In this document: piece by piece, positions 1 through 42,390 of the stretch | Layout of the letters: each line of letters begins with the position of its first letter | How positions within the stretch are numbered: position 1 is the stretch's first letter | From: Caldilineaceae bacterium | Lineage (GTDB): Bacteria > Chloroflexota > Anaerolineae > Caldilineales > Caldilineaceae | Direction: 5' to 3' | Assembly: GCA_026705565.1 (NCBI GenBank) | Contig: JAPPAJ010000176.1 | Coordinates: 1-42,390 of the forward strand | Length of the DNA stretch: 42,390 nt | Program-made: the position numbers and the translations under genes | The notes under the pieces: model-generated | What the model was told of the DNA's origin: nothing | Seen by the model: the letters and a program-made list of their open reading frames with translations, nothing else | Databases searched by the model: none

Positions 1-420
1 CCGCCACCACCAACTCCGCCACCTCGGCGTCGACGCGGGCATGGCCGAGGTCGGCTGGTCAAGTGCCGCCCGCCCGAGAACCGGGATCCGCGGCCCGAGG
101 AGATCCAGGCCTGCCGCCATTGGCTGGATCGCCAAATTGAGGCCATCAACCCAAGTCTGATCGTGACCCTCGGCCGCATCAGCATGAGTCGCTGGTTTCC
201 GGGAGGCCGCATCACGCGCATCCAGGGACAGGTAAGGAACATTGGCGGGGGACGACGGGCCATGCCCCTGTTTCACCCGGCGGCCGTCCTGCGCAACTGG
301 AACCTGCGTTCCGAATACGCCGGCATGTTCGCCCGGTTGGCCCGGTTGGCGAACGAGCCGCGCCCGGACCCGGCGTCCGCCGAGGACGACCTGTCGCAGG
401 GAACATTGTTCGATCTCTGA
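1..420 (+). CDS. Uracil-DNA glycosylase, family 4 (5'-partial, possibly frameshifted)
   Basis: C-terminal part of a type-4 (Fe-S) uracil-DNA glycosylase, which removes uracil from DNA in base-excision repair. From base 61 the frame reads KCRPPENRDPRPEE, then IVTLGR, and a C-terminal MPLFHPAAVLR block. These match the family's KCRPP...NRDP, VALGR and HPAA signatures; the Cys of KCRPP is one of the cluster ligands. The last ~40 residues are a normal-looking family tail ending at the TGA at 418-420. The N-terminal half lies outside the window. Bases 1-60 do not continue the homology in the same frame: frame 1 gives Pro/Arg-rich nonsense, while frame 2 gives LGVDAGMAEV, resembling the segment that normally precedes VYITNVVKC. 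A small deletion with frame change near bases 52-55 is therefore possible. Family call is firm; intactness is not. Confidence 0.8.
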   Translation, partial: PPPPTPPPRRRRGHGRGRLVKCRPPENRDPRPEEIQACRHWLDRQIEAINPSLIVTLGRISMSRWFPGGRITRIQGQVRNIGGGRRAMPLFHPAAVLRNWNLRSEYAGMFARLARLANEPRPDPASAEDDLSQGTLFDL

Positions 421-515
421 GGTCCGACGCGGCAAGCGCGCCGGCATCGCCCGATGCCGGCCGCACAAACCAACGCAGTCCCCAATACAGCAAACAAGGT
501 AAGACAAAACAAACC

Positions 516-2306
516 ATGGAAGGTAACGACAAGGCCCCCGCGGACGCGGGGAGCACGAGCCGGGACAGCGCGCGCAACATTCTGCGCGTGACGCCGCTGG
601 GCGGTCTGGGCGACATCGGCAAGAACATGATGGTTGTCGAGTACGACGAGGATATGGTCCTGATCGATGCCGGCAGCATGTTTCCCGTCGAGGAGACGCC
701 GGGTATCCGGCTGATGATTCCGGACCTGGCCTACGTCCTGGACAACCGCGAGCGGCTGCGCGCCGTTTTGCTCACCCACGGGCACGAGGATCACATCGGG
801 GCCCTGCCCTTTCTGCTGGAGTTCGGCATCGAGGTACCGATTTACGGATCGGACCTGACCATCGGCATTGTCGAGAGCAAGCTGACGGACCGCGACTACC
901 AGTTGTTTGAGGCAGTCCGCCAGCTCCGGACCGTGGACACCGAAACCGTTCTGCAGTTGGGCGCCTTCGAGGCCGAGTTCTTCCAGGTCAACCACAGCTT
1001 TCCCAGCAGCCTGGGCATCTCGTTGAACACGCCGCTGGGGCGCGTGATCCATACGGGCGATTTCAAGTTCGACGAGAATCCGGTTCTGGGCCGGCCGATC
1101 GACGTGAACCGGCTGGAGGCGTGGGGACAGGAAGGTGTCCTGCTTCTGATGGCGGACAGCACCAATGCCGAAGAGGATCTGGCCACGAGCAGTGAAATTG
1201 CCATTGAGGACAAGCTTCAGGAACTGTTTGAAGAGGCTGCCGGCCGTATTTTCTTCTCCACATTCGCCAGCAACACCGCCCGCGTGCAGCAGGTTCTGAA
1301 CCTGGCCGAACGCAACGGGCGGAAGGTGGGGCTGGTGGGCAGTTCGATGTATCGGTATACGGAGAACGCCGTCAAACTGCGCTACGTGGATTTGGACTGG
1401 AACAGTCTTCTCAGCGACCAGGACATCGACAAGGGGGAGCCGGACAGGATTTGTGTGCTCATCACGGGTTCCCAGGGTGAGGAGTTAAGCGCACTCAACC
1501 GCCTCAGCCTCGACAATCATCGGTTCCACCAGGTGCGCAACGACGACACCGTCATCATCAGCGCCACCCCGATCCCGGGCAACGAGAAGAACTACTACAA
1601 CATGGTCAACCGGCTGTTCCGCCGGGGGGCCAATGTCATTTACGCGGATTTGGCCGACATCCACGTGTCGGGCCACGGCAGCCTGCGGGAGAACGCCCGC
1701 ATGCTGGACCTCCTGGCGCCGCGTTTCTTCCTGCCCGTCCATGGCGAGTATCGTCATCTGGAGTTGAACCGCCGGGCCGCCGTGGACCACGGCATGCCCG
1801 AGCAGGACGTGTTGATCCTGGAGGATGGCGGCTGTCTGGAGTTCGGCCACTGGAACCGCGATTTCGAACCCGGGGATGGAGATGCCCGGTTGAGCCGGTG
1901 TCTGGTACGGGAGGGCGAACCCGTTTCGGCGGAACGCATCGTGGTGGACGGCTCCGTGGTCAGCGACGACCACGGCATTCTTAACGAAAGGCGGCTGCTG
2001 CGGGACGGCGGGATGCTGGTGTGTGTCGTCAACTACAGTGCCCGCGCCTGGGAGATGCGGGGCACGCCGGTGCTGGTAAGCCGCGGGGCGCTGTACCGCG
2101 AGGAGCAGCGGGACTTCCACGACCTGGCCCGGCAGGCCGTGGCCAAGCGCTTCGCCGCCATGGCCGGAAACCCCGGGACCAAGGCCTCGGACATCGAACG
2201 GGATTTGGTGCGCGTATTGCGGCGGATCTGCCGGGATGAACTGGGTCGCAACCCCTTTGTGGTGGTCAAGCTGGCTGCCGACAACGACGTTTCGGACCCC
2301 ATTTAA
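516..2306 (+). CDS. rnj: Ribonuclease J
   Basis: Metallo-beta-lactamase/beta-CASP ribonuclease J (596 aa), a cytoplasmic 5'-3' exo- and endoribonuclease for mRNA decay and rRNA maturation. The zinc motif THGHEDHIGA sits at residues 87-96. It is preceded by LGGLGDIGKNM, typical of RNase J, and followed by the downstream metal ligands in VNHSFPSS and IHTGDFKFD. The beta-CASP part holds GSQGEE, and the late SGHG and LPVHGEYRHL motifs lie near residues 385-415. A C-terminal RNase J domain ends in FVVVKL. Length fits the family (550-600 aa). The ATG at 516 is used; the upstream AAGG is rather far, so initiation context is weak. It begins 95 bases after the glycosylase gene on the same strand. There is no second RNase J paralogue in the window. 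Confidence 0.96.
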   Translation: MEGNDKAPADAGSTSRDSARNILRVTPLGGLGDIGKNMMVVEYDEDMVLIDAGSMFPVEETPGIRLMIPDLAYVLDNRERLRAVLLTHGHEDHIGALPFLLEFGIEVPIYGSDLTIGIVESKLTDRDYQLFEAVRQLRTVDTETVLQLGAFEAEFFQVNHSFPSSLGISLNTPLGRVIHTGDFKFDENPVLGRPIDVNRLEAWGQEGVLLLMADSTNAEEDLATSSEIAIEDKLQELFEEAAGRIFFSTFASNTARVQQVLNLAERNGRKVGLVGSSMYRYTENAVKLRYVDLDWNSLLSDQDIDKGEPDRICVLITGSQGEELSALNRLSLDNHRFHQVRNDDTVIISATPIPGNEKNYYNMVNRLFRRGANVIYADLADIHVSGHGSLRENARMLDLLAPRFFLPVHGEYRHLELNRRAAVDHGMPEQDVLILEDGGCLEFGHWNRDFEPGDGDARLSRCLVREGEPVSAERIVVDGSVVSDDHGILNERRLLRDGGMLVCVVNYSARAWEMRGTPVLVSRGALYREEQRDFHDLARQAVAKRFAAMAGNPGTKASDIERDLVRVLRRICRDELGRNPFVVVKLAADNDVSDPI

Positions 2307-2335
2307 TCTGATAGAGTTGAGTTGGAACGTCCGAC

Positions 2336-2365
2336 GGCCCGCCCGGGGGCCGGCCGAGGCGGGCC
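2336..2365 (+). terminator. GC-rich hairpin after RNase J gene
   Basis: Perfect 8-bp inverted repeat: GGCCCGCC at 2336-2343 and GGCGGGCC at 2358-2365, with a 14-nt loop, 30 bases after the rnj stop. No U-tract follows, so intrinsic termination is uncertain. It could act as an mRNA 3' barrier or attenuate read-through into ftsK. Confidence 0.4.
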
Positions 2366-2434
2366 TGTGCATTGAGGACAGGCCTGTCCACCCTGTCCGT
2401 TTGTCATTGTCGTCAGGATTGGAACCGATTGCCG

Positions 2435-5248
2435 GTGGCTCAACGAACCCCGACCAAGAGGAAATCCGCGGCGAATCCGTGGCAGGCCTTGTTGGCTTCG
2501 CTGTATTCGCCGCGCCTGGCCGGAACCGTGCTGGTCATGGTCGCTGTGTTGACGCAGCTCAGCTTCATGTCCCTGACCCGCGGCAGGCTGACCGACATGT
2601 GGATTGGCAGCCTGCAATCACTGGTGGGTGTGGCGGCCTGGGGCTTGCCGGCCGTGATCGGGTTTCTCGGATTCTGGATCATCGTGCGGGCCATGGAGTA
2701 CCAGCCGATGCCGCCTTGGCACAAGCCGGCCGGTGTCGTACTGTTGTATTTCTGCCTGGTAGTGGGTTTGACCCTGGCGCCGGACCGGTTGGCGGAGGAC
2801 TTGGTGCAGGCACTGTCGCCGTCCCTGCCATCCGCCGGAGGGTGGATCGGCTACCGGTCGGGAACGCATCTGGCAGAGGCCCTGGGACTAACCGGGGCAT
2901 GGACCGTGCTTGTTGGCCTGGCCCTGGTGGGCGGCTGGATGGTGGTTCCCGAGTGGCTGGAGAGCCTGTGGCGGAGGGCTGTCCGGCGGCTGTGCACATG
3001 CTGGGAACGGCTGGGTCGTGTCGACAGTCGCGAACGGGAACACGCTCCTTGGCCTGAAACCCGCCTATATCGCGTGTGGCAACGCGTGAGTCGGCGTCGT
3101 GTCGACCTTGAACCGCTGCGGAGAGCGTACGGGCGGGTTTGGTTTGCCTACGTGCAATGGCTGGAACGCATGCGGACTCCCCGTATTGCCCCGCTGGAAC
3201 ACGGTTCGCCGGAAGTGGAGGCCGTGGCGGTTCCGGTCCGGTCCCCCGTGGTGCGTGAAGGTGCGGCAATGCCGCCCGCCGGAAGGCCCGGACCACCGGA
3301 GGAAGGCGTCGACCAGGCCTGGGCCCTGCCCGACATCAACCAGCTTCTCTACTCGCGGGAGCGGATTGAGGAGGACGACGACCGCGTGCGCAAGATGGGA
3401 ACCCTCATCCAGGACACGCTGGAACTGTTCGGGGTGCCTGCGAGCTTCGAGGGAGCCTACACGGGGTCGGCCGTCACGCAGTACCTGATCAAGCCCGGAT
3501 TTATTGAACGGAGCGACACGCGCGGCTACGTCAGGCGCACGAAGGTCAAGGTCAGCAAAATCACCAGTTTGCGCGACGACCTGGCCTTGGCGGCCGCGGC
3601 GGCTTCGGTGCGCATCGAGGCACCCATTCCGGGCACGAGCTATGTCGGCATCGAAATTCCGAATGCCGTCATCAACTCGGTGAACCTGAGGGATCTGGTT
3701 GTCAGCGACGCCTTTCTTTCGATGAACGCCAGCCTGCCGTTGGCCTTGGGCGAGGATGTCAAGGGACAGCCGATTGTGGCGGACCTGGCCCGGATGCCCC
3801 ATCTGCTGATTGCCGGCGCCACCGGCACCGGCAAGTCGGTCTGCATCAATGCCATCATCACGACCCTGTTGCTGTCCCACACCCCGGAGACCCTCCGGTT
3901 TCTCATGGTCGACCCCAAGATGGTCGAACTGAGCGCCTACAACCGCATCCCCCACATGCTCAAGCCGGTGGTGACGGACGTGGAACAGGCCGAAGCCGTG
4001 CTGGAGTGGTGTGTGGCCGAGATGACTGCGCGCTACCAGCTGCTCAACGTCGAGCGGGTCCGCGACATTCACCGCTACAACCAGCGGCGGATTGAGGAGG
4101 GTGAACCGCCGATGCCCTTCATTGTCGCCATCATCGATGAAATGGCGGACTTGATGATGTCGGCGCCGCAGCAGGTGGAGCAGGCGGTCTGCCGCCTGGC
4201 CCAGATGGCGAGGGCCGTGGGCATCCATCTGATCATTGCGACGCAGCGGCCGTCGGTGGATGTCATCACCGGGCTGATCAAGGCCAACTTCCCGGCGCGC
4301 ATTGCCTTTGCCGTGTCAAGCCAAATCGATAGCCGGGTAATCATCGACGAAGCCGGAGCCGAACGGCTCCTGGGCAACGGCGACATGCTGTTTGTCGCTC
4401 CGGATGCACAACGGGTTGGACGGGTGCAGGGCACTTGGGTGAGCGACCCCGAGATTGCCGGCGTTATCGACCACTGGGAGGCGGAAGCGAACCTGTGGGA
4501 GCTTGGGGCGTTCCCGGCGGCTTCCGGAACGGAATCCGGTCGAACCGTGGAGCCTCACGAGGCATTGGTTTCCGCCCCCGCCGCCCTCCCCCCGCCGGAC
4601 CGGGCTCCGCTGCCTCCGCCTGCCGGCAAACCTGGTCCCGAACCCGACCCGGGCCGGGAGATTGGGACCCGGCAGCAACCAGGGAGGGAACCTGAATCGG
4701 CCGCTGTTGAACGACTGCGGCAAATCGTAGCGACCGGGCGGGATGCCCCGGAACGTGGATTGGCAGACCAGGCCGCGGCCACCGAACCTCCGGAGCCAAA
4801 CCTGTCCGAAGACGACTCTGGTATGAAAGGCGGCGCATCCGGGGAAGCCGGGTCGGGCAGTCCGGATCGGGAGGCGCTGCCTGGCAACACGGCCTCACAG
4901 GAACCTCCGGCGCACCGGTCCGAATCCGTGCCAGCGACCGTGTCCAATCGGCAAGGATCGGGACGCGACGGTGACCCTACGGACATCGGTGCGACGGACA
5001 GTGACCGGAACGAACCGGGTTCCGTGCCGGTGCCGCCTGCACCCGAGTCGAAGGAAGGCTTGTACCTGAGGGCCTTGGACGAGGCCAAGGGGCTGAAGGT
5101 TCTCTCCGCCAATGTCCTACAGCGTCGGCTGCAGCTGGGGCGCAACGGGGTGTTTGAGATTTTGCAGCGGATGCTGGACGAGGGCGCGATCGACGAAGAC
5201 GACCTTGACAGCCGGACGTTTGTGGAGTTGGTGCGCCGACAGGCGTAG
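2435..5248 (+). CDS. ftsK: FtsK/SpoIIIE-family DNA translocase
   Basis: Septal DNA pump that moves chromosome ends through the closing division septum. The N-terminus is basic (AQRTPTKRKS) and followed by about four membrane segments in the first ~170 residues. A linker leads to the alpha/beta RecA-like motor, with Walker A GATGTGKS near residue 460, VDPKMVELS, and Walker B FIVAIIDEMADLMM. The C-terminal ~65 residues form the winged-helix gamma domain (LYLRALDEAKGL...ANVLQRRLQLG), which normally reads KOPS-type orienting sequences. Unusually, about 175 residues of Pro/Gly/Glu-rich low-complexity sequence separate the motor from gamma. Start is uncertain: the frame is open from a TTG at 2372, but the GTG at 2435 gives a more FtsK-like N-terminus, and an AGGA lies at 2415-2418. 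Family identity is certain. Confidence 0.94.
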   Translation: MAQRTPTKRKSAANPWQALLASLYSPRLAGTVLVMVAVLTQLSFMSLTRGRLTDMWIGSLQSLVGVAAWGLPAVIGFLGFWIIVRAMEYQPMPPWHKPAGVVLLYFCLVVGLTLAPDRLAEDLVQALSPSLPSAGGWIGYRSGTHLAEALGLTGAWTVLVGLALVGGWMVVPEWLESLWRRAVRRLCTCWERLGRVDSREREHAPWPETRLYRVWQRVSRRRVDLEPLRRAYGRVWFAYVQWLERMRTPRIAPLEHGSPEVEAVAVPVRSPVVREGAAMPPAGRPGPPEEGVDQAWALPDINQLLYSRERIEEDDDRVRKMGTLIQDTLELFGVPASFEGAYTGSAVTQYLIKPGFIERSDTRGYVRRTKVKVSKITSLRDDLALAAAAASVRIEAPIPGTSYVGIEIPNAVINSVNLRDLVVSDAFLSMNASLPLALGEDVKGQPIVADLARMPHLLIAGATGTGKSVCINAIITTLLLSHTPETLRFLMVDPKMVELSAYNRIPHMLKPVVTDVEQAEAVLEWCVAEMTARYQLLNVERVRDIHRYNQRRIEEGEPPMPFIVAIIDEMADLMMSAPQQVEQAVCRLAQMARAVGIHLIIATQRPSVDVITGLIKANFPARIAFAVSSQIDSRVIIDEAGAERLLGNGDMLFVAPDAQRVGRVQGTWVSDPEIAGVIDHWEAEANLWELGAFPAASGTESGRTVEPHEALVSAPAALPPPDRAPLPPPAGKPGPEPDPGREIGTRQQPGREPESAAVERLRQIVATGRDAPERGLADQAAATEPPEPNLSEDDSGMKGGASGEAGSGSPDREALPGNTASQEPPAHRSESVPATVSNRQGSGRDGDPTDIGATDSDRNEPGSVPVPPAPESKEGLYLRALDEAKGLKVLSANVLQRRLQLGRNGVFEILQRMLDEGAIDEDDLDSRTFVELVRRQA

Positions 5249-5717
5249 CGGACATCCAGACCCGCGGCATGCAGTGATACGGGAGCGGGAGGGGACACCG
5301 CCGTCCCGAACCAAGACCCAAACCGGGCGACAAAGCGCTCTTCTTCATTGCCTGGAAGTCATTTATTCAGGGCATCGTCGTCTGCGGTGTAAAGGGCTGA
5401 GGTGCCGTTCGGCGCTTTGGCCTTGGCAGGTTCGTTGTCGGTCAGTGGACCAACCGGTTGGCTCACCCTGTGTGATGGCGTTCCAATCAAGGCGCGGCAT
5501 AGCTTGAATCCGCCTGCGGATGGAACCCCGGCCCTTGACCGGTCTTGAGTCATTGGTTCCAGGCCGAATGCAGACCGAGCCAACCTCTCGCTGATGTCGT
5601 CGCCCACTTTGGTCCAATCATCGTGTACGGGTTGCTCTCCCCTGGGCGGACGTCACGCGGTTGGCATTGGCTGGTTTGGGTGAACGGATCAATTTTGAAT
5701 CGTGTGGAGAAGCGGGC
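5249..5717. other. Intergenic region, ftsK to GH31 gene
   Basis: About 470 bases without a convincing gene. A weak GGGAC/GTCCC hairpin (5292-5307) lies just after ftsK. Open frames on either strand here are short and show no recognisable motifs. The 3' end carries the ribosome-binding site of the GH31 gene. No clear promoter hexamer pair was found. Confidence 0.5.
5706..5712 (+). promoter_or_regulatory. Ribosome-binding site deciding the GH31 start
   Basis: GGAGAAG lies 5 bases before the ATG at 5718. This favours 5718 over an in-frame TTG at 5661, which has no such site. Confidence 0.65.
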
Positions 5718-7742
5718 ATGAAAGGCGAGTTGACCCAAAACGGCTGCCAGTTGATACACAGGCACGGTGATGAAACCCTTGTGGTTGAACCATGGGGGCG
5801 CGATGGGCTGCGCGTCCGCGCCACCCTTAACCCTGAGGTCGACGATCGCAACTGGGCGTTGACGGAAACGGTAACCGGTGCCCTTAGGGAGACTTCATCC
5901 ACCGCAAGTGTTGAGATTGCCGACAACCAGGCCTCGATTGTCAACGGAATGATCTCCGCTCGCCTGACGGATCCCACCCCCATCGCCGGATCCGGCCATG
6001 TCCTGCAGGCGGGCCATCTGCAGTTCTTCCGGTCCGGGGAACCTGTTCTCAGCGAGTACGACTACGTTGTAGGTGCCCACAACCCGGGTACTCGCACCTA
6101 CAAGCCCGTCCCCGGGTTTGCGGAGGAGGGGTTGTACCGTACCGAAGTTCACTTTGCCCCACGGCAGGACGAGCGCCTGTACGGGATGGGGCTAAATGCC
6201 ACGGGCAGCGTCAATCTCAAGGGATGTGTGGTTGACCTGTATCAACGGCATGTGAAGCATACGGTGCCGTTTCTGGTGTCCAGTGCCGGCTACGGTCTGT
6301 TGTGGAACAATCCGTCCCTGGGAAGGGCGGAGCTTGGTCGGAACCGGACGCGCTGGGTATCCGACGGCTGCCGGCAAATCGACTACTACGTCACCGTGGG
6401 CGACACCTACGGCGCAATCATGGAGAACTACGCCGATGCCACGGGACATGCACCGGAGATGCCGTACTGGGCATCGGGTTTCTGGCAGTGCAAGCTGCGG
6501 TACAGGACCCAGGAGGAACTGCTGGCGACTGCCAGGGAATTCCAGCGGCGCGGCCTTCCGCTCTCGGTCATCGTCATCGACTTCCGGCACTGGCGGAAAA
6601 CGGGTGACTGGAAACTCGATCCTGCCTATTGGCCCGACCCGGAAGCCATGGTGCGGGAACTGGATGATATGGGCGTGAGGATCATGATCTCGCCGTGGGT
6701 GTTGGTGGAGGAGGAGAGCGAGAACTTCGGCCCGATGCTGGCACAGGGCCTGTTCATCGACTCCCTCGATGGCGGCGAGACCTGGATTCCCTGGCAGGCG
6801 AACGATGGTCGGGCGGTTCGAACGCGACAGGTCGATCCCACGAACCCCCGGGCGGCCGCCTATCTGTGGGATAAGTGGAAGTGCAACTACTTCGATCTGG
6901 GAATCCGGACGTTCTGGCTGGATCCCTGCGACGACCTGCATTCGATTCAGGACTACGACCGGGTGCGGTACCACGCGGGGCCGGCCCTGGAGGCCCACTG
7001 CCATTACCCGGTGGCCCATCAGAAGAATATCCACGACGCCCTGCATGCCGCCGGGGAACACGAAGTGGTCACGATTTGCCGCAGTTCGTGGGCCGGTTCG
7101 CAGCGCTACGGCGCCTCTCCGGCCGCCCATGACATAAAGTCGTCCTTTGAACACCTGGACGAGTACATGAAGGCCGGCCTGAACCTGGCCATGAGCGGCA
7201 TCCCGTGGGGGGCCGCCGAAATCGGCGGGTTCGTTACGCCCGACAGCCAGAGCGAATACTTCCGGGAACTCATGGTGCGCTGGTACCAGTACGGGGTGTT
7301 CACGCCGCTATTCCGCACGCACGGCCACCGGCCCAACAACGAGGCCTGGACCATCGGCGGCGACAGCTACCGGTTCATCCGGGCGGCCATGCTGCTGCGC
7401 GAGCGGCTGCGTCCCTATGTGATGGCACAGATGCAGCTGGCCTCCGACCGCGGCATCCCTCCCATGCGTCCGCTGTTCTTCGACTTCGAGCACGACCTGC
7501 AAACCCATGCCGTCGAGGACCAGTATCTCTTTGGTCCGGATCTGCTCATCGCTCCCGTTACTGCCTACCGGCAGCGCCGCCGGACGGTGTATTTGCCGGA
7601 GGGCGAACTATGGTCCTGCGCATGGACCGGACGGCAGCACGATGGCGGAAGGACATTGGATACGGCGGCACCCCTCGAACACATCCCCGTGTTTGTGCGA
7701 GGGGCCGAGCCGAATGTGGACTTGGCGTTGTTTCAAGTGTAG
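5718..7742 (+). CDS. Glycoside hydrolase family 31 (alpha-glucosidase/alpha-xylosidase-like)
   Basis: A 674-aa retaining alpha-glycosidase. The N-terminal ~200 residues form the beta-sandwich (mutarotase-like) domain. The (beta/alpha)8 barrel starts around PYWASGFWQCKLRYRTQEEL, the classic GH31 entry motif. The nucleophile Asp is predicted in FWLDPCDD. The RSSWAGSQRYG stretch and SGIPWG..EIGGF block follow, with the acid/base Asp expected in AAHDIKSSF. A C-terminal beta domain closes the protein. Two motifs deviate: the nucleophile motif has Asp where many members have Glu three residues on, and the acid/base region reads HD instead of the usual GD. Substrate is therefore not predictable. No signal peptide, so probably cytoplasmic. 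It is a single gene with no sugar transporter or regulator beside it. Confidence 0.9.
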   Translation: MKGELTQNGCQLIHRHGDETLVVEPWGRDGLRVRATLNPEVDDRNWALTETVTGALRETSSTASVEIADNQASIVNGMISARLTDPTPIAGSGHVLQAGHLQFFRSGEPVLSEYDYVVGAHNPGTRTYKPVPGFAEEGLYRTEVHFAPRQDERLYGMGLNATGSVNLKGCVVDLYQRHVKHTVPFLVSSAGYGLLWNNPSLGRAELGRNRTRWVSDGCRQIDYYVTVGDTYGAIMENYADATGHAPEMPYWASGFWQCKLRYRTQEELLATAREFQRRGLPLSVIVIDFRHWRKTGDWKLDPAYWPDPEAMVRELDDMGVRIMISPWVLVEEESENFGPMLAQGLFIDSLDGGETWIPWQANDGRAVRTRQVDPTNPRAAAYLWDKWKCNYFDLGIRTFWLDPCDDLHSIQDYDRVRYHAGPALEAHCHYPVAHQKNIHDALHAAGEHEVVTICRSSWAGSQRYGASPAAHDIKSSFEHLDEYMKAGLNLAMSGIPWGAAEIGGFVTPDSQSEYFRELMVRWYQYGVFTPLFRTHGHRPNNEAWTIGGDSYRFIRAAMLLRERLRPYVMAQMQLASDRGIPPMRPLFFDFEHDLQTHAVEDQYLFGPDLLIAPVTAYRQRRRTVYLPEGELWSCAWTGRQHDGGRTLDTAAPLEHIPVFVRGAEPNVDLALFQV

Positions 7743-7787
7743 AGCCCCCAGGCCATCACGTTGGAGAAGGCAGCAATTGTGTACGAC

Positions 7788-7930
7788 GCCATTGCCAGGG
7801 CATCAAGACCGTCTGTGAGGATGCTAAGGCAGAAGGGATTGAGAAGGGTAAGGCCGAGGGCTTGGCTGAAGCGTTGGTCAATGTCATTGCATATGGGTTT
7901 TCTGCCGAAACATCCCTGTTTCGGCAATGA
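7788..7930 (+). pseudogene. C-terminal remnant of an unidentified protein, possibly a Rpn/Uma2-type nuclease
   Basis: The frame ending at the TGA 7928-7930 contains KAEGIEKGKAEGLAEALVNV. This charged EG/KG-repeat helix resembles the C-terminal tails of Rpn-family (PD-(D/E)XK) and Uma2-like proteins common in Chloroflexota and cyanobacteria. Nothing upstream in the same frame resembles the catalytic part; the frame there is antisense-like read-through of the GH31 gene. I read it as the leftover end of a deleted gene. The resemblance rests on a short low-complexity helix, so the family assignment is tentative. Confidence 0.35.
7903..7926. terminator. Perfect 10-bp hairpin with 4-nt loop
   Basis: TGCCGAAACA (7903-7912), loop TCCC, TGTTTCGGCA (7917-7926). 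A compact, very stable hairpin between convergent genes, overlapping the end of the gene remnant. It has no U-run on either side, so it is a terminator-like or mobile repeat element rather than a textbook intrinsic terminator. Confidence 0.5.
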
Positions 7931-8094
7931 GTGACATCTTCCGACCGGGCCATGTGGCCCGAGATGTCGGAAGTGCTGACCTGGACCGGCACGGGCACCG
8001 AGTTCATGGACTGGCTGGCGGCTGGAAGGCCCGTCACTTCCTGATTCCATTGGTGTCCGACACCGGACAGCGGTTCCCCTGCTTGTTGGACTTC

Positions 8095-8125
8095 CCCGAG
8101 CACCACCGAAACAACGGTGCTCGGG
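8095..8125. repeat. Perfect 10-bp inverted repeat
   Basis: CCCGAGCACC (8095-8104) and GGTGCTCGGG (8116-8125) with an 11-nt spacer. It lies 190 bases downstream of the permease stop on the opposite strand, in a region without a gene. It may serve as a distal terminator for the leftward gene; no U-tract is seen. Confidence 0.5.
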
Positions 8126-8314
8126 AGTGCGGGCAAGATTCGGAGTTTGCCTGGCCGGCTAAATCAACATCGGAAACACCGCGCCCACCGGGAGCGTCCG
8201 ATGGGGAAGTGTCGCCGGCACCGAGTGATATGAACCATAGCCCGAGCCCGGTTCCGGTCCGCAGGTGCGCCGGGAAGCGCGCCATGCCCGGTGCGAAGGC
8301 TGTGCTGCAGTCCC

Positions 8315-10723
8315 CTATTCCGAGTCGAGGTTGGGTACTTCCTGGTCTTCGCGCGGACCGCCCAGGCCAAAGCGGCGGAGCATGCTGGACACCGGCCCCT
8401 GGAACTTGCGGCTCATGATTACGTTCGCCGAGGTCTTGCGCATGACCCGTTCCGGAATCGAACCGCGGAATTGCTGGGTGAAATAACCCTCGTCGGACGC
8501 ACCCAGGAGCAACAGATCGGCGTTCCGGCTGGCCTGCAAAATGCCGGCCTCGACGTTGACCGCTTCCACCACCTCGAACTCGGTGTCCACGTCCACCGAC
8601 TTGGCCAGGTCGATGGATGTCTGCTTCACCAGCGGTGTGTGTTCCCGCTCCTCGTCGGACGTGACGACATAGATGGTCCTGATCTGGATTTCCTCGTCGG
8701 AGGCACTGTGCGCCCCGGTGGTCTTGGAACTGTCCCCGGACCGGTAAAACGCCACCAGGTCCCGGGTGACTTCATAACTCATGCGCAGATTGGCGCCCCG
8801 GCCCCGGCTCGGGATCACAATCCGGCGGGGCTTGCGCCACAGCGTGTTGAAGTGCGTGACCAAGATGTCGCAGGGCGGATTGGTTCCGATGAGATCGATG
8901 ACAGAGCCGAAGGCGTGCTGGCTGCCCACCGTGGCGCCGGGCCAGCCGAACACAATCAGCTTGGTGTCGTACTCGTGGGCCTTGGCGCTGATGGTTTGGC
9001 TGACGCTGCGCCCGACCACGGTCAGCTCGCGGTGGTTGATGTCCAACTGGCGCGAGACACGCGAGGCCACGCGCGTGACCGAGGTGTCGATCATGTCGGC
9101 ACGGACCGTGTTCATGTCCGGTGTGCGGACCACATGCATGCACAGCAGTTCGTGGCCGCGCTGATGGGCGAAGATGGAACCCAAGGCACCCACACTGCTG
9201 GCCATGAACTTGTCCTTGACCGGAACCAGCACGGTGGGCAGACCGGTCGCTGTCAGGACCGAGGCGGACTCGGAGACGGTGCGACTGGGGTCGACTTCCC
9301 ACTTGGTCTGGTTCGGCAGGATCCACACGAAGTAGATGATGAGGCCGCCCACCATCCAGGCAATGGCGATGCCCCAGGCGATCATGCTCAGGCTGGCCAG
9401 CCACACCGCCAGTACGAGGCAGATGGCAATACCCAGCGACGGCAGGAACGGGGTCAGGGGCAGGGTGAAGCGGCGTTTCAGATCGGGCCGCGACTTGCGC
9501 AGGGACACCACCGAATAGCACACCATCATGAACAACAGCAGGAACATGATGTTGGCGCTGGCCGCCACGTCCTCGATGGGCAGGGACACGGCCATGACCA
9601 CCACCAGCAGACCGCTCATGGCAATGGCCATCACAGGCGTCATGGTGCTCGGATTGATTTGCCCGAAGGCAGGGAACAGATTGCCGTCCCGGCCCATGGC
9701 AAACGCCACGCGGCTGGATCCGTACAGCGTGGCGTTGAGGGCGCTCGTGGCACTGGCCAGGCCCGCCAGAATCAACATCAGCTTGCCACCGACCGGAAAG
9801 ATCTGCGCAGCCACCTCGACCATGCCCAACTCGCCCAGCGTCGAAAGGAACTGGTACACCGGCACGTTCGGATCGCCCGAATCAATGGCGCCGATGACCA
9901 CGGCGGCCGTCATCAGGTAGATGGAGACTGCAATCAGGATGCTGAGGGCAATGGCCCGCGGAATGTTGCGTGTCGGGTTCTTCACTTCCTCGCCGCTGGC
10001 GGCGATGATTTCGAACCCCTCGAACGCGATGAAAGTCAATCCCATCGCGAGCAGGACGCCGCTAATGCCGAACGGCAGGAACGGCCGGAAGGAGGTCTCC
10101 ACAATCGTGGACACCTCGCCGCCGGCTTCCCGGAACATGAGGGACAGGCCGAAGGCCGCCATCACCACCAGAATCACGATCTTGATGCTGGTGACGATGT
10201 TGCCGATCAGGCCGGTCTCGGAAGAGCCCTTGTAGTTGATCCAGGTGAAGGTCGCGGCCAGGGCCACGCCCAGCCCAACGCGGCTCCAGTGTAACAGGGG
10301 ACAGCCATGGTGGATGTCCGCGCAGTCGGCGGCCAAATCAAGGCCCCACAGCCCCAGCAGTTCCGTGAAGAAGGCGCCGAACGCCAAGGCGTAGAGCGCG
10401 CAGGCCAGGGACTGGGCAAACCAACTCATCCATCCGGACAGGTAGCCGAACAGATCGTTCATGCCCTGCTTGATCCACAGGTAGCCTCCGCCCGCCGCCG
10501 GGAAGCAGCTGCCCAGTTCAGCGTAGCTGCCGCCGATGATCAGGGCAATGCAGCCGTTCAGCAAAAAGGCCAGCAGCAGACCGGGTCCGGCCTTGCCGGC
10601 CGCAATCCCGGTCAGAACGAAGATGCCCGCGCCAATCATGGCACCGACACCAATCATGGTGACGGCGAGCAATCCCAGATTGCGACTGAGGGAGACCTCG
10701 ACCTGAGGTTCCGCCTGTGTCAT
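8315..10723 (-). CDS. APC-family amino-acid permease fused to two universal stress protein domains
   Basis: An 802-aa inner-membrane transporter. Residues ~10-470 are an APC-superfamily permease with about 12 membrane segments. The first carries the signature GVGAMIGAGIFVLTG, and TM3-region motifs and an EGFEIIAASGEEVKNP loop follow. Two UspA-like alpha/beta domains follow, roughly 490-625 (GLPTVLVPVKDK...VFGWPG) and 632-770 (RRIVIPSRG...LLLLGASDEG). The second keeps a Usp-like GS.PERVMR nucleotide loop; the first is more divergent. Permease-Usp fusions are known; the Usp part is thought to sense nucleotide or stress state, and two copies on one chain is notable. Substrate, probably an amino acid or related organic amine, is not predictable. 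The ATG at 10723 has no clear Shine-Dalgarno sequence. It sits downstream of the sulfurtransferase gene on the same strand, 181 bases apart. Confidence 0.9.
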   Translation of the reverse strand: MTQAEPQVEVSLSRNLGLLAVTMIGVGAMIGAGIFVLTGIAAGKAGPGLLLAFLLNGCIALIIGGSYAELGSCFPAAGGGYLWIKQGMNDLFGYLSGWMSWFAQSLACALYALAFGAFFTELLGLWGLDLAADCADIHHGCPLLHWSRVGLGVALAATFTWINYKGSSETGLIGNIVTSIKIVILVVMAAFGLSLMFREAGGEVSTIVETSFRPFLPFGISGVLLAMGLTFIAFEGFEIIAASGEEVKNPTRNIPRAIALSILIAVSIYLMTAAVVIGAIDSGDPNVPVYQFLSTLGELGMVEVAAQIFPVGGKLMLILAGLASATSALNATLYGSSRVAFAMGRDGNLFPAFGQINPSTMTPVMAIAMSGLLVVVMAVSLPIEDVAASANIMFLLLFMMVCYSVVSLRKSRPDLKRRFTLPLTPFLPSLGIAICLVLAVWLASLSMIAWGIAIAWMVGGLIIYFVWILPNQTKWEVDPSRTVSESASVLTATGLPTVLVPVKDKFMASSVGALGSIFAHQRGHELLCMHVVRTPDMNTVRADMIDTSVTRVASRVSRQLDINHRELTVVGRSVSQTISAKAHEYDTKLIVFGWPGATVGSQHAFGSVIDLIGTNPPCDILVTHFNTLWRKPRRIVIPSRGRGANLRMSYEVTRDLVAFYRSGDSSKTTGAHSASDEEIQIRTIYVVTSDEEREHTPLVKQTSIDLAKSVDVDTEFEVVEAVNVEAGILQASRNADLLLLGASDEGYFTQQFRGSIPERVMRKTSANVIMSRKFQGPVSSMLRRFGLGGPREDQEVPNLDSE

Positions 10724-10857
10724 GGGAGGGCCAGGACGGTGATGTCAAGGCGCGAACGAGGTATCCGGCTGACGCACGGGGTGGCGCGGATGGAGCGCCC
10801 GAAACAGTGCCGGACACCCATCCGGCAGTTTGGGCTGGTCGACATGGGATTTGGGTT

Positions 10858-10879
10858 CCGGGGGATCGCTCCTCCCCGG
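10858..10879 (-). terminator. Hairpin downstream of sulfurtransferase gene
   Basis: CCGGGG (10858-10863) pairs with CCCCGG (10874-10879), 25 bases beyond the sulfurtransferase stop in its direction of transcription. No U-tract follows, so it is a weak call. Confidence 0.3.
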
Positions 10880-10904
10880 GTGCAGGAAACCGTGGGAATG
10901 CGGT

Positions 10905-11759
10905 TCAGCGTTCGATTGGCAGACCGATGGCGTTGCCCCACTCGGTCCAGGACCCGTCGTAGTTGCGAACCTTCTCGTATCCCAACAAATAGGTGAGCAC
11001 GAACCAGGAGAAGCTGCTGCGCTCGCCGATGCGACAGTAGGCCACCACTTCGTCGTCGCTCTTGAGACCCTGTTCGGTTTCGTAGATGGCCCGCAGTTCG
11101 TCGGCCGGCTTGAAGGTGCCGTCGGCGTTGGCGCCCCTGGCCCACGGCACGTTCTTGGCTCCCTCGATGTGTCCGCCGCGCAGGGCGCCCTCCTGCGGGT
11201 AGTCGGCCATGTGCAGCAGTTCGCCCCAGTATTCCGCCGGACTGCGCACGTCCAGGAGGGGCTTGCCGGCCTGGGAATGGGCCAGCACGTCGTCGCGGAA
11301 GGCCCGGATGCCCGGGTTGCCTTCCCCGTCCGGCAACGTGTAGTCGGTGCGTTCGCGGTAGGGGATCTCCTTGGTGAGCTCTCGGCCCTCCTCGATCCAC
11401 TTTTGCCGGCCGCCGTCCATCACGCTCAGGTTTTGCACGCCGTACAGGGACAGCACCCAGAACGCGAAGGTTGCCCACCAGTTGTTCTTGTCGCCGTAGA
11501 GGACGATCTTCGAATCCTGCTCCACACCCAGTTCCTGGAGCAGGCGTTCAAGATCCTCGCGCGGAAGATAGTCCCGCCTCAATTCGTGATTCAGATCCTC
11601 CATCCAGTCCAGGTTCACGGCACCGGGGATGTGGCCGACTTCATAGAGCAGCGGATCCTCGTTGCTCTCCATCAAGACGACCTTGGGGTCGCGCAGGTGC
11701 TCGGCAACCCAAGCCGTATCGACCAGGACTTCGGGATGGGCGTAGCCTTTGTCGTGCAT
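10905..11759 (-). CDS. Thiosulfate/3-mercaptopyruvate sulfurtransferase (tandem rhodanese)
   Basis: A 284-aa protein of two rhodanese domains, which transfers sulfane sulfur from thiosulfate or 3-mercaptopyruvate to an acceptor such as cyanide or a thiol. The N-terminal domain ([12 protein letters not shown]...[11 protein letters not shown]) has Asp where the catalytic Cys would be, as expected for the structural domain. The C-terminal domain holds the active loop CRIGERSS with Cys near residue 242. This loop and the flanking [10 protein letters not shown] are typical of the CysA/thiosulfate sulfurtransferase type rather than SseA. No signal peptide, so cytoplasmic. The ATG at 11759 is preceded by a perfect TATAAT hexamer 56 bases upstream. 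Confidence 0.93.
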
Positions 11760-11815
11760 GAAGTTTCACCAGTGGGTTGTGGTCGGGGCATCGGCGCAAA
11801 CCGGTCTGTTCAGCG

Positions 11816-11821
11816 ATTATA
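11816..11821 (-). promoter_or_regulatory. Probable -10 element of sulfurtransferase gene
   Basis: Perfect TATAAT on the minus strand, context GACTATAATCGC, 56 bases before the start codon. No good -35 match lies 16-18 bases upstream. Confidence 0.45.
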
Positions 11822-12297
11822 GTCCAGAAAAGTGCCGGATTGGCGGGTCTTGCCACTACAGTCAGGGCAACCACATTTTCAGACCTGTGGACATTGGAGA
11901 CGAAGAGCAAAGTATTCCTCGGAGTCCGGCAATGGCTGGATGGCACCGGGTGACATCTGGCACAGTTGTTGGACACCACCGTTGGATGTCGTCCGGGACC
12001 ATGGTCGCTACCCATCTGTGGTTGCTTGCTGTGGGGCTTTGGGGGATGATTCGCAGGCGTGGCTCAGTACCGACTCGGTGTTCGCGGTCCCGTCTTATTC
12101 ACCCGGTGCCGAAGCGTGAATCCAGTGCGGCGGCCTTCCCGACCGCGCTGGTTTGCCCGGGGGGCAGATTCGGTCCTCGTGGTCGGCGCGTCATCATCTG
12201 CACTGCTCCGAAGCACGACTGGGCAAGCCTCGCAGGACCTCCGCAGTGTTCGTGATATGCACCAAACACCTTGGCCGCGGCCCTGCCTTTTTGGCTG
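11822..12297. other. Intergenic region between WD40 and sulfurtransferase genes
   Basis: About 475 bases with no supported gene. Short open frames on both strands lack family motifs or ribosome-binding sites. No clear terminator was found for the WD40 gene, although a 10-bp palindrome CAGCGCGCTG overlaps its stop. Confidence 0.5.
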
Positions 12298-14136
12298 TCA
12301 GCGCGCTGGGTTAACTGCGACAATCTCCACCACGTCCATATCCCACAACAGGATGGTGCCGTCCAAACTGGCACTGGCCAGAGTCTGGCCATCGGGACTG
12401 AATACCACATGGGAGGCCGCAGTCCTATGGCCATGGAGGGTATGCCGGAGGGTACCCGTGCTCACATCCCACAGGCGGACGGTGCCGTCGCCGCCGGCAC
12501 TGGCCAGGGTCCGGCCGTCGGGACTGAAGGCCACACTCCAGATCTCATCCAACCACCCATGGCCTTGCAGGGTGTGTTGGAGGGTGCCCGTGGCCCAATC
12601 CCACAGGCGAATGTCGTCGTTCGAACTGCTGCTACTGGCCAGAGTCCGGCCGTCGGGGCTGAAGGCTACGCTTTGGACCCAGCCCCAGCCCCCATGGCCT
12701 CCCAGCATGTGTTGGAAGGTGCCCGTGGCTGTGTCCCACAGACGGACGGCGTTGTCCTCACTGCCACTGGCCAGGGTCCGGCCGTCGGGGCTGAAGGCCA
12801 CATTCCAGATCTCATCCAACCCATGGCCCTGCAGAGTGTGCCGGAGGGTGGCTGTGGTCATGTCCCATAAGCGGATCGTGCGGTCCTTGCTGCCACTGGC
12901 CAGGATGTGGCCGTCGGGACTGAAGGCCACGCTGCGGACCTGATCCGTATGACCCTGCAGGGTGTGTTGGAGGGTAGCCGTGGCCACATCCCACAAACGG
13001 ACATGGTCCCCGCTGCCACTGGCTAGGATATGGCCGTCGGGGCTGAAGGCCACGCTGCTAACCCAATCGTCATGGCCCTGCAGGGTGTGTCGGAGGGTGG
13101 CTGTGGTCATGTCCCACAGGCGGACGGTGCGGTCCCAGTTGATACTGGCCAAGGTCCGACCATCGGGACTGAAGGCCACACTGACGATCTGATAGGTATG
13201 GTCTGCCAGGGTGTGTTGGAGCGTGGCGGTGGTCATGCCCCACAGGCGAATGATGCGGTTTCCGCTGACACTGGCTAGGATATGGCCGTCGGGGCTGAAG
13301 GCCACGATGCCAACCCAGTCGTCATGAGCCTGCAGGGTGTGCCGGAGGGTGGCCGTGGCCACATCCCACAGACGGACGGTGTGGTCCTCGCTGCCACTGG
13401 CTAGGATGTGGCCGTCGGGACTGAAAGCCACACTGCGGACCCGATCCGTATGGCCCTGCAAGGTGTGCCGGAGGGTGGTCGTGGTCATATCCCACAGGTG
13501 GATGGTGCCGTCCTCGCCGGCACTGGCCAGGGTCCGGCCGTCGGGACTGAAGGCCACACTCCAAATGCGGTACGGACTTTCCAGGGAATGCCGGAGGGTG
13601 GCTGTGGCCACGTCCCACAGGCGGATGGTCCGGTCGCCGCCGGCACTGGCCAGGGTTCGGCCGTCGGGACTGAAGGCCACACTCCAGACCTCATCCAACC
13701 CATGGCCTTGCAGGGTGTGTTGGAGGGTGCCTGTGGCCAAATCCCACAGGTGGACGGTGCCGTCGCCCCAAAGCTCGGTGTGGTCCGCGCTGACACTGGC
13801 CAGGGTCTGGCTATCGGGACTGAAGGCTACGCTGCGGACATTCCTTCTTCCCTGGGGTATGGTCGGCGGGGTCGGCGGAGATTCACCTGTGAGCAGGAAC
13901 TCGACTTCGTAGGCCTGGTCATACAACCAGAGGCCTGCGCTGCCTCCAACAGCTAGGCGCGTGCCATTCGGCGCATACTGCACGGCTTCAACGGTACCCC
14001 GGCCCAGACGGGCTTTGGCTCCGACCGGCAGGTGCTCAAACTGGGATGCTCGGGCTTCCCGGGCCACACATCCCGCTGCCAGGAGCAGGAATAGACATGT
14101 GGTCAGAGCCTGGATCAGGATCTTCACGGACCACAT
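12298..14136 (-). CDS. WD40-repeat lipoprotein
   Basis: A 612-aa predicted exported lipoprotein. The N-terminus has a hydrophobic signal segment (ALTTCLFLLLAAGC) with lipobox LAAGC, so Cys22 would be acylated and the protein anchored at the outer face of the membrane. The rest is about 13 WD40 blades of ~42 residues, each with VAFSPDGRTLAS...IRLWD and a GH dipeptide near its end, enough for roughly two seven-blade propellers with one irregular first blade. Blades 4-9 are almost identical to each other in protein and DNA, implying recent internal duplication. No catalytic domain is fused. WD40 propellers are protein-binding scaffolds; a partner cannot be named. It is a monocistronic gene flanked by long non-coding stretches. 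Confidence 0.9.
   Translation of the reverse strand: MWSVKILIQALTTCLFLLLAAGCVAREARASQFEHLPVGAKARLGRGTVEAVQYAPNGTRLAVGGSAGLWLYDQAYEVEFLLTGESPPTPPTIPQGRRNVRSVAFSPDSQTLASVSADHTELWGDGTVHLWDLATGTLQHTLQGHGLDEVWSVAFSPDGRTLASAGGDRTIRLWDVATATLRHSLESPYRIWSVAFSPDGRTLASAGEDGTIHLWDMTTTTLRHTLQGHTDRVRSVAFSPDGHILASGSEDHTVRLWDVATATLRHTLQAHDDWVGIVAFSPDGHILASVSGNRIIRLWGMTTATLQHTLADHTYQIVSVAFSPDGRTLASINWDRTVRLWDMTTATLRHTLQGHDDWVSSVAFSPDGHILASGSGDHVRLWDVATATLQHTLQGHTDQVRSVAFSPDGHILASGSKDRTIRLWDMTTATLRHTLQGHGLDEIWNVAFSPDGRTLASGSEDNAVRLWDTATGTFQHMLGGHGGWGWVQSVAFSPDGRTLASSSSSNDDIRLWDWATGTLQHTLQGHGWLDEIWSVAFSPDGRTLASAGGDGTVRLWDVSTGTLRHTLHGHRTAASHVVFSPDGQTLASASLDGTILLWDMDVVEIVAVNPAR
12330..13850 (-). repeat. Tandem ~126-bp DNA repeats inside WD40 gene
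   Basis: Each WD40 blade is encoded by a ~126-bp unit, and the segment encoding FSPDGR/H..LAS (plus-strand GGCCGTCGGGACTGAAGGCC and variants) recurs about 12 times with few changes. Several units differ by only a handful of bases, so the array can expand or contract by slippage or recombination and is liable to assembly collapse. Confidence 0.85.
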
Positions 14137-14881
14137 CGACAGTCCCCTCTGCTGTACTCCCTTTCAACATCTTGCGTCCGGGCAGTATGCATTGTCACCC
14201 CACCACCATAATCAGAGCAGCCCGACTCTTCCGTTGCAACCCGGCATGTTGCATGCGCCAGGGACAATACTTGACTCCCATTGGTGGTTACGCCTCCAGT
14301 GCAGCCGGACCAGGCCGTGGGGCATGGCGAGGAGGATCCGAAGACATATCAGCTACAGCCACTACCGGGCCGCTACTAGGTTCAGGACGGCAAGTTCCGA
14401 TCCGATGGTTTTTGAAGCGGTCTGCCAGGTTGCGTTACCGCCGAGCCACTCCCGCCGAATGAGCGCCCTGCATGGAAACCCCGTCACGTCGACGAGCCCA
14501 CCCCTCGCAGCCTCCAGTTGATCGACGACATAGGGCTGGAAGACGTCTCGTCCCCGTGTCCGGCGACCAAGCAGCACTACCGACAGATGGTGAAAGTCGT
14601 AGGGGTTGGCTTTGCCGTAGACCCCGGCTACCTGTCAGTTGTTGTTGCGAGATGTCGTGCCGAGGATCTTCTCGACGTAGCCACGGTCCGCCGGTGTGTC
14701 CTGCGATAGGGATGCACGGCCCTGCAAACACGTCCCCACTGCCGCCAGATGGTTGGGCAAGGGTCTCCAGGGTTCTGGTTGCCAGGTATTTCGTGGTGCG
14801 GTGGGTACGACCTTGGGAATACTTGGCGGATGATGACATTGGACCTCGCCATGGACACCCTTTCACCTTACAACGGTGGAA
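14137..14881. other. Long intergenic region, possibly decayed
   Basis: About 745 bases between two leftward genes. On the minus strand a frame is open for ~95 codons down to 14362 (containing YGKANPYDFHHLSVVLLG and FPCRALIRREW). It looks protein-like but lacks a good start and is cut upstream by a stop. I recognise no family in it. It could be a decayed gene. No terminator or strong promoter was identified. Confidence 0.4.
14362..14655 (-). pseudogene. Unidentified open-frame remnant
   Basis: Minus-strand frame open from about 14655 to the stop at 14362, with mixed composition (YDFHHLSVVLLGRRT, WLGGNATWQ) rather than the Arg/Pro-rich pattern of most shadow frames here. There is no recognisable start, ribosome-binding site or family. 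It may be the tail of a broken gene or chance; low confidence. Confidence 0.2.
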
Positions 14882-15916
14882 TCACGACGGCGTGGGGGCG
14901 TTGGGATGGATCAGCTCCCGGTCCTTGAGTTCGGTCCAGAAGTCGGAAGGGACATCCATGGTCATGGCTTCCAGATTGGTTTCCAGCTCCGAGGTGGCGC
15001 GCATGCCGGGAATGACAGACGCCACCGCGGTGTGCCCCAGCGGAAACTGCAGGGCGGCGGCCTGCAGGGTGATGCCGTGGCGGATGCACATGGCCTCAAT
15101 GCCCTTGACTCGCTGCATCAGGTGCGGCGGGGCCGCCTTGTACTCGAAACGGGCGTCGTCCACCGCACCCGTGGCCAGGATGCCGGAGTTGAACGGACCG
15201 CCGATGATCACGCTGATTTGGCGCTCAGTGCACATCGGCAGGAATTCGTCCAGGGGGGTTTGCTCAAGCAACGTGTAGCGGCCCGCCAGCAGGAAGCAGT
15301 CAAACTGCCCGGCTTCGGCGAATCGGGCCAGCATCTGCCACTGGTTCATGCCCAGGCCAATGGCCTTGACATGACCCTTGGAGCGCAGGTCGTTGAGGAT
15401 GGGATAGGCGTTCTCCATGGCTGCTTCGAAGTGGGACACCTCCGTCTCCGGCCATCCTTCCCACTGGCTGCTGCCCTCGTCCGGATCGTGCATGAGCAGG
15501 ATGTCGATTTGGCCGATGTCCAGCCGCTCCATGCTGGCCTCGATCGAGTCGAGAATGCCCTGGCGCGAATAGTCCATGACCTGTTGATATCGATGGGCTT
15601 CAGGAAAGAGGGACCACCCCGAGGCGTCCTTCGGCAGCGGATCGAGCCGCCAGCCCACCTTGGTCGAGACGATGTACGAGGCCCGGTCAAGCGGCTGCAG
15701 TCCGTGTCCCAGCCGCTCCTCGCTCAGGCCGTGGCCGTAGAGCGGCGCGGTGTCGAAGTAGTTCAGACCGGAGGCGACTGCTTGGCGAATGACCGTGTCG
15801 CAGTCCTCGTCCTGCATCGGTTCGTAGAGATTGCCCCAGCCGGTTCCCCCCACACCCAGCGTGGTGACTTCCAGATCGGTGGTGCCCAGTCGACGTCGGG
15901 CCTTGTGGATGGTCAT
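14882..15916 (-). CDS. Aldo/keto reductase
   Basis: A 344-aa NAD(P)H-dependent aldo/keto reductase, cytoplasmic TIM barrel. It begins RRLGTTDLEVTTLGVGG, typical of the family. It carries the catalytic tetrad Asp55, Tyr60 (FDTAPLYG), Lys86 (STKVG) and His143 (LLMHDPDE). Overall it resembles the D-threo-aldose/L-fucose dehydrogenase and pyridoxal dehydrogenase subgroup, with a C-terminal ASVIPGMRATSELETNL phosphate-binding segment. The start at 15916 is preferred over an open frame reaching 15997 because a GAGGAG lies 13 bases before the ATG and the longer form would overlap the upstream gene. It follows the PLP enzyme gene by 28 bases and is probably the last gene of the mreB operon. Substrate unknown. 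Confidence 0.9.
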   Translation of the reverse strand: MTIHKARRRLGTTDLEVTTLGVGGTGWGNLYEPMQDEDCDTVIRQAVASGLNYFDTAPLYGHGLSEERLGHGLQPLDRASYIVSTKVGWRLDPLPKDASGWSLFPEAHRYQQVMDYSRQGILDSIEASMERLDIGQIDILLMHDPDEGSSQWEGWPETEVSHFEAAMENAYPILNDLRSKGHVKAIGLGMNQWQMLARFAEAGQFDCFLLAGRYTLLEQTPLDEFLPMCTERQISVIIGGPFNSGILATGAVDDARFEYKAAPPHLMQRVKGIEAMCIRHGITLQAAALQFPLGHTAVASVIPGMRATSELETNLEAMTMDVPSDFWTELKDRELIHPNAPTPS

Positions 15917-15944
15917 GTGATTGAATTGACTCCTCTGTTGACAT

Positions 15945-17204
15945 TCAGGGGGTGTTGGGCGCGGGCCGCACGGCCAGGGCCTGCGATAGATCCGCAATCA
16001 GATCCTCCACATCCTCCGTGCCCGCGGACAACCGCACCAGGCCGTCGGAGATGCCGATCGCGCGTCTTTGCGCCGGGGTCAGTGCCCGATGACTGGCATG
16101 GGCTGGATACAACACGAGCGTGTAGCAGTCGCCAAGGCTGGTGCCGGGCTGGATGAGGCGTAGGCGCTCCATGAAGCGGAACACCGCCGCCTGGTCGGCT
16201 TCTTCGATCTCGAAGGCCAGCATGGCGCCGAACCGACCGTCGAACTGCTCCCGGGCCCGTTCGTGCTCCGGATGATCGGGCAGGCCCGGGTACACCACCC
16301 GCGCGATCCGGGGATGTTTCCGCAGCCAGGCGGCCAGCTGTTCGGCATTGCGGCACTGCTGCCGATAGCGCAGCGGCAGGGTCTTGAGGCCCCGGTGCAG
16401 AAGCCAGGCCTCGAAGCTGCCCAGGGAACCGCCGGTGGTCTTGAGGTGTTCCCGCAGGGCCGGTCCGTGGCGGGTGCGCGCGACCACGATGCCGCCCATC
16501 GCGTCCCCGTGGCCGCCGATGTACTTGGTCGCGCTGTGCAGTTCCATGTCAGCACCCAGGTCCAACGGGCGGCAGGTCAGTGGTGTCGGGAACGTGTTGT
16601 CCACGACCAGAAGCGTGCCGTGGGTCCGGCACAAACGGGCCACGGCGGCGATGTCGACGACGCGCAACAGCGGGTTCGAAGTGGTCTCGACCAACAGGAC
16701 GGCGGGTTTGACCGCGGCCAGCAAGTCGGCCACAGCTGCGTTGTCCGAGGCGTCCACCAGGTGACCTTCCACCCCCAGGGAGGGCAGCAATTGGTCGACA
16801 ATGGCCACGGAGGCACCGTAGCAGTCCCGCGAGGCGGCCACCCGCCGATTGTCGCTGTCCGCCAGGGCCGCCAACAGGGCCACGTGCACCGCGGCCATGC
16901 CGGTGGCGGTGGCCACGGCGTCCAGAGGCAACGACGGATCGTGTGTGCAGAGTGCCGACAAGGCATCCGTCAAGGCCCGGGCGGTCGGGTTGCCGTACCG
17001 CTGGTAGACGAAGCGGTCCGGTGATCCGCCCAGGGCCGCATCCAGCTCGTCAATTCTCGGATAGAGGTGGGTGACGCTCGTATCGATGGCGTTGACCGTG
17101 GGTGTGGCGGCACCGGAGGAGGTGCCGCGCTCCCTGGTCAGATGGCGTTCGCCGCCGTGCACGCAGCGGCTGTGCGGTCCCAGGCGAGCCAGATGCGAGT
17201 CCAT
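15945..17204 (-). CDS. Cys/Met-metabolism PLP-dependent enzyme (cystathionine gamma-synthase/lyase family)
   Basis: A 419-aa fold-type I PLP enzyme. Seen motifs: YQRYGNPT (substrate/PLP phosphate loop with Tyr), ATATGMAAV, VETTSNPLLRVVD, the PLP-pyridine Asp in VVDNTF (about residue 202) and the Schiff-base Lys in HSATKYIGGHGDAMGG (about residue 227). The C-terminal SLGDCYTLVLYPAHASHR block is typical of cystathionine gamma-synthase, gamma-lyase and methionine gamma-lyase members, which sequence alone does not separate. The ATG at 17204 has a GAGG 8 bases upstream and lies 2 bases after the mreB stop; an in-frame TTG at 17210 would overlap that stop. Tight spacing indicates translational coupling with mreB. 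Confidence 0.92.
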   Translation of the reverse strand: MDSHLARLGPHSRCVHGGERHLTRERGTSSGAATPTVNAIDTSVTHLYPRIDELDAALGGSPDRFVYQRYGNPTARALTDALSALCTHDPSLPLDAVATATGMAAVHVALLAALADSDNRRVAASRDCYGASVAIVDQLLPSLGVEGHLVDASDNAAVADLLAAVKPAVLLVETTSNPLLRVVDIAAVARLCRTHGTLLVVDNTFPTPLTCRPLDLGADMELHSATKYIGGHGDAMGGIVVARTRHGPALREHLKTTGGSLGSFEAWLLHRGLKTLPLRYRQQCRNAEQLAAWLRKHPRIARVVYPGLPDHPEHERAREQFDGRFGAMLAFEIEEADQAAVFRFMERLRLIQPGTSLGDCYTLVLYPAHASHRALTPAQRRAIGISDGLVRLSAGTEDVEDLIADLSQALAVRPAPNTP

Positions 17205-17206
17205 CG

Positions 17207-18211
17207 TCAAACCTCGATTTCGGGAAGGCTGCGCCGCATGATCTGATAGTTTTCCAAGGCCTGGCCGGCTCCCAGGGCAACACAGGCCATGGGGTTTTCG
17301 GCAACGTAGCAGGGAACGCCCAGATGGCGGGTCAGCCGTTCCGGCAGGTAGCGCAGTTGGGAACCGCCGCCGGTCAGGACCACGCCCCGGTCGATGATGT
17401 CCGAGGCCAGTTCCGGCGGCGTCTTTTCAAGGGTGGACCGAATGGTGCCGATGATGGCCTGCATGGGATCCTCGATGGCCTCCGTCACCTCGCTGCTGGC
17501 CAGGGTGGCGCTGCGGGGCAGGCCGTTGACCTGATCCCGGCCCCTGATCTCGATGCTGGTGTCGTATTCCTGGGGCAACGCGCTGCCGATGCTGATCTTG
17601 ATCTCCTCGGCGGTCTGTTCCCCGATGAGGAGGTTGTACTTCTTGCGCACGTAGTTGGCGATGGCCTCGTCGATGCGATTGCCCCCCGTGCGGACGCTGC
17701 TCCAGACCACAATGTCGTACATCGACACGACTGCGGACTCCGTGGTGCCTCCGCCGAAGTCCACGACCATGTTCCCGGTCGGAGTGCCGATCGGCAGGCC
17801 GGCGCCGTAGGCCGCGGCCAGGGGTTCGGGAATCAGGTAGGCGGCCCCGGCCCCGGCCTGCATGGCGGCGTCGTGGACGGCATGCTCCTCGACGCTGGTC
17901 ACTCCCTTGGGGGTGGAGATCATCACCCGCGGCTTGAATAGGGGGCGCTTGCCGGTCACCTGCTGAATGAAGTAGCGGAGCATCGCTTCCGTCACGTCGA
18001 ACTTGGCGATCACGCCGTTCAGCAGAGGCCGTTCGACCTGGATGCTGTCCGGGTTGCGGCCGAGCATGTCGAAGGCTTCGTGGCCAACCGCCACCATGTG
18101 CTGGCCGGCGATTGCGACCACCGACGGCTCCTGCATCACAATGCCCTTGCCTTGGACATGGACCAGCACGTTGACGGTGCCCAGATCGATGCCAATGTGC
18201 TTCTGCAGCAT
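17207..18211 (-). CDS. mreB: Rod-shape-determining actin homologue MreB
   Basis: A 334-aa bacterial actin that forms membrane-associated filaments guiding lateral wall synthesis. ATP-site motifs are present: phosphate-1 [18 protein letters not shown] at the N-terminus, phosphate-2 [10 protein letters not shown], and the adenosine motif [29 protein letters not shown] and [16 protein letters not shown] are MreB hallmarks. Length is normal. It lacks the usual mreC/mreD/rodA partners downstream; instead it is followed by a PLP enzyme and a reductase. A perfect TATAAT on the minus strand lies ~74 bases before the start. Confidence 0.95.
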
Positions 18212-18284
18212 GGGAGATGGTCAGGAGGTCGCGCGAAGTCGATGTACGGGGCGAAGGGCGAATCCCTCGGACCTGCAACACACT

Positions 18285-18290
18285 ATTATA
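18285..18290 (-). promoter_or_regulatory. Probable -10 element of mreB operon
   Basis: TATAAT on the minus strand in context CCTATAATAGTG, about 74 bases upstream of the mreB start codon. No convincing -35 at normal spacing. Confidence 0.45.
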
Positions 18291-18308
18291 GGAAATCCGG
18301 CGGGGCAG

Positions 18309-18770
18309 GTGCCGTTGGCAGTCACCGGGCGATGGAGGATCGGGCCGAGATCATCCTTGGAGCGAATCTCGGAGGACCGCTTCCGGATTGACTACCGGCA
18401 GCAGGCGCCATTGAAAATCCTTCTGCCCCGGATCGACCCCGGTGCCGCCGCAGAGGTGGTGTTGGCCAACAGCGCCGGCGGGATCGCGGGCGGCGACCAC
18501 CTGACGGTTCGGGTGGCGGTGGGAGCCGCCGCCGCCGCCGTGGTCACTTCCCAGGCCGCGGAAAAAGCGTACTGGTCGCACGGCCCCGCGGCCGACTTGG
18601 AGACCCGGGTGATCGTTGGTCCACGGGCCCGGCTGGCATGGGTCCCTCAGCTGGACTTTGTACAAATGTCCGCGCGGGCGCTGGGGGATCGGGAGCGTGT
18701 CAGACCGAGGAACAGAGGGAGACCAGGAGCGGTGCGTGCGGTGGGACGGAGACGGATCAAAGCGCAATGA
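18309..18770 (+). pseudogene. ureD: Truncated urease accessory protein UreD
   Basis: N-terminal half of a UreD/UreH urease accessory protein, the scaffold for nickel insertion into urease. The frame reads FRIDYRQQAPLKILLPR, then VLANSAGGIAGGDHLTVRV and VVTSQAAEKAYWS, then LAWVPQ. These match, in order, the family's QRAPLRVLFPRP, VNTAGGLAGGDRL, TTQAAEKVY and WLPQ motifs. After WVPQ homology stops, and the frame ends at 18770 in Arg-rich sequence; the second half of the ~270-aa family is missing. No ureABC, E, F or G gene is in the window. The probable start is GTG 18309, divergent from mreB. It ends 12 bases from the convergent Uma2 gene, suggesting a deletion or insertion boundary. Most likely non-functional. 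Confidence 0.75.
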
Positions 18771-18782
18771 AGACGGACGTGG

Positions 18783-20066
18783 CTACCAGCCGCCTCCGGG
18801 CGTGTGCGGTTCGCGCGGGTTCGGCGAATCATTGGGTCCGCGGTCTTCGTCGGGATCGTCCAACAGCAGGGACCGCCATTCGGTAGGGGATTGCTGCACC
18901 TCTAGGATGCGGTCCACTGCATTCGCGGGTGGGCCATGTTCTTGCCAGTGGGCCGCGATGCGGTCGCGTTCCTGCACGGACAGCTCGGACAGGAGCCTGT
19001 GCAGCACCGCGATGGCCATCTTGGTCTCACCGCGTGCCTCGCGTTCTCGACCCATGCGCTCCTGCTCGACTGCCCGTTCGTGCTCCGCGTCGGTCGCACG
19101 GTCGCGCCAGCGGCCCTGTTCCCTGTCCCACCATTGGAAGCGCGGCGGCGGCCGGCGCTCTTCAGGCAGTCGGCGAAACTCCTCGGTTTCTTCCCGTGCG
19201 TCCGGCAGGAAGCGGATGCGCGTGCCGAATACGTTGCTCCAGTATTCGTCCGGCCCTTGGGAGGAAGTCCGCGGCTCGGGAGCGACCCGATGGTAGGCCT
19301 CGCCTGTCAGCCGGTACATCAGCAGTTCCCGCGGCGAGCCGGCCCTGCGCTTGCTCCCCAGGTCGTAGATCAGGTATTCGGAAACTCCCGCGGCCTCATA
19401 CAGGTGCTTCTTGTAGTTGAGGTCCCGGTTGGCCGAGCCCCGGGACAGCACTTCCAGTACCAGTTCCGGGACCGGGGCCCCCAGATCGAGGCGTAGGATG
19501 CCCTTCGGCAGGAAGCGCTCCCGCTCCCCCACCGACAGGTTCGCCAGCACAATCAGGTCCGCCCGCACCCCTTTTTGAACAGGATGGCGTTCGCGCGTAA
19601 CGCGGTTGGCACGGGCAATGGTCTCCGGGCGGAAACGGACTTCCAACTCGTAGTCCGCCTCGCGGTCCGTGTCGGCGAGCGCGTCGTCGGCTGAATGGGA
19701 CATGCGCTCCTGAACTTTCCACGCCCGTTTCTCCAAGGGACTCACAACACCGTCCTCGTCGTATTCCAGCAGGTATACGCCCTCGGCGCCATAATCGGGG
19801 TCGGTCGTCGAATCGGGGTCGTACTCGTGGCCGACGTCGTAGATGAACTCCGGATCGAAGTGGCCCAGGATCTCCAGATCGCGCCGCCATTCGTCAAGGT
19901 GCTCCAAGCGCCATGCGGCCCGTGCGGCCCGCGCTGCGCGCGTCATCTCCGGCTCGGCGATGGAGTGCGGGTCCGGCGCGCGCCCGTTGGGTACCGCCGG
20001 GGTCATCCCTTTGCCGTTGGCTTCCACCGTGGTCGGTGTTCGTTCTTGCACCTTGACCGAAGCCAT
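18783..20066 (-). CDS. Uma2-family (DUF820) PD-(D/E)XK nuclease-like protein
   Basis: A 427-aa protein with a central Uma2 domain (about residues 130-280). It shows VRADLIVLANL, then PELVLEVLSRGSANRDLNYK and LYEAAGVSEYLIYD, which match the family pattern of an acidic residue, ExLS, and a YExxGVxEYWxxD motif. Uma2 proteins are abundant in Cyanobacteria and Chloroflexota; a restriction-like endonuclease fold is established, but biological function is not. The N-terminal ~100 residues are acidic and charged; the C-terminal ~100 residues form charged helices (HERAVEQERMGREREA), as in many family members. The start at 20066 is preferred: GAGG lies 7 bases before the ATG; an alternative lies at 20081. 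Single gene, convergent with the ureD fragment. Confidence 0.82.
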   Translation of the reverse strand: MASVKVQERTPTTVEANGKGMTPAVPNGRAPDPHSIAEPEMTRAARAARAAWRLEHLDEWRRDLEILGHFDPEFIYDVGHEYDPDSTTDPDYGAEGVYLLEYDEDGVVSPLEKRAWKVQERMSHSADDALADTDREADYELEVRFRPETIARANRVTRERHPVQKGVRADLIVLANLSVGERERFLPKGILRLDLGAPVPELVLEVLSRGSANRDLNYKKHLYEAAGVSEYLIYDLGSKRRAGSPRELLMYRLTGEAYHRVAPEPRTSSQGPDEYWSNVFGTRIRFLPDAREETEEFRRLPEERRPPPRFQWWDREQGRWRDRATDAEHERAVEQERMGREREARGETKMAIAVLHRLLSELSVQERDRIAAHWQEHGPPANAVDRILEVQQSPTEWRSLLLDDPDEDRGPNDSPNPREPHTPGGGW

Positions 20067-20385
20067 CTCCCACCTCACCATTCCGAACCGCTTCGCCCGG
20101 CCGTATTCTACTTGGCCTCAAAGAGGAATTGATCTCCGATTTGCCAACACTTTTTCGGTTCCGTTGGTTTTGCCTGGAACTTATTCTTGGTGTCCTCGAC
20201 ACATGTCGGCGTTAGTTCGCGGCAGGTTCTTGACAATCCCGGTGCAAGTGTGCTCCGGGTTTCACAGCCCAACCTACTCTCCAGGCGGTCGGCCCCAATT
20301 TGCTCTGCCGGTCCCGCCGCGGCGTGGGCAGTTGGCAAAAAAGTTGTGCAGTTGACCCCGTCGATTTGGGGGACAACGAACGGGT
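20067..20385. other. Intergenic region between Uma2 gene and atp operon
   Basis: About 320 bases, noticeably less GC-rich than flanks, with no supported gene. It contains the candidate terminator of the atp operon (20337-20377) and presumably the Uma2 promoter. Confidence 0.5.
20337..20377 (-). terminator. Candidate intrinsic terminator of the atp operon
   Basis: On the minus strand a stem GTTGT/ACAAC encloses an inner CCCC/GGGG stem, interrupted by an 8-base bulge, and is followed directly by six U residues (A6 at 20337-20342 on the plus strand). It lies right after atpC. The bulge makes it imperfect, but the U-run supports termination. Confidence 0.4.
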
Positions 20386-20823
20386 TCAGTTGGCCTGCGA
20401 CCCCATGCCCGGCCGCGGCCGGCGACGCCTGGCGATCCTGAGGCGAACCTCGCTGCGCCGGAGTGCCGCCACATGCACCGGCGGCGCGGACGCGACGCCG
20501 CCGGCTTCCGCCACGGTGGCTTCCGCACGGGCGCGCGCCGCCTCGGCCCGTTGAATGTCAATGTCGTCCACCCGTTCGGCGACGTCCGCCAGTATCGTCA
20601 CCACATCCGGCCGGACTTCGGCAATGCCGCCGTTGACGAACAGGGCCTCCTGTTCCTCATCATTCTCGTAGAGAAGGATTTCGCCGGTGACCAGGGTGGT
20701 CATGAGCGGCGCATGGCCGCCCATGACGCCCATTTGCCCCGACTCGCCGGGCAGGACCACCATGTCGGCGTCCCGGGACATCAGAAGCCGTTCCGGCGTT
20801 ACGATTTCTACCTTGATCGGCAC
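20386..20823 (-). CDS. atpC: ATP synthase F1 subunit epsilon
   Basis: A 145-aa F1 epsilon subunit, part of the central stalk and coupling regulator. The N-terminal beta-sandwich shows VEIVTPERLLMSRDADMVVLPGESGQMGVMGGHAPLMT, characteristic of the family. A short helical part (DIDIQRAEAARARAEA) follows, and a basic C-terminal tail ([11 protein letters not shown]) differs from the usual second helix and may be species-specific. It is the last gene of the operon, 38 bases after atpD. Confidence 0.95.
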   Translation of the reverse strand: MPIKVEIVTPERLLMSRDADMVVLPGESGQMGVMGGHAPLMTTLVTGEILLYENDEEQEALFVNGGIAEVRPDVVTILADVAERVDDIDIQRAEAARARAEATVAEAGGVASAPPVHVAALRRSEVRLRIARRRRPRPGMGSQAN

Positions 20824-20861
20824 GTGGCTGCTCGCTTCCGCAAGGGGTGTGGGGGATCCGG

Positions 20862-22271
<1,410 letters not shown>

Positions 22272-22312
22272 CTAGTACTCCTGGTGTTCGATGGGGAAGG
22301 ACCGGGAGCCGG

Positions 22313-23188
22313 TCAGGTCGCCTGCTCCAGGGCGGACACGCCGCCCACGATGTCCATCAATTCGCTGGTGATGCCTTCCTGACGGGCCTTGTTGAAGCGC
22401 AGGTTCAACTCCTCCAGCAGTTCCTGGGCCGCCTCCGAGGCGTTGCGCATGGCCACCATGCGGGCCGAGTGCTCGCTGGCCAGCGATTCGTACACTGCCT
22501 GCAGGATTTGGACCTCGGTGAACTCGAAGATGGCCCGTTCCAGCACCGTCTGCGGATCCGGCTCGAAGATATAGTCCGGCGCCATTGGCATGCTGGGCTC
22601 GGCCGGTTCCACCGGCAACAGCTTGACCACGGTCGGAGTCTGCAACAGGGTGTTCACGAAGTCGGTGTAGACCAACCGCACCTCGTCGAATTCACCGGCT
22701 CGGAAGTCGTCAATGACCACACGCGTGATGGCGGCGATGTCGCTGCGCGTGGGCGAGTCCGGAATGCCCATGAACTCGGCATGGATGATGGGGTCGTACC
22801 GCTGAAACCAGTCGCGGCCCTTGCGACCGACCGCAATCGCACAGACGTCCGCCTCCTCCGCGCGCAGGGCGGCCACTTCCTGCTGACCCTTGCGGATCAC
22901 GTTCGCGTTGAAGCCGCCGGCCAGGCCGCGGTCGCCGGACACCAGGACCACGCAGCCCTTGCGCACGGGGCGGGGGGTCATCAGCTCCCCGAGGTCGGCC
23001 TCGACCACCGGCAGGCGCGCGATGTAGTGCAGGACATCGGACGCCTTTTCGGCAAAGGGACGCGCCGCCGTCACCATCTGCTGGGCGCGGCGCATGCGGG
23101 AGGCGGCCACCGCCTCCATGGCGCGCGTCACCTGTTCGATGTTGGCAACGGACTTGATCCGCCGACGGATTTCTCGGGTGCTGGCCAT
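22313..23188 (-). CDS. atpG: ATP synthase F1 subunit gamma
   Basis: Rotary shaft subunit gamma (291 aa). It begins [34 protein letters not shown] and ends in EEL...[16 protein letters not shown], the conserved N- and C-terminal helices that form the antiparallel coiled coil. A central Rossmann-like part carries [14 protein letters not shown]. Lies between atpA and atpD in the standard order, 43 bases from atpA. Confidence 0.97.
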
Positions 23189-23231
23189 CGCGTTTCAGGC
23201 TCCCGTCGAAGGAGGGGGAAGCCGGGACCGC

Positions 23232-24749
23232 CTAGGCGGACGGGCTCCAGGTGCGGGTGAAGTCGGCCACGGCTGTTTCCAGGGCACTTTCGGTGGTGTC
23301 GGAGAGATCCTGTTCCGAAGCGATCGTGTTGGCGATGCCGGAATGGCTGGCCTCGATGTAGGCGTGCAGGCCCTGTTCGAAGTTCTTGACTTCGGCGACC
23401 GGCACCTCGTCCAGGTAGCCGTTGTTGACGGCCCACAGCGAGATCACCTGCTGGGCCAGGGTCAGCGGGTTGTACTGCGTCTGCTTCAGCACTTCCTGAA
23501 TGCGCTGGCCCCGGTTGAGTTGCGCCTGGGTGGAAGCGTCGAGTTCGCTGCCGAACTGGGCGAAGGCCGCCAGCTCGCGGTACTGGGAGAACTCCAGCTT
23601 GAGGCGGCCGGCGACCGCCTTCATGGCCCGGGTCTGGGCCGACGAACCGACGCGGCTGACCGACAGCCCCACGTTCATGGCGGGACGCACACCTCCGTTG
23701 AAGAGGTCGGTTTCCAGGAAGATCTGGCCGTCCGTGATGGAGATCACGTTGGTCGGAATGTAGGCCGAGACGTCGTTGGCCTGGGTTTCGATCACGGGCA
23801 GGGCGGTCAGTGTGCCCCCGCCTTCGCTCTCGGCCATGCAGGCCGCACGCTCCAGCAGGCGGCTGTGCAGGTAGAAGACGTCGCCCGGATAGGCCTCGCG
23901 TCCGGGCGGGCGGCGCAACAGCAGCGAGACCTGGCGGTAGGACTGGGCATGCTTGGAAAGGTCGTCGTAGATGATCAGGGCGTGCCGTCCTGATTCCATG
24001 AACTCCTCGCCCATGGCGCAGCCGGCGTAGGGGGCGATGAACTGCAGGGCCGCGGGATCCGCCGCCGCCGCGGTGACCACAATCGTGTGCTCCATGGCAC
24101 CGTTGGCCTCGAGGATGCCCACGACCTGGGCGACCGTGGACTGCTTCTGGCCGACGGCCACGTAGATGCAGATGAGGTCCTTGCCCTTCTGGTTGATGAT
24201 CGTGTCGATCGCGATGGCGGTTTTGCCCGTCTGGCGATCGCCGATGATGAGTTCCCGCTGGCCGCGACCAATCGGAATCAGGGAGTCGATGCAGGTCAGT
24301 CCGGTCTCGACCGGCGTGTCCACCGACTGTCGTGTGACCACGCCGGGGGCAATGCGTTCCACCGGGCGGGTGCCAGTGGCATCGATCGGTCCCTTGCCGT
24401 CGATGGGCTGGCCGACGGCGTTGACTACGCGGCCCAGCAGGGCGTCTCCCACCGGCACGGAGGCAATGCGGCCGGTGCTCTGGACCAGGTCGCCCTCCTC
24501 GATGTCGGTGTACTCGCCCATGATGATGACGCCGACCCGGTCGGCATCCAGGTTGAGTACCATGCCCAGCGTGCCGTTGCGGGTGAATTCCACCAGTTCC
24601 ATGGCCATCGCCTGCTCGAGCCCCTTGACGATGGCAATGCCGTCGCCCACGGTCTCCACCTCGCCCACGTCGACGCGGGTCGGTGCCGGCTCAAAGGCCA
24701 GAATGCGCTCCTTCAGGCGCTCCGTTAGATTTCCGTTCATCACAGCCAT
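23232..24749 (-). CDS. atpA: ATP synthase F1 subunit alpha
   Basis: Regulatory alpha subunit (505 aa). Walker A GDRQTGKT is at residues 170-177. [15 protein letters not shown] precedes it, and the alpha signature region VSRVGSSAQ lies in the C-terminal third. The arginine finger is expected in this VSRVGS block. The first ATG (24749) has AAGGA 11 bases upstream; a second in-frame ATG at 24740 is less likely. Confidence 0.98.
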
Positions 24750-24843
24750 TGCGGTTTGGTTCCTTGCTGGCGGTCCCTCGTCCGGTCCTCCGTCGGAGAA
24801 ACGGGAGCGGGACCGACTGGCGGATGGATTGCGGTTGCCCCGG

Positions 24844-25377
24844 CTATACCGATGCCATCACATCGTCGCGCAGGGCCTGCAGGCTGCTGGCGACGGAAAG
24901 GTCGGTCAACTGGTCTCCCACCCGGATGCGCAGGCCGCCCATCAAGGCGGGATCCACGCTGAAGCGGACTTCCAGTTCGTTGCCGTGCTCGGCCCGCAAC
25001 TGGGCGGTCAACTGCTCCCTGCGTTCGGCGGACAACTGTACGGCACTCGTGATCTCGGCCGTCACCTGGCGGGCGCCGCCTCCGTGCAGGAGTTCGTCCA
25101 GTTCGCCGGCCACGGCCGGCAGCTGGTCCAGTTTGTCGTCGGCGGCCATGACCGTGACCAGGCGCAGGAACGGGGTGGGGATGCCGTCCGGCAACTGTTC
25201 CTGGAGGATGGCCTGCAGCGCCGCCTCGTCGCGTCCGGCCGCCTGCAGCCGGCGTCGCAGGTCCGTGCCCGGCGCCAGCGACTGCGACAGGGAATTCAAC
25301 AGGGTTTGCCAGCCATCCCAGGCAGCGGCCAGGAAGGCCTCTGCGTAGCGGCCGGCGTCGGAGGCGGATCCGGTCAT
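24844..25377 (-). CDS. atpH: ATP synthase F1 subunit delta (OSCP)
   Basis: A 177-aa delta subunit linking F1 to the peripheral stalk. The N-terminal helical domain starts [15 protein letters not shown]. The C-terminal part shows [19 protein letters not shown] and [22 protein letters not shown], the family signature. The start lies 3 bases past the atpF stop, which indicates translational coupling. Confidence 0.96.
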
Positions 25378-25380
25378 GGC

Positions 25381-25884
25381 CTAACTCCGGTTCTGGCCGG
25401 CCATCAAGTCGGCGATCAGCTGGTCCTGGTCGACATCCTGCCGAAGTTCGCGTCCCAGGATGCGCTGGGCGCCCAGCATCGAGAGTTCGGCAATCTGGCG
25501 GCTGGCGGAGGCCAGCGCCTCCGCTTTCTGGGCCTCGCCTTCCTCTTGGGCCTCCGTGCGGATTCGCATCGCCTCCTCGTTGGCGCGGCTGATGATGTCC
25601 TGGCGCACCTTGTCCGCGTCCTGGGTGGCCTGGGCCGTGACCCGGGACGCCTCCAGGCGGGCCTCCTCGAGGATCTTGTTGCCGTCCTGTTCCGCCTCGG
25701 CCCGGGCCTTGCCGGCCTGGTCGGCGTCCTTGATGCCCTGGGCAATCCGCTCGCGGCGGGCGATCAGGGCCTTGCTGACCGGCTTGTACAGCAGCGCGTT
25801 CAGCAGGAGCATGATGGCCACGAAGTTCACAATCTGCGAGATGAAGCCCATCCCTGTGAGTCCGAGGCTGTTTAAGGCTTCCAT
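25381..25884 (-). CDS. atpF: ATP synthase Fo subunit b
   Basis: Peripheral stalk subunit b (167 aa). A single N-terminal membrane helix (FISQIVNFVAIMLLLNALLYKPV) is followed by a long charged coiled coil rich in Ala, Glu, Arg and Gln. The short periplasmic N-terminus and the KPVSKAL turn are typical. One b gene only, so the stalk is a b2 homodimer. Confidence 0.96.
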   Translation of the reverse strand: MEALNSLGLTGMGFISQIVNFVAIMLLLNALLYKPVSKALIARRERIAQGIKDADQAGKARAEAEQDGNKILEEARLEASRVTAQATQDADKVRQDIISRANEEAMRIRTEAQEEGEAQKAEALASASRQIAELSMLGAQRILGRELRQDVDQDQLIADLMAGQNRS

Positions 25885-25924
25885 GCGCTAGTTTCCTTCC
25901 ATCTGAGTGGAATGTGCGGGGGGT

Positions 25925-27137
<1,213 letters not shown>

Positions 27138-27183
27138 CAGCGCGTTCTCCGGAAGGTCCGTGGGCGAACGAATGGCCGGGTGT

Positions 27184-27459
27184 CTAACCCTGGCGGGATT
27201 GTGTCGGAAGCGAGGCGCCGGGCAGGGGGTCGGCCGGCGCGGCCGGGGCATTGGCGTCGATGACCTGATCCATCTCGGCCAAACCCTGGCGGACGACGAA
27301 AAAGGCGGCAACCGGCAGGGAGACGACGGCGAAACCGATGGTGACCCAGGGGAAGGTCTCGGTCAGGACATCAACCAGTCCCCCGATGATCAGGGGCATG
27401 ATCAATGTCACAAGCAGCACCAGGCTCATGCGTCCCACATGGACGCGGGTCTTGGGCAT
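27184..27459 (-). CDS. AtpI-like small membrane protein of the ATP synthase operon
   Basis: A 91-aa protein with two predicted membrane helices (LVLLVTLIMPLIIGGLV and IGFAVVSLPVAAFFVV) and a short basic N-terminus. It matches the AtpI/ATPase-gene1 type found as first gene of F-ATP synthase operons, where it assists c-ring assembly or magnesium supply. The C-terminal tail is Pro/Ala-rich. The ATG at 27459 has AGG six bases upstream. The name rests on size, topology and position more than on sequence identity. Confidence 0.75.
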   Translation of the reverse strand: MPKTRVHVGRMSLVLLVTLIMPLIIGGLVDVLTETFPWVTIGFAVVSLPVAAFFVVRQGLAEMDQVIDANAPAAPADPLPGASLPTQSRQG

Positions 27460-27542
27460 GCGACCTGTCGTTCGACCTTGTGTGTTGTGCAGATCCGCCA
27501 AGCGCAGGACAGAGCGCGGTACGCCGCGCCTAAATCGCCGGG

Positions 27543-27572
27543 AGTGTATCACCGGCCGATCGCGGTCGCCAA
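27543..27572 (-). promoter_or_regulatory. Candidate promoter of the atp operon
   Basis: Minus strand: -35 TTGGCG (27567-27572), 18-base spacer, -10 TACACT (27543-27548) preceded by TGA, giving an extended -10. It lies between the kinase gene and atpI, with a predicted leader of ~77 bases. Confidence 0.5.
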
Positions 27573-27605
27573 ACTTCGGCACCCGCCGGGAATCAGGGGC
27601 CGGGC

Positions 27606-28619
27606 TCAGGCCTGCGATCCAGACAGGAGCGAAAGGATCAGGCCGGCCAGCAGGAGCAGGAGTGTCAGGGCAAGGGCACCGCGATGGGCTCGCAGGGCGG
27701 CACCCCAGGTTTCGGGCGGCGCGTGGGTGAAGGAGTGCTGAGGACCCGTGGAGGACTCCAGGGCCAGGTGGCTTCGGAATTCCGCCGCGGACACGATGCG
27801 TTCGTCGGGGTGCAGGGCCATCGCCTTGAAGACGGCATTCTCCGTCCGGCGGCTGACCCTGCGGCCGGGGCCGCGCAGTTCGGGCAGGGAGCCGGGGTTG
27901 AGGAACCGGACCTGTGCCGTGGGGGGGACGCGGCCGGACAGCAGGTGGTACAGGGTGGCCCCGAGGCTGTAGATGTCGGCCTTGGCATCGGCCAGGCCCA
28001 CATCCCCGCCCAACTGCTCCAGGGGTGTGTAGGCCAGGGTGCCCCGCCCCTGGGCCACCGTCAGGGTTTGCTGGTCTTCGTGGTCCGCCTGTTGCACCAA
28101 CCCGAAGTCGACCAGTTTGGCCAGACCTTCCGGCGTGACAATGATGTTGGCCGGCTTGATGTCGCGATGCAGGACGGGCGGGGTGCGGCGGTGCAGGTAG
28201 TCCAGTGCATCCAGCAACTGTCCGCACCATTCGAGCACTTGGTGCTCGGGAAGGCCGCGAATACGCTGTTCCTGCGGCCGGCGCAGCAGGCGGTCGCGCA
28301 GATTCAGGCCCGCCACGAAGTCCATGACGAGATAGTCCCGCCCCTCGGTCTCAAACATGTCGCTGACCTTGGGCAGGTTGGGATGATCGAGACTGGCCAG
28401 AAGCCTGGCCTCGCGCTTGAACTGCTCCCGTTCCTGGCGGAGCCGGTCCTCGGTCAGGGCTGGACCGGGGAGGCGATGGATTTCCTTGACGGCGCAGGTG
28501 CGGCCCGGCAGCCTGAGGTCGGAAGCCCGATAGACCGCGCCCATGCCGCCTTGGCCCACCAGTTGCTCGACGCGGTAGCGCCCGCGCAGTTCGGTGCCGG
28601 GGGAAAGAACGGATTGCAT
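27606..28619 (-). CDS. Hanks-type Ser/Thr protein kinase with C-terminal membrane anchor
   Basis: A 337-aa bacterial eukaryotic-like kinase. Seen: glycine loop VGQGGMGAVYRA, ATP Lys45 (CAVKEI), catalytic loop HRDIKPANI with Asp153, Mg-binding DFG at 171, and an activation segment ending GTLAYTPLEQ. The kinase domain spans about residues 15-285. A hydrophobic helix at about 315-334 (LALTLLLLLAGLILSLLSG) anchors it, with only a few residues beyond, so there is no extracellular sensor domain. It is divergent from the FHA-wHTH gene and upstream of the atp operon on the same strand, with 146 bases between. An active kinase is predicted; substrates are inferred from context only. Confidence 0.93.
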   Translation of the reverse strand: MQSVLSPGTELRGRYRVEQLVGQGGMGAVYRASDLRLPGRTCAVKEIHRLPGPALTEDRLRQEREQFKREARLLASLDHPNLPKVSDMFETEGRDYLVMDFVAGLNLRDRLLRRPQEQRIRGLPEHQVLEWCGQLLDALDYLHRRTPPVLHRDIKPANIIVTPEGLAKLVDFGLVQQADHEDQQTLTVAQGRGTLAYTPLEQLGGDVGLADAKADIYSLGATLYHLLSGRVPPTAQVRFLNPGSLPELRGPGRRVSRRTENAVFKAMALHPDERIVSAAEFRSHLALESSTGPQHSFTHAPPETWGAALRAHRGALALTLLLLLAGLILSLLSGSQA

Positions 28620-28694
28620 GGGGCGCGAACGGATGGGCCCGGTTGGTCGGGAGGGTCCCGGCCGGCCTCGGTCGCCGAGACCTCAAACCCTATA

Positions 28695-28700
28695 TATAAT
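28695..28700 (+). promoter_or_regulatory. Perfect -10 hexamer in kinase/FHA intergenic region
   Basis: TATAAT inside the AT-rich stretch TATATATAAT, 32 bases before the GTG of the FHA-wHTH gene. The same stretch read on the minus strand gives TATATA, so it could serve the kinase too. No clear -35. Confidence 0.45.
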
Positions 28701-28732
28701 CTCTTTGCCGACCATTCTACTTTCAAGCAGTC

Positions 28733-29395
28733 GTGAACAATCCGGAAGATCGGGCCAGGCCCCCGTCGCGCGCCATGCTCCTTCAGTGGCTCGGCACGGC
28801 GGCGGGCAGCCGCAAGTGGCCTCTTGAACCCAAGGATTCCATTGTCATCGGGCGCGATGAGGACTGCGACATCGTGCTGGACAATCGCCTGGTCAGCCGG
28901 GCACACGCCGAAATCTTCTGGCGGGACGGCGAGTATTTCATCCGGGATCTGGACAGCAAGAACGGCACCAGTGTCAACGGCCAGCCCTTGGTGTACGAAA
29001 AACGGCTTCAGGATGGCGACGAGGTACAGGTGGCGCTGCGCTACAAACTGGCCTTTGCCGGGGAGGATGCCACTGCCGATTTGGCCTGGGAAGGGGAATT
29101 GCACGGCATCTCGATCAATCCGGAACTGAGGACCGCGTCCATCAATGGTGTGCCCGTGGAACTCAGCCTGCGGCAGTTTCGCCTGCTGCACGTTTTGTGG
29201 CAGGCCGGGGGCAGCGTGGTGACCCGCAGCCAAATCAAACAGGCCGTCTGGCCCGAGGCGGAACCGGACGGTATCAGCCGGCAGTCCATCGACGCCCTGG
29301 TCCGGCGCATGCGGTTGACGCTGCTGGAGCTGGACGCCTCCACGGACCGCATCGTGACGGTCCGCCACCACGGCTATCGTCTTGTTGGGGACTGA
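28733..29395 (+). CDS. FHA-domain winged-helix transcription regulator
   Basis: A 220-aa protein in the order FHA then winged helix. The FHA domain (residues ~20-108) keeps phospho-threonine-binding residues: GR at 40-41, Ser55 and His58 (LVSRAHAE), and NG at 77-78 (DLDSKNGTSVNG). Residues ~125-218 are an OmpR/Trans_reg_C-type wHTH (VELSLRQFRLLHVLWQ, then IDALVRRMRL and a wing VRHHGYRLVG). The order is the reverse of mycobacterial EmbR (wHTH first, FHA last). No receiver domain. The start GTG 28733 lacks a good ribosome-binding site; an in-frame ATG lies at 28775. It overlaps or abuts hemW, implying co-transcription. A phospho-protein-controlled transcription factor is inferred. Confidence 0.9.
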   Translation: MNNPEDRARPPSRAMLLQWLGTAAGSRKWPLEPKDSIVIGRDEDCDIVLDNRLVSRAHAEIFWRDGEYFIRDLDSKNGTSVNGQPLVYEKRLQDGDEVQVALRYKLAFAGEDATADLAWEGELHGISINPELRTASINGVPVELSLRQFRLLHVLWQAGGSVVTRSQIKQAVWPEAEPDGISRQSIDALVRRMRLTLLELDASTDRIVTVRHHGYRLVGD

Positions 29396-29396
29396 G

Positions 29397-30626
29397 TTGG
29401 CATTCGATCCCGTGGCGGCACCGCCGCAGCCCTGGGTTTGGGACGGTCCCGGCGCCGGCGATCTGGGGCTCTATGTCCACATCCCCTTTTGCGCGCGCAA
29501 GTGCGTCTACTGCGACTTCAACACCTATGCGGGCTTGGAGGCCCTCCACGACCGGACGGTGGAATCGCTGTGCAACGAGATTCGGATGCGGGGTCGGCAG
29601 ACCAACCGTCCCGGACTGGTGTCGGTCTTTCTGGGCGGTGGCACTCCCACACTGCTGGCGCCCGACCGGCTCGGGCAGTTGCTCAATGCCATCAAGTCCA
29701 GTTTCAATCTGGCACCGGACTGCGAGATCACCTGCGAGGCCAATCCCAACTCTGCCGACCGGCAGCGCTTCCAGGTCCTGGCGGCGGGCGGAGTCAACCG
29801 GGTTTCGATTGGCGCCCAGAGCTTCGACCCAGCCGAATTGCAGTTGCTGGGACGCTGGCACGATGCCTCCGCCATCGGCAAGGCGGTGACGGAGGCGCGA
29901 CAGGCCGGGATTGACAATGTCAGCCTGGATCTCATCTACGGATTGCCTGGCCAAAGCCCGGAGCGTTTCCAACGCTCCCTGGCGCGTGCACTGGAACTGC
30001 GGCCGGACCATCTCTCCCTGTATGCCCTGACGGTGGAGCGGGGCACGCCTCTGGCCCGCATGGTCCGGGAAGCCGAAGTCCCGGAGCCGGACGACGACGC
30101 GGCGGCGGACATGTATCTCGCAGCCATCGAGGCTTGCCGTACCGCCGGCTTCACCCACTACGAAGTGGCAAACTGGAGTCGCACCCCGGAACGGCATGCC
30201 AGTCGCCACAATCGTCTCTATTGGCGCAACCAGTCGTGGCTGGGCATCGGTCCCGGGGCCCACAGCCATCGCCGTGCCGCACGCGGCCGGACAGGGACCA
30301 GCCTGCGCTGGTGGAACCTGAAGGCCGTCCCGGCCTATGTTCGCTGCTTGCGGGACGGGGCATCCCCGGTCGCGGGCCGTGAGCGGGTGGATCCGAAACT
30401 GTCCCAGGCGGAATCGCTGATGCTCGGCCTGCGGCTGTTGGAGGAAGGGGTGGCGGACGCCACCTTCCGCCGCGAGCACGGCATGGGGCTGTGGGAACGG
30501 TTCGGATCGGTCCTGGAACACCTGATGGACAAGGGCTTGCTGCGCTTCGAATCGGAACGGATTCTGCTGACGCACAGGGGCCTGCTGTTTCACAATAGAG
30601 TGGCCGAGGCGCTGCTTCCCTCCTGA
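29397..30626 (+). CDS. hemW: Radical SAM heme chaperone HemW
   Basis: A 409-aa radical SAM protein, formerly called coproporphyrinogen oxidase-like. The Fe-S motif CARKCVYC uses Cys32, Cys36 and Cys39. FLGGGTPTLL is the SAM-binding GGE-equivalent, and RHNRLYW is the HNxxYW motif that marks HemW rather than HemN. HemW inserts heme into respiratory proteins. The C-terminal winged-helix-like domain (RREHGMGLWERFG) is present. The TTG at 29397, one base after the FHA stop with GGGG upstream, is chosen; another TTG lies at 29382 and would overlap by 14 bases. Confidence 0.93.
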   Translation: MAFDPVAAPPQPWVWDGPGAGDLGLYVHIPFCARKCVYCDFNTYAGLEALHDRTVESLCNEIRMRGRQTNRPGLVSVFLGGGTPTLLAPDRLGQLLNAIKSSFNLAPDCEITCEANPNSADRQRFQVLAAGGVNRVSIGAQSFDPAELQLLGRWHDASAIGKAVTEARQAGIDNVSLDLIYGLPGQSPERFQRSLARALELRPDHLSLYALTVERGTPLARMVREAEVPEPDDDAAADMYLAAIEACRTAGFTHYEVANWSRTPERHASRHNRLYWRNQSWLGIGPGAHSHRRAARGRTGTSLRWWNLKAVPAYVRCLRDGASPVAGRERVDPKLSQAESLMLGLRLLEEGVADATFRREHGMGLWERFGSVLEHLMDKGLLRFESERILLTHRGLLFHNRVAEALLPS

Positions 30627-30665
30627 GTTCCCGCACTCGGTGGCCCACCTACCCGGACCCGCACC

Positions 30666-31202
30666 ATGATTGCCCTGTATCCCGGCAAGTTCGACCCCTT
30701 CCACAACGGGCATCTCGACATCGTCACCCGCGCGCAGGTGTTGTTTGACGAAGTGGTCGTTGCTGTCTATGCGAACCCCGATGCCAACGTCCTGTTTGAT
30801 GCCCCAAAGCGATGCGAGCTTGCGTACGAGGCCACCAAACACCTGCCTGGAGTGTCGGTCCTCGACTACCGGGGTCTGACGGTGGACTGTGCGCGGCGCG
30901 TGGGGGCCGGGGTTGTGGTCAGGGGCCTGCGCAATCTGGCTGATTACGAGTTCGAATTTCAGGTTGGCACCGCCAACCGCGACATGGTGCCCGAGGTCGA
31001 TCTCTGCTGCTTCTTCACGTCTGCGCAGTTCTCGTTCCTGAGTGCCTCAATTCTGAAGGAGGTGGCGAGCCTGCACGGGGATTTCGCGAAATGGGCACCC
31101 CCCGCGACAGTCGCGGCCCTGTGCACACGCTTCGACATCCCGGAGCCGGCCACTTCGGAGTCGATGGCACTGCCAAAGAGCCGTCGTTCCCACCAGGACT
31201 AG
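30666..31202 (+). CDS. coaD: Phosphopantetheine adenylyltransferase
   Basis: A 178-aa nucleotidyltransferase for the penultimate CoA step (4'-phosphopantetheine plus ATP to dephospho-CoA). It begins ALYPGKFDPFHNGHLDIV, with HxGH instead of the usual TxGH of CoaD. RGLRNLADYEFEFQ and the SASILKEVA block (usually SSSxxKE) are CoaD hallmarks, so NadD is unlikely. The C-terminus is ~15 residues longer than typical. It follows hemW by 39 bases. Confidence 0.93.
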   Translation: MIALYPGKFDPFHNGHLDIVTRAQVLFDEVVVAVYANPDANVLFDAPKRCELAYEATKHLPGVSVLDYRGLTVDCARRVGAGVVVRGLRNLADYEFEFQVGTANRDMVPEVDLCCFFTSAQFSFLSASILKEVASLHGDFAKWAPPATVAALCTRFDIPEPATSESMALPKSRRSHQD

Positions 31203-31231
31203 CACCGTCCAAGGCAACTTTGGGGCCCTTT

Positions 31232-31239
31232 GCTATAAT
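31232..31239 (+). promoter_or_regulatory. Extended -10 element upstream of SepIVA-like gene
   Basis: TGCTATAAT: consensus -10 with upstream TG, 57 bases before the ATG at 31297. No clear -35. It suggests a new transcription start for the SepIVA/DUF177/rpmF part. Confidence 0.55.
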
Positions 31240-31296
31240 CGCAGGCTAGTCGTTGAAGCCCGCGGCGCCGGTTGGCGCTCCAAGGAAGCCCTATCC

Positions 31297-31797
31297 ATGA
31301 CCGAAATCCTGACGATCATCGACGAGTTCGAGAACTTGATTCAGAACAGTCGCCGCGTTCCGATGTCCTCCAGCGTCCGCGTCGATCAGAAGCAGGCCAT
31401 GGCACTGATCGATCGCATGCGCATCAGCGTGCCCAGTTCCGTCAAGGAAGGGGAGCGTATGATGCAGGACCGCGACCAAATTCTGGCCGAGGCGCGCAGT
31501 CAGGCTGAGGGCATTCTGCAGGATGCCGAGGAGGAGGCCGCCGGCATGGTGGCGGAAGAGGAAATCATGAATCGCGCCCGCATCGAGGTGGACAGCCTGC
31601 TGGCGGCCACGCGCGAGGAAGTGGTCCGCATGCGGGCTGATGCCGAGAAGTACCAGTTCGACCAGCTGGAGGATCTGAGCAATACGGTCAGCGGATTGCT
31701 CAACGAAGTTCACCGGGGCATGAGCGAGTTGCAGTTCCGCATGGGCGAACACGAGGACGAACTGGCGGAGGAACCGGAGTACAGGGAATTCATTTAG
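31297..31797 (+). CDS. SepIVA/DivIVA-like coiled-coil protein
   Basis: A 166-aa, largely helical, acidic protein. The pattern is an N-terminal FENLIQNSRRVPMSSSVRV segment, then a long coiled coil with RDQILAEARSQAEGILQDAEEEA and LLAATREEVVRMRADAEKY, ending in a VHRGMSELQFRM helix. This matches SepIVA-type DivIVA relatives of Actinobacteria and Chloroflexota, implicated in septum and wall organisation. It has no membrane segment. The name is by pattern and neighbourhood (DUF177 and rpmF follow); such proteins are sometimes mislabelled as ATP synthase b subunits. Confidence 0.7.
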   Translation: MTEILTIIDEFENLIQNSRRVPMSSSVRVDQKQAMALIDRMRISVPSSVKEGERMMQDRDQILAEARSQAEGILQDAEEEAAGMVAEEEIMNRARIEVDSLLAATREEVVRMRADAEKYQFDQLEDLSNTVSGLLNEVHRGMSELQFRMGEHEDELAEEPEYREFI

Positions 31798-31875
31798 GCC
31801 TCCGGCTTCGTTCGCCGCACCGGCGCCCGCAGGGTTGGTTCGACGAGCGGCCGCGTTTCCCTTGTCCGCACAAGC

Positions 31876-32466
31876 ATGTTGTTCAATGCGGCCTGGCTGC
31901 TGGCCCAGTCCACCGGTGCGACGCGGGATTGGCATCTGAATGAGGATATTGCCGGGCACTGGCCCGATCTGACTCCGGCCGCCCGCCTGACCGGGCACGT
32001 GCGCCTGACCCGGATTCACTGCGGCATTCTGGCGACCGGCCGCCTGGACACCGTACTCAAGCTTGATTGCAGCCGCTGCCTGGAGCCGGTTGAGCACCCG
32101 GTGGCCGTGGAACTGGAGGAAGTGTTCCGCCCCCTCAAGGACGTGGAAACCGGGCGTTACCTGCATCCGGAGGACTACACCGGGCCGGAGGAATCGGTGT
32201 TTGACGAGGCGCTCCTGATCAACGAGCGCCATGAATTGGACCTCGGCGAAGTGGTGCGGCAGCACCTCTGGATTGGCGCGTTGCAGTATCCGGTCTGTAC
32301 GATTGAGGAGCCGGAGGACTGCGAATTCTTCCGGGAAAGCCGACTGGACCTGGCGCGGGCCAACCGCGACGGCACGGAGGCCGAGGCCATCGAGCCCGTG
32401 GATCCGCGCTGGAGCGCACTGTTGCCGTTGCTGAACCCGGAACAGAACCGGGACGCGGACAGGTAG
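31876..32466 (+). CDS. DUF177 (YceD-like) protein
   Basis: A 196-aa DUF177 protein. CSRCLEPVEHPVAVELEEVF is the conserved core, followed by an acidic middle and LDLGEVVRQHLWIGALQYPVC, the family's LxExxxexLlLxxPxxPxC equivalent. The usual CxxxCxGLC tail is degenerate here (CTIEEPEDC). YceD/DUF177 genes almost always precede rpmF, as here; a role in 23S rRNA or ribosome maturation has been proposed. The start ATG 31876 lacks a clear ribosome-binding site. Confidence 0.85.
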   Translation: MLFNAAWLLAQSTGATRDWHLNEDIAGHWPDLTPAARLTGHVRLTRIHCGILATGRLDTVLKLDCSRCLEPVEHPVAVELEEVFRPLKDVETGRYLHPEDYTGPEESVFDEALLINERHELDLGEVVRQHLWIGALQYPVCTIEEPEDCEFFRESRLDLARANRDGTEAEAIEPVDPRWSALLPLLNPEQNRDADR

Positions 32467-32501
32467 GCGGCTCTGCATTTCCAAAGTCCAGGAGAAGAAT
32501 C

Positions 32502-32699
32502 ATGCCCCCCCAGCCAAAACGCAAAGTGAGCCGCACCAGGGCGCGCAAGAAACGATCGCACCACGCACTCGGTCGGATCATGCCCTTGCAGTGTTCCACG
32601 CCGGGTTGCGAGGGCACGGTCCTGCCCCATCAGGGCTGCATGGTGTGCGGGACCTATCGCGGCCGCCGATTCCTGGAAGATGCGGCCGATGAGGCCTAG
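32502..32699 (+). CDS. rpmF: 50S ribosomal protein bL32
   Basis: A 65-aa zinc-binding L32. The basic N-terminus PPQPKRKVSRTRARKKRSHH is followed by a zinc ribbon with Cys pairs at CSTPGC and CMVC, with the typical PHQGCMVCGTYRGR. The start is secured by AGGAGA upstream of the ATG. It retains all four Cys, so it is the zinc-containing (C+) type. Confidence 0.95.
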   Translation: MPPQPKRKVSRTRARKKRSHHALGRIMPLQCSTPGCEGTVLPHQGCMVCGTYRGRRFLEDAADEA

Positions 32700-32728
32700 C
32701 TTCGCAGTATCCCCGATACCGGGCTCCG

Positions 32729-33697
32729 GTGTACACAGCTGAAACCGCCCCGCTGGCCTTGTTGTTTCCGGGCCAGGGTAGTCAGGCGGTAGGGATGGGG
32801 CAATCGCTCCTGGACGGATCGGCGGTTGCGCGTGCCGTGTTTGGCGAAGCCGAGGACATCCTCGGCTTTGAACTGACCAGGATGTGCCTGGAAGGTCCGG
32901 CCGAGGAACTGGCGGACACCTACAACACGCAGCCTGCACTGCTGACGGTCAGCATTGCGGTCCTGAGGGAAACCGCGGCGCGCATGGGGGATCGCCTGTC
33001 CCTGCCGACGGCGTTCGCCGGCCACAGCATGGGCGAGTATTCGGCCCTGGTGGCCGCCGGAGCCTTGACGTTCGCGGACGGGTTGCGGCTGGTGCGCGAG
33101 CGGGGCCGCCTGATGCGCGAGGCCGGTCTCCGGAACCCCGGCCGCATGGCGGCGGTGCTGGGCATGGACGCGGACAGTCTGGCTGCACTCTGCGGGGAAG
33201 TTGCCGACGACTGCGGCGAGATCGTGCAGATTGCCAACGACAACAGCCCGGCGCAGCAGGTGGTGTCCGGAACCGTGGCCGCGGTTGCCCAAGTGGAAAA
33301 ACGGGCTCCGGACCGCGGCGCGCGTCGGGTGGTGCCGCTGGACGTGAGTATTGCGGCCCACTGCCCCCTGATGGCCTCGGCCGCGGAGGGCATGGCCCGG
33401 GCCGTGGCGGCGGTTGAAATTCGGGAACCGGTGGCGGCGGTAGTCCTCAACACCACCGCCGAACCCTCGCGCGATCCGGCTGCCATCCGCCGGGAGCTGG
33501 TGGATCAGATGACGGGCGGGGTGTTGTGGCGTGCCAGTGTGCAACGCATCGCGGACCTGGGAGTCACCGCCATGGCCGAACTGGGCAGCGGCAATGTCCT
33601 GTCCGGCCTGAGTCGGCGTATTGTGCGCCGCATGCCCATTTCATCCCTGCAGACCATGGCCGACATCGAGTCCTGGTGCGCTGCCCGGGCGGGTTGA
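32729..33697 (+). CDS. fabD: Malonyl-CoA:ACP transacylase
   Basis: A 322-aa FabD that loads malonate onto acyl-carrier protein for fatty-acid synthesis. It has the oxyanion motif FPGQGSQAVGMG, the nucleophile Ser100 in GHSMGEYSALVAAGAL, and the catalytic His in SIAAHCPLM. The Arg expected for malonate binding lies in the VRERGRLM block. Starts at GTG 32729, 29 bases after rpmF. plsX, fabH and acpP, which often sit in this cluster, are absent. Confidence 0.95.
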   Translation: MYTAETAPLALLFPGQGSQAVGMGQSLLDGSAVARAVFGEAEDILGFELTRMCLEGPAEELADTYNTQPALLTVSIAVLRETAARMGDRLSLPTAFAGHSMGEYSALVAAGALTFADGLRLVRERGRLMREAGLRNPGRMAAVLGMDADSLAALCGEVADDCGEIVQIANDNSPAQQVVSGTVAAVAQVEKRAPDRGARRVVPLDVSIAAHCPLMASAAEGMARAVAAVEIREPVAAVVLNTTAEPSRDPAAIRRELVDQMTGGVLWRASVQRIADLGVTAMAELGSGNVLSGLSRRIVRRMPISSLQTMADIESWCAARAG

Positions 33698-33745
33698 AGC
33701 CTGCCGAATCCGGTGCATCGGGCTCGAAATGCCTTCGGTTTGCTG

Positions 33746-33754
33746 TGCTAGAAT
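33746..33754 (+). promoter_or_regulatory. Extended -10-like element before fabG
   Basis: TGCTAGAAT (extended -10, one mismatch to TATAAT) 46 bases before the fabG ATG. It is similar to the element at 31232. No strong -35. Confidence 0.35.
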
Positions 33755-33800
33755 CGGCCGCCGAAGGCCCTCCGGCAGCCGGTGGCTGCGCCCTCCATTG

Positions 33801-34547
33801 ATGAACCTGAAGGACAGAATCGCGCTCGTCACCGGCAGCAGTCGCGGCATTGGTGCCGCGATTGCGTCCGCATTGGCCGCACGGGGCGCGTTCGTGGTCG
33901 TCAACTACCGGGCGGACGAGGATGGAGCCGCGTGCGTGGCGGACGGCATCCGCCAGGCCGGGGGCGACTGCGCCGTCGTCCAGGCCGATGTCGCGGACGG
34001 TCAGGCGGCGGCCGGACTGGTCAAGGAGACACTTGCCTTCAAGGGCCGCCTGGATATTCTGGTCAACAATGCCGGCCTGACCCGGGACGGGCTGTTGATG
34101 TCGATGAAGGAACAGGACTGGGATTCGGTGATCAGGACCAATCTGACCAGCGTCTATCAGGTCACGCGACCGGCGGTGCGCAGCATGTTGCGCAAGCGTC
34201 GTGGCGCCATCATCAACATTGCCAGCGTGGTGGGCCTTTCAGGTGCGGCAGGCCAGACCAACTACGCGGCGAGCAAGGCGGGATTGATTGGATTTACCAA
34301 GGCACTCGCCCGAGAGGTGGGGAGCCGCGGCATCACGGTCAACGCCATTGCTCCCGGCTTCATTCCCACTGCCCTCACGGAGGTCCTGCCGGAAGATCAT
34401 GTGCAGCACGTGATCGCCCAGACGCCCCTTGGGCGCATGGGCACGTGTGAAGAAGTGGCCCGGGCCGCCGCCTTTCTGGCCTCCGAGGATGCCGCCTTCA
34501 TCACCGGCCAGACCCTGGCGGTGGACGGCGGACTGACAATGCAATGA
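33801..34547 (+). CDS. fabG: 3-oxoacyl-ACP reductase
   Basis: A 248-aa short-chain dehydrogenase, the NADPH-dependent beta-ketoacyl-ACP reductase. TGSSRGIG (residues 11-18) is the nucleotide loop, and NNAG is at 89-92. The catalytic residues are Ser142, Tyr155 and Lys159 (NYAASKAG), with Asn114. It ends PEDAAFITGQTLAVDGGLTM-like, typical of FabG. The start at 33801 (ATG) gives the family's normal N-terminus MNLKDRIALVTG. Overlaps nusB by four bases (ATGA). Confidence 0.95.
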   Translation: MNLKDRIALVTGSSRGIGAAIASALAARGAFVVVNYRADEDGAACVADGIRQAGGDCAVVQADVADGQAAAGLVKETLAFKGRLDILVNNAGLTRDGLLMSMKEQDWDSVIRTNLTSVYQVTRPAVRSMLRKRRGAIINIASVVGLSGAAGQTNYAASKAGLIGFTKALAREVGSRGITVNAIAPGFIPTALTEVLPEDHVQHVIAQTPLGRMGTCEEVARAAAFLASEDAAFITGQTLAVDGGLTMQ

Positions 34548-35155
34548 CCGGATTTGCATCAGTCGGGGAGGCCGGCGTTGTGTCCAAGCCTTCCTGGAGA
34601 TCCCCCGGAATCCGCCCTGCCGAACCGGCCGCGGACGAGGCCGTGCGCGAAGTGCTGGTGGAGGAAGGCTGGCTGGGCGCGGATCCTGCCTACAGGGGGC
34701 ACCACAGCCGTTATCGCGCAATCGCCCTGCAAGTCCTGTACGAATGCGACACCACGCACCATCCGCTGAGCCAGGTGCTGCAGCGGCGGTTTGCCAGTCT
34801 GCGGCAAAATGGCATGGCGCTGACCTCCCGCGGCCAGGATTTGGTGCGCGGCCTGGTTAGCGGAGCCTGGGAGGATCGGGACGAAATCGACCGGATCATC
34901 GGCGGGGCGGCCCGGCGCTTTCCCGTTGACACCTTGTCGGTGTTGGACCGCAACATCATGCGGCTGGCTGTGCAGGAAATGCTGGACCCGACGATGGCCA
35001 AGTCCGTCAAGGTGATTGTCGTTGAGGCCGTGGCCCTGGCCGAGCGCTACGGCACCGACCAGTCGCCGGCCTTTGTGCACGGGGTGCTGGGTGCCGTCAG
35101 CCAGCGGCTGGCACGCCGCGCCGATTACGCGTTCCCCGAGGAAACGGGCCGGTAG
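34544..35155 (+). CDS. nusB: Transcription antitermination factor NusB
   Basis: A 203-aa NusB, which with NusE (S10) binds boxA for rRNA antitermination. The all-helical core starts at RYRAIALQVLYECDT (about residue 56). It contains LVRGLVSGAWEDRDEIDRII and the signature RFPVDTLSVLDRNIMRLAVQEML, then KVIVVEAVALAERYGTD. An N-terminal extension of ~55 residues is unusual. The start ATG overlaps the fabG stop; in-frame GTGs further on (e.g. 34580) could give a shorter protein. Confidence 0.92.
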   Translation: MTGFASVGEAGVVSKPSWRSPGIRPAEPAADEAVREVLVEEGWLGADPAYRGHHSRYRAIALQVLYECDTTHHPLSQVLQRRFASLRQNGMALTSRGQDLVRGLVSGAWEDRDEIDRIIGGAARRFPVDTLSVLDRNIMRLAVQEMLDPTMAKSVKVIVVEAVALAERYGTDQSPAFVHGVLGAVSQRLARRADYAFPEETGR

Positions 35156-35157
35156 CC

Positions 35158-35880
35158 ATGGGACTGAACGGACCGAACTTCCTGGGCATTGGATTGCCCG
35201 AACTGATGTTCATCATCGTGTTGGGCCTGGTCGTGCTGGGTCCGGATCGCCTGCCCACGGTGGCCAAGGACCTGATTCGGGCCTTTTTCCGGATCCGCAA
35301 CCTGTCCAAAGACCTGACCGGCCAGTTGGAGGCCGAGCTTGGGTTCGACGAACTCAAGGAGTTGCGGGAACTCAAAGGCATGAAGACCGGCGGACTGGTC
35401 GAGGCTTGGGCCAACGACGAACTGGACCTCGATCTCGACGGCGAAAACTCCGTGACCGATCAGATCGAGGAAGAAAAGAAAAAGAAGCGGGAGAAGGCCC
35501 GGCGCGAGCGGGAGTTGAAGCAGCGGCGCGACAAGGCCAAGCGGGAGCAGCAGGCCAAAATCGATGCCCTGCTTGAGAAGAACCAGACCGCGAAGGACGA
35601 CGGCGGCACGACGGACACCGAGGCGGATGCATCCGCCGCCGGGGCCAGCGACGCGGCCGATGGCGATACAGAGGCGGAACCGACCAACACCATCCAGAAT
35701 GTGGGGATGGACAACTTGATCGGTGCGGGCCGCGTGGATCCCGCCTACGTCGGGCAGGAAGAGAAGGACTCGACCGGCGAGCCGGACACGGTGCCGACGG
35801 CCGATGCCGAAGCCCGCGCAGCGGCCGCGGACACTGCGTCCGACCCGGAGCCGGTCCCCGCGACTCCGGATCGCAGCTGA
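35158..35880 (+). CDS. tatB: TatA/TatB-family Sec-independent translocase subunit, extended C-terminus
   Basis: A 240-aa TatA/B-type protein. The N-terminal helix is LGIGLPELMFIIVLGLVVLGPDRLPTV, with the conserved Glu and the G-P hinge, followed by an amphipathic helix (VAKDLIRAFFRIR). The rest is a charged coiled coil (EEEKKKKREKARRERELKQRR) and an acidic low-complexity tail holding a compact segment NVGMDNLIGAGRVDPAYVGQ. Length suits TatB better than TatA (~90 aa); as it is the only TatA/B in the window, the A/B assignment is provisional. It begins 2 bases after nusB. Confidence 0.85.
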   Translation: MGLNGPNFLGIGLPELMFIIVLGLVVLGPDRLPTVAKDLIRAFFRIRNLSKDLTGQLEAELGFDELKELRELKGMKTGGLVEAWANDELDLDLDGENSVTDQIEEEKKKKREKARRERELKQRRDKAKREQQAKIDALLEKNQTAKDDGGTTDTEADASAAGASDAADGDTEAEPTNTIQNVGMDNLIGAGRVDPAYVGQEEKDSTGEPDTVPTADAEARAAAADTASDPEPVPATPDRS

Positions 35881-35904
35881 GCTTCCAATCCGACTGAGGA
35901 TTGG

Positions 35905-35932
35905 CCTGCCAGGGACGCCTGGCAGGTATAGT
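35905..35932 (+). promoter_or_regulatory. Perfect palindrome next to a -10-like hexamer before tatC
   Basis: CCTGCCAGG (35905-35913), loop GACG, CCTGGCAGG (35918-35926), then TATAGT (35927-35932). The site could be a terminator after tatB or an operator overlapping a tatC promoter; the hexamer follows directly. Confidence 0.4.
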
Positions 35933-35994
35933 GCCGCCCGAACCCGCTTCCTGTTCCTTGCCGGCAATGCGCCGCCTGATTCCCGCATGACACC

Positions 35995-36783
35995 ATGACC
36001 ACCGCGCAAATCCCGAACCAGGAGATTCCTCAGGGCGAGGGCGGGCAGATGAGCATCATGGATCATCTGCGCGAGCTGAGGACGCGGCTGATCTGGATCT
36101 TCGCCAGCCTGGCGGTCGGGACGTTGTTGGGAATGGTGGCCTCCGAATGGGTGGTCTCCGCCATCGTCAACAAGTGGAACGTGATGCTCCAGGCGATTTC
36201 GCCCTTTGAGCCCATCGCCGCGTTCTTCCGGGTGAGCGTAACGCTGGGGGTGGCCTTCGCCACGCCCATGATTACGTATCAGATTCTGGCGTTCATCGTG
36301 CCGGGTCTGTATCCGCACGAGAAACGGAGCCTGCTGTACCTGACCCCCGCCATCTTCGCGCTGTTCCTCTGCGGCGGGGCCTTTGCCTACTACGTCATGC
36401 TGCCGGTGGCGGTGGCGTTCCTGCAGCAGTTCTGGAGCGAGTTGATTGAGGCCAACTGGAGCGTGCGGGAGTTTGTGTTCTTCACGGTCCGGATCACGTT
36501 TTGGATCGGAGTCTTCTTTGAGTTGCCGCTGGTGATGGCTTTCCTGGCCCGCATCGGCATTGTCAGCGGACCGAAGCTGCTGGGATGGTGGCGCTACGCC
36601 ATTGTGCTCAGTTCGGTGGTCGCGGCCATCATCACGCCGACGATTGACCCGGTCAATATGGCCATTGCCCTGTTTCCACTGATCCTGCTGTACTTCATCG
36701 GGGTCGGTCTGGCCTATTTGCTGTATCGACCGCGCGAGCCCCGGGACTTTTCCGAGACCGAGGACGAAGGCCAACAGGAGTAG
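35995..36783 (+). CDS. tatC: Twin-arginine translocase subunit TatC
   Basis: A 262-aa polytopic TatC, the receptor for twin-arginine signal peptides. IMDHLRELRTRLI is the N-terminal signature. FIVPGLYPHEKR is the conserved loop, followed by FFELPLVMAFLARIGI and TPTIDPVNMAIALFP (the SxxP/D region). About six membrane helices are predicted. The N-terminus has ~20 extra residues before the core. The gap to tatB is 114 bases and holds the palindrome. Confidence 0.95.
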   Translation: MTTAQIPNQEIPQGEGGQMSIMDHLRELRTRLIWIFASLAVGTLLGMVASEWVVSAIVNKWNVMLQAISPFEPIAAFFRVSVTLGVAFATPMITYQILAFIVPGLYPHEKRSLLYLTPAIFALFLCGGAFAYYVMLPVAVAFLQQFWSELIEANWSVREFVFFTVRITFWIGVFFELPLVMAFLARIGIVSGPKLLGWWRYAIVLSSVVAAIITPTIDPVNMAIALFPLILLYFIGVGLAYLLYRPREPRDFSETEDEGQQE

Positions 36784-36785
36784 AC

Positions 36786-37004
36786 ATGGACAGAGACCAA
36801 CTGATAGCTCGTAAGGAAAGGGTGCAGCGCGAGATTATGTTGCTGCAACGGCAGATTAGTTCCGCCAACATGAACCCGGCGGGGAACTCCGCCAAGCGGC
36901 AGAAGAAGCAAATCCGCAGCCTGGAGGCCAAGCTGGAACGCCTGATGGCGGAGGAGGGCAATCTCCGGATCCAGATCGACAAGGCTCCGGTTGAGGGGGA
37001 CTGA
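36786..37004 (+). CDS. Small coiled-coil protein of unknown function
   Basis: A 72-aa highly charged protein, start ATG 2 bases after the tatC stop. It is predicted to be two helices (QLIARKERVQREIMLLQRQI and RSLEAKLERLMAEEGNLRIQ) separated by a short linker, without a membrane segment or signal. I recognise no family. Its tight linkage to tatC implies translation with the Tat operon. It could be a small accessory or simply a hitch-hiking gene. Confidence 0.6.
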   Translation: MDRDQLIARKERVQREIMLLQRQISSANMNPAGNSAKRQKKQIRSLEAKLERLMAEEGNLRIQIDKAPVEGD

Positions 37005-37015
37005 CCGACATGGTC

Positions 37016-37043
37016 CGGCAGGCCGGCCGCGGCCGGCCTGCCG
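37016..37043. terminator. 28-bp perfect palindrome between convergent operons
   Basis: A perfect palindrome of 28 bases (14-bp arms, CGGCAGGCCGGCCG then its complement), made of GGCC/GCC repeats, between the tat operon end (37004) and the fadD-like gene end (37123). It forms an extremely stable GC hairpin on either strand, likely a bidirectional terminator or mRNA end barrier. It lacks a U-tract. Confidence 0.6.
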
Positions 37044-37122
37044 AGTTCAGAGGTTCACTGGATCGCCAAAACGCCGGACACCGGTTCGGTCCCAGTCACA
37101 GCCGGTTGCGAAAGCCCGGTGC

Positions 37123-38850
37123 CTACGCTGCGGTCTGGCCGGTTTCGGCCTCAACCAGGAGGCGTCGCAGGATTTTGCCCACCAGCGACTTGGGGAGTTC
37201 GTCCTTGAACTCCACTTCGCGCGGCACCTTGTAGCCGGTCAGGGACTTGCGGCAGTAGTCCCGGATCTCATCCTCCGTGGCCTGCTGGCCTTCATGCAGG
37301 ACCACCCAGGCCTTGACCCGTTCGCCGCTGCTCTCGTCCGGGATCCCGGCCACTGCGGCTTCCAGGACGGCCGGGTGGGCATAGAGGACTTCCTCCACTT
37401 CGCGCGGCACGACGTTGAAGCCGCCGACCAGGATCAATTCCTTCTTCCGGTCAACCACGGCCAAGTATCCATCATCGTCCATGGTGACGATGTCGCCGGT
37501 GTGCAGCCAGCCGTCCTGGTCGATGGTTTCGGCCGTGGCCTCGGGCTGTTGCCAGTACTCCTTCATCAACTGCGGACCCCGCACGCAGAGTTCGCCCTCG
37601 GCGCCTGGTTCCGCATCCACATAGTTGCCGTCCTCGTCCTGTTCCACGTTCACGATGCGGATTTCCGTGGACGGGAAGGGCAGTCCGATTTTGCCGTCGC
37701 GCGCCTCGCCCTTGAGCGGATTGGCGGTGACCACCGGCGAGCACTCGGTCAGGCCGTAGCCTTCCACCAGGTTGCCGCCGGTGAGCCGGTTGAAAGCCTC
37801 CTGAACCTCCATGGGCAGGGGCGCGCCGCCGGAAATACAGTACTCCACCGATGACAGGTTGTACTCGCCCACCTTTTCGTGGTTGATGACGGCGTTGTAG
37901 AGCGCGGGCACCCCGGGGAATACGGTGATCCCCTCCTTGGATACCAAGCGCAGGTTCTGTTCGGTGTCCCGCGGATTGGGGGTTATGACGATACGGGCGC
38001 CAATGCGGACGCTGAGCAGAACCGTGATGGCCAGGCCGAAGATGTGGAAGAACGGCAGGGCGCCCATCATGACTTCCTCGCCGTCGCGCGCCCTGGCGAA
38101 CCAGGCCCTGGTCTGCGAGGTGTTGGTGCCCAGGGATCTGTGTGTTAGGACTGCGGCGCGGGGCACGCCGGTGGTGCCGCCCGTGTACTGCAGCACGGCC
38201 ATGGAGTCGGGTTCCCCGGCCGGCGCCATGGAACGGGCGGTCTGCTGCGACATGAGCAGGTGCATGTTGTAGACCCCGCCGCCGTAGGCCACGTCCGCAA
38301 TGTGACCCAGTTCCTTCAGGGGCCGCGCGGTCAGTTTCCTGGCCAAGCCCGACAGCGTCTCGTTGATGTCGGTGATCAGGATGTGCTCGATCTCGGTATT
38401 GGCCTGGATGCTCCTGACGGTCTCCAGGCCTCCCGACATGCAGATGACGGCTTTCGCGTTGCTGTCGCTGAAGATGTGCTCGAGTTCCGGTGCCGTGTAA
38501 ATGGGATTGGCATTGACGACCACCAGGCCTGCCTTCAGGATGCCGTAGAGGGAGATCACATACTGTGGGATGTTCGGCAGCATAATGGCCACGCGCTCGC
38601 CCGGTTGCAGGCCCAGGCTTTTGAGGGCGTGGGCCACGCGGTTGCTGGCCAGGTCCAATTCCCGATATGTGATCTTGGACTGCAGGGTCAGGCCGAGCGG
38701 CAGGTACTTGAGCACCAGGTGCAGAGCCGTGTGGCCGGGGTGACGGCTGACGGTCTCGGTCAGGTCCTGGGTCAACAGGTGATTGACGGTATCGACCGCT
38801 TCCGCGACCCCGTCCTCATAGTGTGTGCGCCAAATGGGTTCAAGAGTCAT
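37123..38850 (-). CDS. Long-chain fatty-acid-CoA ligase (AMP-forming)
   Basis: A 575-aa ANL-superfamily acyl-CoA synthetase (activates a fatty acid with ATP, then transfers it to CoA). Seen: A3 P-loop YTGGTTGVPRAAVLTH, YGLTECSPV, a GDIVTMDDDGYLAVVDRKKELI hinge region, and the catalytic Lys motif PKSLVGKILRR near the C-terminus. The P-loop differs from the usual TGGTTGxPKG: Lys to Arg and Gly to Ala. Length fits FadD-type enzymes; chain-length specificity is not predictable. Single gene; the candidate promoter lies ~220 bases upstream. Confidence 0.92.
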   Translation of the reverse strand: MTLEPIWRTHYEDGVAEAVDTVNHLLTQDLTETVSRHPGHTALHLVLKYLPLGLTLQSKITYRELDLASNRVAHALKSLGLQPGERVAIMLPNIPQYVISLYGILKAGLVVVNANPIYTAPELEHIFSDSNAKAVICMSGGLETVRSIQANTEIEHILITDINETLSGLARKLTARPLKELGHIADVAYGGGVYNMHLLMSQQTARSMAPAGEPDSMAVLQYTGGTTGVPRAAVLTHRSLGTNTSQTRAWFARARDGEEVMMGALPFFHIFGLAITVLLSVRIGARIVITPNPRDTEQNLRLVSKEGITVFPGVPALYNAVINHEKVGEYNLSSVEYCISGGAPLPMEVQEAFNRLTGGNLVEGYGLTECSPVVTANPLKGEARDGKIGLPFPSTEIRIVNVEQDEDGNYVDAEPGAEGELCVRGPQLMKEYWQQPEATAETIDQDGWLHTGDIVTMDDDGYLAVVDRKKELILVGGFNVVPREVEEVLYAHPAVLEAAVAGIPDESSGERVKAWVVLHEGQQATEDEIRDYCRKSLTGYKVPREVEFKDELPKSLVGKILRRLLVEAETGQTAA

Positions 38851-39078
38851 GGTCGGGCCCTCTGATTCGGAGATGGAGTTGCGGAGGTCGCGGGCACGCT
38901 ACACGCTTGTGACGGATCGATCGTAGCACAGGGGTCAAATCGATGTTTTTGGGGCCTGGGCGACCCTCCTCCCCCGAAGTCTATACGCGGCCGAGGCTCG
39001 CCGAACAAGCCGTCCCGAGGGGCAGTTGGGCTGCCACAGGGCAATCGCAATCCGTTTCGAGTTGAAGCCAAGCAAAAA

Positions 39079-39107
39079 AATATACTAAACGATTATGGGT
39101 ACAACAA
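39079..39107 (-). promoter_or_regulatory. Candidate promoter for acyl-CoA ligase gene
   Basis: Minus strand: -35 TTGTTG (39102-39107), 17-base spacer, -10 TATATT (39079-39084). It points toward the ligase gene, giving a ~220-base leader. An overlapping alternative TTGGGT-16-CATAAT exists. Confidence 0.4.
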
Positions 39108-39421
39108 TCGGACACCCAATTCGGTAACGAAACAAGTCGGTTGGCCGACACCTTTCCGTACAGGATGCATTGCACAACGTCATAAAAACAGGTGTCCGGG
39201 GACCGGGGTCCCATGGGGATAACAAGTCGGCACCCTCGAAGCCGGGCCCGGCGAGTGCGGCACCAGGACCGAGGGGGACCGGATGCAGGCCCACCACGAG
39301 GGCTTGGCCGCGATGCCTCCGTGGGCGTGTGCTCCCGGCTCCGAGGACGAGTTCCGGCTTATCGAAGGCCCGCCCTGTGCCCAAGTGTCACGTCCCCAAT
39401 CAGAATGCGACTGCCCTACAG

Positions 39422-39451
39422 GTGACCGGTGGCCGACTGCTGCGTTACACT
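39422..39451 (+). promoter_or_regulatory. Weak candidate promoter of proS
   Basis: GTGACC (39422-39427), 18-base spacer, TACACT (39446-39451), 60 bases before the proS ATG. The same TACACT hexamer occurs at the atp operon promoter. Confidence 0.3.
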
Positions 39452-39510
39452 TTGCCAGTTAAAACCGGGTCCGTTGGGCCAGAGGAACGGCTTACAGGGA
39501 ATCGTTTGTC

Positions 39511-41286
39511 ATGCGGATGTCCAAACTGTTTTTCCACTCGCTGCGCGAGGCGCCGGCCGAGGCGGAACTGGTCAGCCACCAGCTGATGCTCAGGGCTGGC
39601 CTGATTCGCCAGGTGACCTCCGGGATTTTCGAGTACCTGCCACTGGGCATGCGGGTCAAGCACAAGATCGAGCGGCTTCTGCGCGAGGAGATGGACCGCG
39701 TGGACGGCCAGGAAATGGTGATGCCCGTGGCGCTGCCGGCGGAACTGTGGCGCAAGTCCGGACGCTGGTACGCAGTCGGCGACGATCTGATGCGGATGAA
39801 GGACCGGACCGGCCGAGACATGTGCCTGGCTATGACGCACGAGGAGGTTATGGCCGATCTGGTGGCCCGTTCCGTTAACAGCTACCGTCACCTGCCCATC
39901 GTGATGTACCAAATCCAGACCAAGTTCCGAGACGAACCCAGGCCGCGCGGGGGCATGCTACGCGTGCGCGAGTTCACCATGAAGGATGCCTATTCCTTCC
40001 ATGTGGACCAGGCGGACCTGGACGACTACTATCCCCGGATGTACGAGGCCTACTTCCGGGTGTTCCGCCGGGCGGGGCTGGATGTGGTGGCCATCGAGTC
40101 CGACATGGGCATAATGGGCGGCACCATGGCCCACGAGTTCATGGCAATGTCCGACATCGGCGAGGATACGATCGTCCAGTGCCGTGGATGCACCTACCGG
40201 GCGAATCGGCAGGTCGCTTCCTTCCGCAAGGATCCGCCTCCGGCCGCCGAACCCCTGCCCATGGAGGAGGTCCACACGCCGGGCACCGACACTATTGCCG
40301 CCCTGGCGGACATGCTGGACACCGACACCGCACAGACGGCCAAGGCCCTCTTCCTGGTGGCGTTGTTGTCGGAGCAGGATCAGAACCGCGAACAGTTTGT
40401 ATTCTGCGTGGTGCGCGGCGACATGGAGTTGAACGAGACCAAGCTGACCAATGCCATCAACGCCGTGCACCTGAGACCCGCGACCGAGGCCGAGATCAGG
40501 GTCGTGGGGGCCGAGCCTGGGTTCGGCTCGCCGGTGGGCGTGGACCGGGGCCAGGTCATGGTGGTGGTGGACGATCTGGTCTGCGAATCCCCGAACTTGG
40601 TGGCCGGGGCCAACCGGCCGGACTGGCACTACCGCAACGTGAACTGTGGACGCGACTACGGGGCAGACCTGGTCACGGACATCGTCAACGCCGACAATGG
40701 GCATGCCTGTCCGGTTTGCGGCGGCGAACTGTACCTGCAGCGGGGCGTGGAAGTCGGCAACACGTTCAAGCTGGGCACCAAGTACAGCGAATCGCTCGGG
40801 GCCTACTACCAGGATGAAAAGGGCGATTCCCATCCGATTGTGATGGCCTCGTACGGAATTGGCGTGGGCCGGCTGATTGCCTGCATCATTGAGAACTTCA
40901 ACGACGAGGATGGCATTCAATGGCCTTTGTCCGTTGCGCCCTACCAGGTGCACCTGGTGTGCCTGGCCCCGGCGGGCCAGACCGAGGTGTGGGATAAGGC
41001 CGAAGCCCTTTATGGAGAGCTGTCCGAAGCGGGTCTGGAGGTTCTGTACGACGATCGGCAGGAAAGGGCCGGCGTCAAGTTCAACGATGCGGACTTGGTT
41101 GGCATTCCCTTGCAGATTGCCGTGGGCAGACGCGGTTTGGCCCAGGGCAAGGTGGAACTGAAGCTGAGGCGGAGCAGCGAGCGCCACATGCTGGATGCGG
41201 ACAACGTCTGCGGGGAACTGAACCCCCACCTTCAGGCGGAGCAGGCTTGGCTGGACGACCTTTTGGCTCTGCCCGTTCCGGACTGA
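39511..41286 (+). CDS. proS: Prolyl-tRNA synthetase (bacterial type with editing insertion)
   Basis: A 591-aa class II aminoacyl-tRNA synthetase. Class II motif 2 is seen as QTKFRDEPRPRGGMLRVREF. Motif 3 is SYGIGVGRLIACIIE. Between them, residues ~225-400 form the editing (INS/YbaK-like) insertion that clears Ala-tRNA(Pro); its KLTNAINA segment and conserved GSP are seen. The C-terminal anticodon-binding domain includes VGRRGLAQGKVELKLR. Full-length bacterial form. The ATG at 39511 has AGGGA ~11 bases upstream; an in-frame ATG lies at 39517. Stands as its own unit. Confidence 0.96.
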   Translation: MRMSKLFFHSLREAPAEAELVSHQLMLRAGLIRQVTSGIFEYLPLGMRVKHKIERLLREEMDRVDGQEMVMPVALPAELWRKSGRWYAVGDDLMRMKDRTGRDMCLAMTHEEVMADLVARSVNSYRHLPIVMYQIQTKFRDEPRPRGGMLRVREFTMKDAYSFHVDQADLDDYYPRMYEAYFRVFRRAGLDVVAIESDMGIMGGTMAHEFMAMSDIGEDTIVQCRGCTYRANRQVASFRKDPPPAAEPLPMEEVHTPGTDTIAALADMLDTDTAQTAKALFLVALLSEQDQNREQFVFCVVRGDMELNETKLTNAINAVHLRPATEAEIRVVGAEPGFGSPVGVDRGQVMVVVDDLVCESPNLVAGANRPDWHYRNVNCGRDYGADLVTDIVNADNGHACPVCGGELYLQRGVEVGNTFKLGTKYSESLGAYYQDEKGDSHPIVMASYGIGVGRLIACIIENFNDEDGIQWPLSVAPYQVHLVCLAPAGQTEVWDKAEALYGELSEAGLEVLYDDRQERAGVKFNDADLVGIPLQIAVGRRGLAQGKVELKLRRSSERHMLDADNVCGELNPHLQAEQAWLDDLLALPVPD

Positions 41287-41287
41287 C

Positions 41288-41306
41288 CTGACCGGATTTT
41301 GGTCAG
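41288..41306 (+). terminator. Hairpin directly after proS
   Basis: CTGACC (41288-41293), loop GGATTTT, GGTCAG (41301-41306), starting one base after the proS stop. A 6-bp stem without a following U-tract. Confidence 0.35.
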
Positions 41307-41487
41307 AGCCGGGGTAATAGTGAACGCACCGTTACGCCCCGGGTCACCGTTGGTGTGTCGACGTGCCCTGTCGGATTATCCCGAGCCGCGACATCACATT
41401 GGGCTTCATCTGCAGCGGCCGCGCCTTGACCTGGTGTCCCCCACGGTACTGTATTGCGCATACGGAAGAACTTGGATCACCGCTGCC

Positions 41488-41494
41488 AGGAAGG
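41488..41494 (+). promoter_or_regulatory. Strong ribosome-binding site of RCC1 lipoprotein gene
   Basis: AGGAAGG 7 bases before the ATG at 41502. It fixes the start of a gene that runs off the window. Confidence 0.7.
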
Positions 41495-41501
41495 TCCCCG
41501 G

Positions 41502-42390
41502 ATGTCAAGAACCTTCAAGTTGAAATTGACCGGGATTTTGGCACTCGTTTTGAGTACCTCTCTAGCCCTGGGCATATTGGTCTCCTGTGTAGTGGTGACG
41601 CAAGAACCAGCCCAGGACGATGAAACCGAGCATCGCTGGCCCAGTCCGCCGGACGGCTCCTTCGTATCGGTCAGTGTGGGATGGATTCACGCTTGTGGTG
41701 TGCGGCCGGACGGTTCGGTTGTTTGCTGGGGATACGATGGGCACGGCGAGGCCAGTCCGGCGGCCGGCACTTTCGCATCGGTTAGTGCGGGGACACACCA
41801 CACCTGCGGTGTGCGGAGGGATGGCTGGATCTCCTGCTGGGGATACGGTGGACATGGCCAGTCCCGTCCGCCGACTGGCACCTTTGCATCGGTCAGTGCG
41901 GGGGGACCGCACACCTGCGGCATCCGGCCGGATGGTTCGGTCGACTGCTGGGGGTCAAACAGTGATTGGGACGATGAGTTCAGGGGACTGGCCACGCCAC
42001 CGGCCGGTTCTTTCACATCGGTTAGTGCGGACGATGGGCACACCTGCGGTGTACGGACGGATGGCTCCGTGGCCTGCTGGGGGAACGATGAATTTGGCCA
42101 GTCCAGTCCCCCCACCGGCTCCTTCGCTTCGGTGAGTGCAGGGGATGGGCACACCTGCGGTGTGCGTACGGAAGGCACCGTGGCCTGCTGGGGGGACGAT
42201 AGAGAGGGTCAGTCCAATCCGCCCGCCGACACCTTCACAATGGTCAGCACAGGATCTAGATACACCTGCGGTGTGCGTACGGAGGGTTCGATCGTCTGCT
42301 GGGGGTGGGGATACGGTGAACATGGCGTGACCCAACCGCCGGCCGGCTCCTTCGCCTCAGCCACTGTGGGAGGAGCCCACGCCCGAGATG
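41502..42390 (+). CDS. RCC1-repeat lipoprotein (3'-partial)
   Basis: An open frame of 296 codons that continues past the window end. The N-terminus is basic then hydrophobic (KLTGILALVLSTSLALGILVSC), with lipobox LVSC, so an exported lipoprotein is predicted. After an acidic spacer (QEPAQDDETEH) come RCC1-type beta-propeller repeats of ~37 residues, pattern SVSAG.xHTCGVRxDGSVxCWG. Six are complete and a seventh is starting. Each carries two Cys, as usual for bacterial exported RCC1 repeats, probably disulfide or structural. No catalytic domain is visible in the part seen. The last codons (GAHARD) depart from the repeat pattern, where HTCGVR would be expected. Confidence 0.88.
   Translation, partial: MSRTFKLKLTGILALVLSTSLALGILVSCVVVTQEPAQDDETEHRWPSPPDGSFVSVSVGWIHACGVRPDGSVVCWGYDGHGEASPAAGTFASVSAGTHHTCGVRRDGWISCWGYGGHGQSRPPTGTFASVSAGGPHTCGIRPDGSVDCWGSNSDWDDEFRGLATPPAGSFTSVSADDGHTCGVRTDGSVACWGNDEFGQSSPPTGSFASVSAGDGHTCGVRTEGTVACWGDDREGQSNPPADTFTMVSTGSRYTCGVRTEGSIVCWGWGYGEHGVTQPPAGSFASATVGGAHARD
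41655..42376 (+). repeat. Tandem ~111-bp RCC1 repeats
   Basis: Six and a half units of about 111-120 bp encoding the RCC1 blades. The CACACCTGCGGTGTGCG and TGCTGGGG segments recur with little change, indicating repeat expansion within the gene. Confidence 0.8.

Follow-up and report, generated by a model that had tools for sequence, protein, structure and literature searches.

The divergent gene pair

The window, meaning the whole stretch of DNA that was analysed (42,390 nucleotides), corresponds to a single contig (C380) in a Caldilineaceae genome of 4.55 Mb (phylum Chloroflexota, class Anaerolineae) and contains two divergent genes that share an intergenic region. One of them (27606..28619, minus strand), defined by its ORF, Pfam matches and homologues, encodes a tail-anchored Ser/Thr kinase of 337 aa. 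The protein scores 129 bits against the Pfam Pkinase model (PF00069; cut-off 31.7), which places it among the Hanks-type Ser/Thr protein kinases, and its catalytic set (K45, E70, H151-R152-D153, N158 and D171-F172-G173) is complete and invariant in alignments with its relatives. The activation-loop motif T185-L-T187 (28059..28067, minus strand) holds the predicted autophosphorylation sites, with T185 invariant and T187 nearly invariant across homologues. Hydropathy places a 19-residue membrane anchor at residues 314-332 (27624..27680, minus strand), and a hydrophobic anchor of this type is present in all 39 complete kinase homologues. Only five residues follow it, which leaves no room for extracellular PASTA repeats, and the kinase reaches 187 bits against the model for PknB-type PASTA kinases (NF033483), below the cut-off of 450 for that group. 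An earlier note on this DNA had described a Hanks kinase with a full catalytic set and a bare C-terminal anchor, divergent from a protein with an FHA domain and a winged helix (wHTH), and the ORFs, Pfam matches and hydropathy confirm that description.

The other gene (28733..29395, plus strand, GTG start) encodes this FHA-wHTH regulator of 220 aa, recognised by its ORF, Pfam, alignment and a structure model. Pfam finds an FHA domain at residues 37-100 (PF00498, 82.5 bits, cut-off 20.7), a C-terminal winged helix at residues 141-217 (Trans_reg_C, PF00486, 55.9 bits, cut-off 26.2) and nothing else; no receiver domain is matched, its place being occupied by the FHA domain, and the protein is thus not a receiver-type response regulator. 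In the structure model the FHA domain extends over residues 15-109 (28775..29059, plus strand), and the winged helix, of OmpR/PhoB type by Pfam and PDB matches, over residues 126-217 (29108..29383, plus strand). Most blocks of both domains are modelled with a pLDDT of 84-96, and the pTM of 0.49 leaves the relative orientation of the domains unfixed. The FHA domain carries the phosphothreonine-binding pattern GR...SR-H...NGT-VNG, with R41, S55, H58 and N77 invariant in the homologue alignment. Its nearest PDB domains are GarA and OdhI by both sequence and fold, joined by the EmbR FHA domain when fold is compared. The winged helix, for which PhoB/ArlR are nearest among the PDB matches, is conserved as strongly as the FHA domain, and its invariant R192, R194, R211 and G214 suggest a DNA-binding function.

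Among four congeners, dN/dS is 0.15-0.22 for the kinase gene and 0.04-0.08 for the FHA-wHTH gene, values that indicate purifying selection, and both genes are maintained. In the window's genus, several residues that are otherwise invariant or nearly so across the class have nonetheless been replaced, both in the kinase (e.g. K176Q, Y203L) and in the regulator (e.g. R196T, G212H).

Shared intergenic region and neighbouring genes

The intergenic region common to the two genes (28620..28732) was described in the earlier note as an AT-rich gap of ~110 bases holding a TATAAT. It is 113 bp long and the hexamer is real, but only the right half is AT-rich: the GC content is 61% overall, 79% in the left 62 bp and 39% in the right 51 bp. 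The TATAAT (28695..28700, plus strand) is the probable -10 element of an FHA-wHTH/hemW transcript. Four such hexamers are present in the window where 0.7 are expected, no acceptable -35 element matching this one was found, and the stretch from the hexamer to the GTG is well conserved among the four congeners. In many other genomes the kinase gene has a near-consensus promoter, TTGACA-17-(C/G)ATAAT, directed away from the FHA-wHTH gene.

Enrichment of 6-8-mers across 47 intergenic regions did not establish an operator motif common to the family. The enriched words were -10 hexamers, TGTCAA, which is the reversed -35 element of the kinase promoter, and TTTCGGCGT. The last was rejected as an FHA-wHTH operator: it is mainly limited to two families, it precedes the kinase gene and not the FHA-wHTH gene in one genome where the two lie apart, and an extended form is also found inside unrelated sequence. 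In the window, two copies of GAACGGAT lie 20 bp apart over the kinase start (28607 and 28627), a tempting site layout for an OmpR-type protein; the copies are imperfectly kept in congeners, and this candidate was set aside as well. With no operator established from the 47 regions or from the window's repeats, the one-step switch at the shared promoter that had been proposed was not borne out. Control of the shared intergenic region by the regulator is plausible, at slightly short of an even chance.

The regulator gene abuts or overlaps hemW (29382..30626, plus strand) and is probably co-transcribed with it, as judged from the ORFs and gene neighbourhoods. The hemW product scores 274.8 bits against the HemW model TIGR00539 (cut-off 205.4), and the gene adjoins the regulator gene throughout the Caldilineaceae read, as well as in three further families. 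Beyond the kinase gene, a small AtpZ/AtpI-like membrane protein is encoded at 27184..27459 (minus strand), with a Pfam match of 17.3 bits that lies under the cut-off of 26.6. This gene is part of the atp neighbourhood and outside the pair; the span of 27184-29395 that was originally assigned to the pair does contain both of its genes, but the stated start also takes in this separate one. The atp cluster itself lies beyond the kinase gene and shares its strand, in the window as in some relatives. Association of the pair with hemW or atp genes holds widely for hemW, but for atp it is confined to 5 of the 13 Caldilineaceae genera for which enough flank was read and is seen in no other family examined. 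A general link to ATP synthase was rejected on account of this patchiness even inside Caldilineaceae. Since the pair persists where atp adjacency is absent, the atp genes appear to be incidental neighbours, and it is highly unlikely that the regulator controls the atp operon.

Conservation and co-evolution of the pair

Each of the 60 relatives that were searched has a match to the FHA-wHTH protein. Within the class Anaerolineae, the tail-anchored kinase subfamily is close to single-copy, and it hardly occurs in the other classes; of 301 genomes sampled from the phylum, 33 had it, all but one of these in Anaerolineae. Counted from gene positions, 82 Chloroflexota genomes have this kinase; its gene adjoins the FHA-wHTH gene in 71 of them, lies apart from it in seven and cannot be assigned at contig ends in four. 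Conservation in related genomes, on which the earlier note had made its proposal depend, was thus found. Of the adjoining pairs, 70 of 71 are divergent; in the exception (G050), the genes for a GH3-fold protein, the kinase, the FHA-wHTH protein and HemW are all co-directional. Identity to the window's proteins is ~35-55% across the class outside the genus, which together with the kept pairing indicates an old synteny. Two genomes carry two complete GH3-kinase-FHA modules in the same order. Collections of plasmids and phages contained no full-length match, and a mobile origin was therefore rejected; a search of species genomes with short patterns returned full-length relatives from Anaerolineae only. 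The pair is conserved throughout the class Anaerolineae, and paralogous pairs are present in other Chloroflexota classes, the phylum whose genomes these architecture counts cover.

In the window's own genome only three kinases exceed the PF00069 cut-off, and there are two full FHA-wHTH genes, each divergent from one of the three kinase genes. The second FHA-wHTH gene, on contig C17, is divergent from the gene for a different kinase of 734 aa with an SH3-like domain (below the Pfam cut-off). Among 20 further FHA-wHTH loci, hand-picked and mostly from other Chloroflexota classes, 10 adjoin a Hanks kinase gene and 8 of those 10 are divergent. Three of six large-kinase partners scanned contain a PD40 beta-propeller module.

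The trees of kinases and regulators mirror each other (Spearman 0.88, 54 pairs), with all 13 large-kinase pairs falling into a single clade in each (support 0.98 and 0.999). Four of these 13 are from Caldilineaceae genomes in which a tail-anchored pair is present as well, so the species tree alone cannot explain the mirroring. The kinase and FHA-wHTH genes have been kept together, have co-evolved and have been duplicated together across Chloroflexota, as read from these comparisons. The two proteins very probably constitute a cognate pair within one signalling system, and the FHA domain probably reads phosphothreonine on the neighbouring kinase. From the gene pairing, the mirrored trees and the conserved ligand residues, we infer that the kinase phosphorylates the regulator, which docks on it through the FHA domain; DNA binding by the regulator would complete the output. 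As a counterpoint to cognate pairing, there are the seven genomes in which the two genes lie apart.

An invariant threonine in the linker

Alignments single out one residue of the regulator, T114 (codon 29072..29074, plus strand), as a candidate phospho-acceptor. All 60 FHA-wHTH proteins aligned have it, whether orthologue or paralogue; being related, they do not amount to 60 independent observations. In a separate profile alignment, all 98 residues aligned at this position are threonine. T114 comes right behind the final strand of the FHA domain and ahead of the winged helix, in a linker that is variable in sequence and modelled with low confidence (block mean pLDDT 54). The usual setting of T114 in Anaerolineae is ATxPL, which puts a hydrophobic residue at +3. 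No equivalent was found in the few FHA proteins without a wHTH that were examined or in GarA and OdhI, the alignment stopping before T114.

We give T114 an even chance of being the phospho-acceptor of the regulator. The residue could instead be structural, capping the FHA sandwich or starting the winged-helix sheet, in which case the switch would consist of FHA docking on the kinase only. This possibility deserves serious weight, at somewhat below even, as the residue directly follows the last FHA strand and invariance by itself is no proof of phosphorylation. It fits less well with the lack of a threonine at that place in the wHTH-less FHA proteins, GarA and OdhI, and with the variability and low model confidence of the flanking linker.

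A GH3-fold protein as candidate sensor

Outside Caldilineaceae, the gene for a GH3-fold protein (~890-1080 aa) adjoins the kinase gene in 29 of 38 readable loci. The two genes are arranged tail-to-tail (convergent) except in G050, and several of these loci have their FHA-wHTH gene elsewhere. In the Caldilineaceae loci read, the GH3 gene is never beside the kinase gene, and that of the window's own genome is on contig C81. Among the 60 relatives, each of the 53 genomes that carry the kinase subfamily (the window's included) has a GH3 match at E <= 1e-73. In six kinase-less genomes (one of which, G040, is only 70% complete) GH3 is absent or matched distantly, and the same is true of G047, with a weak kinase match only; in G030 (74% complete) GH3 is present but the kinase is not. 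Common descent may account for part of this co-occurrence.

The protein contains a Glyco_hydro_3 domain and is laid out as a signal peptide, an ectodomain and three TM helices. Its structure model (pLDDT 84.9, pTM 0.80) has three folded domains (a GH3 barrel, an alpha/beta and an Ig-like domain) together with a disordered stalk, and the helices at its C-terminus coincide with the predicted TM segments. The nearest folds are GH3 beta-N-acetylglucosaminidases and Bacillus NagZ/YbbD (4gyj, 6k5j). It resembles the NagZ/YbbD hexosaminidases in fold and domain, but has gained the Ig-like domain, the stalk and the three TM helices and has no Asp-x-His dyad. This NagZ dyad, which follows (K)HFPG (KHFPGHG...DSH in the comparison sequence 4zm6), is missing in 26 of 26 aligned GH3 sequences, which sets them apart from NagZ-type GH3 hexosaminidases. 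Most sequences retain the SD nucleophile motif, and several are without the nucleophile Asp.

A receptor role is suggested because the kinase has no ectodomain, while kinases of the paralogous pairs often have a built-in one. That the GH3 protein is a separate sensor for the kinase is plausible and is offered tentatively. The protein may also be an active wall or glycan hydrolase that merely travels with the kinase, or an enzyme regulated by it, a possibility to which we give roughly one chance in three: the nearest folds are those of the beta-N-acetylglucosaminidases and NagZ/YbbD, and the nucleophile motif is mostly kept. The absent dyad, the loss of the nucleophile Asp in several sequences, and a stalk with three TM helices that would suit a receptor speak against a hydrolase, as does the convergent orientation in most loci, which puts the GH3 gene outside the shared promoter.

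Proposed mechanism and alternatives

The observations as a whole are best explained by a Chloroflexota cognate kinase/FHA-wHTH signalling pair that switches via T114, a reading we consider fairly likely. A membrane input would activate the tail-anchored kinase, which would autophosphorylate on the activation-loop TxT (T185/T187). The input would probably come from another membrane protein because the kinase has no ectodomain, and the best candidate for this is the GH3-fold protein. The FHA domain of the regulator would then dock on the activation-loop phosphothreonine, and the docked kinase would phosphorylate T114. Binding of pT114 by the FHA domain, in its own chain or in a partner chain, could rearrange or dimerise the winged helix and so change DNA binding. 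The most likely targets of the wHTH would be the shared promoter, serving the kinase gene on one side and the regulator gene with hemW on the other, and further sites elsewhere. Points that count against this reading are the lack of a family-wide operator motif in the regions compared, the seven genomes with separated genes, the residues replaced in the window's genus and the GH3 gene's position away from the kinase gene in the Caldilineaceae loci read.

The earlier note had the FHA domain dock on the kinase and placed the shared promoter, hemW and perhaps the neighbouring atp operon under the wHTH; ATP synthase expression would thereby be tied to membrane or energy state. The atp genes directly beyond the kinase gene, on its strand, and the recurrent contact with hemW lend themselves to this idea, but atp adjacency is restricted to the five Caldilineaceae genera while the pair itself persists, and GH3 is the usual neighbour elsewhere; the coupling to ATP synthase was not upheld and we regard it as very unlikely. 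The genes might also share a promoter region yet serve separate pathways, with the wHTH regulating the kinase gene, the FHA domain reading other phosphoproteins and the kinase having other substrates. Divergent regulator-target gene pairs are common in bacteria, and FHA domains are able to bind many partners. The mirrored paralogue trees, in which each kinase type has its own FHA-wHTH protein, and the co-directional loci in G050 (L066) and L169, where no divergently shared promoter region exists, make separate pathways improbable. An FHA-wHTH protein that mainly inhibits its own kinase, its winged helix only setting expression of the pair, would have precedents in mycobacteria, where EmbR2 and MupFHA are reported to be kinase inhibitors (PMC4601284, PMC4238996), and the nearness of the regulator's FHA fold to GarA, OdhI and EmbR is in keeping with it. 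The winged helix is conserved like the FHA domain, with its four invariant residues, and T114 is conserved too, which leaves such an inhibitor with only a slim chance.

Relation to known systems

Hanks-kinase substrate specificity and the route from these kinases to transcription are open questions in bacteria, and the best-known direct case involving an FHA domain, PknH-EmbR, is mycobacterial. The pair described here is compact, deeply conserved and repeatedly duplicated, and it offers an obvious candidate for the phosphosite and another for a detached sensor, while signalling in its phylum has received little study; it makes the question of whether Hanks kinases have dedicated response regulators testable with few components. 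New elements are the invariant T114 as a candidate phospho-acceptor and the GH3-fold neighbour that lacks the NagZ Asp-His dyad. The earlier note had neither of these, nor the second kinase/FHA-wHTH pair of the genome. No description of a Chloroflexota kinase/FHA-wHTH pair was found in a search of an open-access library that lacks most subscription journals.

The comparison with PknH-EmbR drawn in the earlier note is fair in the sense of 'works like'. In both systems, the partner of the Hanks kinase is a transcription factor carrying an FHA domain as well as a DNA-binding domain of OmpR type (PMC4601284), and docking of FHA domains on mycobacterial kinases is described (PMC4601284, PMC4238996). 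The FHA domains of EmbR and the regulator share 35% identity and superimpose with an rmsd of 1.5 A. EmbR is of SARP type, with an N-terminal DNA-binding domain, a BTA domain in the middle and a C-terminal FHA domain, and PknH of Mycobacterium tuberculosis has an extracellular sensor domain (PMC4601284). The regulator of 220 aa, in contrast, has the reverse domain order, as had been claimed: the FHA domain comes first and the wHTH last, a BTA domain is lacking, and the linker carries an invariant threonine. The kinase of the window has a tail anchor only. The pair works like PknH-EmbR, but the regulator is not an EmbR. PknQ-MupFHA of Mycobacterium ulcerans is similar in pairing a kinase with an FHA partner that engages the activation loop, and differs in that the interaction also involves phosphoserine and in that the accessible portion of the report describes no transcription-factor role (PMC4238996).

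Two-component systems likewise pair a sensor kinase with a wHTH regulator, through adjacent genes and co-evolving paralogous pairs; here the kinase is a Ser/Thr and not a histidine kinase, and the FHA domain replaces the receiver domain. It is conceivable, though rather unlikely in its full form, that Chloroflexota have a Ser/Thr counterpart of these systems, in which a Hanks kinase, either with its own beta-propeller/SH3 ectodomain or tail-anchored with a detached GH3 pseudo-hydrolase receptor reading cell-wall glycans, would phosphorylate the FHA-wHTH protein at the linker threonine. This residue would then be read by the FHA domain and would take the role of the receiver Asp. GarA and OdhI, the nearest PDB relatives of the regulator's FHA domain, are metabolic regulators without a DNA-binding domain and carry their phospho-motif N-terminally, whereas the invariant threonine of the regulator is C-terminal to its FHA domain.

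Sequence features of the divergent pair

A conserved TTTCGGCGT element lies 35-60 nt upstream of the start of the tail-anchored kinase gene at loci from two families (L105-L119, L123, L126 and L130), and is retained upstream of the kinase at L130, a locus at which the kinase does not adjoin an FHA-wHTH gene. In the window, a direct repeat of GAACGGAT (28607-28614 and 28627-28634) spans the kinase start codon with a 20-bp spacing; this repeat is imperfect in the congeners. The GTG start of the regulator gene at 28733 has no recognisable Shine-Dalgarno sequence, and an in-frame ATG at 28775 corresponds to the start position in several homologues.

Replacements at positions otherwise invariant or nearly so in the class are found in the window's genus in both the kinase (27606-28619, minus strand; K176Q, Y203L, T210A and R213K) and the regulator (28733-29395, plus strand; R196T and G212H).

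Related loci and recurrent neighbours

The window's genome carries a second divergent kinase/FHA-wHTH pair (L078, contig C17, 6730-9841), whose 734-aa kinase includes an SH3-like domain with a match below the Pfam cut-off. A MobA-like nucleotidyltransferase gene follows the regulator gene of this pair. In another genome, G054, five further kinase genes related to the tail-anchored subfamily are clustered on one contig (L054, contig C73).

In the GH3-fold membrane protein (2007-4811 at L037) and its homologues, a CxxC pair is invariant in the ectodomain, formed in L037 by C504 and C507. Two other genes recur beside FHA-wHTH genes in 7-9 families, mostly in convergent orientation (L064, L067, L071, L122, L123 and L135): one encodes a CpXC-domain protein, the other a GAF-PAS histidine kinase.
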